The notes beneath the pieces are model-generated. The model had not been told where the DNA came from, ran no database searches, and saw only the letters and a list, made by a program, of their open reading frames with translations. Positions 1-64,000 of a stretch of 64,000 nucleotides of DNA are shown here, one piece after another. The stretch's first letter is position 1, and every line of letters begins with the position of its first letter. Source of the stretch: Psychrobacter sp. I-STPA10 (GTDB lineage: Bacteria > Pseudomonadota > Gammaproteobacteria > Pseudomonadales > Moraxellaceae); assembly GCF_021012795.1 (NCBI RefSeq), contig NZ_VFYU01000024.1, positions 1 to 64,000 on the forward strand, written 5' to 3'. The position numbers were made by a program, and so were the translations under genes.

Positions 1-129
1 GGGTTTGGGAGGGGTCATATATCAATTTAGTAAAATAAGTTGAGAGTGAGGTTTTATATAGAAAAATATATAGACAAGGTTTAACCATTCGTATTTGATA
101 CATTATCCATATAGGTAGATAGATATTTT
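1..129 (+). other. Left edge, possible end of an upstream gene (ftsW expected)
   Basis: Short open stretches run in from the left edge and close at position 30 (frame 1) or 43 (frame 2). In this cluster ftsW normally precedes murG, so one of these may be its last codons, but too little is present to identify a protein. The rest is AT-rich DNA leading into murG, with no clear promoter. Confidence 0.25.
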
Positions 130-1233
130 ATGAACAAACCACAAATATTAATGATGGCAGCAGGGACAGGCGGGCATGTGTTTCCTGCTTTGGCAGTAGC
201 AGAAGAATTAACCCGTCGTGGTGCAGTGATTCATTGGCTGGGTACACCCAATGGCATGGAAAATGATTTGGTACGTCCCAAAGGTTATGCTTTTCATAGT
301 ATTGAGATGCAAGGGCTGCGCGGTAAAGGCATCGGACGAGTACTTAAAATGCCATTTACCTTATCTGCGGCGACCATGGCGGCGGTAAAAGTGATTAAAG
401 CAAATAAAATTGATGTGGTCGTTGGTTTTGGGGGATATGTCACCGCACCAGGTGGTCTGGCAGCAAAAGCAACAGGCGTACCGCTGATTGTCCATGAGCA
501 AAATGCCATTGCGGGTATGAGTAATCGTTATTTGGCAAAAATGGCAACTAAAGTGCTACAAGCATTTGAAGATACCTTTGGTGATAGCACGGCCAAAGAA
601 AATCCCAAATTGGTGACAGTAGGTAATCCTGTTCGAGCAGAAATTATCGCCATAGAGCCGCCAGAAGTTCGCTATAACGTGGAAGATAACAGCCCGCTGA
701 AACTCTTGGTGGTTGGTGGCTCATTGGGTGCACAAGTATTAAACGAAACCATTCCTGCCACGTTGGCATTAATTGATAAGCCATTCAATGTGCGCCATCA
801 GTGTGGACAGAAAAATGTTGAGTCAGCTCAGGCGAATTATGCACCATTAACTGACAGTCCACATCAAGTCACTATCCTGCCTTTTATAGAAGACATGGCA
901 GCGGCGTATGCGTGGGCAGATTTGATTGTTTGCCGAGCAGGAGCATTGACAGTAACAGAGATTCAAAATGTTGGTTTGGCAGCCATTTTTGTACCATTGC
1001 CACATGCAGTTGATGACCATCAAACCGCTAATGCCCGCTTTTTGGCAGTAGAAGATGCTGCTTATCTGGTGCCACAAAGCAAATTTAATGTTGAATACCT
1101 CAAAGAGATATTATTAGATTTAGATCGCAATAAATGTCTTGAGATGGCTAAAAAAGGTAAAGCAACTGCCATACCTGGTGCGACCATGCGGACTGCCAAT
1201 GAAATTATGGCTGTTTTACCCACTGAGCTATAA
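130..1233 (+). CDS. murG: MurG, lipid II synthase (GlcNAc transferase)
   Basis: MurG is a GT28 family glycosyltransferase on the inner face of the cytoplasmic membrane. It transfers GlcNAc from UDP-GlcNAc to lipid I, giving lipid II. The 367-residue length is usual for the family. The N-terminal glycine loop GTGGHVFPALAVAEEL lies at residues 12-27. A second loop, VGGSLGAQ, is near residue 194, and the donor-site segment CRAGALTVTE is near residue 267. The ribosome site before the ATG is weak. It is followed after 86 bp by murC, the standard dcw order. The call is secure. Confidence 0.97.
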   Translation: MNKPQILMMAAGTGGHVFPALAVAEELTRRGAVIHWLGTPNGMENDLVRPKGYAFHSIEMQGLRGKGIGRVLKMPFTLSAATMAAVKVIKANKIDVVVGFGGYVTAPGGLAAKATGVPLIVHEQNAIAGMSNRYLAKMATKVLQAFEDTFGDSTAKENPKLVTVGNPVRAEIIAIEPPEVRYNVEDNSPLKLLVVGGSLGAQVLNETIPATLALIDKPFNVRHQCGQKNVESAQANYAPLTDSPHQVTILPFIEDMAAAYAWADLIVCRAGALTVTEIQNVGLAAIFVPLPHAVDDHQTANARFLAVEDAAYLVPQSKFNVEYLKEILLDLDRNKCLEMAKKGKATAIPGATMRTANEIMAVLPTEL

Positions 1234-1319
1234 ATTTAGCTTATTTTGTGTGATTTAGTCTTAATTTTATTGTAATTAATGGTATTATTTTTAGTCATTT
1301 TACTAAAGAGAGTAGAGCT

Positions 1320-2765
1320 ATGTCTAAGCCCACCTTACCCAAACGCCTAATTGAAATTCCAGAAATGCGTCGTATTCAGTGTATCCACTTTGTGGGTATT
1401 GGTGGTGCGGGTATGTGTGGCATTGCTGAGGTAATGAAAAACCAAGGCTATGTGGTGAGTGGCTCAGACATCAAAGCCAGTGTGGTCACTCATCGTCTTG
1501 AAGATATTGGCATCAAAGTATATATCGGGCATGACTCCAAAAATATTGCTAATGCCGATGTGGTGGTGGTGTCATCTGCCATTGATCGCAGTAATCCTGA
1601 AATCCAATCTGCCCTCAAAGCGCGTCTACCTGTGGTACGCCGTGCCGATATGCTTGGAGAGCTGATGCGCTATCGTCATGGTATTGCGGTGGCAGGGGCA
1701 CATGGTAAAACCACCACCACCAGTCTTTTGACCATGATGATGACTGAGGCAGGCTTTGACCCGACCTATGTTATTGGTGGAAAGCTTAATGCTTCTGGTA
1801 AAAATGCCTCATTGGGACAAAGTCGATTTTTGATAGCCGAAGCGGATGAATCAGACGCATCATTTTTATCTTTGCGTCCGATGGCAGCGATTGTTACCAA
1901 CATCGATCAAGACCACATGGAAACTTATGAGAACAGCTTTGATAAACTCAAAGCGGCTTATATTCAGTTTTTGCAAAACATGCCATTTTATGGTTTGGCA
2001 GTGGTTTGTGGTGATGACGAAGAGCTATATGCGATGATTGATGATATTGCCCGTCCTGTGCTTACCTTTGGTTTTTTACCCCACAATAATGTGCAAGCGA
2101 CCGATGTGGTTGTCGATGGCACAAAAACCCACTTTACCGTGTTGCGCCGAGATAATGAACCGCTACGCTTGACCCTCAATATTCCAGGGCAGCATAATGT
2201 ATTAAATGCTCTTGCTGCCATTACCATGGCGACAGATGAAGGGGTAGATGATGCAGCGATACAACGGGCATTAGAGAAATTTGCTGGTGTTGGTCGCCGC
2301 TTTGAGCAGCAAGCTTGTGTGGCAAAAGATGATGGTGATGTGCTGCTCATTGATGATTATGGGCATCACCCCAAAGAAGTGCAAGCGACGATTGATGCTG
2401 CCCGCCAAAGCTATCCTGAACGCCGCTTAGTGATGTTATTTCAACCACACCGTTATAGCCGTACGCGGGATTGTTTTGATGACTTTGTCTCTGTGTTATC
2501 CAAAGTGGATTCGCTGTTGTTGATGGATGTTTACAGCGCTGGTGAATCCCCTATTTTGGGCGCAGATACCAAGGCATTGGCACGCAGTATACGTTTGCGT
2601 GGTGAAGTTGAGCCGATGCTGGTTGACAAAGACAATCTTGCACCCATTATGCAAAAGCTATTACAAGCTGGAGATTTGCTCATTACCCAAGGCGCAGGCA
2701 ATGTCGGTCAGGTATCACAGACATTGGCAGAAAATCAGCTCTATTTAACCAATCAGTCTAGTTAA
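1320..2765 (+). CDS. murC: MurC, UDP-N-acetylmuramate--L-alanine ligase
   Basis: This cytoplasmic ATP-dependent ligase adds L-alanine to UDP-MurNAc, the first step of stem peptide assembly. It has 481 residues, the normal length. The N-terminal UDP-binding glycine motif [10 protein letters not shown] is near residue 22. The Mur-ligase P-loop [10 protein letters not shown] is near residue 126, and DDYGHHPKE marks the C-terminal ligase domain. An AAAGAGAG-type ribosome site precedes the ATG. It lies between murG and ddl on the same strand with gaps under 90 bp, so co-transcription is likely. In many relatives murB follows; here ddl follows directly. Confidence 0.97.
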
Positions 2766-2848
2766 GCATTAGTATTGTATTGCTTAGCATAGAGAGCATA
2801 AAAGTTTTTAACCCTGATATTTTTAAAGTTCCAATTGAGTAAGCCATT

Positions 2849-3832
2849 ATGAGCCAAACTACATTATCTGATCAAAACCAACCATCGAATGCGGATGCAA
2901 CTATTAATACCACCTTGCCCAAAGATCCCAGCGTCTTTGGTCGGGTCGCTGTGGTGTATGGGGGTAATAGTAATGAACGTGTTGTGTCCATTGATAGTGG
3001 CTCAGCTGTATTAAAGGCATTGCAAGACTATGGCGTGGATGTGACTCATTTTGATCCCAAAACAGACGATATTTTGGCCCTGAGAGACTATGATCGAGTG
3101 TTTAATGTGTTGCATGGTCGGGGTGGGGAAGATGGACTACTACAAGGTTTGCTTGAATGGTTTAACATTCCTCAAACAGGCTCTGGCGTATTGGCATCGG
3201 CAATTGGTATGGACAAAGTACGTACCAAGCAGCTATGGCATGGGTGTGGCTTATCGACAGCGCCATTTTCACTATTGACAGCAGATACAGATTGGCAACA
3301 AGTAGTGAATACTTTGGGATTACCATTAATCGTTAAGCCTGTGCATGAAGGGTCTAGTATTGGTATGACCAAAGTAAATCAGCTAGATGAATTGCCTGCT
3401 GCTTATGAAACAGCCGCTGCTTGTGGCGATGCAGTGATGGCAGAAAAATGGATTACAGGGCGTGAATTTACCATCGTGATTATTGATGATGACGCCTATC
3501 CTGTCATTCGCCTAGAGCCTGCTGATATTACCAACTTTTATGATTTTGAAGCAAAATACAATCGCAATGACACAGGTTATTATATCCCGTGCGGTTTGTC
3601 AGAGGCGGATGAAAAGCATTTACAAGCCCTAAGTTTGGCAGCATTTAAAGCAGTCAATGCCAAAGGTTGGGGTAGAATAGATGCCATGCAAGATGAGCAA
3701 GGTAATTTTTGGTTATTAGAAATCAATACCGTACCGGGTATGACCAGTCATAGTTTAGTACCCATGGCTGCCAAAGCTCGGGGCATGGATTTTCAAACCC
3801 TATGTGTGCATATCTTAGCGCAAACATTATGA
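2849..3832 (+). CDS. ddl: D-alanine--D-alanine ligase (DdlB type)
   Basis: The enzyme makes the D-Ala-D-Ala dipeptide that MurF adds to the peptidoglycan precursor. It is an ATP-grasp enzyme of 327 residues. The N-terminal VAVVYGGNSNERVVS region starts near residue 33, the LHGRGGEDG loop is near residue 87, and the EINTVPGMTSHS metal and substrate motif is near residue 290. About 30 polar residues precede the core, longer than the E. coli enzyme. No internal methionine closer to the core has an obvious ribosome site, so the extension may be real. About 300 bp of AT-rich DNA with no recognisable gene separate it from ftsQ. Confidence 0.95.
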   Translation: MSQTTLSDQNQPSNADATINTTLPKDPSVFGRVAVVYGGNSNERVVSIDSGSAVLKALQDYGVDVTHFDPKTDDILALRDYDRVFNVLHGRGGEDGLLQGLLEWFNIPQTGSGVLASAIGMDKVRTKQLWHGCGLSTAPFSLLTADTDWQQVVNTLGLPLIVKPVHEGSSIGMTKVNQLDELPAAYETAAACGDAVMAEKWITGREFTIVIIDDDAYPVIRLEPADITNFYDFEAKYNRNDTGYYIPCGLSEADEKHLQALSLAAFKAVNAKGWGRIDAMQDEQGNFWLLEINTVPGMTSHSLVPMAAKARGMDFQTLCVHILAQTL

Positions 3833-4131
3833 TCATTAGTAATCAAATAAACCATCAAATTGATTAATATTGTTGATGAGTATTTTGTAATATTAAAACA
3901 TAACAGCTATGGTTATTGTTTTAGTGACTGATAAGCTGCCTATAAAAGATTTCAAAAATACTGGGGTTTTATGACAAAATAGGCTACTATTCAATCAATA
4001 ATGCTGTGCCATTTATTGTATTATCTATTTGAAATAGAAGATAAAATTTAAATAGTAAAAATAGATAGTTTGGTGAAGATTGAATATTAAATCTAATGTC
4101 AGTTATCAAAATTTAGTAGGCATTCAATGCA

Positions 4132-4947
4132 ATGAGAAGTGGCATGGATAAAAGCACGACACAGCAGGTAGATGATATATCTGCCACAAAAAAAAACGCC
4201 TTATTTTATTTATCAGATTCAATGAAGTCCAAACTGATGTATTTACTGACGGTACCTTTTATTGTCGTTGGTATTTTTATGGTACTGAATAATCTGTATC
4301 ACGCACCACCTGCACAAATTATTGTTGATCCCAAAAACCTCTCCGCTACACAATACCAATTGTTAAATGAGACCATGCAAGCACAGCAGGTGGGTAGCTT
4401 CTTTAGTACCAATCTACCTGTATTACAAGATGCTGCACTACAAATGCCTTGGATAGAGGATGTTAGTATCCAAAGGGATTGGAATCGGGGTATTGTTATT
4501 TCTGTATTACCACGCCAGCCTGTAGCAAAGTTTGGTAGTGAACGTCTTATTGATGCACAGGGTCAAGCGTATATTCCTGCAGATGCTCGCTCATTGCAGC
4601 AACCTAACTTTGTTACCCTACAAGGTGGCACTGAGCAATCAGCATTGATTATGCAAATGATGCAGCAAGTGAATATGTGGTATGCACCTGCTGATATAAA
4701 GGTACAAGACATTTTTTTATCCCCTAGAATGACATGGCTATTTCGCTTTGATAATGGCATGCGTATTATTGTCGATAATGAAAACACTTATCAAAAATTA
4801 TTTGCAGTCAGTCAAATATTGGTCAATCAATTGGCAAGTAGACGTGATGAAATTCAGTCGATAGATCTGAGGTATAAAAATGGATTTGCCATTACATGGA
4901 AAACAGATAATATAGAGCCAACCTCTTTATTAGATACACAAGATTAG
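4132..4947 (+). CDS. ftsQ: FtsQ, divisome membrane protein
   Basis: FtsQ is a bitopic inner membrane protein that bridges early and late division proteins through its periplasmic POTRA and beta domains. Of 271 residues, about 34 form a cytoplasmic tail. One membrane helix follows (about residues 35-55, LMYLLTVPFIVVGIF). The POTRA region begins near residue 61, with the FtsQ-type segment LPVLQDAALQMPWIEDVSI. A second ATG at 4144 has GAGAAG upstream and is an equally plausible start. The position between ddl and ftsA is diagnostic. Sequence conservation in this family is low, so the name rests on topology and context. Confidence 0.9.
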   Translation: MRSGMDKSTTQQVDDISATKKNALFYLSDSMKSKLMYLLTVPFIVVGIFMVLNNLYHAPPAQIIVDPKNLSATQYQLLNETMQAQQVGSFFSTNLPVLQDAALQMPWIEDVSIQRDWNRGIVISVLPRQPVAKFGSERLIDAQGQAYIPADARSLQQPNFVTLQGGTEQSALIMQMMQQVNMWYAPADIKVQDIFLSPRMTWLFRFDNGMRIIVDNENTYQKLFAVSQILVNQLASRRDEIQSIDLRYKNGFAITWKTDNIEPTSLLDTQD

Positions 4948-5439
4948 ATACATAAGTACTATTATTGGGTAGTGATGAAGATACGAATGATACGGTTATT
5001 AACGTATTATAATATTTGTGTACAAGTTTTATAGGACTATGTATCTAGATAATGATAAACGCATGTTAATTCCTTATAATACTGTGGTATAGCTCTGTTT
5101 AAATATTTTTATTGAATTATTTTTTAAGATTATAAATAGCTTTTCTTTTAGGATTTGTCCCGTTTAATGAGTTGTATAATGAATAGTATTAAAAACATTA
5201 GTTTGTACTATAAAGATTTATAATACATTTTTTATTTACCTTATCACTAAATTTATTTATATTATAGTTTAACTTAGTCGGCAGGATAGACTAAAGTCGT
5301 GTGTATTATTTAATATCTTATATAGTACTATAGTACCTTAATTAATTTAGTATCTTAATTTCATTCTTAGTCTTATTATAAGACAGTCTTTTCACCCCTT
5401 ACGCCTATTATTAGCGTTTTATTTCACTAGTGTTATATC
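4948..5439. other. Long AT-rich spacer between ftsQ and ftsA
   Basis: This stretch of 492 bp contains no supportable gene. It is strongly AT-rich, with several TATAAT-like stretches and short inverted repeats such as TAGTACTATAGTAC near 5325. Promoters for ftsA are expected here but no single sigma-70 pair stands out. In E. coli, ftsQ and ftsA are adjacent, so this spacing is unusual. Confidence 0.6.
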
Positions 5440-6720
5440 ATGAAGAATACGGAAAATTTGGTTGTTGTTCACTTGAGTGCCACAGCGATTTATGCTGTTA
5501 TTGGACAAGTTGTATCTGCTGATGATATCCGTATCATGGGTGTGGGACAAGTGAAAAGTGATGATTTTTTTCGTGGTCAAATCATCCATTGGGAGCGACT
5601 AAAAAAAAGTATTAAGCAAGCTATTTTTGATGCAGAAGAGATGGCAAATTGCCGTGTGCATTCAGTTTGGCTGTCTTTATCTACGCCTGAATTATTCAGT
5701 AAAAATAGCTTTGGTACAGTGAGTATTGAAACTGAAACAGTAGAGAATAAAGATATTGTGCAAGCTTTAAGTCTGGCAAAAGCGGCTGACATGCCAAATG
5801 ATTATTACCTGATGCATCACTGTCAGCAAGGCATTGTCGTAGATGGTCAGGAGAGCATGGTAGATGATGCCATTGGTATGTATACTAAGCAAATTTCGGT
5901 GATGTATCATTTAATGATGTTGCCTGTGGCAAGTGGTCAAAACTTGCAGCGATTACTGCAAGCGTGTGATGTGAGTATTGACCACATACTCTTTGATGCA
6001 GTTTCTAGTGCCGAATACAGCTTGATGCCTGATGAGAAAAGACAGGGTGTGTGCCTACTTGATATTGGTGCCAGTACCACCAGTGTTTGTGTCTATCGTG
6101 AAAACAAATTAATATTTACCCATTGTGTGCCAGAAGGCAGCTATAATGTGACCATGGATATCTCTGTTGATTTGGGCTTAACCATGGCTGAGGCTGAAAA
6201 ACTGAAAAAAACTTATGGAACAGTTGATGTGCAGAGCATTGATGCCAGTCAGTTTATGATGCTCAAACGTCAAGGTGTGGCTGATGAGGTAATGATCAAT
6301 CTACTAGAGCTCGCTAAAATTATGGAGGCGCGCTATATTGAGATTTTACGTGCGGTTTTTGTGGAGCTGAATAAAGCAGGTTTGGTAGAGTATCTTGATA
6401 GAGGTATTGTATTGTCTGGGGGTGGCAGTCAGGTTAAAGGTATGGTGGCTTTTTGCAAACGTCTATTAAATATGCCTGTATATTTAACTAACTCTCATCC
6501 AGCCATTACAGCTTACAATCACTTTGATGATGATAAGCGTTTTGAACACTTGACCCAGCAGGTGAACCGAAGAGCCTATCAAACTGCTTTTGGTGCGCTT
6601 TTATATACTCAAAGTGAGCAGTTTCAGCATAGTGAAAAAAGTTCCCCTGATGCTTTACAATACAGTCGATTTAGTCGTATTAGAACCCACTTGGATGGGT
6701 TTTTAAAACGTATTTTATAG
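5440..6720 (+). CDS. ftsA: FtsA, actin-like divisome protein
   Basis: FtsA is a membrane-associated actin homologue that tethers FtsZ to the inner membrane and signals to the septal synthases. It has 426 residues. The nucleotide-binding segment LLDIGASTTSVCVY lies near residue 205 and the adenosine motif VLSGGGSQVKGM near residue 325. The C-terminal SRIRTHLDGFLKRIL fits the amphipathic membrane-targeting helix. Its position just before ftsZ is standard, but the 425-bp gap to ftsZ is longer than usual. Confidence 0.96.
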   Translation: MKNTENLVVVHLSATAIYAVIGQVVSADDIRIMGVGQVKSDDFFRGQIIHWERLKKSIKQAIFDAEEMANCRVHSVWLSLSTPELFSKNSFGTVSIETETVENKDIVQALSLAKAADMPNDYYLMHHCQQGIVVDGQESMVDDAIGMYTKQISVMYHLMMLPVASGQNLQRLLQACDVSIDHILFDAVSSAEYSLMPDEKRQGVCLLDIGASTTSVCVYRENKLIFTHCVPEGSYNVTMDISVDLGLTMAEAEKLKKTYGTVDVQSIDASQFMMLKRQGVADEVMINLLELAKIMEARYIEILRAVFVELNKAGLVEYLDRGIVLSGGGSQVKGMVAFCKRLLNMPVYLTNSHPAITAYNHFDDDKRFEHLTQQVNRRAYQTAFGALLYTQSEQFQHSEKSSPDALQYSRFSRIRTHLDGFLKRIL

Positions 6721-7154
6721 CCAAATATAATATACTAAAGGTAGTGTATTAATACTTTTATACTTTTATTAATATATTAAATTTTTATTAATATACTAAC
6801 TAATATTTGATGATTGATTAATGTATGCAAGGCTCATACGCAGATAGATGTGGTCTGTATTGGTTGTGCTTGCCTTGAGGTGACATTATACTGATTATAT
6901 TATATCTATGTATATAAGCTGAGCATAGAGCACAGCATATTATAAAATGCGACTAACGCCATGTTTATTGGTAAAGATATTTTAGTCTATGCTATTTTAG
7001 CTCTTGTTTGCTTTAGAATATTTGCCAATTGAAAACAGATTATTATTGAACTTTAAATATCTTTAAAATTTAAAAACGTAACTTATTTAAGATCGAGCAT
7101 TGTGGCACATTGATATTGATTGAAATGATGCACGATTAAGGGAGAATGTATAAT
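6721..7154. other. AT-rich spacer between ftsA and ftsZ
   Basis: No gene is seen in this roughly 430-bp gap. It contains runs of TTAATATA-type sequence (6745-6800) and probably the ftsZ promoters. A strong ribosome site AAGGGAG lies at 7138-7144, which places the ftsZ start at 7155. Confidence 0.5.
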
Positions 7155-8357
7155 ATGACAACATTTACCATGTCTGATGACAGCCAGATCCACAATAATG
7201 GTCAAGCACGTTTTACAGTCTTTGGCGTGGGTGGCGGTGGTGGTAATGCCGTAGAGCACATGGTACAACAAGGTATCAAAGGGGTTACCTTTGTTTGTGC
7301 TAATACTGATCGTCAGGCACTCGATAGGCTGACCGCTGAGCACAAACTACAGCTGGGTGCAAAAACAAACCGTGGACTTGGTGCAGGTGCTAATCCTGAG
7401 GTGGGACGTGAAGCTGCTGAGAGTGAAGAAGAAGCAATTCGTAAATTGCTTGAAAACTCTGACATGGTGTTTATTACTGCTGGCATGGGTGGTGGTACGG
7501 GTACAGGTGCAGCACCTGTGGTTGCACGTATTGCTAAAGAGATGGAAATATTGACCGTAGCAGTCGTCACCACACCATTTAAATTTGAAGGTGGTAAACG
7601 TGTTAAAGCTGCTAAAGCAGGTATTGATCAGCTTACCAATTTTGTGGATTCTATTATTACCATTCCAAATGATAAGCTTTTGAGTGTCTATGGTAAAATC
7701 TCCATGCCAGAGGCTTTCAAAAAAGCAGATGATGTGTTGTTACATGCTGTGCAAGGTATTGCTGAGACCATCGCTCGTTCAGGTTTGGTAAATATTGACT
7801 TTAATGACATTCGTACGGCAATGACAGCAAAAGGTCATGCGATGATGGGGATTGGACGGGCTAGTGGCGATGATCGTGCACGACAAGCAACCGAAAAAGC
7901 CATCCGCTCGCCACTTCTTGATGATTTGCGCTTAGAAGATGCCAAAGGTTTGTTAGTCAATGTGGTGTCATCAGATACATTATCACTGGATGAATTTAGT
8001 CAAATCAGTGAAATTGTTGAGGGCATTACAGATACCGATGAAGCGAATATCTTCTATGGCTCAGTAGTGGATGCAGAAATGGGAGATGATTTGCATGTGA
8101 CTGTGATTGCGACAGGTTTAACCTTAGAAGATAAACCCAAACAAGAAGCAACTAAAAAAGTATTGTCAGCCCATAGTCATCAAGCAGTTGATCCCACCAC
8201 CCATACCAGTGCTTTAAATAATCAGAAAAAAACACAGTCACAACTCTTTCAAGACAGCATTACTAAAACTTCTTCAGGTGCCACAACTGCACCAGATGCG
8301 ACACAAACAAAAACCAATAGTATTCAAGATTATTTAAAGCGTCAGCAAAATCGCTAA
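7155..8357 (+). CDS. ftsZ: FtsZ, tubulin-like division GTPase
   Basis: FtsZ polymerises into the cytoplasmic Z ring. An ATG also exists at 7146, but the AAGGGAG ribosome site ends one base before it and ten bases before the ATG at 7155. The latter gives MTTFTMSDDSQ, 400 residues. The first glycine-rich loop GGGGGNAVEHM is near residue 26 and the tubulin signature GGGTGTGAAP near residue 112. A variable Q/T-rich linker covers about residues 330-385. The conserved tail IQDYLKRQ, which binds FtsA and ZipA-type partners, ends the protein. An intrinsic terminator follows at 8438. Confidence 0.97.
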   Translation: MTTFTMSDDSQIHNNGQARFTVFGVGGGGGNAVEHMVQQGIKGVTFVCANTDRQALDRLTAEHKLQLGAKTNRGLGAGANPEVGREAAESEEEAIRKLLENSDMVFITAGMGGGTGTGAAPVVARIAKEMEILTVAVVTTPFKFEGGKRVKAAKAGIDQLTNFVDSIITIPNDKLLSVYGKISMPEAFKKADDVLLHAVQGIAETIARSGLVNIDFNDIRTAMTAKGHAMMGIGRASGDDRARQATEKAIRSPLLDDLRLEDAKGLLVNVVSSDTLSLDEFSQISEIVEGITDTDEANIFYGSVVDAEMGDDLHVTVIATGLTLEDKPKQEATKKVLSAHSHQAVDPTTHTSALNNQKKTQSQLFQDSITKTSSGATTAPDATQTKTNSIQDYLKRQQNR

Positions 8358-8437
8358 ATAATGAGTCATTGAATCAACGGAATTCATCATTAATATAGCT
8401 AACTAGCCAGACACTATGCGTTAAAGTGTTTCTACAA

Positions 8438-8470
8438 AGCCAAATCAGCCTTGTCTGGTTTGGCTTTTTT
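8438..8470 (+). terminator. Intrinsic terminator after ftsZ
   Basis: AGCCAAA and TTTGGCT form a 7-bp stem, with a further inner CAG/CTG pairing, followed by six T residues. It lies 80 bp after the ftsZ stop and separates the ftsZ transcript from lpxC. Confidence 0.8.
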
Positions 8471-8820
8471 GATTTTATGGAGGTACATAAACCATAAGTA
8501 TATTTGCTTTATGGTGATAAATACCCCTGACTATAAGGTTATAGTCAAAGAACTACTAAACAGCTACAGTGTTAATCTTGTTTGCTGCATAACCCTACTA
8601 TCTGTAATCGGTTGCCTTGTATCTGTTTTGGACTTCTTTGACTATATAAAAATTTCTGAATAAAAATTTCTGAAAATAGATTTCAGTTTTCTTCATTTTT
8701 ATCTTGCGGTGTTGATGCTACAATATTAATGTAACAAATTATGTATAATGCAGTCTTACTAAATCCATATCAGCATCTTATAAAGCAAACTTGCAAACTT
8801 TTAATATTAAGAGAGTCAAT
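8471..8820. promoter_or_regulatory. lpxC upstream region with promoter
   Basis: No convincing gene is present. A perfect TATAAT lies at 8744-8749, about 75 bp before the lpxC start, with no good -35 box at the usual distance. A GAGAG ribosome site lies just before the ATG at 8821. The assignment as the lpxC promoter is an inference from position. Confidence 0.45.
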
Positions 8821-9717
8821 ATGAAGCAAAGAACCATTGCTGCTCCTGTACATATATCAGGAGTTGGTCTGCATAGTGGCAAAGAAGTATTATTAGAGCT
8901 ATTCCCCAGTGATAGTAACACTGGTATTGTTTTTGAGCGTTCAGATTTATCTGATACACCGCAAATCAAGGCAGATGCTTTGTTGGTTCAAGATACCATG
9001 ATGTCCTCTAATTTAGTGCAAGATGGTGTGCGTATTGGTACAGTTGAGCATTTATTAAGTGCCATTGCAGGATTGGGCATTGATAATCTTCTTATCCGTG
9101 TTTCGGCTGCTGAAATACCTATTATGGATGGTAGTGCTGCCCCTTTTATTGAGCTGATTAGACAAGCTGGGATTAAATGGCAGGCAGCAGATAAGCAGTT
9201 TTTGCAGGTGTTACGAGCAGTGCGGGTAACAGATGCTGATAAATGGGCAGAACTGTTACCTTATGATGGGTATCAATTGAATTTTGAAATAGATTTTGAT
9301 CATCCCGCTTTTGATAAGCGTTATCAGCGCGCCAGTTTAGAGTTTTCTAGTGAGGATTTTGTTGCTAATTTAAGTGCCGCACGTACTTTTGGTTTTTTGC
9401 ATGACATTGAGAAGATGCGTCAGCACAATCTGGCATTGGGTGGTAGTATGGAAAATGCCATCGTTATTGATGATCATAAAATCATGAATATGGAAGGGCT
9501 AAGATATGCTGATGAGTTTGTACGTCACAAAATCTTAGATGCGGTCGGCGATTTATCATTATGTGGTTATAGTTTATTGGCGCAATTTAATGCGTATAAA
9601 TCAGGGCATGCGCTAAACAATCGCCTCATCAGAAAATTGCTAAGTGATAAAAATAACTTTGAAATTGTAACATTTAATGACAGTAAAAAGGCCCCAGTCG
9701 CCTATTTAGAAGCGTAA
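8821..9717 (+). CDS. lpxC: LpxC, UDP-3-O-acyl-GlcNAc deacetylase
   Basis: LpxC is the zinc-dependent enzyme of the committed step in lipid A synthesis, acting in the cytosol. The start at 8821 (MKQRTIAAPVHISG) matches the family N-terminus and has a GAGAG ribosome site; an upstream in-frame ATG at 8791 lacks both. The protein has 298 residues. The first zinc ligand is in VEHLLSAI near residue 76. The other two are in HKILDAVGDL near residues 236 and 240. Location right after ftsZ is typical of gammaproteobacteria. In E. coli LpxC is degraded by FtsH, and an FtsH gene lies at 49.6 kb. Confidence 0.97.
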   Translation: MKQRTIAAPVHISGVGLHSGKEVLLELFPSDSNTGIVFERSDLSDTPQIKADALLVQDTMMSSNLVQDGVRIGTVEHLLSAIAGLGIDNLLIRVSAAEIPIMDGSAAPFIELIRQAGIKWQAADKQFLQVLRAVRVTDADKWAELLPYDGYQLNFEIDFDHPAFDKRYQRASLEFSSEDFVANLSAARTFGFLHDIEKMRQHNLALGGSMENAIVIDDHKIMNMEGLRYADEFVRHKILDAVGDLSLCGYSLLAQFNAYKSGHALNNRLIRKLLSDKNNFEIVTFNDSKKAPVAYLEA

Positions 9718-10022
9718 ATCATAGCATGATTGCTTAGATTCCATTTTTTTAGACTGCCAAAGCAACAATTGTGCAAGAAGTATTTTTTGATCAAAACTGA
9801 GGTGGGCAGAGTAGAGCATAGCCTTTAAAAAATAAATAATAATTTATTATGTTTTGCATAAAAGTTAGATAATTCGGTAAATCTAGAAAAAAAATATTTA
9901 TTTTTGCTATGAGTAGCAAAAATATTGGAAAATTATAAATAAAGAATTTATAAATAAATTAAGTAAAATTATTGCTGAATATAAATAAAAATTTACATAA
10001 AATATACAATGTAAAAACTCTG
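9718..10022. other. Convergent spacer between lpxC and dciA
   Basis: About 300 bp of very AT-rich sequence lies between two converging genes. It has A/T-rich inverted repeats around 9825-9850 but no clear terminator with a GC stem, and no gene is seen. Confidence 0.5.
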
Positions 10023-10550
10023 TTAATCACAATTTGCTAGCTTGAGTAACGCTTGTTTAAGCTTTTCATCTGTGATGACATGTGTGGCTGTGTGTGCTAT
10101 AGTCTTGCGTGCATTGGTACTGAGTACCTGTTTATTATGATTATCATGAATATTTCTGCTGTTTTTTGTAGGCAGTGATGTCATAGAAGCAGATGTGCTC
10201 AGTGGTTTGGTTGTGTATGAAACAATGATATCAATAGAATTTAATTGTTTAAATGTCATTGATTGCATTTTTATAAACTCAACCAAAGTAGAGGACATAT
10301 AGCGTAGATGGTTGGCAGCAGTATGAGAACTGACAGCAATGGTTAGACTCTCTTGCTCATATTTTACTATCCACATTGTTTTTATGATCTCTGCTGGTAA
10401 GCCGTCTTGTAATAGTCGTCTTATCTCTTGAGTATGAGTCAGCAGCTCATTATATTTATTGTTTAAATTTTTAGGCAGGGTAATACTTGCTACTGATTGT
10501 CGCTCCATTAATGGTGCGAACTGATTGGGCTGTTTTTTTTGATTTATCAT
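10023..10550 (-). CDS. dciA: DciA-like protein (DUF721)
   Basis: This 175-residue protein has a DUF721/DciA domain in its first 120 residues. The segment LPAEIIKTMWIVKYEQESLTI is followed by HTAANHLRYMSSTLVE, in the family's pattern of a short beta sheet plus helix. DciA proteins recruit the replicative helicase DnaB in bacteria lacking DnaC. The C-terminal 55 residues are polar and probably unstructured. It converges with lpxC, an arrangement also found in related genera. The function of this copy is inferred from family membership only. Confidence 0.75.
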   Translation of the reverse strand: MINQKKQPNQFAPLMERQSVASITLPKNLNNKYNELLTHTQEIRRLLQDGLPAEIIKTMWIVKYEQESLTIAVSSHTAANHLRYMSSTLVEFIKMQSMTFKQLNSIDIIVSYTTKPLSTSASMTSLPTKNSRNIHDNHNKQVLSTNARKTIAHTATHVITDEKLKQALLKLANCD

Positions 10551-10834
10551 CTGTTTTATATGCTTTATTGAATAATACTGTTGTGAATATGAGTGTTAGT
10601 TTAGATTCATACCAAAAAGACATGAAGTGAGATGTTAAATTCAGTTGGTTTATATAACAAATAAGCTAACTTGCAGGTCATCTCTAGAGTACATTTTACC
10701 TCTAATGATGACTAGTAGAGTTAAGTTATTGCTGTGTTACTAATATAACATGTCACTTTTTTTACGTTGTCTACTGAAATGAGTCTATGCAACTCAGTTT
10801 ACAGTATGCTTTAAGTTGAACAAATGGAAAGTTT
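10551..10834. other. Divergent spacer dciA / CHAP gene
   Basis: About 280 bp between divergent genes. Both promoters must lie here, but none is close enough to consensus to mark with confidence. Confidence 0.4.
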
Positions 10835-11566
10835 ATGAAAAGATCTTTAATAATATTATCACTGTTTGGTTTGGGTGCTACACAGGCAAATGCTGAGGTT
10901 GAACAAACCTTCCCTGCATATAACATGCCCCTAGTCTATAGTGCAGCCGATGATGATATTGATGGTTATGATGACATAAGCGTAGATGGTGAAGATGAAA
11001 TTAGTCAAGCCATCCAGCAATTAAGCGCACAAGCGCAGCAACGAGAAGATAGACTTGCTGCCTTATCTGAAAAACTCTCGCAACAGTCACAAATGCAAAC
11101 CTCCCCAACCTACTTTGGTACTTCTGCCAATCGCCCAGCCCCTAGAATCAATAGCAACTCTGCCCCTGCCATTGCTGCCGCTCGAGCAGCTCAAGCAGCA
11201 CATTCACGTAGTATTGGACGTTGTGCCCGTTATGTACGTAAGGCACTACAAGCCGCTGGTTATGAGTTTACGCCTAATGCTTCTGCCTATCAATATGCCA
11301 CTCGTGGTACATTAGCCAATGCTGGATTTGTAAAAGTCAGTAATAACACCCCACCACAAATTGGTGATGTTGTAGTGTATAATCGTTCTGCTAAACATAA
11401 GCATGGGCATATTCAAATATTTGATGGTACGGCTTGGGTTTCTGATTTTCGTCAAAATAGTATCAATCCTTATAGCGGTGGTAACTACTCTTACACCACT
11501 TGGAGAGATGCTCGTTATACTGATAATGCCTCAAATAATGGTATCTATCTTGCTATGAATGAATAA
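10835..11566 (+). CDS. Secreted CHAP-domain peptidoglycan hydrolase
   Basis: The protein has 243 residues with a signal peptide (MKRSLIILSLFGLGATQANA, cleavage after ANA). An acidic and Q-rich spacer of about 100 residues with coiled-coil character follows. The C-terminal CHAP domain has its catalytic cysteine in GRCARYVRKAL near residue 129 and its histidine in HGHIQIFDG near residue 189. CHAP enzymes cleave peptidoglycan amide or endopeptide bonds, so a role in cell separation is likely given the dcw neighbourhood, but the exact bond cut is unknown. A terminator follows at 11762. Confidence 0.8.
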   Translation: MKRSLIILSLFGLGATQANAEVEQTFPAYNMPLVYSAADDDIDGYDDISVDGEDEISQAIQQLSAQAQQREDRLAALSEKLSQQSQMQTSPTYFGTSANRPAPRINSNSAPAIAAARAAQAAHSRSIGRCARYVRKALQAAGYEFTPNASAYQYATRGTLANAGFVKVSNNTPPQIGDVVVYNRSAKHKHGHIQIFDGTAWVSDFRQNSINPYSGGNYSYTTWRDARYTDNASNNGIYLAMNE

Positions 11567-11699
11567 TATCTCGTTTTTGTTCAAGATGACATTATTGTGT
11601 GTTGGTTGTGTTGTTGATGAGCCGTGATAGAGAACAAAGAAATAGGTAACTAAGATTAGAGAATAGATTTATTAAATATCTCATATCAATACATTATTA

Positions 11700-11796
11700 A
11701 TGAAAACATTGTTATTAACAATATTGTTATTAAAAACATTATTAATAACAATATGATAAACAAGCTCAGTTTCTGTCATAAGAAGTTGGGCTTTTT
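11700..11796 (+). terminator. AT-rich repeats and terminator after the CHAP gene
   Basis: Repeated ATTGTTATTAA and its complement occur at 11708-11752. They are followed by a stem AAGCTCA/TGGGCTT (one G-U pair) and five T residues ending near 11796. The hairpin fits an intrinsic terminator for the plus strand. Confidence 0.55.
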
Positions 11797-11849
11797 ATTT
11801 GCTTATCGTCAAGACACCTTAAATAAATTATTATGTTGCCTTGAATTAT

Positions 11850-12014
11850 AGGGGCTGTTGAACTTTCACCCCGTTAGGCTAATATCTACAAGGGATACAG
11901 CTACTTTTTACTTTCATATAAAAATTGGCTAAATTTGCATGATGAAGCGTTAATGAACTGGTTCATATCCCTGCTGTTATTAACCAGAGCTACCTACGTT
12001 CATTGCCTTGACTA
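11850..12014 (-). pseudogene. Probable 3' relic of an IS5-like insertion sequence
   Basis: The plus strand reads GGGGCTGTTGAACTTTC at 11851, resembling the terminal repeats of IS5/IS903 elements. On the minus strand just inside it is a frame ending DLVKAMNVGSSG-stop, reminiscent of the VKAMN end of IS5-family transposases. No full transposase or second terminal repeat is visible. The relic lies exactly between host DNA and the prophage. The identification is weak and needs a database comparison. Confidence 0.35.
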
Positions 12015-12113
12015 AGTCACTATTTATTAATCAAAAACGTTAAAATTTTTCGAAAAAATCGTTATAAATTATGCTATTAAAAATTTCTAAATAAGAAACT
12101 TTATTTCATATTC
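12015..12113. other. Prophage left end region
   Basis: AT-rich DNA between the IS relic and the methylase gene. GAAACTTTATTTCA at 12095-12108 matches 13 of 14 bases of a site near the right end (46883-46896). A weak A/T-rich minus-strand hairpin (TTTCT/AGAAA then T5) lies at about 12078-12098 and might end the com-methylase transcript. Confidence 0.4.
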
Positions 12114-12962
12114 TCACCATTTGTAAATCATATTGTCTTCATAGGTTGCTAATTGATTAATACGAGATATCTGACTGACTATATCAAACCCTCCTAAACG
12201 CTCCCATGCTGCTACGTCGTTATCTTTGAGATAGTCCATGTACGCCAATACTTCGCTACGAGTACTACTAAATAGTATATAAGGCGGTCTGACTAGCTTC
12301 ATTAGTGTTAAAAATTGCACCATGCCAAAATAGTTATCTAGCGAATAAGCACCTTGTTTGGTGCTTACATAGGGTGGGTCTAATATGAGTAAGGTCTTGG
12401 GGCTTGTTTGATAAGTGGGTAATAACTTTTCAAATGACAATGACACTATCTCTATACCATCTAAATAGCCATCAGCTAAATTATAGTCACTACATCTAAT
12501 GGTGTTATACATCGTTTGCTTGAAAAGCTCATCAACACTACTAACTTGCTTACCACTAAACAAAACCCATGTGCTAATACTTTGTAGGTCTATATAACCA
12601 TCGAAATCTTGAATGACAGATTGTACTTTAGACTTCACATGCTTTGATAGTTTTTTGCCTCTTGGTGAGTCACCTAGGGCATCAAGTAGAGAATGACGGA
12701 GAAGATTGGTATCACTGATATGCTTTAATCGCTCACTATAGCCATCAAAGTCGTTATAGATGACATTAGCAGCAGGCTTGAAATGTTTTGCATTATTGGC
12801 AAGTAATCCGCTGCCACCAAACGTGTCTATGATCGTCCAACCTGCACCATCGTTCTGTATATGATTGTTGATAACTGTTCGGAAGGCTTTTAAGAAGTTA
12901 CGTTTCTGACCGACGAATGGCAGAGGAGCTTTGTTGTAGAGTTTGGGCTGGCAGATTTCCAC
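12114..12962 (-). CDS. Phage D12-class DNA N6-adenine methylase
   Basis: This 282-residue Dam-like methyltransferase would protect or mark phage DNA. Motif I-type segments PFVGQKRNF (residues 15-23) and DTFGGSGLLA (about 46-55) bind S-adenosylmethionine. DPPY near residue 195 is the catalytic motif IV of N6-adenine enzymes. The target sequence cannot be told from the protein. It is the last gene of the leftward operon and overlaps com by 65 bp, the same geometry as Mu com-mom, so Com-dependent translation is likely. Phage B3 also has its modification genes at the extreme left. Confidence 0.88.
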   Translation of the reverse strand: MEICQPKLYNKAPLPFVGQKRNFLKAFRTVINNHIQNDGAGWTIIDTFGGSGLLANNAKHFKPAANVIYNDFDGYSERLKHISDTNLLRHSLLDALGDSPRGKKLSKHVKSKVQSVIQDFDGYIDLQSISTWVLFSGKQVSSVDELFKQTMYNTIRCSDYNLADGYLDGIEIVSLSFEKLLPTYQTSPKTLLILDPPYVSTKQGAYSLDNYFGMVQFLTLMKLVRPPYILFSSTRSEVLAYMDYLKDNDVAAWERLGGFDIVSQISRINQLATYEDNMIYKW

Positions 12963-13137
12963 GAGGTTGTCCTTTTTGGATAAGAGCCTCGTGGGCTTCT
13001 ATGGTGCTGGGATTAGCGGCGTGCTTGACGCTCATAGTATTAATGATTTTACAACGAGAACATTTAATAGAGAGGTTGTCAAAAACTCCAATTTTAAGTA
13101 GTTTTTTACCGCAGTTTTGACATTTTATAAATTTCAT
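12898..13137 (-). CDS. com: Com-like zinc-binding translational activator
   Basis: The start at 13137 gives MKFIKCQNCGKKLLK, aligning with the Mu Com N-terminus. An in-frame ATG at 13152 has no ribosome site. The zinc finger is C6, C9, C26, C29 in two CxxC pairs. Mu Com binds mRNA at the com/mom junction and opens the mom ribosome site. Here the downstream gene is an adenine methylase. The protein has 79 residues and its polar C-terminal half is encoded over the methylase start. Its own ribosome site GGTGG lies inside a long hairpin (13144-13225). Confidence 0.8.
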   Translation of the reverse strand: MKFIKCQNCGKKLLKIGVFDNLSIKCSRCKIINTMSVKHAANPSTIEAHEALIQKGQPRGNLPAQTLQQSSSAIRRSET

Positions 13138-13143
13138 AGGGAT

Positions 13144-13225
13144 AACCACCATTGCTATTTTTGAATTAAATAGTTAGGCTATACATTCTCTGCGTAGAGA
13201 AGATAAGCCTTAGCCAATGGTGGTT
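13144..13225 (-). promoter_or_regulatory. Structured leader that hides the com ribosome site
   Basis: A perfect 11-bp inverted repeat, AACCACCATTG / CAATGGTGGTT, has arms at 13144-13154 and 13215-13225 and extends to 14 bp with a single bulge. Between the arms lie an AGGCT/AGCCT pairing and a perfect TTCTCT-ACGC-AGAGAA hairpin (13186-13201). The arm next to com contains the GGTGG ribosome site, so translation should be blocked until the stem opens. No T-run follows on the minus strand, so it is not a terminator for this transcript. Confidence 0.7.
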
Positions 13226-13291
13226 TTTCACCTGCGGGTCTGGTGGGTATTGGCGTACCTGCCAGTCGCTTATTTTATTTGCTTGATAAGG

Positions 13292-13328
13292 ATTATAGTT
13301 TGTTAGTCTAAATATTAACAGTAGACTA
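13292..13328 (-). promoter_or_regulatory. Candidate com-methylase promoter with dyad
   Basis: On the minus strand TATAAT (13297-13292) is preceded six bases upstream by the inverted repeat TAGTCTA-11-TAGACTA (arms 13322-13328 and 13304-13310). The expected -35 box is poor (TGTTAA), as in activator-dependent promoters. The dyad is a candidate site for the Mor-like protein encoded just upstream, or for a repressor. Confidence 0.45.
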
Positions 13329-13332
13329 CTTT

Positions 13333-13713
13333 CTAAAAGTCTAATTTTAACTGATCACGACGCTTACGCTTACTATCTATCTGCTTTGCTACCGTTAAGC
13401 TATAACCTCTGGATACGCCGTATTTTCTATCGACATCATAACTAGGCATTGTTTGCAGGTCAGCATACATTGCCATGTGACGTGCAAAGACAGCAGGCTT
13501 TGAGGTAATATAAAAGCTTTCTCCAGCAAAGGCTTGTGATAGCTGGCACACAACTTGACTAACTATGCGACTGGCATCAGTGGCTTTAATGCCAAACTTG
13601 ACAAGTTCCGCTTGTAATAGCTCGATGAAGCTGGCAAAAAATGATCCTATGTTACCTACATCTGCTACCTGTTCAATGGACGGCATACTGGTTAATTCAA
13701 ATTGTTCAGACAT
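13333..13713 (-). CDS. mor: Mor/C-family transcription activator
   Basis: The 126-residue protein fits the Mor family, which switches Mu-type phages to middle or late transcription. ESFYITSKP (about 65-73) matches the family's dimer strand. VDRKYGVSRGYSLTVAKQI (about 94-112) is the C-terminal helix-turn-helix, followed by a basic tail. It lies at the end of the early operon, as mor does in Mu. It is the best candidate to act on the late promoters near 27360 and 35875 and on the com promoter just downstream. No separate C protein gene was found. Confidence 0.8.
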   Translation of the reverse strand: MSEQFELTSMPSIEQVADVGNIGSFFASFIELLQAELVKFGIKATDASRIVSQVVCQLSQAFAGESFYITSKPAVFARHMAMYADLQTMPSYDVDRKYGVSRGYSLTVAKQIDSKRKRRDQLKLDF

Positions 13714-13731
13714 ATTACCTCCCTCATTAAA

Positions 13732-14130
13732 TCAAATCGTCATTAGTTTAAACGTGGCAAGGTACGGTTCATCTTCAGTTTCTGGTGTTTGATAGTATAC
13801 AGGTTGTGCATCGATACCAGTGTCATGCAATCGCCAGATAACTTGAAATTCTCGCCCATCGTAATGGGTTAGAGTCATGGTTAACTTTGCTACGTCACAC
13901 CATGACCTTAACAGCAATAAGTCTTCACGTCTATGCCATATCCAGTCACCTGTTAAAGTAATTGGTCGTCCAGCCTTTTTTGTGCCTTGTTGCACAACCA
14001 TAGAGCCTGTTAATGTCCATTCAGGATTGGACTGTGCTATTTTGCTCCAGCTAAATTCATCATTCCAATGCATATCATCTGGTAGCTCTATGCTCTCTTT
14101 GGTATCGTTACGCTTTAATTGCCAAACCAT
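13732..14130 (-). CDS. Phage protein of unknown function, tail-component-like
   Basis: The protein has 132 residues and no family could be named with confidence. The middle reads GRPITLTGDWIWHRREDLLLLRSW, then MTLTHYDGREFQVIWR. This beta-rich pattern with a DGR turn is reminiscent of small phage tail or baseplate-adjacent proteins. It lies between the Mor gene and an early-operon gene, unusual for a structural protein. It follows the 14141 gene by 10 bp, so they are co-transcribed. Confidence 0.6.
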   Translation of the reverse strand: MVWQLKRNDTKESIELPDDMHWNDEFSWSKIAQSNPEWTLTGSMVVQQGTKKAGRPITLTGDWIWHRREDLLLLRSWCDVAKLTMTLTHYDGREFQVIWRLHDTGIDAQPVYYQTPETEDEPYLATFKLMTI

Positions 14131-14140
14131 AAATTTCTCC

Positions 14141-14704
14141 TTACTGTTCGGTTTGCTGGCTGATTTTATTGATATATCCGTACCATTGTTTGACCTTGTC
14201 TGGGTTCTTTAGCTCATATTCAATACGTGTGAGAAATTCACCTTGGCTTTCACCGACTTTAGCATTGCTCATAGCAAAGGCATCGTCTTGACATAAGCGA
14301 TAACCAAAAAACTTAATTTGCTTATCCGTTAGTGTGTATTTTTTACGCTCAGAGATATTAGGTGGGGTATAACCCGCCATCACTTTAAGCAGGTAGTTAT
14401 GATTTTTGATTGGGGACTTAAGTTCGCCCTTTGCATGATTGTCCAACATGACGTTAATACCATAAGCCACACGGGCTATGTCACAGCCTTCAAGGTGAAG
14501 ACTTTCGATAATTTTGGCACGGCGGTCAAGCGATAGCTTAGACTTTAATGGGGCAAATAGTTGAGTATATTGCAATACCAGTGAGGATAGAGGGGCTGGT
14601 ACTGTTAGGGCAATGCTAAACGCCATCTCAGCATTGGTTTCATTGATATAGTCACTGAGGTCATGCCCTCTATGACAATTTGGGCAGATGAGTTTATTGC
14701 TCAT
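14141..14704 (-). CDS. Phage early protein with N-terminal zinc knuckle, unknown
   Basis: The protein has 187 residues. Residues 7-14 (CPNCHRGH) form a probable zinc site. The middle is helical. Near residue 140 is TLTDKQIKFFGYRLCQD, resembling the segment found in GemA-type (DUF1018) early regulators of Mu-like phages, but the match is too short to assign. It belongs to the leftward early operon between MuB and Mor, where Mu-like phages keep accessory regulators. Confidence 0.6.
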   Translation of the reverse strand: MSNKLICPNCHRGHDLSDYINETNAEMAFSIALTVPAPLSSLVLQYTQLFAPLKSKLSLDRRAKIIESLHLEGCDIARVAYGINVMLDNHAKGELKSPIKNHNYLLKVMAGYTPPNISERKKYTLTDKQIKFFGYRLCQDDAFAMSNAKVGESQGEFLTRIEYELKNPDKVKQWYGYINKISQQTEQ

Positions 14705-14721
14705 TAGTAATTTCCTATATG

Positions 14722-15414
14722 CTAGTTGATAAGTTTAGGTGAGTTTGTGCTGTGCATGGCATGATGTAGCTTTGCCTCTTTGCCTGCATTAAGACCATTG
14801 GCATAGTCGTCTGTTGCACTTTTCGCATTGCTATTTTTGATGCGGTCAAGTGCACTCACTGTGACTAACCTTAATTCCTGCCGCATAAATTGATTGATTA
14901 ATTGTTTATCTGTCTGTAGAGGTACTAAATTTTTAATTAGATGGCGAACTGTTATTACCCAACCCAAACAGAATGCATCTGCACGAGCCGCTTTGTTTTT
15001 AGCCAAACGTACTCGTTTTAACTGTGTCTTCATGTAATGTAGACGGGCTTGTTTTAGTTGACGGTATAAAACATCATAGGCATAGCTGGCTATCTTTGTG
15101 TGCATCTCTAAGCCCACGAAACAATACTTACCTTTGTTGTTAACATTATCTATATATACTTCACAGCCAAAAATTTGGGCAATCATAATGCTTAATGTAG
15201 TGAGATAAACAGATGGTCGTCTAGCTACTCTGTACTGAGAGTGCTTTTGCTGAATATCTGCCAATTTGATATCAGTCATGCTAATACCATACTGTTCCAT
15301 CATTTTATGTGCTTGACGTAATGCAGTAGCAGATTCTGTTTCATTGCTGGACTTACTTAATGCTAAACAGCGTTTGATTTTGTCCATAATGCGTTCAAGT
15401 TTTTTATTATTCAT
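14722..15414 (-). CDS. DUF2786 domain phage protein
   Basis: The 230-residue protein opens with KLERIMDKIKRCLALSKSSN, then ALRQAHKMMEQYGIS, the DUF2786 signature. This domain is common in phage early operons and has no known biochemical role. The remainder is basic and helical, with a YCFVGLEMHTKIASYAYDVL segment typical of the C-terminal part of such proteins. It starts 2 bp after the preceding gene in the operon. A nucleic acid role is plausible but unproven. Confidence 0.7.
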   Translation of the reverse strand: MNNKKLERIMDKIKRCLALSKSSNETESATALRQAHKMMEQYGISMTDIKLADIQQKHSQYRVARRPSVYLTTLSIMIAQIFGCEVYIDNVNNKGKYCFVGLEMHTKIASYAYDVLYRQLKQARLHYMKTQLKRVRLAKNKAARADAFCLGWVITVRHLIKNLVPLQTDKQLINQFMRQELRLVTVSALDRIKNSNAKSATDDYANGLNAGKEAKLHHAMHSTNSPKLIN

Positions 15415-15416
15415 GT

Positions 15417-15803
15417 TCAGATTTCCTTATTCTTTTTAATTAAATCATCAAACATAGTCTTGAGAGCTTCAACTAATTCATATGGCATAGCATCTACAGT
15501 GTTTATCCCATCTAACATTTTGATATAAAACTCCAATGCTGATATAGTGGCTTGAACCTGATAGCTATTCAGAACTAGAGTAAAACTATCTTTATCATAG
15601 ATACTCTTTGACAGTGCTTCTATAAGAGGTAGTACCTCACTTAATGGCAGGACGATGCTAGTCGTCTGCTCATTATCATCTTGATTGAATGGCATCTGAA
15701 CAATACTGTTGATACCCAAATAGATACCTTGTCCACAAGTTCTTACTCTTAACGTTTCAATATCCCGATGATACTGGCTTGTATACTCATATAGCTTTGA
15801 CAT
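15417..15803 (-). CDS. Hypothetical phage early protein
   Basis: The protein has 128 residues, is acidic, and has no recognised domain. It has a beta-rich first half (GQGIYLGINSIVQMPF) and a helical second half. It lies tightly between MuB (2-bp gap) and the DUF2786 gene (2-bp gap), so it is co-translated with the transposition genes. No function can be offered. Confidence 0.6.
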   Translation of the reverse strand: MSKLYEYTSQYHRDIETLRVRTCGQGIYLGINSIVQMPFNQDDNEQTTSIVLPLSEVLPLIEALSKSIYDKDSFTLVLNSYQVQATISALEFYIKMLDGINTVDAMPYELVEALKTMFDDLIKKNKEI

Positions 15804-15805
15804 GG

Positions 15806-16921
15806 TTATATCCCCTCAAAAATATCAGCAGTAATTTTGCTTTGCCCAATTTCAGCGCATTTATTCATCGCAGCAATGACAGCGTTATTAACAATAAGTG
15901 GATATAGCAAACTAATACTATGCTCACCATTGGTTTGGGTGAGGCGGGCAGTTAATCCACTCATGGCATCATCAGCAAAAATAGCGTCAAAACTAAGACT
16001 TGCTCGCTGACACTTGTGCTTCAGATAATCACCAACATAGGCATTTAAAGGTTGTAATTCGACTTGCTCACAGCGACGTGCCACTTCTCGAATATCAGAG
16101 TTACGCTCGTTTAGTTTAATCTTCAGCTCAGGTTGTCCAATGAGTACGATAGCCAGTAGGCGACGCATACCATCCTCTAGTTCCCAAAAGCGTTTTAGGT
16201 ACTTCAGCATGGGTATGGTGAGGTCGTGAGCTTCGTCAATCACTAGGCAATGTTTATTGCCTGCACGGCTAGAGTCAGTCAGTAGGCGTTTGATTTGACG
16301 AGCTTTGGCTTCCATTGAGCGTTTGGGGTTTTCTTGCCCTCGGCTAATGTCATCTATGATGGCATCACATAAATGAGCGACACTTAGACGAGTCTTGTCG
16401 ATGGCTTGTGGTTGAATGATGATGACACTGTCTTTGTCCTCTTTTACCCCCTCAATCAGGTCACGTTTTAGAGTAGTTTTGCCTGCACCTGACTCACCTA
16501 TGATGGCGATAAATCCTCCATGTTTGGCGGTAGACAGCATGGATTGACGGATATAGCGTTGCTCGGCAGATAGATACACATCTTCACGGCTTTGTACATC
16601 GTCAGCAAAGGGTGATTTGTGCAGTTTGAATAGTTGCTTGGCGGCTTGGGTTAATGCTTGCATATCGGGTAGCTCCTTTTGTGCTAGTGGATTGTTGTTA
16701 GTTATTTGTGTTGCCTGCATGGCTTGCCAGTTTGGCATTGATGTCACATTTAAAGCAGTTAAAGCATTGTCTATATTGTTGTGTATGGTTTCGGGGGCGA
16801 TTGAGCTTGGGTATTTACCATGCTTTATTAACTGGTTAATCACTGCTGGGCTGTAGTTTGTTTCAGCGGCAAGTTTGCGTTGGCTGATACCGTGAGCTTG
16901 CAAAATTTGTTGTAATGTCAT
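15806..16921 (-). CDS. MuB-like target-DNA-binding ATPase
   Basis: MuB is an AAA+ ATPase that coats target DNA, delivers it to the MuA transpososome and gives target immunity. The 371-residue protein has an N-terminal helix-turn-helix (ISQRKLAAETNYSPAVINQL, about 13-32), a Walker A GESGAGKTT near residue 141 and a Walker B CLVIDEAHDL near residue 227. A C-terminal helical domain follows. The gene starts 2 bp after the MuA stop, the invariant A-B arrangement of transposable phages. Confidence 0.93.
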   Translation of the reverse strand: MTLQQILQAHGISQRKLAAETNYSPAVINQLIKHGKYPSSIAPETIHNNIDNALTALNVTSMPNWQAMQATQITNNNPLAQKELPDMQALTQAAKQLFKLHKSPFADDVQSREDVYLSAEQRYIRQSMLSTAKHGGFIAIIGESGAGKTTLKRDLIEGVKEDKDSVIIIQPQAIDKTRLSVAHLCDAIIDDISRGQENPKRSMEAKARQIKRLLTDSSRAGNKHCLVIDEAHDLTIPMLKYLKRFWELEDGMRRLLAIVLIGQPELKIKLNERNSDIREVARRCEQVELQPLNAYVGDYLKHKCQRASLSFDAIFADDAMSGLTARLTQTNGEHSISLLYPLIVNNAVIAAMNKCAEIGQSKITADIFEGI

Positions 16922-16923
16922 GG

Positions 16924-18741
16924 TTAAATTACCTTTAATTGTGGCTGTGGTTCGGATTCTGTTGGCTTGGGCTGGGGATTGATTAGCTGCTCAGCAATAC
17001 GCTCATAGTCGCTTTGTTTGACACCGTCAGCGTATTGCTCACGTATCTTGTCTGCCATGCCATCAATAACACCGTGTTTTTTGACAAACCATTGGATAAA
17101 TTGCAGTACAGGTAGTGCTTCCTCTGTACGCTCTACTGATGTAGGTGAAGGGCGTTTTGGCACTCGTACCTTTTGTAGAGCAGGCTCTCCAATATCTAGC
17201 GGTGTCCCCTGCTTTGGCATGTGTAGTAGAGTTTGCGGTTTGTCATGCTCCGCTTTTAGATAGGTAAAGGCGTCCATCTTGCCATCGAAGGCTGGCTGTG
17301 ATTTGGTGTTACGAATACGGTCAATATGGGCTTGGTCACGAGTGCCATATGCAAGCTCGTCAAGCTCTTGACGATTTTTGTCGGCAGTGGTCAGTTTGGC
17401 GGTGTGAAAATGCCCGTCCATCATGGCTGTGGCAGGTATGGCATCGCTATCAAAGCCAATATCATCTTGAGTAAGCGGGGCAATGTCATAGGTGACCATT
17501 TCACCAAAGCTGTTGGGGTGACTGACTCTGATATTGGGGTAGTCGTATGGGTTGACCTTTACCCCCACTTTACTGCCAATGGCGATGTTATCCACACCTG
17601 ATAGGTTATATTTACGTCCTTCAAAATGAATGTTGTAATTACCTTTGACTAGCCGCTCGGCAGGCTTGTCAGATAACAGCATTTTGCAGACGTCTATCGG
17701 CGGACGAGTGATTAACTGTTCTGATGTGATGCGTCGCCAAGCGGTAAAGCGGGGCATTTTATGGCGACTGTGAGCATAGCGTTGGCTACTTTGAAAGCCT
17801 CGTTGCCAAATTTCACAATATAGATTGAGATCATCTATAGATTGAATTTGATGTTGCCCTAGATATAGGCGACCTTCAAAGTGCCGCTCTATGATGTCAT
17901 TAGTTTTTTCTACCAATCCTTTGGCTCGGCTATTGCCTGCGATGTGGGCTGCGTGCTTTATATTTAGTTGGTTAAGTAGGTTTTGGATCATGTGGCTTTG
18001 GTTGGCAGAGCCTTTGTCCCAATACAGCATAGTGGGTACACCTTCAAATGGGTTTTTAAGTTTGTCTTTTTCACCCATTGCTGTCATTAAAAAATCAAAT
18101 AATGTCTCTTGGTTTTCACCCCGTGCCATGTAATATTTGCAATAAAATGCACCGCTATAATGGTCAACCACGACATAGCGAAATACCCGCTCATTAGCAA
18201 TTTTATAAACGTTCTCTAGCTTATTTTTGTAAAATTTATCTTTATCCATCACCGCCATTTTGTTGCCATCTTTGAGGTAATACAAAATACAGATGGACGG
18301 GTCTAACTCCCACATCTCGTTTGGGTATGCCGTTTTTAATTTGATATGTGGTGTTGCTTGTTGCATGTGCCGTTGTGATAGTTGATTTTCACGTAATAGG
18401 CGAGCAACTGTACCTTCGTTATACATCTCGTTGATTTGCCCATTCTCATAGGCAATTTCGATGGCGACCTTAATAGGCATCAATGATTTGTGATTGGCAC
18501 GCTCAGACTGACGAATTAGTGAGGCAATTATTTTTAGCTCATCGATGCCAATTTGACTGTCACCTTTATCGGCACGAGTTTTGCGATTGTCACTGTACCC
18601 AAGCTTTTTTAGATTGCGATAGATGGTCATGTGCGATACACCCAAAAATTCAGTGGCGGCATTGATTAATGACTGGCGATTACCGTGCGGCTCTTGCTCT
18701 AGGCGGTGTTTTAAGTCTCGGTAATAGCTTTCATTTCTCAT
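16924..18741 (-). CDS. MuA-like DDE transposase
   Basis: This transposase/integrase cuts and joins the phage ends. It has 605 residues. The N-terminus holds winged-helix DNA-binding domains. The RNase H-like core carries the acidic triad in WELDPS (D near 148), LYWDKGSANQ (D near 240) and GLVEKTNDII (E near 275); the last two are 35 residues apart, as is common in this superfamily. A beta-barrel Mu C-terminal domain and a tail that should contact MuB follow. No disruption is seen, so the element should be able to transpose. Confidence 0.94.
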   Translation of the reverse strand: MRNESYYRDLKHRLEQEPHGNRQSLINAATEFLGVSHMTIYRNLKKLGYSDNRKTRADKGDSQIGIDELKIIASLIRQSERANHKSLMPIKVAIEIAYENGQINEMYNEGTVARLLRENQLSQRHMQQATPHIKLKTAYPNEMWELDPSICILYYLKDGNKMAVMDKDKFYKNKLENVYKIANERVFRYVVVDHYSGAFYCKYYMARGENQETLFDFLMTAMGEKDKLKNPFEGVPTMLYWDKGSANQSHMIQNLLNQLNIKHAAHIAGNSRAKGLVEKTNDIIERHFEGRLYLGQHQIQSIDDLNLYCEIWQRGFQSSQRYAHSRHKMPRFTAWRRITSEQLITRPPIDVCKMLLSDKPAERLVKGNYNIHFEGRKYNLSGVDNIAIGSKVGVKVNPYDYPNIRVSHPNSFGEMVTYDIAPLTQDDIGFDSDAIPATAMMDGHFHTAKLTTADKNRQELDELAYGTRDQAHIDRIRNTKSQPAFDGKMDAFTYLKAEHDKPQTLLHMPKQGTPLDIGEPALQKVRVPKRPSPTSVERTEEALPVLQFIQWFVKKHGVIDGMADKIREQYADGVKQSDYERIAEQLINPQPKPTESEPQPQLKVI

Positions 18742-18786
18742 GGTGTGTAGCTCTTAGCAATTTTGGTTAATAAAGTGGGTGATGAC

Positions 18787-19044
18787 TTAGCGTTTAAAAC
18801 TGGGCATGCCGTGTTTGAGTCGGCGATTAGTCGATATACCATCTGCTAAATAAGTGACTTTGTTAGGATTAGCACGCATCCAGTATTCTGTCTGGGCATT
18901 TCGCCAACGCACGTCAAACTTGGGAATACTAGAGTGCAGGTAACTCAGCAACTTTGGCTTGGCTTTAAGCCAATGCTTAATTTCAGCTTTATGTTGACGG
19001 ATATTAAACCTTGAGAGGTGATGTGCTTGAGCTGGGTTATTCAT
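18787..19044 (-). CDS. Small basic hypothetical phage protein
   Basis: The protein has 85 residues, many of them His, Lys and Arg, with WLKAKPKLLSYL and WMRANPNKVTYL as two related segments about 35 residues apart, suggesting an internal duplication. It overlaps the upstream gene by 8 bp and precedes MuA by 45 bp. No family was recognised. The basic charge is compatible with nucleic acid binding. Confidence 0.55.
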   Translation of the reverse strand: MNNPAQAHHLSRFNIRQHKAEIKHWLKAKPKLLSYLHSSIPKFDVRWRNAQTEYWMRANPNKVTYLADGISTNRRLKHGMPSFKR

Positions 19045-20032
19045 TGTTGCTGCCCTCTATATCACCAGTATTTTGTGCTTGGCGTTTGGCAAGCTCGGCA
19101 TTGGCTTCCTCTACCCATGTCATGTCATCATCAGTGACACTGACGTCACCCAAATAGTAGTGGTCAATTAGCTTGTTAGCCTCAGCTTTAATCTCAAGTA
19201 ATAAGTGACCTTGATTAACCCTAAGTAGTTCGGGTAAATCACTGTCTTGCTCTATCTGCTCATAGAGGGCGTTAATCTTGCCGAAGAGCTGTAGAGCATC
19301 GACGCTAATGACTTTGATTTGTGCGACAAAATCTTGAGCTCGTTCATAGGCAGGGGCAGATAGGTTATGGGCAAGTTTGGCATCCATTGCGATGATTTCA
19401 TCATTTTTGGCATCGATGGTTTCTTGCTTTTGACGGATAACCGCATCTTTGGCTTTGGTTTCTTGCTCTAAGCTTTTGATCTGTTTGCTTAGTTTTTCTT
19501 TTTGTTTGACATGCTTAATGCTCATGTCCTCTATTAGCTCAATAAGGCTGTCTTTATCTTCAGCCTGTACCGCTTCACCATTGATGATGACTTCACGATC
19601 TTCTTCAGGGATTTTGCGTAGCTTCCGTAGGTCACGATAGCCAAGTCCTATACGTTGAGAGGTTTCTAAAAAATCCTCACCAAACTTAGATAGGTTTTGG
19701 ATATCCTCATCTACTTTTTGACGGCTTACACCAAGTGAAGTGCAAAATTGTTCCCAAGTGCTGACATGTTGGCAGTTTCCATTAACATCAAAAACCTGTA
19801 AGCCTTTATATTCCTTAGAGTTTTTTATTTCAGCTAGTATCTTGATAGTGCTGACAGTCATAATTTTTCTTGAAAACTCAAAAGCTTTAAAAGCTCCAAT
19901 TTTTTCAGAAAGCAATAATTGCTCAGTAGTAATGGCATTAAGTGTGGTGGCTAGGGCTTGTGAGTCTGCCACGTCCTTTTGAAAGGTGGCTTCTTGTTCA
20001 GCATTGGTCGTGGTGGTGATTTTGTTGGTCAT
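19037..20032 (-). CDS. Phage early protein with long coiled coil, unknown
   Basis: The protein has 331 residues. The first half has a helix-turn-helix-like stretch (WEQFCTSLGVSRQKVDEDI, about 94-112). A strong coiled coil follows at about 180-220 (LSKQIKSLEQETKAKDAVIR and onward). The acidic C-terminus is polar. Proteins of this build occur in early operons of B3-type phages, upstream of the transposase. A DNA-binding dimer is plausible; the function is unknown. Confidence 0.6.
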   Translation of the reverse strand: MTNKITTTTNAEQEATFQKDVADSQALATTLNAITTEQLLLSEKIGAFKAFEFSRKIMTVSTIKILAEIKNSKEYKGLQVFDVNGNCQHVSTWEQFCTSLGVSRQKVDEDIQNLSKFGEDFLETSQRIGLGYRDLRKLRKIPEEDREVIINGEAVQAEDKDSLIELIEDMSIKHVKQKEKLSKQIKSLEQETKAKDAVIRQKQETIDAKNDEIIAMDAKLAHNLSAPAYERAQDFVAQIKVISVDALQLFGKINALYEQIEQDSDLPELLRVNQGHLLLEIKAEANKLIDHYYLGDVSVTDDDMTWVEEANAELAKRQAQNTGDIEGSNNE

Positions 20033-20075
20033 AGTGATACTCCTTATGGTGATTTAAGTAGTAGTGAGGTGTGTG

Positions 20076-20387
20076 CTATCCAGCCACACCATAGCGATTG
20101 GCGGTCTCATCCAGTCGTCGCCTTGCACTGTCTAAGGTGTGCATGACTTTGATGGCTTCACGCCCTAATAACGGTGCGATACGCCAGTTTTTATCAGGTA
20201 GTTGCTCAGCCAGTCCCGCCGCTTGCAAGTTGATAAGGTCTTTAAACACTTGCGAAGCGGTGGTGTCTAGTTGCTGGGCAAGTTGTTTTGATGAGATACC
20301 TGTAAACTCATGCCCAAATAAGGCTTTTAAGGTGCGTAATGCTCGCTGTTGTGAGCTATTAATATATTTTTCATTGTCAGTGCTCAT
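20076..20387 (-). CDS. Winged-helix early phage regulator (hypothetical)
   Basis: The 103-residue protein has a winged helix of the IclR/MarR type: SQQRALRTLKALFG, then GISSKQLAQQLDTTASQVFKDL as the recognition part, then AGLAEQLPDKNWRIAP as the wing. The C-terminal helix may dimerise. It lies in the early operon between a membrane protein and the coiled-coil protein. Its target is unknown; timing of early transcription is a reasonable guess. Confidence 0.6.
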   Translation of the reverse strand: MSTDNEKYINSSQQRALRTLKALFGHEFTGISSKQLAQQLDTTASQVFKDLINLQAAGLAEQLPDKNWRIAPLLGREAIKVMHTLDSARRRLDETANRYGVAG

Positions 20388-20398
20388 GGTAGTGTCCT

Positions 20399-20761
20399 TT
20401 ATTTGGCAAAATTGATTTGAGCATGTGCGAGTTCTGCTCGTAATATCTCGTTTTCAGTTTGCGTGCAGTACCAAGCCAAGCCAACTAACAACGTAACAAC
20501 CATCATTATTGTCAGAACGATATCTCGCTTTGGTTTGATACGATGCATCGCTTGTGTACGCCCTTGTTTAGATAACGGGTCAGCATAAGTGGTGATATCG
20601 TTTTCAATTAGCTGAAACTCCAGCTCTTTTTGTCCTGATGTACCCAGCAGATGACATGCGTAATTGATGATTTCATCTGCCCTTCTTAGCTCCCAACGCA
20701 GCTCTTGATTATTCAAATGTAGTGGGCTTGCACCTTTGAGTCTTTTATTCTGTTTGCTCAT
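20399..20761 (-). CDS. Small membrane protein of the early operon
   Basis: The protein has 120 residues. A basic cytoplasmic part of about 80 residues is followed by one membrane helix (IVLTIMMVVTLLVGLAW, about 82-98) and a short tail. The start overlaps the gam stop by 4 bp, so it is translationally coupled to gam. No family was recognised. A role in excluding other phages or altering the host envelope early in infection is possible but not shown. Confidence 0.6.
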   Translation of the reverse strand: MSKQNKRLKGASPLHLNNQELRWELRRADEIINYACHLLGTSGQKELEFQLIENDITTYADPLSKQGRTQAMHRIKPKRDIVLTIMMVVTLLVGLAWYCTQTENEILRAELAHAQINFAK

Positions 20762-21279
20762 TGTGAAGTCTCCATCTCTACTTCAAATGGTTTAATAACA
20801 AAGTTTTCTTCGCCCGACTTAATTGAAATGCCCTTAATGCTTTTAACCGCCTTTGGGTCAGCAAGAATAGCGTCTTTATTTATCTCTTCTTTGATACGAA
20901 TAAACTGTGTCAGTTTCGCTTCTTTTAACGCCTCCATAATTTTGTCAATGCCACGCAGGCTGACTTTTGGCGGTGACTGTCGCCAGCTCACCTCTCCTGT
21001 GGTCAAATTGGCAGTCTTGCTGTTTTTACATAGCGTGTCTCGGTGTACCTCGCACCATGTTTGTACGCCTTCTGATAACTCACTAATACTTGTGCGAAGC
21101 ATTTCTAAGCGGTCTTTTCTTTCTTCAATCGCTTTGGCAGTGATGTCATTTATTTCGGTCTCTAAGCGAATAATTTCTCGTTGAGCATTGCCAATTTCGG
21201 TAATGGCTTCGCTAACTTGTGACTTGCTTTGGCAGACAAAAGCTTTGGCTTTTGTTTTGAGTCTGATGGATTTGGTCAT
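20758..21279 (-). CDS. gam: Gam-like host nuclease inhibitor (Ku-like end binding)
   Basis: Mu Gam binds double-strand DNA ends and shields phage DNA from exonucleases such as RecBCD. The protein has 173 residues. The long antiparallel coiled coil (SQVSEAITEIGNAQREIIRL and onward) is typical. So is the WRQSPPKVSLRGIDKIMEAL motif near residue 105, followed by FIRIKEEINKDAIL. It lies near the start of the early operon, as in B3 and many Mu-like phages. Confidence 0.9.
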   Translation of the reverse strand: MTKSIRLKTKAKAFVCQSKSQVSEAITEIGNAQREIIRLETEINDITAKAIEERKDRLEMLRTSISELSEGVQTWCEVHRDTLCKNSKTANLTTGEVSWRQSPPKVSLRGIDKIMEALKEAKLTQFIRIKEEINKDAILADPKAVKSIKGISIKSGEENFVIKPFEVEMETSQ

Positions 21280-21290
21280 GATGATTTCTC

Positions 21291-21560
21291 CTAGTTACCA
21301 GATGTAGAAGGTTGGGTGGTGGATACTGATTGGAGGTTGTACAGGTTGTATCTGATGATGCTTAATAACTCACCATAAATTCGTTTTTCATCACTTGAGT
21401 TAACTTGTAAATACTGCTCACCTACTAGTTTTTCTAAAGTGGCAAGTTGTTTATCAGTGAAATCTTTACGATCACTCTTTAAGTTATTTAATCGATCACT
21501 TAACTCAACTATTAGTTCATCAATCACTTGATTACGTTGCGTGGTTGTTAAAATATTCAT
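21291..21560 (-). CDS. Hypothetical early phage protein
   Basis: The protein has 89 residues, mostly helical and charged (VIDELIVELSDRLNNLKSDR). It lies 11 bp upstream of gam in the leftward operon. No domain was recognised. The terminal 25 residues are Ser/Thr/Gln-rich. No function can be offered. Confidence 0.55.
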   Translation of the reverse strand: MNILTTTQRNQVIDELIVELSDRLNNLKSDRKDFTDKQLATLEKLVGEQYLQVNSSDEKRIYGELLSIIRYNLYNLQSVSTTQPSTSGN

Positions 21561-21614
21561 TTAAGTGTCCTTGATTTTTTATTGATAAAAGGGTAATAAA
21601 AGGGTTAAACTCAA

Positions 21615-21836
21615 TTAACTTACTGACTTAAGCCCAATCGCCACAGCGATTTCATGGGCACGCCCATACAAGCCTTTACGCTCGCCGTTCAGAACTTTGT
21701 ATACTTCAGTATCTGGATAGCCGTGTTGTTTTGACCATTGGCGAATTGTGATACCTTGTTCATGTAAGTTTTTTTTGATTTGCTCTGCTTTTTCAGCGCG
21801 AGTAAGCATTGATTTAGAGCGAGTTACTGTAGTCAT
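21615..21836 (-). CDS. Ner / gp16-type early DNA-binding regulator
   Basis: The 73-residue helix-turn-helix protein contains ITIRQWSKQHGYPDTEVYKV and LNGERKGLYGRAHEIAVAIG, the pattern of the BcepMu gp16 and Ner-like families. It is the first gene of the early operon, divergent from the repressor. A good AAGGAG ribosome site supports the start at 21836. By analogy with Ner it should bind near its own promoter and turn down both early and repressor transcription. The GGTAATT dyad at 21883 is a possible site. Confidence 0.75.
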   Translation of the reverse strand: MTTVTRSKSMLTRAEKAEQIKKNLHEQGITIRQWSKQHGYPDTEVYKVLNGERKGLYGRAHEIAVAIGLKSVS

Positions 21837-21882
21837 GATGAGACTCCTTATTTGACGTTATAAATTGATAGCTTACAGATAA

Positions 21883-21903
21883 GGTAATTGTGATGTAATT
21901 ACC
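21883..21903. promoter_or_regulatory. Operator dyad O1 in the early/repressor control region
   Basis: GGTAATT and AATTACC form a perfect inverted repeat separated by 7 bases. It lies just downstream of the early promoter's -10 box, between it and the Ner-like gene, a natural position for a negative regulator of early transcription. Confidence 0.55.
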
Positions 21904-21913
21904 TCACACATTT

Positions 21914-21942
21914 ATAATAATGTATTCAATTGAATACATCAA
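21914..21942 (-). promoter_or_regulatory. Early promoter Pe with operator O2 in its spacer
   Basis: On the minus strand TTGATG (21942-21937) and TATTAT (21919-21914) are 17 bases apart. The 18-bp perfect palindrome TGTATTCAATTGAATACA (21921-21938) occupies the whole spacer, so a bound repressor would exclude RNA polymerase. A further GAATAC half site is at 21963. On the plus strand TATAAT at 21913-21918 may serve the repressor gene, with O2 over its start, suggesting autoregulation. Confidence 0.65.
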
Positions 21943-21983
21943 GACATTTATTGCACTTTAATGAATACTTTTGGGGTTTTTTT

Positions 21984-22643
21984 ATGTTTAGTGACCGATT
22001 AAGAGAAGAGCGTGATCGTATTGGCTTGAAACAAAAGGAGTTTGGAGAGTTTTGTGGGGTTAAAAGGAATGCCCAAATTCTTTATGAAAAAGGTGAGCGT
22101 AGTCCTGATAGTGATTATCTAACTAAGGCATACGAGCTAGGGGTTGATGTTAGTTATCTCATTACAGGTATTCGTACTCAGCCTATAGATCTACCATCTG
22201 ATGAGGCATTACTGCTAGATAGCTACCGCCCTTTGAATGCTGAGCAAAAGAAGATGACCTTAAGATTTGTCTTAGGTGGATTTGAAAATTTAACTGAAGA
22301 TAAGAGTGCCTCACAAAAGAAGGTTAACCAAAAAATTAAAGGTGATAACAACCAGCAGAGTTCAGGAGATAACAATCAACAGACTGGTAATCAGCAAGGC
22401 GTAATTAATAGTCCTAATAGCCCAATATCAAACAGTTTCAATCAATCAGGCTTTACAGAAACACCATTTATAATGATATGTATGGTTTGTGGGCTTGCTG
22501 CATGGGGACTTGCCGCATTAGCTAACTTCACTCTTGCTGATAACCTTATTCTTAGTAGCACATTTTGGGTAGTGGCAGCTGTTTTATGGTTTATTACTAT
22601 TATTGCCTCTATTTTTGGGTATTACCTGCACAAGCAAACATAA
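21984..22643 (+). CDS. Phage repressor, XRE type with C-terminal membrane segments
   Basis: The start at 21984 (MFSDRLREERDR) has GGGG upstream and begins the domain; the open frame extends 54 bp further up over the operator. Residues 1-65 form an XRE/Cro-type helix-turn-helix. A polar middle and an N/Q/S-rich linker (about 115-158) with two GDNNQQ repeats follow. Two strongly hydrophobic helices are at about 162-183 and 192-214. The position, opposite the early operon, marks it as the lysogeny repressor. A membrane-anchored repressor is unusual. It ends at a shared terminator. Confidence 0.8.
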   Translation: MFSDRLREERDRIGLKQKEFGEFCGVKRNAQILYEKGERSPDSDYLTKAYELGVDVSYLITGIRTQPIDLPSDEALLLDSYRPLNAEQKKMTLRFVLGGFENLTEDKSASQKKVNQKIKGDNNQQSSGDNNQQTGNQQGVINSPNSPISNSFNQSGFTETPFIMICMVCGLAAWGLAALANFTLADNLILSSTFWVVAAVLWFITIIASIFGYYLHKQT

Positions 22644-22655
22644 AGACAAGCACAA

Positions 22656-22688
22656 AAAAGCCCACCATTATCGTGACAGCGGGCTTTT
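22656..22688. terminator. Bidirectional terminator between repressor and late operon
   Basis: A perfect 8-bp stem AAAAGCCC / GGGCTTTT is flanked by A and T runs, so it can work in both directions. It lies between the convergent repressor gene (plus) and tail tube gene (minus), and should end both transcripts. Confidence 0.8.
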
Positions 22689-22726
22689 CATTACTTAAAT
22701 AAATGACTGATAGATTTTGAGATGGC

Positions 22727-23482
22727 TTATGGATACAGCTCAATAGTATAAGGTGGCTCACCATTTTTACCGATGGATGCTGTGCCTTTCATCTCAATCT
22801 CATTAAAGTCATCAGAGAACCAATCAAAATCTCCATCGACACTTAAGCTGACGTTGGGAATAATCAGTTTGGCGGGTTCACCTGTCACATCATTTTTGCC
22901 ATCAATGACAATCTTACCTTTAAAGCTGCTTACTTTCGCCGCTTCAATGACAATCTTGGTGACTTGGCGAGTCTTATAGTCCACGGTCAAATCATCACCA
23001 ACCTGAGCCGCTGTCTCATCGATTATCTGTAGCAATCCCATAGAGGGGTTGATTTTATATTTCTCTGCTTCAACCACAGAGCCATCTTTTTTGACTACCA
23101 CAGTGGTAGGGTCAATATCACTATTTGCTAGCTGATGATAGCCATCAAATATTGCGATTGCAGCTTCATCAGTGATGGTCTGAGCAGACTTAGTAACCTT
23201 GCCTGCCTCACCACTCATCGCCATCGCCCAAGTACGAGGCTGGAAGGTGTCAGTGCTGATACTGACCTCAGCAGGGTTGGGTATGCTACGAGTATCAAGT
23301 GACGCACCAGCATCTTCTTTTCGTCGTGATTTACGCACCTTTTTATCTGATGAGCTGGTAATCTTACATGAGATGGGGTTACCAAAAAAGAAGACAGTTA
23401 AGTCATCATCAGGATAGAAATACGGTGTACCTGTACCAATAAAGCCGTGGTCATTATTGACGGAGTTGTTTTGATCGTTCAT
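22727..23482 (-). CDS. Major tail tube protein
   Basis: The protein has 251 residues. It has the beta-rich composition, late position and size of tail tube proteins of B3-type siphophages. It opens with a FIGTGTPYFYPDDDLTVFFF segment and ends with an Ig-like DGDFDWFSDDFNEIEMKGTA pattern. Head-tail connector genes lie directly upstream, as expected. The next gene in other phages, the tape measure, is absent here and found instead at 42965. Three tandem TGATAAA heptamers precede its ribosome site. Confidence 0.7.
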   Translation of the reverse strand: MNDQNNSVNNDHGFIGTGTPYFYPDDDLTVFFFGNPISCKITSSSDKKVRKSRRKEDAGASLDTRSIPNPAEVSISTDTFQPRTWAMAMSGEAGKVTKSAQTITDEAAIAIFDGYHQLANSDIDPTTVVVKKDGSVVEAEKYKINPSMGLLQIIDETAAQVGDDLTVDYKTRQVTKIVIEAAKVSSFKGKIVIDGKNDVTGEPAKLIIPNVSLSVDGDFDWFSDDFNEIEMKGTASIGKNGEPPYTIELYP

Positions 23483-23536
23483 AGATAATTACCTTTTATC
23501 ATTTATCATTTATCATTAGATGAGTTTTTTAAACGC

Positions 23537-24046
23537 TTAGATGGATTGAGGTCGTACACGAGTTACCATAATTTCAAATGCCATTGGATAGTACGCCCAG
23601 CCATCAGGGCGATAAAATGCTTCAGGGCTGGACTCGCTGAGTACAAAGGGTTTGCCCATTGTAGGGCTGGCATATTCTTGGCTATGCTTATCACTGCCTA
23701 TCACCCAGCCATTAATATAAAATTCAAGGGCTGCTTTAACCTCACCTGCTTCATCCATACCTTGTCCATGGTTGCTACGTTCGGAATGATTGTTACGCCA
23801 TGCCAAAGTAACGGTATAGACTTCGGTAGACTTGATGGTGTTTTTGCCTTGTGTGCTGATGTTTTTGGACTTATCAAAAGTCACATAGACAAACCCGTGC
23901 ATGCTAGGCTCACGCCCATCTAGTACATCTGATAAATCTTGTGCTTGTCCTACACCCCGTATAATACCTTGCTCAACAAGCTGTTGCAGATGTGTGGTTA
24001 ATGCCTTACGTGGGTTAAATAGGTCTATCACGTTGTTAATAGCCAC
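23537..24046 (-). CDS. Tail terminator / Gp37-like connector protein
   Basis: The 169-residue protein resembles phage Gp37-type (DUF1834) connector or tail-terminator proteins in size, alpha/beta pattern and position between the DUF1320 gene and the tube gene. YVTFDKSKNISTQGKN and TYTVTLAWRN-like strands occur mid-protein. It overlaps the DUF1320 gene by 11 bp. Its role would be capping the tail tube and joining it to the head. The assignment is mainly by synteny. Confidence 0.6.
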   Translation of the reverse strand: MAINNVIDLFNPRKALTTHLQQLVEQGIIRGVGQAQDLSDVLDGREPSMHGFVYVTFDKSKNISTQGKNTIKSTEVYTVTLAWRNNHSERSNHGQGMDEAGEVKAALEFYINGWVIGSDKHSQEYASPTMGKPFVLSESSPEAFYRPDGWAYYPMAFEIMVTRVRPQSI

Positions 24047-24533
24047 TTAATGTATCCTCATTCCATAGCACATCACTACCAAGGGTTTGAGCACTTGTGA
24101 CTAATGGATTAGTCACGACTGCACCGTCTTGATTGATAGGAATTTTGCCAGTGGCAATTTTATCCAACCATGCTACCCATCTATCGGCTTGTCGCTTGAT
24201 TTGACTGTCATCATCTAGCTTTTCAAACAGCCGTGCTAATGCCATATCCATATTGATGGTTGTCAAAGTTTCGGTTGGCAAAGCTACACCACCGCACAAT
24301 GACAATAAGCCATTAATCTCACTGGCACTGTTGCTAATGGCTTGCTCAACACGAGCTTTGAGCCGTTGCAAGCTTTCCTCATTATCCCCAGTGACTGTGC
24401 CGTGAATAAAATAGTTCAGCACATCGTCAGCTGAGGGTACTTTGCCATAGTCTGACGCTGCCAGCTGTGAAATCAGCCTTGCTCTATTGTCATGAGCAAC
24501 TAAGTCGGCAGCGGTGCAGTAAGTTAAATTCAT
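24036..24533 (-). CDS. DUF1320 head-tail connector (gp36-like)
   Basis: The 165-residue protein opens NLTYCTAADLVAHDNRARLI and contains ISNSASEINGLLSL and MALARLFEKLDDD, the DUF1320/Mu gp36 pattern of a helical adaptor that binds the portal ring. It overlaps the preceding small gene by 4 bp and the following one by 11 bp, so all are translationally coupled. Confidence 0.8.
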   Translation of the reverse strand: MNLTYCTAADLVAHDNRARLISQLAASDYGKVPSADDVLNYFIHGTVTGDNEESLQRLKARVEQAISNSASEINGLLSLCGGVALPTETLTTINMDMALARLFEKLDDDSQIKRQADRWVAWLDKIATGKIPINQDGAVVTNPLVTSAQTLGSDVLWNEDTLSGY

Positions 24534-24796
24534 TTTTTCGCAACCACAACATTGTCAGTAACGACCATACCATCTGCTTTAATCACACCCTCAGCTAACA
24601 ACGGAGTGGCATCGGCGATGGACAGTGCCAATGTGTCACCTGCGTTATAGCGTTTGTTATCGTGATGTAGTGTCCATTGCACAATATAGTCTTTAGTCGT
24701 TGGTTTGGCTTCCACTTGTTGTTTGGCTTCGGCTGGTTGCTCAGGTGTCTGAGTATCAGTGTCAGGTGTTTTTGTGGCAGTTTTTTTGGCGGTCAT
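24530..24796 (-). CDS. Small phage head-region protein, unknown
   Basis: The protein has 88 residues. The first 35 are Lys/Thr/Pro/Gln-rich and probably disordered. The rest forms a small beta domain (YIVQWTLHHDNKRYNAGDTL) of a type often found between capsid and gp36 genes in transposable phages. It may be a head decoration or connector accessory. No specific function is known. Confidence 0.6.
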   Translation of the reverse strand: MTAKKTATKTPDTDTQTPEQPAEAKQQVEAKPTTKDYIVQWTLHHDNKRYNAGDTLALSIADATPLLAEGVIKADGMVVTDNVVVAKK

Positions 24797-24872
24797 GATG
24801 TTATCCTTTTGGGTTTGATGACTTAAATTTGATTATTTCAAGTTCAGTCATAGGGTTTTGTTGTTTAGCTAT

Positions 24873-25808
24873 TTAGCCTGTGGTATTTATAAATAAGAAG
24901 CCAGCACCGCCGTCTGTGATAATGGCTTTATCACGAAATAGCACAGGGTTATGCCAGCTACGGTCTGACTTATCGTAGTATTCTTTTTCAACGATGGGGA
25001 AGCCTCTATGCACGTAGTTATAGCCAAATGATGGTGATGCTTGTGATTGTAGTTTTTTGGGTGGGACATACGCTAAGATACTGTTATCTGCCCATAGGTC
25101 GACAAAGTCATCAGTTAAGCTGGCAGCACGAATGGCACGACCTACCACCACTTTTTCGATACCAAAATAATCAGCAAGCATCTCAGTATTAATACTGGCT
25201 TTACCACTGTATTTAAATTGCTCTTTGATGGCTTCATTACGCTTTAGCCCTGCAAAGCCATCAGCATCTAGATGAAATACGTTTGGATAACGTCCCGTCT
25301 TGGCTCGGATTGTAGATTTTGCATCTTCTACTTGTTCCAAAACGTTAGCAGTAGGATCATTCCATAATGAGCTACCTGACAGTGTTGTTTTATTGGTGCT
25401 GGCATAGTGATCAGCATTATTGGCTAAAATGGCTTTATCATATTCGCCCTCTAGTCGCATCGCACGATAAACCGCAGTCACTGCTTGTGCTTTGACAGCA
25501 ATATTATTTTTATTACCAATTTCAATAAACTCTTCAGGGCTTAGAGCTTCTAGCAAACGATTTTCTAGCACATAATCATTGCTTGAATAAGTGATGCCGA
25601 TGCCCCGCACAGTCTCGCCCGGTGCTCGTTTGGTATTGATGACTATGTAGGCTTCTTTACCAAACATGACAATCTTGCCAGCGAATTCATCAACATCAAT
25701 ATCAGGGAATAAATGATGACCGCTAAATTCTTGGTCAAGGTCATACCCTCGTACCACTTTGGTTAAGACCTTATCGGTTTTTGGTTTGTTATATAAAATG
25801 CTGCTCAT
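24873..25808 (-). CDS. Major capsid protein
   Basis: The 311-residue protein fits the capsid family of B3/D3112-type phages (HK97 fold expected). Its N-terminus reads VVRGYDLDQEFSGHHLFPDI and its core has LEALSPEEFIEIGNKNNIAV, then RYPNVFHLDADGFAGLKRN. It lies after the decoration and protease genes, the normal head order. It forms the icosahedral shell after proteolysis or scaffolded assembly. The nested scaffold gene lies upstream at 26247-26792. Confidence 0.85.
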   Translation of the reverse strand: MSSILYNKPKTDKVLTKVVRGYDLDQEFSGHHLFPDIDVDEFAGKIVMFGKEAYIVINTKRAPGETVRGIGITYSSNDYVLENRLLEALSPEEFIEIGNKNNIAVKAQAVTAVYRAMRLEGEYDKAILANNADHYASTNKTTLSGSSLWNDPTANVLEQVEDAKSTIRAKTGRYPNVFHLDADGFAGLKRNEAIKEQFKYSGKASINTEMLADYFGIEKVVVGRAIRAASLTDDFVDLWADNSILAYVPPKKLQSQASPSFGYNYVHRGFPIVEKEYYDKSDRSWHNPVLFRDKAIITDGGAGFLFINTTG

Positions 25809-25873
25809 GATGTTACCTATTTAATTGAAAGTTGATTGTTAGATTCTGCATATAGTGACTTATGTGCCAGTGT

Positions 25874-26203
25874 TTATTTCAGTAGTAGTTCGACATGGCT
25901 TGTGGTGGTCACTTCGCTGACCTCAGCAAACACCTCATTTGTGTCAGTGGCTTTGACCACTGTGCCTGCTGTCACTTTGACCTTATCACCAAGCTTCAAG
26001 CTGCCATCTTGGGGTGTAGTGATTAAGCCTATACACATGATGGCAACCAGATCACCTGCTGTGCCGTCATACATCATGACGCCCGCAGGTTCTTTATCAC
26101 CAGAGCCAGTCGTGGCAAGATGCCCGCTAAAACTAACAATCTGATTCTTATTGGCATCTTCTGCTAATGTGACTTTTTTACTTAAAATATTATGCTGAGG
26201 CAT
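25874..26203 (-). CDS. Capsid decoration / DUF2190-like protein
   Basis: The 109-residue beta-rich protein has the pattern LAEDANKNQIVSFSG, then EPAGVMMYDGTAGDLVAIM and LKLGDKVKVTAGTVVKA, typical of capsid cement proteins of the DUF2190 type. It lies between protease/scaffold and capsid genes, where such proteins are normally coded. It should bind the outside of the capsid and stabilise it. The family call is from pattern and position. Confidence 0.65.
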   Translation of the reverse strand: MPQHNILSKKVTLAEDANKNQIVSFSGHLATTGSGDKEPAGVMMYDGTAGDLVAIMCIGLITTPQDGSLKLGDKVKVTAGTVVKATDTNEVFAEVSEVTTTSHVELLLK

Positions 26204-26246
26204 GATGTTGTCCTTTATTTTTTAGTATTACGGTTGAATGTACTAA

Positions 26247-26792
26247 CTACTTAGCAAAGCTAAGTGCTGCTTCGGCGTAACTGATACCTTCTGAGTTAGC
26301 ATAATCTTGGATTTGTTTGTCTAGCTCATCATCATTCATACCAGTAGCAAATTGATATTGTGGACGGGCAGCTGTATTTGGGTCATCACCTGTATGTTCG
26401 CTAAAATCAATGGTGACAGGCAGGCGGCTTAATACATTTTGCAATACATCAACTGATGTTTTTTTATTGACCACGCCATTTTCAGCAAAATCAAAGGTCT
26501 TGGGGGTGCTGTCTAAGTCCAACATCACTGCAACTAGAGCATCTTTTTCTGCGGGCATTAGCTGACCTTTAGTAATCAGTCCATCAGCAAAATCGCTAAA
26601 GTTTTGTGTTTTGATAGCAGCTTCTTTTTTGGCAAAATCAGCTTCACGCTGGGCAATGGCAGCTTCTTTGGCAGCCAGCTCCTGCTCTTTAGCCTCAAGC
26701 TTCTTTTGCTTCTCTACAGCTAATTCGATAGCAGGATTAGTGTCTTTAGGGGTGTTGGTTGTTTTATCTGGATTAGTGGTGTTATCACTCAT
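26247..26792 (-). CDS. Nested scaffold protein from an internal start
   Basis: Within the protease gene an ATG at 26792 (MSDNTTNPDKTTN) has AGGA seven bases upstream. It would produce a 181-residue protein consisting of the coiled-coil scaffold half only. This reproduces the Mu I/Z arrangement, where the scaffold Z is made from an internal start of gene I. The start signal is visible; expression is inferred. Confidence 0.6.
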   Translation of the reverse strand: MSDNTTNPDKTTNTPKDTNPAIELAVEKQKKLEAKEQELAAKEAAIAQREADFAKKEAAIKTQNFSDFADGLITKGQLMPAEKDALVAVMLDLDSTPKTFDFAENGVVNKKTSVDVLQNVLSRLPVTIDFSEHTGDDPNTAARPQYQFATGMNDDELDKQIQDYANSEGISYAEAALSFAK

Positions 26793-27281
26793 AAGGGTGT
26801 CCTGTTGGTTTGGTGAAGATGGCTGTTGAATATCAAATTCAGAAAATTCATAAACGCTGCAATTAATAACATCGCCTAGTTCAGTAAAATCTTTTAGTCC
26901 TTTAATGGCTGGCGGCTGTGCACCCAAAAAGCCCACATGACGCAAATAAGGCATATCAGGTGTTGGGTTACTGGGGTGATTGGGTGGATAAAAACTGGCA
27001 CTGCGTTTTTTAAAGCGTTTGTCTTTGAGCATTTGAGCAAATTGTGGCTCTACGTCTTTAAAATTGGCGTATAGCACACCATCTGACTCATCAAATGATA
27101 GTGACTCAACCCACGCATAGGCAGGGTGATTGTCTTTGGGGTGACCAATAACGGCAGGAGCTTCATGAGTGTTGGCTTGATAATTTTTAGCAACAGCTTT
27201 TAGCATATCTGCACTGACAGACATCTTGTTGCCATCGGTTGAGGTGTGATTGCCTATCTTAAAAATGGCAATATTTGGCAT
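26247..27281 (-). CDS. Phage prohead protease / scaffold precursor (Mu gpI-like)
   Basis: The family N-terminus MPNIAIFKIGNHT begins at 27281, preceded by AAGG at good distance. An ATG at 27302 directly abuts a terminator hairpin and lacks a ribosome site. Of 344 residues, the first 150 form the protease (HEAPAVIGHPKDNHPAYAWV, then KRSASFYPPN). The C-terminal half has a coiled-coil scaffold (KKLEAKEQELAAKEAAIAQR). It processes the prohead and supports capsid assembly. It has its own promoter, PA, upstream. Confidence 0.85.
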   Translation of the reverse strand: MPNIAIFKIGNHTSTDGNKMSVSADMLKAVAKNYQANTHEAPAVIGHPKDNHPAYAWVESLSFDESDGVLYANFKDVEPQFAQMLKDKRFKKRSASFYPPNHPSNPTPDMPYLRHVGFLGAQPPAIKGLKDFTELGDVINCSVYEFSEFDIQQPSSPNQQDTLMSDNTTNPDKTTNTPKDTNPAIELAVEKQKKLEAKEQELAAKEAAIAQREADFAKKEAAIKTQNFSDFADGLITKGQLMPAEKDALVAVMLDLDSTPKTFDFAENGVVNKKTSVDVLQNVLSRLPVTIDFSEHTGDDPNTAARPQYQFATGMNDDELDKQIQDYANSEGISYAEAALSFAK

Positions 27282-27302
27282 CAGACCTTGCGTCGCACTC
27301 AT

Positions 27303-27337
27303 AAAAAAATCCAGTTATTATTGGTTAATAACTGGAT
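27303..27337 (-). terminator. Intrinsic terminator upstream of the protease gene
   Basis: A perfect 12-bp stem, with arms at 27309-27320 and 27326-27337 and a 5-base loop, is followed on the minus strand by seven T residues. It should stop transcripts arriving from the lysis and endolysin side. It overlaps the -10 box of promoter PA. Confidence 0.8.
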
Positions 27338-27377
27338 TATAGAATTGGCGGTAAGGGCAGTGAATAAGACTGGTTTT
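27336..27377 (-). promoter_or_regulatory. Late promoter PA (protease and head genes)
   Basis: On the minus strand the 19-bp element AAAACCAGTCTTATTCACT (27377-27359) is followed after 17 bases by a perfect TATAAT (27341-27336). The identical 19-bp element precedes the -10 box of promoter PB at 35.87 kb. TTCACT at the end of the element occupies the -35 position. An activator such as the Mor-like protein may bind it. Confidence 0.65.
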
Positions 27378-27413
27378 TTAAATAGTGTATGGCTAGGTTA
27401 AATTAAAAAAGGT

Positions 27414-27935
27414 TTAGTTATCTTTAGCAGCCCAACGTAAATTACCTGCCACACGGCGCACCCAACCACGCCCAAAAGTTTTAAAGCTACGCAGTTGTGC
27501 ATAAAACTCTAGTCGCTCAGCGTTAAAGCGCAAGATAACATCATTCTTATCCATACTATTAATGGCACTTAAAGTAATAGAACCAATAACACCATCATCA
27601 GCCACACTAACTGCACGTTGTATCATCTTAATGGCATTACGGTTACCATGATTATAAGCAGCATCCATCAGTTGCCAAGCGACAGATTTGTCAAGATCAT
27701 CACCATGTATTACATCCCAGTATAAACGTTCAGCGATTTGATGTGCTGTCGTCTTTGGTAAATGGCGCATACTACCATAGTAACCATATTTACGAGCCAC
27801 TTGCTTTGTGACTCCCCATTTAGTTTCACCGCCCGGATCATTGGGGTGGTTAACATAACCGCCTTCATGCACCATAAGTCGGTCAAATAGAGGAGTAAAA
27901 GCTGTTTTAACGATGTGCTGTAGAGCATTAGTCAT
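27414..27935 (-). CDS. Endolysin, glycoside hydrolase 108 type
   Basis: The start ATG at 27935 has AGGAG eight bases upstream; a GTG nine bases earlier overlaps that site. The protein has 173 residues. The GH108 N-terminus contains FDRLMVHEGGYVNHPNDPGG, with the catalytic Glu in HEGGY. KWGVTKQVARKYG follows. A C-terminal peptidoglycan-binding segment begins at AVSVADDGVIGSIT. It cuts the glycan backbone for lysis. No signal peptide is seen, so it needs a holin for release. It lies in the head block, away from the candidate holin at 35.4 kb. Confidence 0.88.
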   Translation of the reverse strand: MTNALQHIVKTAFTPLFDRLMVHEGGYVNHPNDPGGETKWGVTKQVARKYGYYGSMRHLPKTTAHQIAERLYWDVIHGDDLDKSVAWQLMDAAYNHGNRNAIKMIQRAVSVADDGVIGSITLSAINSMDKNDVILRFNAERLEFYAQLRSFKTFGRGWVRRVAGNLRWAAKDN

Positions 27936-28206
27936 TTGTATCACTCCTATTGATATTATTGATTACAAATTTTTGTTGTTTCGCATTAAAGCCATAAAGT
28001 TGCCACAACTCTCTGACTGCTTTTTCTCTAGCCACTTGTTCACCAGTTTTGGCATCAAACATTTCTTTTTCAATGCAGGCACTATGTCCAATGGCATTAA
28101 AGCCATTATCTAATGTAAGGCAGCACACAGTTACCGTAGTATCTGGGAATAAATGATAGCTTTCATCAACGATGTGACTTTCTAAAATCTCTTTAGTTAA
28201 TTTCAT
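27928..28206 (-). CDS. Gp49-like phage protein
   Basis: The 92-residue protein has TTVTVCCLTLDNGFNAIGHS, then FDAKTGEQVAREKAVRELWQ, the Gp49 superfamily pattern found in many phages. The function is unknown. It overlaps the endolysin start by 8 bp, so the two are coupled. Confidence 0.75.
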   Translation of the reverse strand: MKLTKEILESHIVDESYHLFPDTTVTVCCLTLDNGFNAIGHSACIEKEMFDAKTGEQVAREKAVRELWQLYGFNAKQQKFVINNINRSDTND

Positions 28207-28379
28207 AATAAAAACTCCTAGTTTGTGTAAGATTGATCAACAACTTATTGTTGTGACTTTAAATGAGCTATGTCGCCCCTTTAACTTTATAAACCTATCA
28301 ATGCTTATACTCAGCTTTAATCCGCCATCTTGAGCGTTTATAAACGCTCATAAACATATTGACAGGGACTGGCGATACA

Positions 28380-28826
28380 TCATTGAGCAGATAACCAGTT
28401 GACATAGGCTTCAATGACCTCTTCAGCGATGATTTTTTTATCAGCCTCATTGATACCGATAATCTGACGGGCTGGAATACCATCACGCCCATAATGCTGG
28501 GTAGCAGCATAGACAGAGTTACTACCAAACTTAACCCCATAGTCACTCGCTTGTGCGTGCAGGGTGTCAAAGAGCCGACCTGAGTACTGCAATATCTTTT
28601 GATAATTTGCCTTTTCTTTCTTTTTGGCTTGGTACTTTTCATTTAAGGGTGTCCACGCATTTCCGTCTGGGTCAATCTCTTGCTCATAACGTTTTTTGTG
28701 AATGATGGTCAGTTGCTCGCCAATGGCTTCCCAAACAGCCCTATCCATAAATTTAAGCGACTGCACCTTATCTAAAATATCGACCACATCTTGTAACGTT
28801 AATGTGGCAACGGATGATCTAGCCAT
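28380..28826 (-). CDS. Virion morphogenesis protein (Mu gpG-like)
   Basis: The ATG at 28826 (MARSSVATLTL) has TAAGG upstream. The 148-residue protein has the morphogenesis family features WEAIGEQLTIIHKKRYEQEI, then DPDGNAWTPLN and ILQYSGRLFDTLHAQA, and the C-terminal IPARQIIGIN. Mu gpG is needed for head or tail completion. Its position after MuF is conserved. A 173-bp gap without a gene follows before the Gp49-like gene. Confidence 0.85.
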   Translation of the reverse strand: MARSSVATLTLQDVVDILDKVQSLKFMDRAVWEAIGEQLTIIHKKRYEQEIDPDGNAWTPLNEKYQAKKKEKANYQKILQYSGRLFDTLHAQASDYGVKFGSNSVYAATQHYGRDGIPARQIIGINEADKKIIAEEVIEAYVNWLSAQ

Positions 28827-28829
28827 TAT

Positions 28830-28858
28830 TTGCAACCTTATTGCTGTTAACCTATAAT
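28830..28858 (+). promoter_or_regulatory. Sigma-70 promoter for the tRNA-like RNA
   Basis: TTGCAA at 28830-28835 and a perfect TATAAT at 28853-28858 are separated by 17 bases on the plus strand, opposite to the late operon. Transcription should begin near 28865, just before the tRNA-like fold. The same -35 sequence is used by the moron promoter at 31963. Confidence 0.75.
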
Positions 28859-28864
28859 GAAATT

Positions 28865-28990
28865 AGACACTGTGGTGTAGAGCCCAATTCAGGTAGAAGG
28901 GACGCCCGCTATAGAGTAACCATCAAGTACGAATGCGCTTGTGGTTATCTGGCGCTGCGGTGACGTAGGTTCGAATCCTACCCATCACAG
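28865..28990 (+). ncRNA. tRNA-like structured RNA in the prophage head block
   Basis: The stretch folds as an imperfect cloverleaf. The ends CTGTGGTG (28870-28877) and CATCACAG (28983-28990) pair over 8 bp with one G-U. A D-arm-like loop has CCC/GGG and the AATTCAGGTAGAA pattern. The T arm GTAGG-TTCGAAT-CCTAC (28965-28981) is perfect. In place of a normal anticodon arm, CGCC/GGCG is extended by a long hairpin (AGA-TAACCA-CAAG with CTTG-TGGTTA-TCT, single-base bulges). No CCA end is encoded. At about 121 nt it is too long for a normal tRNA. The role is unknown. Confidence 0.6.
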
Positions 28991-29014
28991 TTGTCGCATT
29001 CTTTCTTACCTTAT

Positions 29015-30301
29015 TTATGGTGTGATAGCACCAAATAGCACTTTATGCTGAGACAAGCCGTCTCGCATTTTTTGATTGTAGACAATCTGTTTTCCACTTC
29101 TAATGATGTTGGTGATAATGCGTTGGCGTTTACCATCCTCATCTTTTACTTTCAGTTCATAGTCCAATCTGACGATAACCTTGCCTTTATCCGTACCCAA
29201 ATTAATGATGTATAACAGCGCATTATCTGCTTTTAACGTATCGAGTAGCACTGCTTCTGGCTCAATTAAATAGTCAGCAATATTTTCCCAAAAACTAAGC
29301 GGCAGTGGAGCGTCTTTATTGTCTCGCAAAGCATGTAACACATCGTGATCTCGTAGGGTGATAACAGCACTACTGGGCGTTAGATTTTCAGCAACCAATG
29401 CGTCAACGACTGGCTCAGGTAATACACCCACCGACTTACTCACCCCACGAGCGATTTTTTCTTTTTCTACCAGATCCACCATTTCTTTGACTTCATTGTT
29501 TAATAATGCTCTGACCTCTGCTACCTGCAACACATTACTGACCATGTTAGTAGCAAGTTTAGGCGGTACGCTAACAGCCTTATCCAGTAGTAACTTGCTT
29601 GGCATATCGACACGATTGCTACCAGCGATACGGTCAAAGCCGTAATCAATGCCTTCAGGTAATGTTACTGTCTTTGGATTGCCACTGCGTTTACCCAATT
29701 CTTTAGTTACATAGTTAATCTTAGGGCTTTTACTAATCTTTAGCTCTTCACGCTGCAATGACTTAGCACTATGGGCAATGACACTGCAATGGCAGCCATA
29801 GCCATTTATTGGATAATGTGTCTGCCAAAATGGGTCGTCACAATGTAGTACCAGACCGTCCCAATCCTTATGCAAAGGGCGTGGGTGCTTCACTCCATCA
29901 CGATGCTTATATTCCCAATATGGTCTTAAGGCTTTCATACGCCCATGTTGTTCATGGCGTCCAGCAGCAAATGAGCTATATAAATTGGTGTCATAGATAA
30001 TGCGACTTCGCCAGTCTCGACCGCCGTTATAATTCCAACCCCGCTCAGACACTATTTCATCAAAGCTTTTACGAAAGGCTTCTAGCGTTGTACCGTCATT
30101 AATAGCCTTGTCAACAGCGGTGCGAAAATCTGTCAGTATGTCGTTGCGGTTTGCCCCTGCCACCACAAACGCATAGTCATGCTCTTGACCTTCAAGATCA
30201 AGATAGCTATCTGTAGGCAAGTTAAGCTTGTTTTTAAAGAAATTAATCTGCTCTTCAAAGGGCAGTTTGGGTGCAGGAGTATCGTATTTTGTTTTAGACA
30301 T
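29015..30301 (-). CDS. MuF head protein with C-terminal nuclease-toxin-like domain
   Basis: The protein has 428 residues. The N-terminal half is a MuF minor head domain, with YAFVVAGANRNDILTDFRTA, then HPRPLHKDWDGLVLHCDDPF and YGCHCSVIAHS. MuF proteins sit at the portal and can be injected with DNA. Residues from about 290 form a separate domain (LPLSFWENIADYLIEPEAVL, then KVIVRLDYELK and IITNIIRSGK). This resembles the phage PBECR group of Barnase/EndoU/RelE-like nucleases often fused to MuF. It overlaps the portal gene by 8 bp. Confidence 0.8.
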   Translation of the reverse strand: MSKTKYDTPAPKLPFEEQINFFKNKLNLPTDSYLDLEGQEHDYAFVVAGANRNDILTDFRTAVDKAINDGTTLEAFRKSFDEIVSERGWNYNGGRDWRSRIIYDTNLYSSFAAGRHEQHGRMKALRPYWEYKHRDGVKHPRPLHKDWDGLVLHCDDPFWQTHYPINGYGCHCSVIAHSAKSLQREELKISKSPKINYVTKELGKRSGNPKTVTLPEGIDYGFDRIAGSNRVDMPSKLLLDKAVSVPPKLATNMVSNVLQVAEVRALLNNEVKEMVDLVEKEKIARGVSKSVGVLPEPVVDALVAENLTPSSAVITLRDHDVLHALRDNKDAPLPLSFWENIADYLIEPEAVLLDTLKADNALLYIINLGTDKGKVIVRLDYELKVKDEDGKRQRIITNIIRSGKQIVYNQKMRDGLSQHKVLFGAITP

Positions 30302-31811
30302 GAGTAGCCTCGTCTGTATTGTTATTTGCTACACTTGCCATACCTGCCAGCTTTGCACTGATATTTGCTTCAGTAAACACACGAGCATAATCATCAAAAC
30401 TTAACTGCTTAGCTAAGCTGTTTAATTGCTCTCGTAATTCCTCTAAGCTGTCTACATCGTCTAGGATTTGCTTAATTTTATTTATCCACCCACCTGTGAT
30501 GGGTGCAATCTCATCAGCAAGCTGGTCAACCATACTATCAATTTCGTTATTTGTTTCTGGCGACTCAGCAAAATCAGTAGAGTTTTTACTTTGATTGTTA
30601 TCATACTGCTTGCCAGTTTCTGTACCTGACTGATTACCAGCAACTTGGTTGGTTTGCGTACTGATTTCCTCCCATTCACCACCAAAGGTATCTTCAACTG
30701 TTTTAAGTGTAGGACGATAACCAACTTTGACCATGTTAGCCCAAGCTTGAGTTTTCTTAAGTTCATCTGCTTCATCACTAGTCAGTAGCCATAACTTAGG
30801 TGGATTGGCATTTGGAAAGTTCCACTTAGTCAGCCATTTGATGATGGTGTTATTAAAACTACTACACAGCAGGTCAGCATCGGCTTTGATGATGTCTTCT
30901 TTGACCTGATTTTGTATCTCTGCCTTGTACTGACCACCAATAGCCTGACTGGTCATTACTTGCCCTAATATCACAATGGCAATAGCTTCATCCATATAGC
31001 GACAAAGTGTCTCGTAGTCTTCTGTACCGCTTGCCCCTTTGAGTAGTTCTACCACTGTGCCTTGAGCGGTGGCAATGGCAGAGCCATTTTTAAGAGCGAC
31101 ACCTGCTCGCAATGCTTTTTCTCGCTCAGCGGCTGGGTCAGGTGCTTTTGAGTCATATTGCACATGCGGCATCGAAGTAGCAGCTTTCTCTAGCCCCAAT
31201 AGCCAAAACTTAATGTTTGATTTTTTAAACAATACTGCCCAAAATAAATAATGAGCAAGACCTAGTCCGTAAGGGTTATCTGTCGTATCACCGCCTGCAC
31301 TATATGTCCAAAACTTAGCCTCTGGCACAACCGTTTCACTATCATTACCTATGTATAGTAGTTGCTTATCTTTATCAAATTTAAACTTGCCTCGGTCTCG
31401 TACCAATATATCGCTAATACCCACCTTACCATCCACCAATGACCACATTGCTTCTGCCACACCATAGCCATAATAAACACCCCATTGCATGGCTTTTAGC
31501 ACCCTGTCAAAGGCGATGCCTTCTATTTGAGCTTTGATAAACTCGGCAGCTTCGACATCAGCGGGGTTATCACTATCAGCGGGTATGATTTGACGCTCCA
31601 TTTGTACCAATGCAGATTGCCGCTGTGTCCACGTACCAAATACAGTGGTATCAGTTAATAGATTACGGTAGCCATTGATATCACCTGATAGTTTATTGGT
31701 TAAGATATCATCAATAATCTCAAGCTCGGTGATGTTGTGCTCAACTGCAACCTCTGTGCTGGGTTTGGTCGGAGATGGGGGGGCTTTGGTGGTGGATTTA
31801 GTGTTACTCAT
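30294..31811 (-). CDS. Portal protein (DUF935, Mu gp29-like)
   Basis: The 505-residue portal forms the dodecameric ring for DNA entry. MERQIIPADSDNPADVEAAE, then AMQWGVYYGYGVAEAMWSLV and ILGQVMTSQAIGGQYKAEIQ, match the DUF935 family. The start overlaps nothing upstream. A moron gene with its own control region (31812-32564) separates it from the large terminase gene, which in other phages is directly adjacent. Confidence 0.92.
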   Translation of the reverse strand: MSNTKSTTKAPPSPTKPSTEVAVEHNITELEIIDDILTNKLSGDINGYRNLLTDTTVFGTWTQRQSALVQMERQIIPADSDNPADVEAAEFIKAQIEGIAFDRVLKAMQWGVYYGYGVAEAMWSLVDGKVGISDILVRDRGKFKFDKDKQLLYIGNDSETVVPEAKFWTYSAGGDTTDNPYGLGLAHYLFWAVLFKKSNIKFWLLGLEKAATSMPHVQYDSKAPDPAAEREKALRAGVALKNGSAIATAQGTVVELLKGASGTEDYETLCRYMDEAIAIVILGQVMTSQAIGGQYKAEIQNQVKEDIIKADADLLCSSFNNTIIKWLTKWNFPNANPPKLWLLTSDEADELKKTQAWANMVKVGYRPTLKTVEDTFGGEWEEISTQTNQVAGNQSGTETGKQYDNNQSKNSTDFAESPETNNEIDSMVDQLADEIAPITGGWINKIKQILDDVDSLEELREQLNSLAKQLSFDDYARVFTEANISAKLAGMASVANNNTDEATHV

Positions 31812-32045
31812 ATTGGACTATCTCACATACGGGTTATGCCATTTATGACAGCTACCACTATAAGTAAGAAAAATGCTAATTGCTAAATGAATGGTTTTAA
31901 AATGAAAAGTGAAACTAAATAATGAAACTTTGGTTGTTGAGTGACTATTTAATGAAACTTTATTGCAAAAAATATATAAGCTGTATGCTATGCTGACTAA
32001 CAGTCATAAGTTGATAGACGTAGAAAATATAAAAAGGATAAAAAT
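31812..32045 (+). promoter_or_regulatory. Moron control region with promoter and TGAAACT repeats
   Basis: TTGCAA (31963-31968) and TGCTAT (31986-31991), 17 bases apart, form a sigma-70 promoter reading into the moron. An AAAGGA ribosome site precedes its ATG. Three copies of TGAAACT lie upstream (31910, 31923, 31953); the last two extend to AATGAAACTTT and are spaced 30 bp. They could be operator sites. Confidence 0.6.
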
Positions 32046-32564
32046 ATGGCAGGGGTGAAATGCGCCAAATGTGGTGAGCTAATGCAGGGTAAAGTAAAAG
32101 CAAATGCAGTGATAGAGTGTTTGTCCTGCAAAAAACAATTCCGTGTGACAGATGAGCTAATAACAGCCTATGAGCAGGAACGAGAAAAAGGGTTTATAGA
32201 CTATTTAAGGGCTTATGGTATCTATGGCTTGGGGGTGTTGGTTGCTTTGCTCATTGCTTATATTTTTATTTTTGGAGAAAAGCAGCCACTACCATCTAAC
32301 GGTTATGAGCCACCAGCAGGTGAGGTGTTTTTTAGCAGTTGGGACGGCTCTAATAGAGACTTGGTCGCAGTCGTAAAAGCAGGTATGCATAATCCAGACT
32401 CATTTGAGCATGTTGAAACTCGCTATCATGATAATGGCGACAGCTTTAGTATTTTAATGACATTTCGAGGCACAAATGCAATGGGGGCGACCGTCACTCA
32501 GCAAGTGACCGCAGATCTTGATAAACAAACTCGGCAAATTAGCAATCTAAAAGCCATTAAATAG
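32046..32564 (+). CDS. Moron: zinc-ribbon single-pass membrane protein
   Basis: The protein has 172 residues. An N-terminal zinc ribbon has CAKC and CLSC knuckles (C6/C9 and C29/C32 region). A charged linker, one membrane helix (YGLGVLVALLIAYIFIFG, about 58-75) and a roughly 95-residue outer beta domain (DSFEHVETRYHDNGDSFSIL) follow. It is the only gene of the late block on the plus strand. It has its own promoter, and its end overlaps the terminase end by 18 bp. These are moron hallmarks: expression from the prophage to benefit lysogen or phage, for example by superinfection exclusion. The function is not known. Confidence 0.75.
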   Translation: MAGVKCAKCGELMQGKVKANAVIECLSCKKQFRVTDELITAYEQEREKGFIDYLRAYGIYGLGVLVALLIAYIFIFGEKQPLPSNGYEPPAGEVFFSSWDGSNRDLVAVVKAGMHNPDSFEHVETRYHDNGDSFSILMTFRGTNAMGATVTQQVTADLDKQTRQISNLKAIK

Positions 32565-34145
32565 CTCAGTACACTCGCTATGTACGCCAATTCTACCAAT
32601 TACATCATCATGCCCTACATAATTAGCACCATAGCCATACTGGTCGCCATTAGCATCAGTAGTATGTGAATGATTGTTACTTGATTCAATTGCAAGTCCA
32701 ATCTCAGTGGGTGGGTCGGTGCGACTGGCATGGTGCATCAGTAGTAGTGAGATGGCAGTATCACCGTGGCGTTTATTATTATTTTCACTATCAGCACTAT
32801 TGATGCGAGTCGTAGGAATACGGGGTATATTGTTGATGACCTCAAAGCTTCTAAGATCAGCGAGTACGTCAGTATCTTTGGGAATATCTATCAATTCACC
32901 ATCTTGCAGTGCCGACTTAAATGGGGCAGTATTTTCACGATACCATTTTTCTGACAGCATTATCGCATTGATTAGCTCACCATAGTTATCTGAGGCACAC
33001 TCTGCTAAATATTGTCCATTGCCTCGAGCATCAAGTGCCGCACCGCTGAAGCGTGGCAGGCGTTCCAAAATAAATAATAATATCTGTTCTTGCTGTTTAA
33101 ATGGAATATTTGCCAGCTCTATAATAAGTCGCACTGCCAGTGTTAAGTCTTGTTGCTCTGCTCCGATAGAAAACGAGGTTAAATCGCCACTACGAGCAAA
33201 ATCCTCACCCAAATAATGTCGTTGCGTCTTACTCAATGACTGTAAGATAGATAATACCGTTTCATTCAGCCAGTCATCAATCTCAGCTCGACGAGTTGAT
33301 TCAGGCAATAAGCTAAAATCGTTTTTCTTTTCTAATCTTATAATAGGTGTGTCGCTATTCATGCACTGCTCAATCAATGCACGAGATAGCCATTTGCCCC
33401 CGCCATTTTGTGGAATACAACAGTATTCCTCTAAGGCATCTTCTTTATTAGCGGTATCACTAAGCAGATTTGCTTTCCATTGTGCTTCTTTATCTTGTGA
33501 CCATGTTTGTTTAGTGACTTGGCAAATGCGTTTATACAGTCCCTCATTGCAGGCATCGTCAAGAGTGATGGTATGGACTGAGTAGCGTTTTTTACCTGCA
33601 CGACTATCAATGATTAACTCATTAAACAGGTTATCCACGCCATTATGCGTACTGATGATACGTACCTTTGCACCCCACATTGTCAATGCCAATGCCGCTT
33701 TTAATACTTCAGATAAATGCTCATGGAATGCCGCCTCATCGATGACTACATTGCCTTGCATACCTCGCAGATTGCGGGGATTAGATGATAACGCTTTGAC
33801 TTTAAAGCCACTGGCAAAATAGATGACATAGGTCAGGATTTCTTTTTTACCATCTTCAGTTTCAAAAACCTCTTCGTTCTCTTCAATTTCACTGGCAGCA
33901 TAGTTATACATGGTTGCCCACATGGCAACAGCATCGATATACTCTCGTGCCATGTCTTTACTTGAGCCAATGTAAAACGTATCACAGCCACCCTCTGCTT
34001 TTTTGAGTGAAGCATCGAGTGCATTATCAGCAGCTTCAGCCCACGTTAGCCCCGTTCGCCGTGATTTCTCAGCAATTTTTAACTGGCTATCATCTGCTAT
34101 CCAACGTTTTTGATATGCCAATAAGACGTCATTTTCATTAAACAT
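32547..34145 (-). CDS. Large terminase subunit (Mu gp28-like)
   Basis: This 532-residue packaging motor and nuclease starts LLAYQKRWIADDSQLKIAEK. The ATPase has SRRTGLTW near residue 28 as Walker A-type loop and GNVVIDEAAFHE near residue 132 as Walker B. The nuclease half contains LGEDFARSGDLTSFSI and DARGNGQYLAE. It starts on a TAATG overlap with the small subunit. It cuts headful packages that include flanking host DNA in Mu-type phages. Confidence 0.93.
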   Translation of the reverse strand: MFNENDVLLAYQKRWIADDSQLKIAEKSRRTGLTWAEAADNALDASLKKAEGGCDTFYIGSSKDMAREYIDAVAMWATMYNYAASEIEENEEVFETEDGKKEILTYVIYFASGFKVKALSSNPRNLRGMQGNVVIDEAAFHEHLSEVLKAALALTMWGAKVRIISTHNGVDNLFNELIIDSRAGKKRYSVHTITLDDACNEGLYKRICQVTKQTWSQDKEAQWKANLLSDTANKEDALEEYCCIPQNGGGKWLSRALIEQCMNSDTPIIRLEKKNDFSLLPESTRRAEIDDWLNETVLSILQSLSKTQRHYLGEDFARSGDLTSFSIGAEQQDLTLAVRLIIELANIPFKQQEQILLFILERLPRFSGAALDARGNGQYLAECASDNYGELINAIMLSEKWYRENTAPFKSALQDGELIDIPKDTDVLADLRSFEVINNIPRIPTTRINSADSENNNKRHGDTAISLLLMHHASRTDPPTEIGLAIESSNNHSHTTDANGDQYGYGANYVGHDDVIGRIGVHSECTELFNGF

Positions 34146-34687
34146 TAGGCAATACCCAATATCTTTTGCTTAATCTCATTTGCCGTATCAGCAGACAATC
34201 CTGCTTCTACGATGGCTTTTTCAGTCTCTTTGGCAGCTTTTGCTAATATGGCTTTTTCAATTTCACGCTGACGTTTCTCGTTGATAGTAGCAGCGTTCTC
34301 TAACTTTTCGACAGCCATTGCCAGCTCTTTGAGCATCTTAGGCTCGACGATACCATCACCATCAGACAGATTAATAGCGGTATTAAAAGCAAGGTTGCGT
34401 ATGACCTCATTAAGCAGTTGCCCAACTTTGCCCTGTGGAGCATTACCAAATCTACCCACCCACATTTCAGCCATTTCTCGGCTTTGTTGGATACGTGCAC
34501 CCACTTCATTCATCTGCACTGCATAGCGATTAACCGCTGATTTACTGCGAGGTGGTTCACCAATCTCTTCAAGTAACTCGTTAAGCCGCTCAGTTGCTTC
34601 TATCTGAGTAATGCGTGGGTCACGCAGCCAATCTTGCAACTGTTCTAGCAATAGTGGTGGTAGGGTTTTGATACTACTTTTTGCCAT
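34145..34687 (-). CDS. Small terminase subunit (DUF3486, Mu gp27-like)
   Basis: The 180-residue, largely helical protein carries the DUF3486 pattern LPPLLLEQLQDWLRDPRITQ, then SKSAVNRYAVQMNEVGARIQ. In Mu-type phages this is the DNA-recognition subunit of terminase. Stop and start overlap (TAATG) with the large subunit gene shows translational coupling. Confidence 0.9.
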   Translation of the reverse strand: MAKSSIKTLPPLLLEQLQDWLRDPRITQIEATERLNELLEEIGEPPRSKSAVNRYAVQMNEVGARIQQSREMAEMWVGRFGNAPQGKVGQLLNEVIRNLAFNTAINLSDGDGIVEPKMLKELAMAVEKLENAATINEKRQREIEKAILAKAAKETEKAIVEAGLSADTANEIKQKILGIA

Positions 34688-34696
34688 CTTACCCTC

Positions 34697-35023
34697 TTAA
34701 TAGCCTTTGAATGACTTGATATCAGCAATCTCTGATGGGCGTAAATTACGCACCCCCACAGCTCGTACCATACCTTTTGCAACCTCTAGACCTCTATCTG
34801 TTAATGCAATGTTATTAATAGCACCAAGTGGTGTAGATGTTGTTAAGCCTTGCTCACATAGCCATTGGTTATGTGTACGCAACTGGTCATAAGAGATTGA
34901 TTTGCCCTGCATTTCAAAGCATTGATATAGCATTTGTTCACTTAGCTGATAATCAGGGTCATATAACAAAAACCACAGTACGCTGCGTCTGTGGTCTTCG
35001 GTTTGTAATTGTTGCAGGTTCAT
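34697..35023 (-). CDS. Mu gp26-like conserved phage protein
   Basis: The 108-residue protein has an N-terminus EDHRRSVLWFLLYDPDYQLS and a winged-helix-like body (YDQLRTHNQWLCEQGLTT, then IALTDRGLEVAKG), typical of the gp26/VpaChn25_0724 family encoded just upstream of terminase in Mu-like phages. The role is unknown, possibly regulatory or packaging related. It begins 15 bp downstream of the DUF2730 stop. Confidence 0.8.
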   Translation of the reverse strand: MNLQQLQTEDHRRSVLWFLLYDPDYQLSEQMLYQCFEMQGKSISYDQLRTHNQWLCEQGLTTSTPLGAINNIALTDRGLEVAKGMVRAVGVRNLRPSEIADIKSFKGY

Positions 35024-35037
35024 TTTTTATTCATTCC

Positions 35038-35373
35038 CTACTTAATGAGTTTTTCAAGAATCATCGCATTGGAATCTGCCAAACCTTTGACGATGCCTTG
35101 CACTGTAGAAACATTTGTATTCAAGTCATCGATACGATAATGAATGCGTGAGATTTGTTGGCGGTCTGGCATATGCTTTATTTGTGTTGAAATGCTAGTA
35201 ACACGGGTTTTTAATTCGTCAAGCTCAGTGTTATGTTTGGCTTCTAATTCAACAATTTTCTTAGCATTTGCTTTGTGATTTGTCACTATCCACACATAGA
35301 TTGAGATGCCTACCATGACTACGGTTTGCACCACATCAAAAGTGAATTTGATAAAATGAATATCAAATCTCAT
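35038..35373 (-). CDS. DUF2730 membrane/coiled-coil protein (gp25-like)
   Basis: The 111-residue protein has one N-terminal membrane helix (VVQTVVMVGISIYVWIVT, about 14-31), then a long coiled coil (LEAKHNTELDELKTRVTSIS). This is the DUF2730/Mu gp25 layout next to lysis and terminase genes. A spanin-like or lysis accessory role has been considered for such proteins but is not established. It overlaps the holin gene by 11 bp. Confidence 0.75.
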   Translation of the reverse strand: MRFDIHFIKFTFDVVQTVVMVGISIYVWIVTNHKANAKKIVELEAKHNTELDELKTRVTSISTQIKHMPDRQQISRIHYRIDDLNTNVSTVQGIVKGLADSNAMILEKLIK

Positions 35374-35794
35374 AATCCACCTTTTCTAGTGGCAGATGCT
35401 GCTTTGTTGTGATTTTAGATTGTGTCATCGTTCGTAGTAACACATTGCCCGCACCGATAATGGCTGTCAGTAGCCCAAAAGTTTCAGCGTTGATAAATGG
35501 CTCGGCATAGGGCAATACACTATCTGCCATTGGAAATACCACGCCAGCAATCCCCATCGCTGTAACACCAATGTTAAACCACATAGTTTTAGACTTTGCC
35601 CACCATTTGGTAGGAGTTTTGGGTTGATTAGGCTCAGGTGATGGACTTGGTGGAGGGCTATCAAGTGATGAATAACCAAACTCAGTATCAACATCTGGTT
35701 GAGTTGTCATATTAGGCGTTAGTCCAACACTAGCGACTATCGCTAAAGCTGAAGCTAACATCGAATTTAAAAAAGAAAATTTATATTTAAGCAT
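35363..35794 (-). CDS. Holin-like membrane protein
   Basis: The ATG at 35794 (MLKYKFSFLNSML) has AAGGAC six bases upstream and is preferred over the ATG at 35827, which has no ribosome site. The protein has 143 residues. It has an N-terminal membrane or signal segment, a Pro-rich linker (PPPSPSPEPNQPKTPTKWWA), then two hydrophobic segments (NIGVTAMGIAGVVFPM and FGLLTAIIGAGNVLLRT). The SKTMWFN and NVLLR motifs are common in small phage lysis-region membrane proteins. Holin function is inferred. It is the first gene after promoter PB. Confidence 0.6.
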   Translation of the reverse strand: MLKYKFSFLNSMLASALAIVASVGLTPNMTTQPDVDTEFGYSSLDSPPPSPSPEPNQPKTPTKWWAKSKTMWFNIGVTAMGIAGVVFPMADSVLPYAEPFINAETFGLLTAIIGAGNVLLRTMTQSKITTKQHLPLEKVDYEI

Positions 35795-35851
35795 GATAAG
35801 TCCTTGACTATAGAAGGTATGGCTCAAAGTTAAAGGTCAAGCAATACCTTA

Positions 35852-35892
35852 AGTATATAGTCAGGTGACTAAGAGTGAATAAGACTGGTTTT
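35852..35892 (-). promoter_or_regulatory. Late promoter PB (lysis, terminase, portal genes)
   Basis: The minus strand has the 19-bp element AAAACCAGTCTTATTCACT (35892-35874), 16 bases, then TATACT (35857-35852). The element is identical to that of promoter PA. Inside the spacer is the palindrome TAGTCACCTGACTA (35858-35871), a likely operator or activator site absent from PA. Confidence 0.65.
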
Positions 35893-35931
35893 GTATCTTG
35901 AGGAATGATAATAAAGAGAACTGATTTTATG

Positions 35932-36159
35932 TTAGACACCAAACTCACTAAATGTCACATTTGGTGCTTCAGATAAAATGGTACTATTGCGCCGATTATA
36001 AAAGCACTTTTTACCTGTTTCCATATCTCCAGTTAATAATATCGTAGCCCCACTAGGCGTCTCAGCTACGAGCTTACCATCGCTACGTTGACCTATGATA
36101 GTAGCAAATGCTTTCTCTTGCGTATCAAAGATTTGTTCAAATTGACTTAATAAATTCAT
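35932..36159 (-). CDS. Small phage tail-operon protein, unknown
   Basis: The protein has 75 residues. IIGQRSDGKLVAETPSGATI followed by LLTGDMETGKKCFYNRRN suggests a small beta-barrel. It is the last gene of the tail block, 22 bp after the 666-residue tail protein. Similar short proteins end tail operons in other siphophages. The function is unknown. Confidence 0.6.
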   Translation of the reverse strand: MNLLSQFEQIFDTQEKAFATIIGQRSDGKLVAETPSGATILLTGDMETGKKCFYNRRNSTILSEAPNVTFSEFGV

Positions 36160-36181
36160 ACAATCTCACCTATATCAATCC

Positions 36182-38182
36182 CTAATTATCTAAATATCTA
36201 TCGACAGTTACTGTTTGATAAATCTTAGGTGCACCATTGTCCAGTTCGATATTGACTGATATAGCAGTAACTACACCACGCCATGCCCCATCGCCTCCCT
36301 CTAAAGTATCATTTACTTGCCAGATTTGCCCCAGCTTTGCTAGGGGCACATCATCAGACCAGAGCATTTTTAGCGTATAAATAGCATGAGTGCCACTATC
36401 TGATAGTATCGCCATACCTTTTGGTACAGTCACATCTTGGTCAGTATAGAGTGTATGGTTTTGTGTTGGAGCATCGCTATCACGTCCTTGTCTAGCTCTA
36501 AACACCTCATGTCCGACTGTATCACCAACCACCATGACGGTATTAAATCGAGTGGCTTTATTGACTGTATCAGTCATATTTAATATCACATCAGCAGGTA
36601 TTGTCACATCTGGCGTTGCTGTCGCAAGCTCCCAAGCGGGCTTTTTCCAGCGTGGTTTGAGTGATAGTGTTGGCTCATTTGGGTGTGTTGTCACAAAACC
36701 ACCGCATGCTTGAGCAATATCAGCAATCACAGCAATGGGGGTTTTGCCTGTTACAGCATATTGATTCGCTGGTATCAGCCAATCGTTAATATCCCAGTCT
36801 TGCACACTGATAGATAGTCCATTTAACTGTTGATTGACAATTTGACTCGCATAGTTCGCCTGATCTGATAGTCCGCTCTGTGTACCAGCATAATCAGCAC
36901 CTAGCCTTGCTGTGATTGAGCGACCACCGATGCTATGTGTGTGATTTGCAAACTTGCGAGTACGGCTTTGGTCTTCAGCGATAATTGTAAACGTGAATCC
37001 ATTAACCACCACATTAATCAATGGCTCATTACCTTGTGGCACATCTAACTTTGCCTTAATTTTGGCATAATCTTTAGCAGTGATATCAATGCTACCTTGC
37101 CAACAATAACTAGACATATCTGTTTTTATACTAAACGATAATGGGTCGACTGCAATCCCGCCCACCGTAGCTGTAATGATGTTATGCACGATATAACTCC
37201 TTAGATTTGGTATTAGCTGAGGCGGTGCGTCATGCCAACACGTAAAGACAAATGGCAAGTTGCTAGACGGTAGGTTGCTACGTCGTCTTGATAAAGGCAG
37301 GGGCAAACGGTTAGCTGGTGGTCTAATACGACAAGTAAAATTCGGCTTATCAGGCTCTGGCTCGGGTATCGGGTAGTAACGGCACGGCACTGGTATTGCT
37401 GCACTTGTGCGAGCCTGTTTGTACTTTTCAATGTTGCGAGAGGCTTTGTAATAACTGACACTATCAGATAGATTAATTGTGTGCTTAAGCGGCAAATTCA
37501 CACAATGCTTATAAGCAACCACAGGTGCAGATTTGACAGCAACGCAGCTTTGATAACCAATCGTTGGGCTGATTTTTGCGGCTTGGCACGATTGTAATGA
37601 GATAAACGGCAACACAGTTTGTGCCTGACAATATTTGAGTAATATGCCATTGCTGATTTGTATTTTTTGCCATTGTAATAGAGGTACAAATGCTTGCGAT
37701 TTAAAGTAATGTCTAGATGCGATGTTGATAGCAGCATCACGTATCACTTGATAATCATCAGCAATGCTTTGGCTAGTGTGTCGCCATGTCTCACAGCGTA
37801 CAATAGTTTTTGTGGTGTGAGTGACTGCACCAAACCATGCCATCGCTCCATGCATACGCCTAGGTTTTGGTGGCTCAGTGGGTGTACTGCCATCGCTATC
37901 ATCTATATTATCATTGTTATCATTAACATCACCGCTAATGACTAATACACCCAATTTACGAGACAAAGGCAGTGGCAAATTGTTGGATGCTGGACGGTCA
38001 ACAATGGGTCGAGATAGTTGCAGTGGCAAACTGTCAGCACTAACAATTCTAAATATTATTGGAGGTTTGCCAAGCGGTCTATCTAATAATAGCGGTAAAG
38101 CCCCGCTATTATTAGATAGCAGAGGAATTTGTAGAGGTAATGGTAGTGCATTGGCATTTACTCGCTCTGCCATGACTGCCAC
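36182..38182 (-). CDS. Tail tip protein with LPLxL repeats
   Basis: The protein has 666 residues. The first 100 contain repeated short units (ANALPLPLQIPLL, GALPLLLDRPLGKPP, DSLPLQLSRPI, NNLPLPLSRKL), and two related copies recur near residues 290-310. A Cys/His-containing middle (residues 130-250) has several SCQAA/YKHC-like repeats. The C-terminal half (after residue 330) is a beta-rich domain with a TPIAVIADIAQACGGFVTTH segment, similar in style to distal tail hub proteins. A role in the tail tip or receptor contact is inferred from location. Confidence 0.65.
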   Translation of the reverse strand: MAVMAERVNANALPLPLQIPLLSNNSGALPLLLDRPLGKPPIIFRIVSADSLPLQLSRPIVDRPASNNLPLPLSRKLGVLVISGDVNDNNDNIDDSDGSTPTEPPKPRRMHGAMAWFGAVTHTTKTIVRCETWRHTSQSIADDYQVIRDAAINIASRHYFKSQAFVPLLQWQKIQISNGILLKYCQAQTVLPFISLQSCQAAKISPTIGYQSCVAVKSAPVVAYKHCVNLPLKHTINLSDSVSYYKASRNIEKYKQARTSAAIPVPCRYYPIPEPEPDKPNFTCRIRPPANRLPLPLSRRRSNLPSSNLPFVFTCWHDAPPQLIPNLRSYIVHNIITATVGGIAVDPLSFSIKTDMSSYCWQGSIDITAKDYAKIKAKLDVPQGNEPLINVVVNGFTFTIIAEDQSRTRKFANHTHSIGGRSITARLGADYAGTQSGLSDQANYASQIVNQQLNGLSISVQDWDINDWLIPANQYAVTGKTPIAVIADIAQACGGFVTTHPNEPTLSLKPRWKKPAWELATATPDVTIPADVILNMTDTVNKATRFNTVMVVGDTVGHEVFRARQGRDSDAPTQNHTLYTDQDVTVPKGMAILSDSGTHAIYTLKMLWSDDVPLAKLGQIWQVNDTLEGGDGAWRGVVTAISVNIELDNGAPKIYQTVTVDRYLDN

Positions 38183-38544
38183 AATTCTTGTTGCTCAGCG
38201 ACTGTTAAATCTGTCGCAGGTGTGACATAGTCCCAACAAAATGGTTCGTAACGCTGGTCAATGCCATTGGGTGGTAGGTCTCGGCATATAACAAGATATT
38301 GTTTGTTAGGGTCTAGTCCTATAAACATATAGTGACCATTTTTCAATGATGCTTGGCGTGCTAATAAATTATAATTATTATCTAATAATATAACCTCTCG
38401 ACTTGCTGATTTACCTGCAACTGTAACAATACCTGCTCCACTGCCCGCAATATATCCGTCTCCAGCATAGTTAGTAATAATATGCCCAATAATCATGTAT
38501 AAGATCCTTTTAACACAACACCAAAGTTTTGTAACTGTGCCCAT
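38158..38544 (-). CDS. Phage tail-region protein with carboxypeptidase-like beta fold
   Basis: The 128-residue protein has GIVTVAGKSASREVILLDNN, then LLARQASLKNGHYMFIGLDP and YLVICRDLPP, the strand pattern of small carboxypeptidase-regulatory or Ig-like modules often attached to tail fibres. It overlaps the genes on both sides (25 bp and 52 bp). It could decorate the tail tip. Function is inferred from fold pattern and context. Confidence 0.6.
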   Translation of the reverse strand: MGTVTKLWCCVKRILYMIIGHIITNYAGDGYIAGSGAGIVTVAGKSASREVILLDNNYNLLARQASLKNGHYMFIGLDPNKQYLVICRDLPPNGIDQRYEPFCWDYVTPATDLTVAEQQELWQSWQSE

Positions 38545-39302
38545 GCTGTTTTAAACATCAATATATCACTAGCGGTGTCTGCAATTTTTAGATAATGATT
38601 ATTAGTATTTAATTGACCTGCATGCTCAACGAGACCAGGCAAAAAAATGCCGTACATGTCAGACTTGAAAATTGGCGCACAAAAAACATGTTGTGTGCCA
38701 GCATTGATATCATCGTCAAATATTTGTTTTTTATACCATTTTTGATTGTGCTCATCAGTGAGTTGCATGCGATTTATACTATAATTAACTGCTTCATAAC
38801 GATAGTCGCCGCCCCATAAAACTGGTCGCTGTTTTATTGCTTCTGTTGTATAAGCACTGCCAAAAAAGAACACTGCAAATAATGGTGTACCGACATCCGT
38901 TTGTAGCAAAACATAACACGATTGATTATTTGCAATGACAAACCAATCTTGAGTCTCAGACTTAAAGTTAAACATTTTTTTTGAGCGAGTTGTTGTAGCA
39001 AATGCTGTATCTGCATCTGCTGCTGTTGCAGTCATAACAAATTTATCAGATGTATCATGCGTAACTGTAAATATACAATGTGATGATAATATAGCAGTGC
39101 TACTAAATGCTCGTGTACCCGTATTTTCGATGTCATCAACTGGCATTGTCCAGTCTTGAGGCGGCTGTTTATCACCATACCCTGTAATTAGACATGCTTT
39201 TAACACAGTCGAAAATGAGAAATCTGATTTATCAAGTTGCGGAGCATCATCATCGTAACTTGAATACACATGAAATGGCTCATAATCATAAATATTTAAC
39301 AT
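38493..39302 (-). CDS. Phage tail-region protein, unknown
   Basis: The 269-residue protein opens YDYEPFHVYSSYDDDAPQLD and has a beta-rich body (SHCIFTVTHDTSDKFVMTAT, then DWFVIANNQSCYVLLQTD and AVFFFGSAYTTEAIKQRPVL). This is the style of B3/D3112 tail-tip proteins of unknown role. Its start coincides with the end of the 1213-residue protein (1-bp overlap), so translation is coupled. Confidence 0.6.
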   Translation of the reverse strand: MLNIYDYEPFHVYSSYDDDAPQLDKSDFSFSTVLKACLITGYGDKQPPQDWTMPVDDIENTGTRAFSSTAILSSHCIFTVTHDTSDKFVMTATAADADTAFATTTRSKKMFNFKSETQDWFVIANNQSCYVLLQTDVGTPLFAVFFFGSAYTTEAIKQRPVLWGGDYRYEAVNYSINRMQLTDEHNQKWYKKQIFDDDINAGTQHVFCAPIFKSDMYGIFLPGLVEHAGQLNTNNHYLKIADTASDILMFKTAWAQLQNFGVVLKGSYT

Positions 39303-42300
39303 TATAATATTTCCTTAGTTTCTGTCGTATCACCATACAAGCACATTGTATAGCCGTCTTCACCTTTAGGCGTGCTAGATGACGGTTGTACAGCGCACAA
39401 TACCCACACGGGCAACAATGTTCCCCACGTATTAAAACGGATAATATCTTGGCTTGCCCATGGTGCTTCGTTACCAAATGCCTGTTTTGGAATAGTGAAA
39501 TATGGCTTGTTAGAGGCTGGATTAATCGGTGCTAAATCAGTTAATGTATCGCCACGCATGACAAAGCCGAGCGTTTCGCCATACAACTCAAATTGACTTG
39601 TGCCTGTCATTTTAATCATCCAACGCTCCGTAATAGCTCCATCATCTGTCAATACCATTGGATAATCTTTTAGATTGAGTTTATTAAGCAGCGTGTCGCC
39701 GACGGGTTCATCTCGCCAAACTTTATCCCAGTTGCGCTGTGTAAAAGGTACAGAGACACGCACTTGTAAATCATCACCGATTAACACGCTAGATACATAA
39801 GTGCTATCTATTGGATAGTCTCTTTTTGTAGGGAATATCAGTGATAATGTGCCGTCAATATCAGCCTCATGAATGCGATTACGCTCTTCTTGAGCGTGCA
39901 TCACAGATAGCGGCATTTGATAAGATGAGAGGTCGAGCGGGGTTGTCCATGTGATTGTGCCAGCGTCTAGGTCATAGTCCCAAAGTTCTGCATTGACAGG
40001 CTGACCATTGGCATCGCTGACACAGATACGGTCAACATCATTGCGTGATAGCTGTACAGTTTGACCGCCTGTGTGTGCTGAGCCGATGTCATCAGTCTGG
40101 CGGTTGCCAATTAAGATAGTATCGCCTCGTCTAAAAATTGGAATACGCCCGTCCTGTGGTAGTCTCACTGTGTCGATTTTGACAACATTACTGTCAATTG
40201 GAAGATAAGAATAAGCAACAGCGTTGTAAGTGATTGTCTCTGCTAGTACGTGCAGTGGTTTCCAGATTTTGCCGTTATGTATAGCCTCTTGGTCGTACCA
40301 GTCTTCATTCTCATTGCCGAACGCATTGACTAATTGACCAAATTTAACATCAACTACACCAAATTCAGTGTCTACTAGACCTTGAATACCATCTGCTTTT
40401 AATTCACCAGCGTAGTTTGCCCGTGCATTAATTTTTGTGCCGTTAACTGCCACTGCTCGTATTTCAAGACTGCCAGCACGTAGGGGTGAGCTTGGCACTC
40501 TAAATGTCACACTATCGACGGGATTACTGCCAATACTGGTTACTAATGAGTTAATAACTGGCGCATTGCCATTTTGCCATTGCCAATTTGTCAACAGCAT
40601 TTTGCCTGCTTGATAATCAACTGTGCCTGCTAATTGAGCAGAGCCAGTCTTGGGGTCAAGATCAGTATAAATACTGCCCAGTTTGTCAAAATAAGTATGT
40701 CCAGCCCACGTTACATTGATACTAGCTGGTGCAATACTCTCAGCGTGATGTGGCAATAAATCAATCTCAATATCACCGCTACTTAGCTGCTCAGTTACGC
40801 TGTTTGCTGTGTCAGTATCATAAAAATATACCTCAACAACGCCATCTTCTGGCAGTGTCGCAGTAGCATCAGCATATTCATAGCCTGTTAATACTTGTGT
40901 TATGACAGTTTTCATATGGCTCTGGTAGCCTGTACCATCAAATATCAAGCCATCACGGACTTGCCCTGTAGTAGTTTTATAAACAGGCTTTGGTATGTTA
41001 ACAATCACATCAGTATTAAATTTGAGTGTGCGTGCTGCATAGTCAACAGTACCAACTGTTTCGCCAGCATTATTAACTAATAATCCAGCACCATCATCTG
41101 TAATCACCTGATACGGATCAATCCAATTTTTACCATCGACTTTTATGTAACCCTCAACAAATAGCGGCCATTTTACTTTAACGCTGTGAGGCTTTAGCGG
41201 TTTATCACTCAAATCTTCTAGCGTGATTTGTCCATCACTACCAGCTTGTGGTGCTTGATATATTTTTGTGGCTTTATTACCAACGTTATAGCTCACATTA
41301 ATATCTAATACACCGTCTGGATGATTAAAATTAGCATCCGTATCAATGCGTATCTGTTTTAAATTTGGGTCATATTGACCAGTCCAATCACCTGTAATAT
41401 TACCTGCTGCATCACAAGTTGCAGTTTTGTCTTCACCATCATTCCAACTTAGAGACAGCGTACTTGGCACAGCATCTTGTGAGATATTGAGCAGCATTTT
41501 TGCAGATGTGGCGATGTCAGAGCGGTTAAAATATCTCGCTCGTGTACTCCATGAAAACAATACCGCACTACCAATATCAGGCAGTTCACCATAGCTGACA
41601 TTGACGGTACCAGTTGTATAATTTACATTGCCGCTGCCGTGCGCTGCACTTGCACCCCGCAGCGCACCTGTGCCATCGTCACGCAAATCATACCAACGTC
41701 CTTGCGCTCGGTAGCTGACGATTAAGCTTCCCACCGCTGGAGGTGGATCAATTGTCATTACATCGTTATAGCTACGATTATTAATATCAACATCGATGCG
41801 AGCCGTATCAGCGACTTTTAACTCAGATGCTGCCGCTTTAAAACTGACATTATTTAAATAGCCACTAAAAGATGGCTCATTAATTTGTAAATCACCTTGC
41901 GTATAATCAACTTTGCCAACTACATTGTCATTGAGTATCAGCAATCCACCCTTGTCTGTGATATTGCCATTGCTTGTGTTCAGAGTAATACTATTTGGTA
42001 GTACGGCATTACCCAGTGACACTGTGCTGTTTGAGCCTGCACTATGACTTTTATTGATAGTTAAGCTTAATTTACTGTCAGCTTTTGTGCCATCAAACAG
42101 CGTTTGCCGCTGTCCTGCGGCGGTTAAATCAATCAATGCAGTCTCAATCTGGTTTGTTGGTACTAATTTCTCCATAAGTCCAGCGATCTTGATTTGCGTT
42201 GACTCACGTAAAATAGCTTCAGTTAACGGCTTAATACCATAATATTGAGCCGCATCAGCGACGTGGGTTTCACGTATTTTGCACGGAGTATCGACATACG

Positions 42301-42943
42301 ACTCACTTGGATAGTCAACACCAACAAAGTCCGCTTCTAGCTTTGAGCTAATCTCTAACTTGACGACTGTGCGAGTAAAATCTTTATTATTTTGGGTAAA
42401 TGTACGCTCTTCAGATGTCACCTTAACCACTTGTACGTATTGCTCATGCTGTGCATAGCCTGCTTTATCTTGGCGCAGACAATAGACATCACCAATAAGA
42501 GGTAATGGCTCTTCAGGGCGTTGATACGCTTGGATTATTTTAGAGTTTTGCGACTGCGTTGATAGCAGCGTCATACGAGACTCAATTGTGCCAACGCTAT
42601 AGGCTTCGATACGCTTTAAAATCTCATTGCGTTGCTCACCAAATTTAGTCGCTGGAAATAATAGATAACTGACAGTAGGGTCTTTGGGTGGCTTTGTGAT
42701 TGCAGCAAACGTACCGATTAACGGTTCATCATCAGGGCGAGTAACACCCATATAGACTAAACGAGCATGAAATGAGCCATTAACCCTCGCTATGCTTGAT
42801 ATTGGATTAAACAGTTCATTTGCTTCACCAGAAATCGGTGTACCAAGTGGCATGCCACCGCCATCATCATTGTCAGTGAGGCGTTCACTGGGATAAAACT
42901 TGAGGTCTTGTCTTGTGATTTTCGTATCTTTGTTTGATGACAT
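39302..42943 (-). CDS. Large tail protein downstream of the tape measure
   Basis: The protein has 1213 residues. It follows the tape measure by 21 bp and shows many repeated beta modules with the pattern GTVDYAARTLKFN, GKVDYTQGDLQIN, GTVDYQAGKMLLT and GNVNYTTGTVNVSY. These are at least four copies of an about 12-residue DY-based unit in repeated Ig-like domains. Proteins of this place and size in B3/D3112 phages belong to the distal tail. It has no catalytic motif. It would form part of the baseplate hub or central fibre. Confidence 0.7.
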   Translation of the reverse strand: MSSNKDTKITRQDLKFYPSERLTDNDDGGGMPLGTPISGEANELFNPISSIARVNGSFHARLVYMGVTRPDDEPLIGTFAAITKPPKDPTVSYLLFPATKFGEQRNEILKRIEAYSVGTIESRMTLLSTQSQNSKIIQAYQRPEEPLPLIGDVYCLRQDKAGYAQHEQYVQVVKVTSEERTFTQNNKDFTRTVVKLEISSKLEADFVGVDYPSESYVDTPCKIRETHVADAAQYYGIKPLTEAILRESTQIKIAGLMEKLVPTNQIETALIDLTAAGQRQTLFDGTKADSKLSLTINKSHSAGSNSTVSLGNAVLPNSITLNTSNGNITDKGGLLILNDNVVGKVDYTQGDLQINEPSFSGYLNNVSFKAAASELKVADTARIDVDINNRSYNDVMTIDPPPAVGSLIVSYRAQGRWYDLRDDGTGALRGASAAHGSGNVNYTTGTVNVSYGELPDIGSAVLFSWSTRARYFNRSDIATSAKMLLNISQDAVPSTLSLSWNDGEDKTATCDAAGNITGDWTGQYDPNLKQIRIDTDANFNHPDGVLDINVSYNVGNKATKIYQAPQAGSDGQITLEDLSDKPLKPHSVKVKWPLFVEGYIKVDGKNWIDPYQVITDDGAGLLVNNAGETVGTVDYAARTLKFNTDVIVNIPKPVYKTTTGQVRDGLIFDGTGYQSHMKTVITQVLTGYEYADATATLPEDGVVEVYFYDTDTANSVTEQLSSGDIEIDLLPHHAESIAPASINVTWAGHTYFDKLGSIYTDLDPKTGSAQLAGTVDYQAGKMLLTNWQWQNGNAPVINSLVTSIGSNPVDSVTFRVPSSPLRAGSLEIRAVAVNGTKINARANYAGELKADGIQGLVDTEFGVVDVKFGQLVNAFGNENEDWYDQEAIHNGKIWKPLHVLAETITYNAVAYSYLPIDSNVVKIDTVRLPQDGRIPIFRRGDTILIGNRQTDDIGSAHTGGQTVQLSRNDVDRICVSDANGQPVNAELWDYDLDAGTITWTTPLDLSSYQMPLSVMHAQEERNRIHEADIDGTLSLIFPTKRDYPIDSTYVSSVLIGDDLQVRVSVPFTQRNWDKVWRDEPVGDTLLNKLNLKDYPMVLTDDGAITERWMIKMTGTSQFELYGETLGFVMRGDTLTDLAPINPASNKPYFTIPKQAFGNEAPWASQDIIRFNTWGTLLPVWVLCAVQPSSSTPKGEDGYTMCLYGDTTETKEIL

Positions 42944-42964
42944 AATGAGCTCTATTTGTTTGAT

Positions 42965-45900
42965 TTATCTAGCTTTACGGGCTAATTCTTTTTTCAATTT
43001 TTGCATAAACTCTTGAGCACCAATATCTTTGATTTGCTGTACAATACGAGCATCAAGAGCATTAACAATGTCGCTAACGGTGATGTGATTGGCTATATTT
43101 GGGGTAGCAGATATTTGTATGTTTTGCGACGGCTGTTGTCGAGTTGGCGATGGTGGTGGTTGATATTCCTGTTTAGCTTTTTTACCCCATTGGCGGTTTT
43201 TATTTGCTTTAATAAAATCTTCAAAAATCTCATCAACAGCAAACGCATTTGTCATACCATTGCGAATGGGGTCAATTAAGTGTTTTTTTGAGTTAGCTGC
43301 ATTTGATGCAGTTGTTTTTAATAAATTAATTTCTGCATGAGCTAGCTCACTTTCTTGTAGTTTCAAATCACTGAGTAGTTTTTTATATGCGCTGTTTGCA
43401 TCATAACTAACCATTTTTAGTACAGTGCCACGGTCATTTAAAACACGATGTTGATCATCAACTGTCTTTTTCAGCTTTTCAAATTCTCGTGTACCTTCTT
43501 GTGCTGCTGCCACCATTTTTTTACCAGTATTACCTGCTTCATTACCCAGTTGCTGCATAGAGTTTTTTGCTGCATCAATGGGTGGTTTAACATTGTTAGC
43601 AGCATTACTCATTGCATCCAATGCTTGCTTAGCTTCGTCTGCTGCTTTTGCACCGCCACGTAGTCCAGCGTCAATTTGACGCATTTGCTCAGCTGTGACT
43701 TGTCCTACCACACCAGCTTCTTGTAGTATTTGTTTGATTGCCTTAAAGTCAGCTTGAGTTTTAGCAGCAGCTAGAGAGGTATCTAGTGCTGATGTAAGGG
43801 CAGTTTTGAGGGTATCAGCACTGGTTGCTTGTTCTTTAATTGCAGCTACGCCAGCTTTGAGTGTTTGCACCATTTTAAAACCGTCAGTGCTCATCTTCTG
43901 GTTAACAGCATCCATATTAATACCCAAAGTTTGCAAAGCTTGCGATTGAGCATCGGTAGCAGACTTGGCAGCTTGTTGTTCTAGAGCAGTACGCTTAACA
44001 CTATCAGCAAGCTCTTTATTGCCGTTCGTTGCTGCCAGTAAGGCTTGCTCAAGTCCTGCTTGAGTTTGCGCATTTTGTCCAGCTGATTCTTTTGCTGCGT
44101 TGTAAGCACGTGCCAGTTTAGTCGTATCACCCTCGGCAAGCTCTGCAATGACACTAAAAGCTTCTAGTGATTTGGTGACTTCACTGTTCATACCTGTCGC
44201 AAATTCTTGTGCGTCGAGTCCCAAGGTTTCAAACGCATCAGAAGCCTTGTCCAAATCTGATTTTAACAACTCACCGAGGTTATTTTGCTTTGCTTCAAGG
44301 TGCATTGCTTCAAGACGGTTTGTTGTCTCATTAAGCTCGGTTGCTAATTGATTATATTCCTGAGTATTTTTTTGCCCGTTTGCAGCAAGATTAATTAGCT
44401 CACGATTTAGAATTTTAACCGTTGCTTCAGTAGCAATGATGTCATTTACAAGTTGTCTATTTTCATCTGCTTGCTGTCTGGCAGCATTTGCTGCCTCAGT
44501 TTCTGCAGCTGCTAACTCATCGCTAGTTTTTACTGCCAACTTTTGTGCTTCAGCTAATCGTTGAGCAGACTCAGCACTGGTTTCAAAGTTATTACGCACA
44601 TCATCAAAAGTACGGTCAGTTACCATAGCATCAAGATAGGCTAGACCACGAGCAAGCTCGTCTCCAAACGCTCTAACGGCTGAGCTGTTTTCATACAAAC
44701 TATCACCAATAGCCGTACCAATTGTCCAACTGGCAGCAGCAGCAAATAATGTACTCAATCCTGACATCTTACCCGCTAGACCATTTGCGGCAGTGGTAGT
44801 GCTTAGGATAGAGGCACGGGCTGTTGTCATACCAGTGGCAATATTAGCCCCTGCTGTTAGTCCAACCGTACCAGCTAGTGCCATTGCACTGTTAAATGCA
44901 ACAGTGGCTACTCGAGCACTAGCAATCAATACCACTAACTTAGTAATCATGGGATATGATTCAGCAAAGCCATTAACCGCTTCAACTACGCTAGCGACAC
45001 CAGAAGCAGTAGCACTAACGATAGGTAATAGATGTTGACCTAGTGTTTGTGCTAATACGATTAACGACTGTTCAGCTCTGGCTGTCGCTGCTGCTGATGT
45101 TGACATCTGAGCTTCAAACTCAGATTGCATTGCACCAGCAGTCGCTGACTTGTCTTGAGTCAAGTCTAGTGTTTGATTATAAGTATCAAGACTACCCACC
45201 AATAAATTGACATCATCAGCATATTCTTGACCAAATAATTTAAATGTTGTTATGGATCGTTGTTGGTCATCAAGCTTACTTAGCGTTTGTAAGAAGTTAA
45301 TCAAGGCTTCTTGCGGATTAGCATTGATATCATCAGCCAATTGATTTGCTGACAAACCAATATTATCAAGGGATTCTTGGAATCCAGCACCTTGTACTTG
45401 AGCTGTTTGTAGTTTAGTTAACAGTCCATTAATAGCAGTAGCTGCAACTTCTGGTGGTTTACCAAGCGCAATAAATGCTGCGGCTAATGATGCCGCTTGC
45501 TCTTCTGCCAAGCCAAATTGTTTTGCGGTACCACCAATCCGTACCATTGCATTAATAATATCTGGCTCTTTAGCAGCAGTATTATTACCGAGTGTATTAA
45601 TAGCATCACCCAATGCTTCTACAGATTGCATTGAGATACCAAACACATTAGCAAGCTGTGCAGCTGACTCAGCAGCTTCATCAGCACTAATACCGAATGC
45701 AACTGACATCTTGCCAGCCATTTCAGTAAATTTACCAAGTTCTTCAATTGGAATGCCAAGCTGTCCACCTTGCGCTGCAATATCAGCTACTGCTTCACTG
45801 CTTAAGCCTAAATCTATTGCTAGCTGTTTAATATCACCAGATAAAGTCTGAATTTGCTCAGGTGTACCATCAACAGTTTTTTTAACACCTGCCATTGCGG

Positions 45901-46786
45901 CTTCAAAATCCATTGCAGCAGATGTAACGACAGCAAGCCCTCCTGCGGCAGCAGTAACTTTGCCCAGTTCAGTCGCAAAGTCAGTTGTTTCATCACTAGC
46001 ATCACTGAGCGATGCTTCAAGCTCTTCAATTTGTGCCGTCGCTAATTCACTAGCTCGTGCAAGCTCACTGCCAGTAAGCTGTCCACTGTCTCTTAGTGTC
46101 TCATAAGCAGTAGTGATTTCTTCGATCTGCTGTAATGCAACATCATCAGTTTCAATGCCTAATAGTATTTTAGCTTGTGCTATTTCATTTAGATTTTCAG
46201 CTTCAGCAGTGAGTTCACTTAAGGCTTCTTGTGCCGCTTGTGTCTGTTCTTGTAGGAATTGTTCTTGAGAGGCTAGGTCAGTAGTAGATAGACCAAGATC
46301 AGACATTGCTTGACGTGTGTCGTTAAGGCTAATGTTAAGCGATGTGTGGGTTTGTTTAAGACTGGCTGCTTGCTTAGCAGATTGCTCATGCGCTTTTGCG
46401 AGTCGCTCAACCTCTTTAACGGCATCTCTATACTCAGCTTTTTGTTCTTTGGTGGCTGCTCCTTGCGCTTCCATTACTGTTTTCAATGCTTCAGCTTTGG
46501 TTTTGGCAGCTTGCCACTCTTGCGCTAGTGTTTTAGTCTGTTCCTGAGCACTTTGCCAAGCGTTAGCCGCATCGACTACTGCCTGTTTTTGCTCACGGAA
46601 CATCTTTATCAGACCTTGCTTCTGACTAATAGCATTAAATGTATCGTTTAAATGTTCACCTTTCTCTGATAAATTAGCGACATCAATACCCGCTGCTTTT
46701 AACTCATCAGTTAGCAGATCTAGATCAGTAAGATTTTTAGTTTGTAAGGCAATCTCTAATGCGAGTTTTAAATTGGCATTGCTCAT
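42965..46786 (-). CDS. Tail tape measure protein
   Basis: The 1273-residue protein sets the length of the flexible tail, and the size implies a long siphovirus tail. It has long coiled coils (residues 50-270), then the tape-measure core domain FEAAMAGVKKTVDGTPEQIQ near residue 295 with LGLSSEAVADIAAQGGQLGI. Hydrophobic segments near residues 610-680 and further helices follow. The N-terminus lacks the chaperone genes that normally precede it. It is the first gene at the prophage right end, about 19.5 kb from the tube gene. Confidence 0.9.
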   Translation of the reverse strand: MSNANLKLALEIALQTKNLTDLDLLTDELKAAGIDVANLSEKGEHLNDTFNAISQKQGLIKMFREQKQAVVDAANAWQSAQEQTKTLAQEWQAAKTKAEALKTVMEAQGAATKEQKAEYRDAVKEVERLAKAHEQSAKQAASLKQTHTSLNISLNDTRQAMSDLGLSTTDLASQEQFLQEQTQAAQEALSELTAEAENLNEIAQAKILLGIETDDVALQQIEEITTAYETLRDSGQLTGSELARASELATAQIEELEASLSDASDETTDFATELGKVTAAAGGLAVVTSAAMDFEAAMAGVKKTVDGTPEQIQTLSGDIKQLAIDLGLSSEAVADIAAQGGQLGIPIEELGKFTEMAGKMSVAFGISADEAAESAAQLANVFGISMQSVEALGDAINTLGNNTAAKEPDIINAMVRIGGTAKQFGLAEEQAASLAAAFIALGKPPEVAATAINGLLTKLQTAQVQGAGFQESLDNIGLSANQLADDINANPQEALINFLQTLSKLDDQQRSITTFKLFGQEYADDVNLLVGSLDTYNQTLDLTQDKSATAGAMQSEFEAQMSTSAAATARAEQSLIVLAQTLGQHLLPIVSATASGVASVVEAVNGFAESYPMITKLVVLIASARVATVAFNSAMALAGTVGLTAGANIATGMTTARASILSTTTAANGLAGKMSGLSTLFAAAASWTIGTAIGDSLYENSSAVRAFGDELARGLAYLDAMVTDRTFDDVRNNFETSAESAQRLAEAQKLAVKTSDELAAAETEAANAARQQADENRQLVNDIIATEATVKILNRELINLAANGQKNTQEYNQLATELNETTNRLEAMHLEAKQNNLGELLKSDLDKASDAFETLGLDAQEFATGMNSEVTKSLEAFSVIAELAEGDTTKLARAYNAAKESAGQNAQTQAGLEQALLAATNGNKELADSVKRTALEQQAAKSATDAQSQALQTLGINMDAVNQKMSTDGFKMVQTLKAGVAAIKEQATSADTLKTALTSALDTSLAAAKTQADFKAIKQILQEAGVVGQVTAEQMRQIDAGLRGGAKAADEAKQALDAMSNAANNVKPPIDAAKNSMQQLGNEAGNTGKKMVAAAQEGTREFEKLKKTVDDQHRVLNDRGTVLKMVSYDANSAYKKLLSDLKLQESELAHAEINLLKTTASNAANSKKHLIDPIRNGMTNAFAVDEIFEDFIKANKNRQWGKKAKQEYQPPPSPTRQQPSQNIQISATPNIANHITVSDIVNALDARIVQQIKDIGAQEFMQKLKKELARKAR

Positions 46787-47010
46787 AGAGGTTATTCATC
46801 ATATTTCTAGTCTATGAGCAATCTTAGGTAGGTAGGTAAAGATTTTAAATTAGAATACTCCCTTATTTTTCTAATATTTTTTGAAAGTTTATTTCAATTT
46901 CTATCTCATTAATAATCATTAAATCCCAGTTATTCCCAGTTTATAACATCTTCTGTATGCTAGTTATAACAGGTGTGATTAATTTATTAAAATCAGTATC
47001 TCAATTTTTC
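46787..47010. other. Prophage right end region
   Basis: AT-rich DNA between the tape measure start and host gene. It holds TAGG repeated three times (46825-46838), GAAAGTTTATTTCA (46883-46896, near-copy of the left-end site) and two tandem copies of TCCCAGTT at 46924 and 46934. The phage terminus and the tape measure promoter must lie here, but neither can be fixed by eye. Confidence 0.45.
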
Positions 47011-47910
47011 CTACAAAGATGAATGTTCAATAGACCCTAGTAAAAAGTCTATGTTGCTCCATAATTGCTGTTGATGAAAGTCAGCTGGATTGGTATGTTT
47101 GGGGGCAAAATATAACAGTTGTTGGCTGTGTTGGTGTTGCAAAATAACGGTAGGGTGAATGAGGGTCAGGCAATGCCAAATCTGCATTAGAGGCGATAAG
47201 TCGATGCTGACGGTGCGCCCAAATACCATTTTATTAGTAGTAAAAGCGTTGTTTATGACCTCATCATCTACAGTGGTAACGGTGAGTAAATCTGGCGGGT
47301 TTGATAAAGAGTTTTGATTTGAGTTTTGTGAGTCGCTTTGTAAATATTTTTGTATTTTGGGTAATGATATCAGACATCTAGGCGGCATCATATTGGGTGT
47401 ACGATAATCATCGAAGTGATAGATGGCATAATGTCCGCTACTGGCAACATTAATTTCGATGTATTGCTGTGCATCGGTTGCTTGTTTATCAGATGTGTCG
47501 CCTGCGATAAAACATTCAAGACAGGTGCTTTGCCATAAAAAATCTGCCTGTTTGTCCTTTGGATTCATTTCATCTACCAAAGGTAACCACATAAACCAAG
47601 GTGTTATCGCAGGTGATATGTGGTTATACTTATGCTCAATATGATGTTTAGTAAGGTTATGTCGAGTAAGTTTTGGTACAGTTGTTGGTTGTGGTAAAGT
47701 AATCACATAGTTTAAAGTTAGTTTGTGCTGTGGTTTGGCTATATTTTTATTTTTTACAGAGGAACTAATTATCTGTGCCTCGACTTGTACTTTGGGCATG
47801 ATTAGATGAGGCTGCGCAGCACACCACTGGTTTGAAGCGATGTCTGCGATCAAATCCCAACGTCCTAGCTGATGAGTGCTATAAGACGCTGTGAGGGAGA
47901 GATGGTTCAC
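47011..47910 (-). CDS. DOMON-like domain protein
   Basis: The 299-residue protein has the DOMON-like pattern seen in gammaproteobacterial proteins of this size: WMWLPLV-type strands, then FLWQSTCLECFIAG, QYIEINVASSGHYAIYHFDD and YRTPNMMPPRC. Such domains bind sugars or haem in other proteins; the function here is unknown. It starts 14 bp after yhbY on the same strand, forming an operon. Its 3' end marks the last host gene before the prophage and appears intact. Confidence 0.7.
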   Translation of the reverse strand: MNHLSLTASYSTHQLGRWDLIADIASNQWCAAQPHLIMPKVQVEAQIISSSVKNKNIAKPQHKLTLNYVITLPQPTTVPKLTRHNLTKHHIEHKYNHISPAITPWFMWLPLVDEMNPKDKQADFLWQSTCLECFIAGDTSDKQATDAQQYIEINVASSGHYAIYHFDDYRTPNMMPPRCLISLPKIQKYLQSDSQNSNQNSLSNPPDLLTVTTVDDEVINNAFTTNKMVFGRTVSIDLSPLMQIWHCLTLIHPTVILQHQHSQQLLYFAPKHTNPADFHQQQLWSNIDFLLGSIEHSSL

Positions 47911-47924
47911 TATTTAGTGATCCA

Positions 47925-48266
47925 TTATTCGCTATGGCGACTAAGATTCGACAGCTTAGGATTGGCATTTGGGTTGCGACGTAATAATAATGCCATGCGT
48001 CCGATACTGTGAATCAGTTGTGCTTGTACTGAGTTGGCAAGTTGAGTGCTAAGCTCATCTCTTTCTTGTTTGCTTCCAGCAGGTACTTTAACTTTAATTA
48101 GTTCATGGTCAGTTAATGCGCGTTCAACTTCTTGTAGGATATTTTCAGTAATACCATTGTTACCAATCATCACGATGGGTTTAAGCTCATGCCCAATGCC
48201 TTTGAGGCGGCGTAGCTCTGCATTATCAAGGTCATGTGTGCTAGTGTTTTTTTGCAATTGTGTCAT
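47925..48266 (-). CDS. yhbY: YhbY, CRS1-YhbY ribosome assembly protein
   Basis: The 113-residue RNA-binding protein is associated with the 50S precursor. LRRLKGIGHELKPIVMIGNN, then GITENILQEVERALTDHELI and IHSIGRMALLLRRNP, give the full CRS1-YhbY (CRM) domain including the GNNG-like loop. It is divergent from rlmE, the same pairing as in E. coli, with about 185 bp between for both promoters. Confidence 0.93.
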   Translation of the reverse strand: MTQLQKNTSTHDLDNAELRRLKGIGHELKPIVMIGNNGITENILQEVERALTDHELIKVKVPAGSKQERDELSTQLANSVQAQLIHSIGRMALLLRRNPNANPKLSNLSRHSE

Positions 48267-48452
48267 AGTCAGTTACTGTTTCATTAAAAAAGAGTCACCA
48301 TTATAAATAATCTAGCATTAACTTGCATGCTACTCTTGTAAAGAGTAACTTGCTAGGTTAAAAATACAGTTGGCTAGATTGACGATATAAATGTGATGGT
48401 TTATCACGCTTCTTGTCATTGGTGAACATGTAATAAATTGGAGATCTATTTT

Positions 48453-49085
48453 TTGGCAACTCGTATTAGCAATAAAAAACTTTCAAAAAGTAGTCGAGCA
48501 TGGATGAAAGAACATCTGGATGACCATTATGTGCATTTGGCTCAAAAAGAGGGATATCGTGCCAGAGCAGCTTATAAACTGATTGAGATCAATGAAAAGA
48601 CCAATCTGATTCAAAAAGGCATGACGGTAGTAGATCTGGGCAGTGCTCCAGGAAGTTGGTCACAAGTGGCAGCAAAAATGGTGGGTGATAAAGGTACATT
48701 GATTGCTTCAGATATTTTGCCAATGGATACTCTAGAGGGTGTGACTTTTATCCAAGGTGATTTTCGTGAAATAGACGTGTTTGAGCAGATCATGGCAAAA
48801 GTGGGTGACCAACGAGTGGATGTGGTACTCTCTGATATGGCTCCAAATACAACAGGGCATAATGCGGTGGATCAACCTCGTATGATGCATCTGTGTGAGT
48901 TGGCAGTAGACTTTGCTATGCAAGTACTGCCTGATGGTGGTGCGTTGATTATGAAGGTGTTTCAAGGTGCAGGGGCACAAGAGCTAAGACAGCAAATCCA
49001 ACAGCAGTTTAGTCAAGTACGTAGTATTAAGCCTGCTGCTTCTAGAGCACGGTCAAAAGAGATGTTTTGGGTGGCAATTAAATAA
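48453..49085 (+). CDS. rlmE: RlmE (RrmJ/FtsJ), 23S rRNA 2'-O-methyltransferase
   Basis: RlmE methylates U2552 in the A loop of 23S rRNA. The family N-terminus ATRISNKKLSKSSRAWM is preceded by TTG at 48453, with TTGGAG as ribosome site 9 bases upstream. An upstream in-frame TTG at 48438 overlaps that site. TTG is therefore the likely start codon, giving 210 residues. SAM is bound by VVDLGSAPGSWSQVAA near residue 60; SDMAPNTTGH is the catalytic Asp segment. ftsH follows, as in E. coli. Confidence 0.95.
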   Translation: MATRISNKKLSKSSRAWMKEHLDDHYVHLAQKEGYRARAAYKLIEINEKTNLIQKGMTVVDLGSAPGSWSQVAAKMVGDKGTLIASDILPMDTLEGVTFIQGDFREIDVFEQIMAKVGDQRVDVVLSDMAPNTTGHNAVDQPRMMHLCELAVDFAMQVLPDGGALIMKVFQGAGAQELRQQIQQQFSQVRSIKPAASRARSKEMFWVAIK

Positions 49086-49103
49086 GCAATCAAATAAATT
49101 GTG

Positions 49104-49123
49104 GCTAAATAATTTTAGCTTTT
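49104..49123 (+). terminator. Possible terminator after rlmE
   Basis: GCTAAA-TAAT-TTTAGC stem followed by four T residues lies 19 bp after the rlmE stop. The stem is short and AT-rich, so efficiency is uncertain. Confidence 0.5.
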
Positions 49124-49604
49124 ACTAGATTCTATAATAGATAGTGATGGTATAGATAGTAGACAATTTGGATAGCTTGAATTTTAGATTGTTAGTGTAT
49201 AGATTGTGATGGTTATGAGATAAGAGTATGATTAAACTTTAAAAGCTTTGCAATAAATTTACCTAAATTTACAGCGAGATGGCTTGAAGATTGGAGATAA
49301 TGACCTAATATCTGCTATATTAGACAGTCTGAAAAGTAGTCTAACAACCCATCTATAAATATACTATAAAGATAATAATGGCAGAATGTAATCAGATATG
49401 CTCATTTGTCATCATCCTTCATCTAGTGTGAGATATGAGGATTGGTGAGGTTTGAGTGTTTATTGCCATATTTTTGTGAAACTATATATAAATTAAAACA
49501 ATGATTATGAAAGCTGTATTGTCAGTGGCTGTTTGTACTACAATACAATGTAACAAAACGATGTAGAATGTAGATGGTTAATTTTTGAATATATCAAGTA
49601 AGGG
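49124..49604. other. Spacer upstream of ftsH
   Basis: About 480 bp without a supportable gene. TTGTCA near 49518 followed by TACAAT near 49543 is a weak promoter candidate with a 19-base spacer. The sequence is AT-rich and otherwise featureless. Confidence 0.4.
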
Positions 49605-51512
49605 ATGGTATCACTAGTGAGTGACATGGTAAAAAATACCTTATTGTGGTTGGTCGTTATTGGCGTTTTGGTCGTGGTTTTTAGTAACTATGATAGCCGT
49701 AATGAGCCAGACATGCTCAATTACTCTGAATTTGTGACGCAAGTTACTGATAATCAGGTAAAAAGCATCAAAATTGATGGCGAGCAAATCACAGGTGAGA
49801 AGAAAAATGGTTCCACCTTTGAGACAGTTCGTCCTGCGGTGACAGACCCTGAGCTGATGCCAACATTGCGTGAGCATCAAGTCGAAATACAAGGAGCTGC
49901 ACCAGAGCGTCAAGGTGTGATGATGCAATTATTAATTGCAAGCTTCCCAGTATTGTTGATTATTGGTCTGTTTTTATTCTTCATGCGTAATATGCAAGGA
50001 GGCGGTGCAGGTGGTCGTGCAGGTGGCCCGATGAGTTTTGGTAAGTCAAAAGCCAAAATGCTGTCAGAAGACCAAATCAAAGTCACCTTCCAAGATGTTG
50101 CTGGCTGTGAAGAAGCCAAAGAAGAAGTGGTTGAGGTGGTGGAATTTTTACGCGATCCTGATCGCTTTACCAAACTGGGTGCAACCATTCCTCGTGGTAT
50201 CTTGATGGTAGGACCTCCAGGTACTGGTAAGACGCTCCTTGCTAAAGCCATTGCTGGTGAGGCAAAAGTACCTTTCTTTTCTATCTCTGGTTCTGACTTT
50301 GTCGAGATGTTTGTTGGTGTGGGTGCATCTCGTGTACGTGATATGTTTGAACAAGCTAAAAAGAATGCACCCTGTATCATCTTTATTGATGAGATTGATG
50401 CTGTGGGTCGTCATCGTGGTTCTGGTATGGGTGGTGGACACGATGAGCGTGAACAAACCCTTAACCAGTTATTGGTAGAAATGGATGGATTTGAAGGCAA
50501 TGATGGTGTGATTGTGATTGCTGCAACCAACCGTGTTGATGTGCTTGATAAAGCATTGTTGCGTCCAGGTCGTTTTGACCGTCAAGTACATGTCGGATTG
50601 CCTGATATTAAGGGTCGTGAGCAAATTTTGGCGGTGCATCTGAAGAAGCTACCATCAACTGTGGGTGTGAATATCAACTCGTTAGCACGTGGTACACCAG
50701 GATTTAGTGGTGCACAGCTTGCCAACCTTGTGAATGAAGCGGCATTGTTTGCAGCTCGACGCAATAAAGGCAGTGTGGATATGCATGACTTTGAGGATGC
50801 CAAAGATAAGCTATATATGGGTCCTGAGCGCAAATCTATGGTATTGCGTGAAGAGGAGCGTCGTTCGACTGCCTACCATGAAGCAGGACATGCTTTAGTC
50901 GCAGAAATGCTACCTGGCACAGATCCTGTGCATAAAGTAACGATTATGCCACGTGGTTTTGCATTAGGTGTCACTTGGCAGTTACCTGAGCATGACCAAA
51001 CCAGTGTTAATAAATCAAAAATGCTCAGTGACATTGCAATTTTGTTTGGTGGACGTATTGCTGAAGAAGTATTTGTAGATCAGCAATCTACTGGCGCATC
51101 AAATGACTTTGAACGTGCCACAAAAATGGCGCGGGCAATGGTTACTAAGTATGGTATGTCTGATGCACTGGGCATCATGGTTTATGAAGATGATGATTCT
51201 TCACAAGGATATTTTGGTAGCGCATCACGTACTATCTCTGAGGCAACGCAGCAAAAAGTAGATGATGAGGTACGCCGTATCTTAGAAGAGCAGTATGACA
51301 TTGCTCGTGAGCTGATTGAAGCCAATCAGGATAAAATGCATGCAATGGTAGAAGCACTGATGAAGTGGGAAACCATTGATCGTGATCAATTGCAAGATAT
51401 TATGGCAGGGCGTGATCCTCGTGAGCCACGTGTTTATCAAAGTATTGATGTGACCCCTGATAAGATATCTATTAGCAAAGATAAAACGCCACCACCACTA
51501 CCAGCGATGTAA
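49605..51512 (+). CDS. ftsH: FtsH, membrane AAA+ zinc protease
   Basis: FtsH is a hexameric inner-membrane protease that degrades misassembled membrane proteins and regulators such as LpxC. Up to 635 residues. Two membrane helices are at about 10-27 and 107-126. Walker A is GPPGTGKT near 203, Walker B FIDEID near 262, and the zinc site HEAGH near 425. An ATG at 49626 ([10 protein letters not shown]) matches the family start better, because AGGG abuts the ATG at 49605 directly. A terminator follows. Confidence 0.96.
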
Positions 51513-51576
51513 ATTAAGTTGCCATTTAGCATCTTTGGTTATGCTTTGGCTACAGGCAGCTAATAACTATAACAAT

Positions 51577-51607
51577 AAAACCCTCTACAAGTTTTGTAGG
51601 GGGTTTT
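51577..51607 (+). terminator. Intrinsic terminator after ftsH
   Basis: AAACCCTCTACAA and TTGTAGGGGGTTT pair across a short loop, followed by a T run. It is placed 65 bp after the ftsH stop. Confidence 0.85.
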
Positions 51608-51810
51608 TATTTTTGTATATTTAAACAACAACTTCTAGAACTACATGCAGCCAGTCCACTTGATAAAAAACAATGATTACCAGACCCTAATAATCTATAA
51701 AACTGCGTAAGTCCTATATACATTCAGTGGTATAGTATCCATTTTGCTTTTCTATATTATATTTTAGAGAATGGGTATTCATTATTTTTTGGGGCTTTAA
51801 GACGTAAAAT

Positions 51811-51833
51811 ACCTCCTATTTTTAATAGGAGGT
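51811..51833. promoter_or_regulatory. Perfect hairpin containing a ribosome site
   Basis: ACCTCCTATT-TTT-AATAGGAGGT is a 10-bp perfect stem. On the plus strand it buries AGGAGG (51827-51832), six bases before an ATG. On the minus strand it is followed by ATTTTA and could instead be the terminator of the lipoprotein gene at 51916-53331. Confidence 0.55.
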
Positions 51834-51838
51834 AGGTA

Positions 51839-51913
51839 ATGTTTGCTAATCGAATTGGCTGTATTATGGTTACCGTCTACCTACTGTGGCTAGAACTAAA
51901 TTTAAGCACATGA
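51839..51913 (+). CDS. Possible 24-residue peptide behind a masked ribosome site
   Basis: The ATG at 51839 follows an ideal AGGAGG with 6-base spacing and opens a 24-codon frame encoding a fairly hydrophobic peptide (MFANRIGCIMVTVYLLWLEL and four more residues). The ribosome site is held in a perfect hairpin, and CTACCTAC inside the frame could also pair with it. This resembles type I toxin mRNAs. No antisense RNA gene or clear promoter was found, so this remains a low-confidence gene call. Confidence 0.3.
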   Translation: MFANRIGCIMVTVYLLWLELNLST

Positions 51914-51915
51914 CA

Positions 51916-53331
51916 TTATTTTGTACTAAATGTAAGCGTTTGATGCTTTAACTTTTTGCCATCTACCAATACATCAAAACTTACTTTATATTTGCTGTTT
52001 TTGTAAAGTCCACAATTGCCTTTAGTATAACCAGGCTCTGCATTGGTTTCACAGCTTTTTAATTGATCTGTTAATGGTAGGATAAATGCTGAGTTAGATT
52101 TTGTGATTTTGTTAGGGTCATTATCTGCATCAAGAATATGTACAGATATATCCTCATTTGTTGCTACAGCAGTAAATTTGACATTAGAGACTTTAATTTT
52201 CTTAGCAGTGGGATAGGTGACATAAACAGGTTGACCTATTGGATTTGTTTGTAAGTCTCGGCCTAAGCCATGAAAGGGATTTGGGCTTTCATTACGTAGA
52301 TTGGTGGCGCTGTCAGTAATACCATCACATGGATAGGTTAAAAGTTTGTCTGGAACTTCTATGGCAGTTTTTGCACCAGAGAGTATATTTATTGCAAAGC
52401 CAAATTTAAATAATTCATTTCCATTATTTGGAGTAAATTGACTGACTCCCACACCCGCCTCATTAAATTTAGGTGAAACTAAATTTGATAAGTGGTAAGG
52501 AGCAGCTAAAAGCTGTCTGACCATGCTGGTATAAATGTCAGAAACAACGGTTGGTGCTAATGAGCTGAAATTACTGTAATAGTTAATGGCAATACTTTCA
52601 CCAAGTATGGTGTCTCTATTGTTAACGTTGTAATAAGCTGTTTTATTGAATCTATCTGAAACGGTGTTACCCGTGTAGTAAGGATTATTTTTTCCTGTAT
52701 AGCTTTGAAAGCCCGCAATCGCTTTTTCAGAATGTGGATTATAATTGGGGATTTTAGCATTTGCTAATACATAACCAATATAATTGGCACGTTTTTCAGA
52801 GTCTTGAGTCAGGATTGTGTCATGAGTTAAGCCACCAAAACCGCATTTATGTCGATTGATACTCAATAAATTTAAAGCAGTTAATTGATACTGTGCTTTT
52901 TTGTTTTTAATAATATTGTTGAGATTTGAAGTAGGAGTTCCTGTACTAGGAGTACCTGTGCTAGGAGTTCCCGTGCTAGGAGTACCTGTGCTAGGAGTAC
53001 CTGTGCTAGGAGTACCTGTGCTAGGAGTACCTGTGCTAGGAGTACCTGTGCTAGGAGTTCCTGTGCTAGGAGTTCCTGTGCTAGGAGTACCTGTACTAGG
53101 TGTGCCTGTACTAGGAGTACCTGTGCTAGGTGTGCCTGTACTAGGTGTGCCTGTGCTAGGTGTACCTGTGCTAGGAGTACCTGTGCTAGGAGTTCCTGTG
53201 CTAGGAGTTCCTGTGCTAGGTGTGCCTGTTTTAGAGTTGTGATTCCCTGTATTTGTATCACCCCCACCACAACCTGTTAGGGTTAAAGTAAATAGAAAAA
53301 ATAAACCAATAACTTTTATATTATTTACCAT
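51916..53331 (-). CDS. CAP-domain lipoprotein with GTPST tandem repeats
   Basis: The protein has 471 residues. The lipoprotein signal peptide ends at LTGC (FLFTLTLTGCGGG), so it should be anchored in a membrane, probably outer and possibly surface exposed. Residues about 36-135 are 19 tandem GTPST units, a flexible Thr/Ser/Pro stalk. A CAP/SCP-like domain follows, with LLSINRHKCGFGGLTHDTIL, HSEKAIAGFQSYTG and ILGESIAINYY. The C-terminal 100 residues are beta-rich with two Cys (SCETNAEPGYTKGNCGLY). It is a single gene with no operon partner. Confidence 0.8.
   Translation of the reverse strand: MVNNIKVIGLFFLFTLTLTGCGGGDTNTGNHNSKTGTPSTGTPSTGTPSTGTPSTGTPSTGTPSTGTPSTGTPSTGTPSTGTPSTGTPSTGTPSTGTPSTGTPSTGTPSTGTPSTGTPSTGTPSTGTPSTGTPTSNLNNIIKNKKAQYQLTALNLLSINRHKCGFGGLTHDTILTQDSEKRANYIGYVLANAKIPNYNPHSEKAIAGFQSYTGKNNPYYTGNTVSDRFNKTAYYNVNNRDTILGESIAINYYSNFSSLAPTVVSDIYTSMVRQLLAAPYHLSNLVSPKFNEAGVGVSQFTPNNGNELFKFGFAINILSGAKTAIEVPDKLLTYPCDGITDSATNLRNESPNPFHGLGRDLQTNPIGQPVYVTYPTAKKIKVSNVKFTAVATNEDISVHILDADNDPNKITKSNSAFILPLTDQLKSCETNAEPGYTKGNCGLYKNSKYKVSFDVLVDGKKLKHQTLTFSTK
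52931..53230. repeat. 15-bp tandem repeat coding the GTPST stalk
   Basis: About 20 copies of a 15-bp unit (plus-strand form CTAGGAGTACCTGTG with AGTTCC and TGTGCC variants) lie head to tail. CTAGG recurs every 15 bp from 52946 to 53216, 19 times. Units are multiples of three, so slippage would change stalk length without a frameshift. Confidence 0.95.
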
Positions 53332-53905
53332 TGTTTACCTCTTTATTTTGCTTATCAAATTTAATTTATTTCAATTATCTCATCACCATAGCTACAATGC
53401 GGGATTATGATACAAAACGCAAGTGAAATTTTCTGAGTATAGAAATAGTCTAGATATTTTTTGTAAATTTTTTTATAAGTTTTAAAAATTAAGATAGGAC
53501 AGATAAAAATTGGATTGCTATATTAAAAAAATAAAAAAGTCAAGAAAAGAAAAATAATTGCATAGAGTAGAGAGTGGGTATTATGTAATTGACATTAACA
53601 TAGTGTTACTGGCATAGTGATTATCGTTTTGTTGTCTTGAATCTGTTTGCTAGCATTGGTTGAGATGCTGGTTTTGATAAGTGGGCAATATGTAAGGTGT
53701 TCATTTTATATGATTTTGGCATGTATATGAGACAATTTTTATAATTTGTATTAAAGATTATGACCTGGTGTGGCAACACAGGAAGTGTGGCTGTCGCTAG
53801 GTATGAAACCGTATTATAGCCTTTTCAAACTTTGATTTTAGCCAATGGGTTTATTTTTGATATCTGGTAGGGACAAATACGGTGATAATATTAAAAGGAT
53901 AATTT
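53332..53905 (+). promoter_or_regulatory. Permease upstream region with structured leader
   Basis: This 574-bp stretch is gene-free. The part at 53760-53820 is GC-richer than its surroundings. It has ACCT/AGGT closing complements (53763-53766 with 53799-53802) and a TGTG-GCAA-CACA tetraloop hairpin (53770-53781). The conserved-looking stretch AGGAAGTGTGGCTGTCGC follows. It lies about 100 bp before a purine permease that starts a purine catabolism block. A purine-responsive riboswitch (for example of the NMT1/xanthine type) is a reasonable hypothesis, but no known consensus could be checked. Confidence 0.45.
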
Positions 53906-55270
53906 ATGAGTAAGATATCAGATAAGCAAGTAAACCCTGAGTTAATTTATCATTTAGATGACCGTCCTAGTTTTTGGCCAGCATCTTTTGCCGCATTGCA
54001 ACATGTGCTAGCCAGTATCGTTGGTGTTGTGACGCCCACTTTGATTGTCGCAGGAACCTTAGGATTAGGTGAGTATATTCCTTATTTGATTAGTTGTGCA
54101 TTGATAGCCTCTGGTATTGGTACATTTATTCAAAGTAAAAAAATAGGTCCTATCGGCGCAGGTATGTTGTGTTTACAGGGCACAAGTTTTGCATTTTTAA
54201 CAGCGATTTTGTCGGCTGGTATGATTGTTAAAGGACGTGGTGGCTCACCTGAAGAGATTTTATCGACCATTTTTGGAGTGAGCTTTTGTGCAGCCTTTGT
54301 GGAAGTATTTTTGAGCCGCTTTGTGCATAAGTTACAACGTATCTTTACCCCTGTAGTAACGGGTACCATCATTGTCTTAATCGGTATTCCACTGATTAAA
54401 GTGGCGGTGACCGATATTGGTGGTGGCTTTGGGGCTGAGAATTTTGGTAGTCTGCAAAATCTACTGCTTGGTGGCATTGTCTTGGTATCAGTGATTGTAC
54501 TTAACCGTTCAAAAAATCCAGTACTGCGTTTGTCATCCATTGTTATTGCATTGACTTTGGGTATGTTGGCTGCTTTTTTTATGGGGCGTTTAGACTTTTC
54601 TTCTTTGTCTCATGTTGGCATTATCAGTGTACCGATACCATTTAAGTATGGTTTTAACTTTGATATGGCAGCGTTTATCCCACTTATTATTTTATTCTGT
54701 GTGTCTGCTTTAGAGACCACAGGCGATTTGACAGCCAATGCGACCATTTCAAAAGAGCCTGTCACTGGTCCTGTATATTTAGAGCGTATCCGTGGTGGGG
54801 TATTGGCAGATGGTGTGAATTCTATCATTGCTGCTACCCTTAATAGTATGCCATCGACCACCTTTAGCCAAAACAATGGCGTGATTGCGTTAACAGGTGT
54901 TGCCAGTCGTTATGTGGGTATGTATATCGCTGCCATTTTAGTGATTATGGGACTATTTCCAATTTTTGGCGCAGTGCTACAAACCATGCCAAAGCCTGTT
55001 TTGGGTGGGGCAACATTGGTCATGTTTGGTACGGTTGCGGTTGCGGGTATTCGGGTGCTTGCCAGTGCCAAACTTGACCGTCGTGATATGATGATTATCT
55101 CTATTTCAATTGGTATGGGGATCGGTGTTTCTATGGTGCCAGATGTATTATCACAATTGCCTGAACTGATGCGTAATGTCTTGATTTCACCTGTAGCGAT
55201 TGGGGCAATGACAGCAATTTTATTAAGTTTATTTTTGCCTGAGGAAAATGGATCGTTGATGGTTGAATAG
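53906..55270 (+). CDS. NCS2 xanthine/uric acid-type permease
   Basis: The 454-residue NCS2 (NAT) family transporter is predicted to have 12-14 membrane segments, in the inner membrane, and to import purine bases with protons. ALETTGDLTANATIS near residue 267 and NSMPSTTFSQNNGVIALTG near residue 312 are the XanP/XanQ-type substrate motifs, rather than those of uracil carriers. AGGAT precedes the ATG. It leads the block xdhABC-guanine deaminase, supporting xanthine or urate as substrate. Confidence 0.88.
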   Translation: MSKISDKQVNPELIYHLDDRPSFWPASFAALQHVLASIVGVVTPTLIVAGTLGLGEYIPYLISCALIASGIGTFIQSKKIGPIGAGMLCLQGTSFAFLTAILSAGMIVKGRGGSPEEILSTIFGVSFCAAFVEVFLSRFVHKLQRIFTPVVTGTIIVLIGIPLIKVAVTDIGGGFGAENFGSLQNLLLGGIVLVSVIVLNRSKNPVLRLSSIVIALTLGMLAAFFMGRLDFSSLSHVGIISVPIPFKYGFNFDMAAFIPLIILFCVSALETTGDLTANATISKEPVTGPVYLERIRGGVLADGVNSIIAATLNSMPSTTFSQNNGVIALTGVASRYVGMYIAAILVIMGLFPIFGAVLQTMPKPVLGGATLVMFGTVAVAGIRVLASAKLDRRDMMIISISIGMGIGVSMVPDVLSQLPELMRNVLISPVAIGAMTAILLSLFLPEENGSLMVE

Positions 55271-55421
55271 TTTGTAATATTTATTCCTATGATTTTTCTA
55301 TGTGGTTTGTCTCTATAAATGGGGCAAACTTTTTTTGGTATCCGTTTTTTAACTTTTTTTGATAGATACTATATTTTATCTGTTATTATTTTTTGCATAA
55401 TCCTATTAGCTGAGTTTTGCC

Positions 55422-57089
55422 ATGATTACCTTTTTTTTAAATGGTCAGTACCATCAAGTCACTGACCTCAATCCCAATACCACAGTATTAGATTTTTTGC
55501 GGTTATACCAAGGCATGACCGATACTAAAGAAGGCTGTGCCAGTGGCGATTGTGGTGCTTGTACAGTGATGGCTCAGGCATTGCCTAACTTTTCTGATAA
55601 TGTGCAGGTTGAAGATGTTGCAGATAAAGAGCAGCTTGAACGTTCATTTTTTACGGTTAATGCCTGTATCACTTTATTATCACTATTAGATGGTCATCAT
55701 TTAATGACGGCATCTTATTTAGCTGACAATCCTTTTAATCATCCTAAAAAAGCACAGCTACACCCAGCCCAACAGGCAATGGTTGAGTGTCATGGCTCGC
55801 AGTGTGGCTTTTGTACTCCCGGATTTGTGATGTCACTTGCCAGTGTTTATGAAAACCATGCCTATAAAAATAGTGTCATTGAAAATAATCAGGATAAAAA
55901 TCAACTGACTCGAGACGAGGTGGTAACATCCATTTCGGGTAATCTGTGTCGTTGTACGGGGTATCGCCCGATTATTGAGGCAGGTTTGCGTATGCAGCAG
56001 ATTGGGCAGGATAAGACAAATAATAGCTCACAATCTCTACAACAGCGCATTGCCAATTCGGTACAGTCAGTGCAAATGGTAGATGTCTCACATCAAGCCG
56101 CTAGTGTTACTCATAAAGACAAAGACATACAGCCTGCACTAACCCAAAATAGCCAGCAGCTTTTTATTCCTCAATCATTAGATGAGCTTGAACAGTTATT
56201 ACAGCGTTATCCTGAGGCGACATTATGGGCTGGGGGTACGGATTTAGGATTGAGTATCACTCAGCATTTGATTGAGCATCAGGTGATTATACAACTGTCT
56301 GCGATTGATGAACTTAAGCAGTATGCAATAGAAACGATAGATACAGCCGATGGTACAGTTGATGCTACTCAGCAGATGTTGGTGGTCGGTGCGGGAATGA
56401 CTTATCAGCAGTTATTGCCTGTGTTACAGCAATATATTCCTGAGTTTGCAAAGCTATTGCCACGTATTGCCTCACCACAGATTCGCAATATGGGGACAAT
56501 TGGCGGCAATATTGCCAATGCCTCGCCCATTGGTGATATGCCACCAGTGCTATTGGCACTCGATGCCAAGATTCATTTGCGCCATTGTGTTGCAAAAGAT
56601 GGTGATGTATCAGCGCAAGCACAAGATGAAATCATCCCTTTAGCCGAGTTTTTTGTAGATTATAAAAAGACCAAACTGCGTACGGGCAGTTATATTGTTG
56701 CCATTCATATTCCCATTCTCACAGAACATCAGTATTTGTTTATCCATAAAATCAGTAAGCGTTATGAAGATGATATTTCTGCCTGTTTGCTGGCGATGCG
56801 TATTGATATGGATAAAGAGGGTCATCGTATTGTGGATGCCCGTATAGGCTTGGGGGGTATGGCGGCAATTCCCACTTTGGCAAGGCAGTGTCAGCAGGCA
56901 CTTATTGATAAATCAATACACCAAGATAGCTTTATTCAGGCGGCATCACTGATTGGAGAGGATGTAACCCCAATGACCGATGTACGTGCCAGCCGTCATT
57001 ATCGCCTGCATGTGGTAAAAGGCTTATTGCTCAAGTGTGGTTTGCAGTTGCAACAAATGATGATGAATAGTCAGGAGGTGGTACGATGA
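55422..57089 (+). CDS. xdhA: Xanthine dehydrogenase small subunit (FeS and FAD)
   Basis: The protein has 555 residues, longer than the usual 480-500. A [2Fe-2S] ferredoxin domain has EGCASGDCGACTV (about 37-49). A second FeS domain has CGFCTPG near 127 and NLCRCTGYRP near 174. A polar, Gln/Ser-rich linker of about 60 residues (185-245) explains the extra length. A FAD-binding domain follows (AGGTDLGLSITQ near 271, then IRNMGTIGGNIANASPIGD). It passes electrons from the molybdenum subunit to FAD and NAD. It overlaps xdhB by 4 bp (ATGA). Confidence 0.95.
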   Translation: MITFFLNGQYHQVTDLNPNTTVLDFLRLYQGMTDTKEGCASGDCGACTVMAQALPNFSDNVQVEDVADKEQLERSFFTVNACITLLSLLDGHHLMTASYLADNPFNHPKKAQLHPAQQAMVECHGSQCGFCTPGFVMSLASVYENHAYKNSVIENNQDKNQLTRDEVVTSISGNLCRCTGYRPIIEAGLRMQQIGQDKTNNSSQSLQQRIANSVQSVQMVDVSHQAASVTHKDKDIQPALTQNSQQLFIPQSLDELEQLLQRYPEATLWAGGTDLGLSITQHLIEHQVIIQLSAIDELKQYAIETIDTADGTVDATQQMLVVGAGMTYQQLLPVLQQYIPEFAKLLPRIASPQIRNMGTIGGNIANASPIGDMPPVLLALDAKIHLRHCVAKDGDVSAQAQDEIIPLAEFFVDYKKTKLRTGSYIVAIHIPILTEHQYLFIHKISKRYEDDISACLLAMRIDMDKEGHRIVDARIGLGGMAAIPTLARQCQQALIDKSIHQDSFIQAASLIGEDVTPMTDVRASRHYRLHVVKGLLLKCGLQLQQMMMNSQEVVR

Positions 57090-59674
57090 GCCATGAAACG
57101 TCTTTATTTGATGATTATCAAATTCGTCGCAGTCGTCCACCGAAGCAAAAAATTGGTGGCTCAGCAAAGCATGACAGTGCAATAAGTCATGTGATGGGCA
57201 GTGCCACTTATGTTGATGATATTAGTAAACCCAATCAGACATTACATTTGGCAGTGGGCAAAAGTCAGCAGGCGCATGCACGTATTTTAAATATGGACTT
57301 AAGTGCAGTAAAAGCATCGGCAGGGGTGGTCGATGTTTTGACCTTTGCTGATTTACCCGCACAAACAGATATTGGTGCAGTATTTGAGGGTGAGCCATTG
57401 ATGGTAGATGGCTTAACCGAGTATGTGGGACAGACACTATTTGTGGTGGTGGCAACCAGTCACCGTGCTGCCAAACAAGCGACGCTAAAAGCCATTGTGG
57501 AGTATGAGCCATTGCCTGCGGTGCTGAGTATTGATGCAGCGTTAAAACAGCAATATTTTGTGCGCCCCAGCCATCATATGCAGCGAGGCGATGCAGCCAA
57601 GGCGTTACAAGATGCGCCGCTGCGTTTGCAAGGGCGTATCCATATGCGGGGTCAAGAGCATTTCTACCTTGAGGGTCAGGTGTCCTATGTGGTGCCTTGT
57701 GATGATGGGGGCTTGCAAGTTTATACTTCGTCGCAGCACCCCAGTGAGGTGCAGCAACTGGTTGCTGAAGTCACCGATTTACCTTTTCATGCAGTGATGA
57801 CCGAAGTACGGCGTATGGGTGGCGGTTTTGGTGGTAAAGAGACACAGGCAGCGGCATGGGCGTGTCTGTGTGCCATCGTTGCCAAGCGTCATAATGTGCC
57901 AGTGAGTATGCGTCTTGACCGCCAAGATGACATGGTAGTGACAGGCAAACGCCATGAGTTTGCCAATCAGTATGAGGTCGGTATTGATGAGACAGGACGG
58001 GTGTTAGGTGTAGATATGCAACTGGCAGGATTGTGTGGTTATGCCCCTGATTTGTCTGATGCCATTGTCGATAGAGCGATGTTTCATTGTGACAATGGCT
58101 ATTATTATCCCAATGCACATGTGGTAGGACACCGCTGTAAAACGCATACAGTATCTAATACCGCTTATCGTGGCTTTGGAGGGCCACAAGGGTTGATGAC
58201 TGCTGAATATATGATGGACCACATTGCTTATACACTCGGGCGTGACCCACTGCAAGTACGCCTTGATAATCTGTATCAAAATGGACAATGTACCCATTAT
58301 GGTCAGCCAATTGAGCATTTTGATTTGGCAGAATTAATAACCAAGTTACGTGATGATTGTGATTATAATCAGCGTCGCCAAGCCATTATCAAGGACAATC
58401 AGCAAGCGCAACAAGATGGACATTATAAACGTCGAGGTATTGCGCTAACCCCAGTACGTTTTGGTATTTCATTTACCGTACAGACGCTAAACCAAGCTGG
58501 TGCTTTGGTGCATATTTATACCGATGGCAGTATTCATCTCAATCATGGTGGTACAGAGATGGGGCAGGGGTTATTTATTAAGATTGCCCAAATTGTTGCC
58601 AATGAATTTGACGTTGATGTAGAAACGGTACAAGTCTCTGCCACACGTACCGATAAAGTGCCCAATACCTCACCAACCGCTGCTTCATCAGGGACGGATA
58701 TCAATGGAAAAGCGGCACAAAATGCGTGTATTAAAATCAAAAAACGTCTATTAGATTTTGCCAGTGAGCATTTCCAAGTTAGCTCAGAAGAGATTGTATT
58801 TGAGCGTAATCATGTGCATATTGCTGGTAAAGAGGTGCTAAGTTTTGCTCAGTTTGTGCAGTTAGCTTATCAAAACCGTATTAGTTTATCAGCGACTGGT
58901 TATTATAAAACCCCAAAAATCTTTTATGACCGCAGTCAAGCATGGGGACGACCATTTTTCTATTTTGCTCTCGGGGCGGCATGCAGTGAAGTTGAGATTG
59001 ATACCTTAACAGGAGAATATAAAGTCGTCCGCTGTGATATTTTGCACGATGTAGGACAATCAATTAACCCTGCTATTGATATTGGACAAATTGAAGGGGG
59101 ATTTGTGCAAGGCATGGGCTGGCTTACCACCGAGGAGCTGATATGGAATGATAAAGGGCAATTGGCATCGAACAGCCCTGCCAATTATAAAATTCCGACT
59201 GCTCATGATTTGCCTGAACAGTGGCATGTTGAATTGTTTGACCGTAAAAATAGTGAGCAGACCATTTATAATTCTAAAGCAGTGGGTGAGCCACCGTTTA
59301 TGCTTGCTGCCAGTGTGTGGTGTGCTATTAATAATGCCATTGCCAGCCTTGCAGACTATCGCAAAAACCCAGAGCTGACCATGCCTGCAACACCCGAAGC
59401 GGTGCTTAAAGCAGTGATGGGTATTCAAGACAAAGCATGGGAGAGCGCAGATACCCCAAATCAGAAGCAGGTGCAGCGTATGCAGGTGCAACATAAAGAG
59501 GAGGGGGACACCTTAACCATGCCCGAGCAAGTACGCCATGCCAAACAGGTGGATACACCAATGTGTGAGGGTGAAACGTATGATGATGAGGCAGAGCATA
59601 TCACGCAGCCAAAAGTCGATGGTGCTCGTGCGCCTGCCCATAGTGAAAACTCTAGCAGTGATGATGTGAAATAA
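57086..59674 (+). CDS. xdhB: Xanthine dehydrogenase molybdopterin subunit
   Basis: The protein has 862 residues. The molybdenum cofactor subunit oxidises hypoxanthine and xanthine. Features are MRMDRQDD-like and GGGFGGKE (near 246) cofactor loops, then GTEMGQGLFIKIAQI near 489, SSGTDINGKAAQNAC, and GEPPFMLAASVW near 733 with the catalytic Glu of the last segment. From about residue 775 an extra 85-residue acidic polar tail is present, not found in typical XdhB. It overlaps both neighbours (4 bp and 1 bp), so the three xdh genes are coupled. Confidence 0.95.
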   Translation: MSHETSLFDDYQIRRSRPPKQKIGGSAKHDSAISHVMGSATYVDDISKPNQTLHLAVGKSQQAHARILNMDLSAVKASAGVVDVLTFADLPAQTDIGAVFEGEPLMVDGLTEYVGQTLFVVVATSHRAAKQATLKAIVEYEPLPAVLSIDAALKQQYFVRPSHHMQRGDAAKALQDAPLRLQGRIHMRGQEHFYLEGQVSYVVPCDDGGLQVYTSSQHPSEVQQLVAEVTDLPFHAVMTEVRRMGGGFGGKETQAAAWACLCAIVAKRHNVPVSMRLDRQDDMVVTGKRHEFANQYEVGIDETGRVLGVDMQLAGLCGYAPDLSDAIVDRAMFHCDNGYYYPNAHVVGHRCKTHTVSNTAYRGFGGPQGLMTAEYMMDHIAYTLGRDPLQVRLDNLYQNGQCTHYGQPIEHFDLAELITKLRDDCDYNQRRQAIIKDNQQAQQDGHYKRRGIALTPVRFGISFTVQTLNQAGALVHIYTDGSIHLNHGGTEMGQGLFIKIAQIVANEFDVDVETVQVSATRTDKVPNTSPTAASSGTDINGKAAQNACIKIKKRLLDFASEHFQVSSEEIVFERNHVHIAGKEVLSFAQFVQLAYQNRISLSATGYYKTPKIFYDRSQAWGRPFFYFALGAACSEVEIDTLTGEYKVVRCDILHDVGQSINPAIDIGQIEGGFVQGMGWLTTEELIWNDKGQLASNSPANYKIPTAHDLPEQWHVELFDRKNSEQTIYNSKAVGEPPFMLAASVWCAINNAIASLADYRKNPELTMPATPEAVLKAVMGIQDKAWESADTPNQKQVQRMQVQHKEEGDTLTMPEQVRHAKQVDTPMCEGETYDDEAEHITQPKVDGARAPAHSENSSSDDVK

Positions 59675-60591
59675 TGTTAAATAAAGCGTTGCCGTCAAGA
59701 TGGTATGAAGCGTTAACCTTGTGTCAACAACAAGGGCGGGCGCATGTGTTGGCAACCATCGTGGCAGTGAATGGTTCAGCTCCCAGAGAGCTACAAGCGA
59801 AAATGGTGATAACTGAAGATGCGTGTAGTGATACGCTCGGTGGGGGTGGACTAGAGTTTGATGTGATTGCTTATGCACGTCAGCTTATCAATGGGGAGTT
59901 GCCAAGTGCAGAGCCAGAGGATGATAAGACAACTGACACCCAGATAGCCAAGTCTGGAAAGTCAGGCAAACCCAAAGTAGGGCGACGTAGTGCGGTGCTG
60001 ACCAAGCATTATCCATTAGGGGCAAAGCTAGGTCAGTGCTGTGGTGGTAGTGTGACGGTGATGTTTGAGTGTTTTTATCAAACACCTGTATTGTCTTTAT
60101 TGGTATTTGGCGCAGGGCATGTGGCGCAGGCGATGATAACGATATGTGCGCAGTTATCGTGTCAGGTTCACTGGGTGGACAGTCGTGCCGATATATTTGC
60201 GCAATCAAACAACAAGTTGCCTGCACATATTCGTAGCCATGTCAGTGATGACCCCACGGAGTTTATTGCCACACACGCACAGGGACGTTATGTGGTTATT
60301 ATGACCCATGACCATGCGTTGGACTTTGAGTTGGTACGCCATGCCTTAGATTTTGGCAATAATGATGTTAATACTGATGCTAAAAAATTCGCCATACCTT
60401 ATATTGGCTGTATTGGTTCAAAAACCAAAGCGGCTCGCTTTCAAGCGCGTTTGCGTCAGCGGGGCTATGATGAGCAAACTATTAATCGGCTGATTATGCC
60501 AATAGGGCTTGATATTGGGGGTAAACAGCCAATGGCAGTGGCGGTGTCTATCATGGCTCAGGTTTTGGCAGATTATAATCAACATAGTTAG
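59674..60591 (+). CDS. xdhC: XdhC, molybdenum cofactor loading chaperone
   Basis: The protein has 305 residues. XdhC binds molybdenum cofactor, assists its sulfuration and inserts it into XdhB. The N-terminal half has HVLATIVAVNGSAPRELQAK and LGGGGLEFDVIAYAR. LGQCCGGSVTVMFE near 117 is the typical Cys-containing motif. A Rossmann domain starts at LLVFGAGHVAQAM near 148 and ends with PIGLDIGGKQPMAVAVSI. An insert of about 30 polar residues around 75-105 separates the halves. The ATG overlaps the xdhB stop by one base. Confidence 0.93.
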   Translation: MLNKALPSRWYEALTLCQQQGRAHVLATIVAVNGSAPRELQAKMVITEDACSDTLGGGGLEFDVIAYARQLINGELPSAEPEDDKTTDTQIAKSGKSGKPKVGRRSAVLTKHYPLGAKLGQCCGGSVTVMFECFYQTPVLSLLVFGAGHVAQAMITICAQLSCQVHWVDSRADIFAQSNNKLPAHIRSHVSDDPTEFIATHAQGRYVVIMTHDHALDFELVRHALDFGNNDVNTDAKKFAIPYIGCIGSKTKAARFQARLRQRGYDEQTINRLIMPIGLDIGGKQPMAVAVSIMAQVLADYNQHS

Positions 60592-60730
60592 CCATCAACA
60601 CCATTAGTCATCAACAGTATTAGCTATCAATAAAGTTTGCCGTTATTTTTTATTCTATATTTCTTGTCTCTCATCTCTCATTTCTTATTTTTTAATTACC
60701 CCTTAACACGCCTTAATATAAGCCACTTTT

Positions 60731-62239
60731 ATGACCCTACATATTTATCAAGCCCAACTTTTACATTTTGTTAGTATGCCAGAGGCGAATCAAACTGATA
60801 AAAGCAATAAAAGCGATGCAAGTCATGAGCACAATCAACATAATGCTGTTGAAAATTCTGCCTATCTTCTCAAAGACATAAGCATTCATTCTGTGATTAC
60901 GGGTGTCAGCATTGTGCCTGAGTATATCGCTGAGGGTGTGTTGGTGGTCGATGATGTGTCTGGAAAAATTGTCGATTATGGGATAGCCACAGACATATTG
61001 CCAAAGTATACCCAGTTAAATCCAAGTGAAAGTACAACTATCAATCAAAGTACAGGTCAAAGTGCAAGTCAAAACCAAAGTGACATAAGCCAAAAGGCAC
61101 AACCGCAAGCAATGCAAATCCACGATTGCCGTGAGCAGTTAATCATGGCAGGGTTTATTGATACCCATGTGCATTATCCGCAGATAGATATGATTGCCTC
61201 CTATGGCGAGCAACTGCTTGATTGGCTTAATAATTATACCTTTGTGACGGAGGCAAATTTTGCTGACCCGCAAGTGGCAGAGGACAGCGCCTCATTTTTT
61301 CTATCACAGTTATTGACACATGGCACGACTACTGCGATGGTGTTTGCCACCAGTAATCCACTGTCAGCGCACGCATTTTTTCGCCATAGTCATCGACTCA
61401 ATACTCGTATGATTGCAGGCAATGTGTTGATGGATTGCAATGCGCCTGAGCATTTGTGTGTGCCAGCCGAACAGTCTATCAAAGACACGCAGGACTTGAT
61501 TGAGCGTTGGCATGGATATGGGCGACAGCATGTTGCCATTACTCCAAGATTTGCGATTACCTCTACACCCAAGCAGTTGCAATTGGCAGGTGAGTTGTAT
61601 GGCAGTTATGCGGATGTGTATTTGCAAACGCATCTGGCAGAAAATCGAGATGAGGTGGCGTTGGTGCAAAAGCTATATCCATCACACAAAGGCTATTTGG
61701 ACGTGTATGCTGATATGGGGCTATTGGGGCGATATAGCACCTTGGCGCATGGTATTTATTTACAGTCAGACGAATATCAATGCCTACAGCAGACAGGGAC
61801 GCAAATTGCCCATTGTCCGACTTCTAATTTGTTTTTGGGTAGTGGATTGTTTGATTTGCCTAAGACACTGGCATGTACAGGGGTGAGTATTGCCAGTGAT
61901 GTGGGGGCGGGGACAAGTTTGTCGATGCTGACGACGTTATCGGAGGCGTATAAAGTTCAGCAACTGTTGGGCAATGCGTTTTCTGCTTATCAAGGTTTAT
62001 ATCAAATTACCCTCGGCAATGCACAGTCATTACAATTAAGCGATAAAATTGGTAATTTGCAGGTCGGTAAAGAGGCAGATTTTGTGGTGCTAGACTTGAA
62101 TGCCACGCCTTTATTGCAACGCCGTTTGGCACATTGCCAGACGTTATCAGAAAAGCTATTTGTGCTGATGATGCTGGGTGATGATAGGGTTGTTGCTAAG
62201 ACCATCATTGCTGGGGTATGTCGTTATGAGAAAAGTTAA
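60731..62239 (+). CDS. guaD: Guanine deaminase
   Basis: This amidohydrolase converts guanine to xanthine, feeding xanthine dehydrogenase. It has 502 residues, against about 440 typical. The zinc motif DTHVHYPQ is near residue 143. QTHLAENRDEVALVQ, LAHGIYL, IAHCPTSNLFLGSGLF and SDVGAGTSLSML follow as usual. The added length is a Ser/Gln/Asn-rich insert (about 95-130) and a polar stretch near the N-terminus, both outside the catalytic core. The stop codon overlaps the first, degenerate CRISPR repeat. Confidence 0.93.
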   Translation: MTLHIYQAQLLHFVSMPEANQTDKSNKSDASHEHNQHNAVENSAYLLKDISIHSVITGVSIVPEYIAEGVLVVDDVSGKIVDYGIATDILPKYTQLNPSESTTINQSTGQSASQNQSDISQKAQPQAMQIHDCREQLIMAGFIDTHVHYPQIDMIASYGEQLLDWLNNYTFVTEANFADPQVAEDSASFFLSQLLTHGTTTAMVFATSNPLSAHAFFRHSHRLNTRMIAGNVLMDCNAPEHLCVPAEQSIKDTQDLIERWHGYGRQHVAITPRFAITSTPKQLQLAGELYGSYADVYLQTHLAENRDEVALVQKLYPSHKGYLDVYADMGLLGRYSTLAHGIYLQSDEYQCLQQTGTQIAHCPTSNLFLGSGLFDLPKTLACTGVSIASDVGAGTSLSMLTTLSEAYKVQQLLGNAFSAYQGLYQITLGNAQSLQLSDKIGNLQVGKEADFVVLDLNATPLLQRRLAHCQTLSEKLFVLMMLGDDRVVAKTIIAGVCRYEKS

Positions 62240-63562
62240 TGAGTTGCACGCACCCGCGATGGGTGCGAATTAAGACGTTCAGCGATTTTATCAGCGTCAG
62301 GGTTTCAATCCGCGCACCCGTGATGGGTGCGAATGCAAAATCAGCCAGTACAGACACCGACTACTGTTTCAATCCACGCACCCGCGATGGGTGCGAAAAA
62401 TATTCCTGGTAAGTCTTATCAGTTTCTAGTGTTTCAATCCACGCACCCGCGATGGGTGCGAAGTGTTTAACTCGATACTTGATGATGTGTTTGAGGTTTC
62501 AATCCACGCACCCGCGATGGGTGCGAAGTATCTTGCTCAGAATTTTTGCTGTTTACATCAGTTTCAATCCACGCACCCGCGATGGGTGCGAAACTCGTAT
62601 ATTCATTAGGTAACATACTGGCATGTTTCAATCCACGCACCTGCGATGGGTGCGAATGACAGGTATATCATATCGCACACAGCGGAAAGTTTCAATCCAC
62701 GCACCCGCGATGGGTGCGAATCTTAGTTGGTCACGATGAGATGGTAGAGCTTGTTTCAATCCACGCACCCGCGATGGGTGCGAAATGGGTCGCCATCGCT
62801 TTCATCTTCATCAAAAGTTTCAATCCACGCACCCGCGATGGGTGCGAAACAACCCTACCCCTGAAACTTGGCTTTATTTCTGTTTCAATCCACGCACCCG
62901 CGATGGGTGCGAAGCCCTCATTTCATGTGATAAAAAAATGGGCAACCGTTTCAATCCACGCACCCGCGATGGGTGCGAAGATTCTGCCATTGCTGCCAAA
63001 GCTGATGCTTCTGTTTCAATCCACGCACCCGCGATGGGTGCGAAGACAATCAATTGCAATCAACCAAGCTATTGAAAGTTTCAATCCACGCACCCGCGAT
63101 GGGTGCGAAACGTGAGTTGCTTGAGAAAATCTTTATCACTGGTTTCAATCCACGCACCCGCGATGGGTGCGAAAAGTAATTTTAATTGCAGGGTCAGACC
63201 AGCAAGTTTCAATCCACGCACCCGCGATGGGTGCGAAAACCAATGGTTCTTATATGTCAACACTAATATGTTTCAATCCACGCACCCGCGATGGGTGCGA
63301 ACTGTGCGCTTAATCGTATCAACTGACCAAAATGGTTTCAATCCACGCACCCGCGATGGGTGCGAAACCTGTCATAAGTAATATCAAAGGAATTTAAAAT
63401 GTTTCAATCCACGCACCCGCGATGGGTGCGAAATACCGATGGTACAAACTGACACTATTTCTATGTTTCAATCCACGCACCCGCGATGGGTGCGAACGAT
63501 TACTAAAAGAACATAACTATTATGTATTTGGTTTCAATCCACGCACCCGCGATGGGTGCGAA
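62238..63562 (-). CRISPR. Type I-C CRISPR array, 21 repeats and 20 spacers
   Basis: The 32-bp repeat, read plus, begins GTTTCAATCC and ends GATGGGTGCGAA, with palindromic core GCACCCGCGATGGGTGC. The reverse form ends GTGGATTGAAAC, the type I-C class. Repeats start at 62238, 62302, 62366, 62431 and so on to 63531. Spacers are 32-34 bp. The leftmost copy has lost its first 10 bases. The second has two changes and the copy at 62625 one. Decay at the left means the leader is at the right and the array is transcribed on the minus strand, in line with cas2 to the right. Confidence 0.97.
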
Positions 63563-63914
63563 AGCCTATGAGTTAACTCGTTATAAACATTAGAAAAAAA
63601 CCTGTGTTTTTGCGAGTGTTACTCATAAAGGCGATATTGACTGGTATTGCACCAGTCAATAGTTGACAGTTTATGGGGTGGGGCTATATAAATCAAGTTG
63701 TTAAATAGGGTTTTACCACGATTGCGAGTGTCCCAGTGTTTTTATGTATGCTATGGGTTCGCAATGACCTTATGACGGTCATTTGTGGGGCTGGGCATAG
63801 TTGATTTAATACAAAACTGCTACTTTATCATCCTCGCTCACAGTACTATTTGTACAGCTTCGCTCGGCTTCCTCGTATCAGTCTTATCTTGAAGCAACTA
63901 TAGGACATATAAGG
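63563..63914 (-). promoter_or_regulatory. CRISPR leader region
   Basis: This stretch lies between the newest repeat and the cas2 end. It contains a 10-bp direct repeat TTGCGAGTGT at 63610 and 63722, and a perfect inverted repeat TTGACTGG/CCAGTCAA at 63639-63661. A second one, AATGACC/GGTCATT, is at 63763-63783. It should hold the array promoter and sites for spacer integration. No gene is seen here. Confidence 0.7.
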
Positions 63915-64000
63915 TTAAAATAGTAGCATGTCGTTTAAGTCTAGTACAGGTTTTGCACCAATGTGTTCTACTTTTCGTTGCCAGTTTTTACCCAGATAGT
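63915..64000 (-). CDS. cas2: Cas2, C-terminal fragment at window edge (type I-C)
   Basis: The last 27 codons are present and run off the right edge. They read YLGKNWQRKVEHIGAKP and then 10 less conserved residues to TAA at 63917-63915. This is the well-known C-terminal signature of type I-C Cas2 proteins, which with Cas1 inserts new spacers. It shows that a cas operon lies immediately to the right, transcribed towards the array. Confidence 0.85.
   Translation of the reverse strand, partial: YLGKNWQRKVEHIGAKPVLDLNDMLLF

Follow-up and report, generated by a model that had tools for sequence, protein, structure and literature searches.

In type III toxin-antitoxin systems of the ToxIN kind, a ribonuclease is neutralized by an RNA built of short direct repeats that the toxin processes. 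The bacterial Y RNA YrlA, which works with Ro60/Rsr, mimics tRNA through an elbow with D and T loops. Passages of PMC5576092 describe polymorphic toxins of temperate phages in which a MuF protein carries a C-terminal extension and a partner element lies directly downstream; small ORFs, proposed to encode immunity proteins, were found after most of these MuF toxins, and the same passages leave undecided whether the MuF extensions of Proteobacterial phages are toxins. For phage Mu, parts of PMC5512222 present the gp30 domain as an inactive PBECR whose active orthologs are likely RNases. Colicins D and E5 and the BECR-fold CdiA-CT tRNases, as portrayed in sections of PMC9086364, have His and Thr in their active sites and protein immunity partners, and are not virion proteins.

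The locus analyzed here belongs to a Mu-like prophage of Psychrobacter sp. I-STPA10, whose late genes, including lysozyme and capsid genes, lie on the minus strand of the window, as we call the whole stretch of 64,000 nucleotides (contig NZ_VFYU01000024.1, positions 1 to 64,000). Like the MuF toxins, it combines a MuF protein that has a C-terminal extension with a partner element directly downstream, but this element is an antisense structured RNA. As in type III toxin-antitoxin systems, the RNA would neutralize a ribonuclease; no short direct-repeat array was seen in the unit, however, which is tRNA-like and has its own antisense promoter-like box, and the putative toxin is a virion protein. 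It has an elbow with D and T loops like that of YrlA, yet it has no Rfam match, and a YrlA or Y RNA identity appears less likely, with a weak TROVE match in only 2 of 105 genus genomes. One of these is the window's own genome, where the match (27.8 bits, positions 291-372 of 442) is just over the cut-off; G045, G056, and G096, all RNA bearing, gave no TROVE match. The MuF end is predicted to fall into the domain class of the colicin and CdiA-CT tRNases. A virion protein with an RNase-like end next to a tRNA-shaped RNA that has a promoter-like box of its own is arranged as a toxin and its immunity factor would be.

The RNA unit and its genes

The unit occupies window positions 28866-29001 on the plus strand, opposite to the late operon, between the MuF and gpG genes. 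The near-consensus promoter proposed by the initial annotation is indeed present as a sigma70-type sequence immediately upstream, antisense to the two genes (TTGCAA at 28830-28835, a 17-nt spacer, and TATAAT at 28853-28858), and the predicted RNA 5' end lies near 28866. The RNA opens with the 5' strand of an acceptor-like closing stem, P1 (GACACTGTGGTG, 28866-28877), followed by the junction UAGAG (28878-28882) and a D-like arm, CCC-AAUUCAGGUAGAA-GGG, with GG in its loop (28883-28901). The anticodon arm is replaced by a long bulged arm at 28903-28959, for which single-sequence folds give a base stem (CGC-CGCT/GGCG-GCG), a bulge, and an upper stem, capped by the apical loop GAAUGCG (28931-28937). 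A perfect T arm, GUAGG-UUCGAAU-CCUAC (28965-28981), an unpaired C (28982), and the P1 3' strand (28983-28994) complete the fold, and the 3' tail CGCAUUC (28995-29001), complementary to the apical loop, follows P1 immediately; all of these parts are on the plus strand. The D-like and T arms, the replaced anticodon arm, and the lack of an encoded CCA end are as first described. The closing stem also exists, but it extends to about 12 nt (10 of 12 pairs are standard) instead of the 8 bp first assigned to it, and although the fold at 28866-28994 stands, the tail belongs to the unit as well. The complementarity of loop and tail, the spread of the RNA over other Mu-like phages, and its link to an RNase-like MuF end go beyond that first reading.

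Folding energy by itself is weak evidence for an RNA structure here. On the plus strand the z score was -2.20, with 5 of 200 shuffles equally good, and on the opposite strand it was -2.30, with 6 of 200. Since the energy only mildly beats that of shuffles, and does so on both strands alike, the case for a structured RNA rests on comparison. ARAGORN called no tRNA gene in the window, and Rfam 15 placed no family over the RNA at E values up to 5, its matches elsewhere all being subthreshold. One of those, to CRISPR-DR35 at 29858-29891 within the MuF coding region (E = 0.0022; 29.8 of the 35 bits needed), is perhaps due to chance.

The flanking genes are all on the minus strand. The gpG-like gene (28380-28826; Phage_tail_S, PF05069, E = 4.2e-25) begins at the promoter of the RNA, whose 3' end lies near the stop codon of the MuF (gp30-like) gene at 29015-30301. 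The MuF product matches PF04233 over residues 58-175 and has a MuF_C-type domain at residues ~234-428; a predicted RNase-like domain, encoded at 29018-29602, contains His323, Arg401, and Ser402 in the motifs DVLHALRD and NIIRSG. The portal gene (Portal_Mu) lies at 30294-31811. Between portal and terminase genes, a 172-amino-acid ORF (32046-32564) runs on the plus strand, against the direction of the late operon; CxxC motifs and a stretch of hydrophobic residues can be seen by eye, and the ORF looks like a moron.

Covariation across fifteen units

Related units fall into several types, and we compared 15 distinct units of types A and B from Psychrobacter, Cardiobacteriaceae, Vandammella, one Neisseriaceae metagenome-assembled genome (MAG), and viral contigs. 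This set leaves out a weak unit (L031 7068, minus strand), the type C unit of L031, and L115, as well as duplicate copies in L003, L004, L033-L035, L068, L070, L071, L073, L074, L120, L122, and L163. In the resulting alignment, A6, 88.6% of 420 cells were paired, against 62.0% in shuffles. Two-sided changes were found in 21 of the 28 pairs (17.7 in shuffles), and the compensatory changes in homologs that the initial annotation had named as a check were thus found, with 117 double-changed cells against 43. The covariation score reached 0.736, a value attained by none of 500 shuffles (0.216 in shuffles), and sliding the partners by 1 to 3 columns brought it to 0.177 or below. This covariation rules out a chance fold.

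The helices contribute unequally. P1 has two-sided changes in 11 of its 12 pairs, with 92.8% of cells paired, and the CCC/GGG pairs of the D-like arm are formed in 97.8% of cells. The T stem is paired throughout (100% of cells), with two-sided changes in 2 of 5 pairs. Pairing is poorest in the base stem of the long arm (71.7% of cells), where 7 of 8 pairs show two-sided changes. There is hardly any variation in the D-like and T loops, partly since the search patterns required them: the T loop UUC(A/G)A(A/G)U occurs in all 15 units, most of its positions having been demanded by the patterns, and the GG of the D-like loop is invariant, AGG itself being part of the patterns. Two features of tRNA, a T loop UUCRANY and the D-loop GG, are accordingly present in every unit, partly by construction, and the junction UAG(A/G)G or AAGGG, also found in all 15, belonged to the expression used for listing. 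An unpaired C precedes the P1 3' strand in each of the 15. The proteins encoded nearby diverge considerably, as four MuF proteins beside such RNAs are just 25 to 34% identical to the window MuF.

G-U pairs outnumber A-C pairs by 18 to 4 in P1 and the T stem, which identifies the plus strand as the RNA and rules out an RNA on the mRNA strand. A TAT[AC]NT motif occurs within the 16 nt 5' of P1 in 12 of the 15 units, a position that argues for an RNA start at P1; the exceptions are L031 8507, which directly follows another unit, L161 (TAGATT), and one L165 unit (TAGTAT). The apical loop matches its own tail (mean score, 16.4) better than the tails of other units (10.6). No permutation out of 20,000 reached the score of the true pairs, and 1 in 20,000 did so for 10 less redundant units; L031 8982 departs from this rule, and L183/L184 have only 4 bp. 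Judged by this complementarity, loop and tail may pair either in cis or between molecules. A conserved small ORF was rejected for types A and B, as 6 of the 15 units, including that of the window, have no frame on either strand that stays open through the unit. For type C the test decides nothing, since one or more frames stay open in each of the 51 distinct units. Taken as a comparison of sequences, the evidence leaves the existence of this RNA and its conservation in little doubt, and a phage-borne family of tRNA-shaped RNAs is well supported.

Distribution and sister RNAs

In the 105 genus genomes, blastn with the RNA matched three others over 30 nt at 97%, and the sequence around each match showed the whole architecture with different stems. 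The covariance model R1 scored above 80 bits in 4 of the 105, the window's own genome included; elsewhere in the genus no score exceeded 32 bits, and at the three such loci that were checked the match was a tRNA. IMG/VR and a named genome collection, scanned with patterns and then with R1, added Cardiobacterium valvarum (two units), two Cardiobacteriaceae MAGs, Vandammella animalimorsus, the Neisseriaceae MAG, and viral contigs. The pattern matched 25 genome stretches, 6 of which hold units above 50 bits, and the remaining stretches seem to be chance hits or tRNAs. With a second model, R2, members were found in 4 of 299 family genomes and, among 398 phylum genomes with at most 8 candidates scored in each, in the own genome only. 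Such a patchy distribution is as expected of phage cargo.

Other searches gave less. In phages, blastn with the RNA returned 31 records with short matches only (E ~0.6), many of them at tRNA T arms; the window MuF alone as a query in viral contigs and an exact T-arm-plus-acceptor pattern search yielded nothing useful. Rfam gave only subthreshold matches of unrelated families in six further loci and no match at E values up to 0.5 in ten loci. Literature searches, in which most titles were judged from listings alone, turned up no recognizable description of the RNA. Likewise, the portions of Pasteurellaceae small-RNA and RNA-seq studies covered name no RNA in a Mu-like prophage, and some of these portions never mention phage.

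The placement of the RNA antisense beside MuF is evident in these loci. A MuF match adjoins 12 of the 15 type A/B units, always antisense, and all MuF proteins beside these 12 match the C-terminal profile A8, several being A8 rows themselves. On the far side of the RNA, a gpG match was found in the window, L161, L165, L174, L176, L183, and L074; in L032 and L003, which hold Psychrobacter phages, a gene for a Mu-like protease follows on that side, and in L166 neither neighbor has a Pfam match, but the MuF profile does match. Among 80 loci searched with helper profiles, at least 35 gave a gpG match. The other three units belong to a Psychrobacter array (L031 7027-9117; G096:C4 ~221026-223116), in which five tRNA-like units of several types lie amid small unknown ORFs. 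Three were found by R2, one is type C by sequence, and one is weak; no MuF match was found within the 18 kb searched around the array, and the three proteins flanking it had no Pfam or PADLOC match. In one F-G gap of Cardiobacterium valvarum (L165 3181-3576), types A, C, and B occur together.

The sister type C is shorter (~72 to 100 nt from P1 to P1), with the T loop common to types A and B and the core GGUUUCCUACUGGAAAGG ... AUCCUGUUCGAAUCAGG. Its pattern matched 82 viral stretches, and the 80 analyzed hold 85 units; it also occurs in Pasteurella phage AFS-2018a and in the middle of a Cardiobacterium cluster (L073). For 83 of the 85 units the stretch has a MuF match, antisense in every case and within 400 nt in 82. 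P1 of type C comes in 39 distinct sequences (L244 and L269, with short ends, being omitted from this count), of which 35 pair best in one common register, a few being short or imperfect. No type C unit was found in E. coli genomes, and 369 class genomes contained no match to its pattern. A terminator-like T run follows the P1 3' strand in type C units of L204, L211, L250, L255, and L270.

Other RNAs may occupy the same gap. L115 has a shorter T-loop RNA (R1, 29.8 bits; R2, 35 bits). In Pseudomonas phage B3, L080, and L088, the gap has a promoter-like box and a long closing stem but no T-loop motif; in B3 (L194 1471-1595; NC_006548) the antisense box reads TATAGT, and the only annotation is a hypothetical ORF in the 33-amino-acid class. 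L078 has a 126-nt F-G gap (3544-3670) whose fold is different and stable (-54.5 kcal/mol, flanks included); it was flagged alongside L087 and is possibly a further RNA type. Phage Mu has no room for such an RNA, as its genes 30 and 31 overlap.

The MuF C-terminal domain and the role of the RNA

The C-terminal half of MuF in RNA-bearing phages forms one family (alignment A8), and the window MuF matches its profile, of which it is itself a row. Pfam MuF_C matched L199, L074, L080, L193, and L153 at E values of 3.8e-4 to 0.15, all below the curated cut-off, and did not match the window protein, L208, L085, or L078; L076 has PBECR2 instead. We surveyed 170 loci with an RNA detector; setting aside 11 whose flanks were short and 36 that duplicated another locus in the last 60 residues left 123 unique loci. 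As controls in these 123, the sense strand of the same regions gave 2 hits, and antisense pieces inside MuF gave 6 in 367. A set of 71 unique loci, which came in through MuF similarity or were chosen as reference phages, includes 14 MuF_C-type genes, and 7 of these are followed by a promoter-plus-stem RNA; of the 57 other genes, 1 is (Fisher P = 1.9e-5). This contrast is partly circular, as the MuF_C profile consists mostly of RNA-bearing rows (all of its 22 except L083 and L153) and the detector was shaped once types A and C had been seen. The 14 loci are few and related, and one of the seven RNA-bearing ones, L122, was counted from an R1 hit; L068, L070, L122, L229, L232, L233, and L241, which the detector missed, were added to the tally manually on the strength of model or pattern hits.

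All seven RNA-bearing loci of the 14 keep the predicted catalytic His and Ser/Thr. Among MuF_C loci without RNA, the His is lost in phage Mu, L083, L099, and L197, and L087 is truncated; L153 keeps both residues and no RNA was found there, and L078 keeps both beside its foldable gap, which the detector did not score. The association of RNA with intact residues has a two-sided Fisher P value of 0.02, or 0.003 if L078 is counted as RNA bearing. Among all 58 tabulated RNA-bearing MuF_C loci, 51 have both residues (H323 and S402 in the window), and the other seven comprise five incomplete proteins and L068 and L070, which have no His. These two and L161 are Vandammella phages in which the RNA is present and the His absent. 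MuF ends of the PBECR2 type, which are also predicted RNases, had the RNA at 0 of 15 loci (Pfam having been run on L076 alone). The correlation supports the view that the RNA accompanies an intact MuF_C domain.

An AlphaFold2 model of window MuF residues 204-428 has a mean pLDDT of 88. Foldseek gave no PDB match at an E value of 0.001 or below, all matches having E values above 0.1. The top second-look match in the PDB, by VIA-align, was 6cp9 chain C (Z = 3.5; root mean square deviation, 3.7; 88 residues), with the next at Z = 2.5. According to parts of PMC9086364, 6cp9 is the toxin-immunity complex of CdiA-CT Kp342, a nuclease of the BECR fold that acts specifically on the anticodon loop of tRNA-Ile and has His, Arg, and Thr among its active-site residues. 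Chain C is presumably the toxin, as its residue range contains these active-site residues. A Z score of 3.5 may reflect a common arrangement, and the model therefore lends weak support to a BECR fold.

The best explanation, to which we would give about even chances, is that the RNA is a constitutive tRNA-shaped antidote, or immunity RNA, to a predicted RNase carried by the virion. For this mechanism we infer an RNase activity of MuF, a tRNA target, binding of the RNA to MuF, and the timing of RNA synthesis. A lysogen would make the RNA constitutively, and the RNA would offer a tRNA-like elbow in which the anticodon arm is swapped for a long arm locked by loop-tail pairing. With this elbow and this replacement, it would bind the RNase domain of MuF as an uncleavable substrate mimic and so shield the lysogen, both against the MuF it encodes and against MuF brought in by related virions, in parallel to the immunity proteins of polymorphic toxin systems. 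The reading of the RNA as a tRNA mimic is the best of those offered in the initial annotation.

Anti-CRISPR genes of Pseudomonas Mu-like phages are located nearby, between G and I, and this position lends some weight to a different role, in which a lysogenic-conversion (moron) RNA aimed at the host is made at once on infection and serves as a tRNA-elbow decoy against tRNA-cutting defense or tRNA-handling enzymes. The promoter-like box of its own, the reverse orientation, the tandem and mixed copies, and the G096 array without a MuF match in its 18-kb stretch would suit such a role, which we nonetheless regard as unlikely, given that the RNA lies directly after MuF wherever MuF is in reach and is nearly absent after MuF types without a MuF_C-type C-terminal domain. 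The array also weighs against a regulator that would act on the late operon at the F/G junction, as antisense RNA or by transcription interference. In favor of such a regulator are the antisense position at every MuF found beside the RNA and, in the window, a promoter located where gpG starts and a 3' end close to the MuF stop. An antisense RNA needs complementarity only, but here the loops and the fold persist and the stems change in a compensated way, and the same gap holds different RNA types; this early proposal is the less likely one, and we consider its chances slim.

The location in the head gene block, and multimers that loop-tail complementarity could permit, would accord with an RNA that MuF binds, as a structural component or cofactor, while heads are assembled or DNA is delivered, with MuF_C being an RNA-binding domain instead of an RNase; RNA binding is suggested for the inactive Mu domain in parts of PMC5512222. 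Phage Mu, L083, L099, and L197 have a MuF_C-type MuF and no RNA was found in them, however, and transcription of the RNA runs against the late genes, which makes this role very unlikely. Least probable of all are degenerate or noncanonical tRNA genes, despite the T arm, the D-like loop, and the 28 to 32 bits that R1 gives at the three loci checked where ARAGORN calls tRNA-Pro. ARAGORN found no tRNA gene in the window or in the RNA-bearing loci scanned (L002-L005, L031-L035, L068, L069, L072, L073, L115, L139, L085, L163, L165, L194, and L195), P1 has about 12 nt and is not a 7-bp acceptor stem, a long bulged arm stands where the anticodon arm would be, CCA is lacking, and covariation extends to the parts that are not tRNA-like; the noncanonical working tRNA first envisaged is therefore unlikely.

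In its broader form, the antidote proposal holds that virions deliver a polymorphic RNase toxin whose immunity factor is a tRNA-shaped RNA and not a protein. Across several bacterial families, Mu-like phages would keep this RNA antisense at the 3' end of the toxin gene and would shed it once the RNase is dead, as in phage Mu, and it would have diversified into types A/B and C and perhaps the RNA of B3 that has no T loop. We advance this form tentatively, as somewhat less probable than the antidote role itself.

The RNA represents a conserved family, with no Rfam 15 match in our searches, in one of the best-studied groups of phages. It offers an answer to a gap left in passages of PMC5576092, where the toxin nature of the extensions on Proteobacterial MuF proteins stays undecided; since small immunity ORFs were sought after MuF in the work those passages describe, an RNA immunity factor would have been missed. 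The MuF/RNA pair makes the toxin question directly testable in E. coli K-12. If the proposal is true, a tRNA-mimicking RNA that blocks a tRNase would be both an unusual inhibitor and an unusual immunity determinant.
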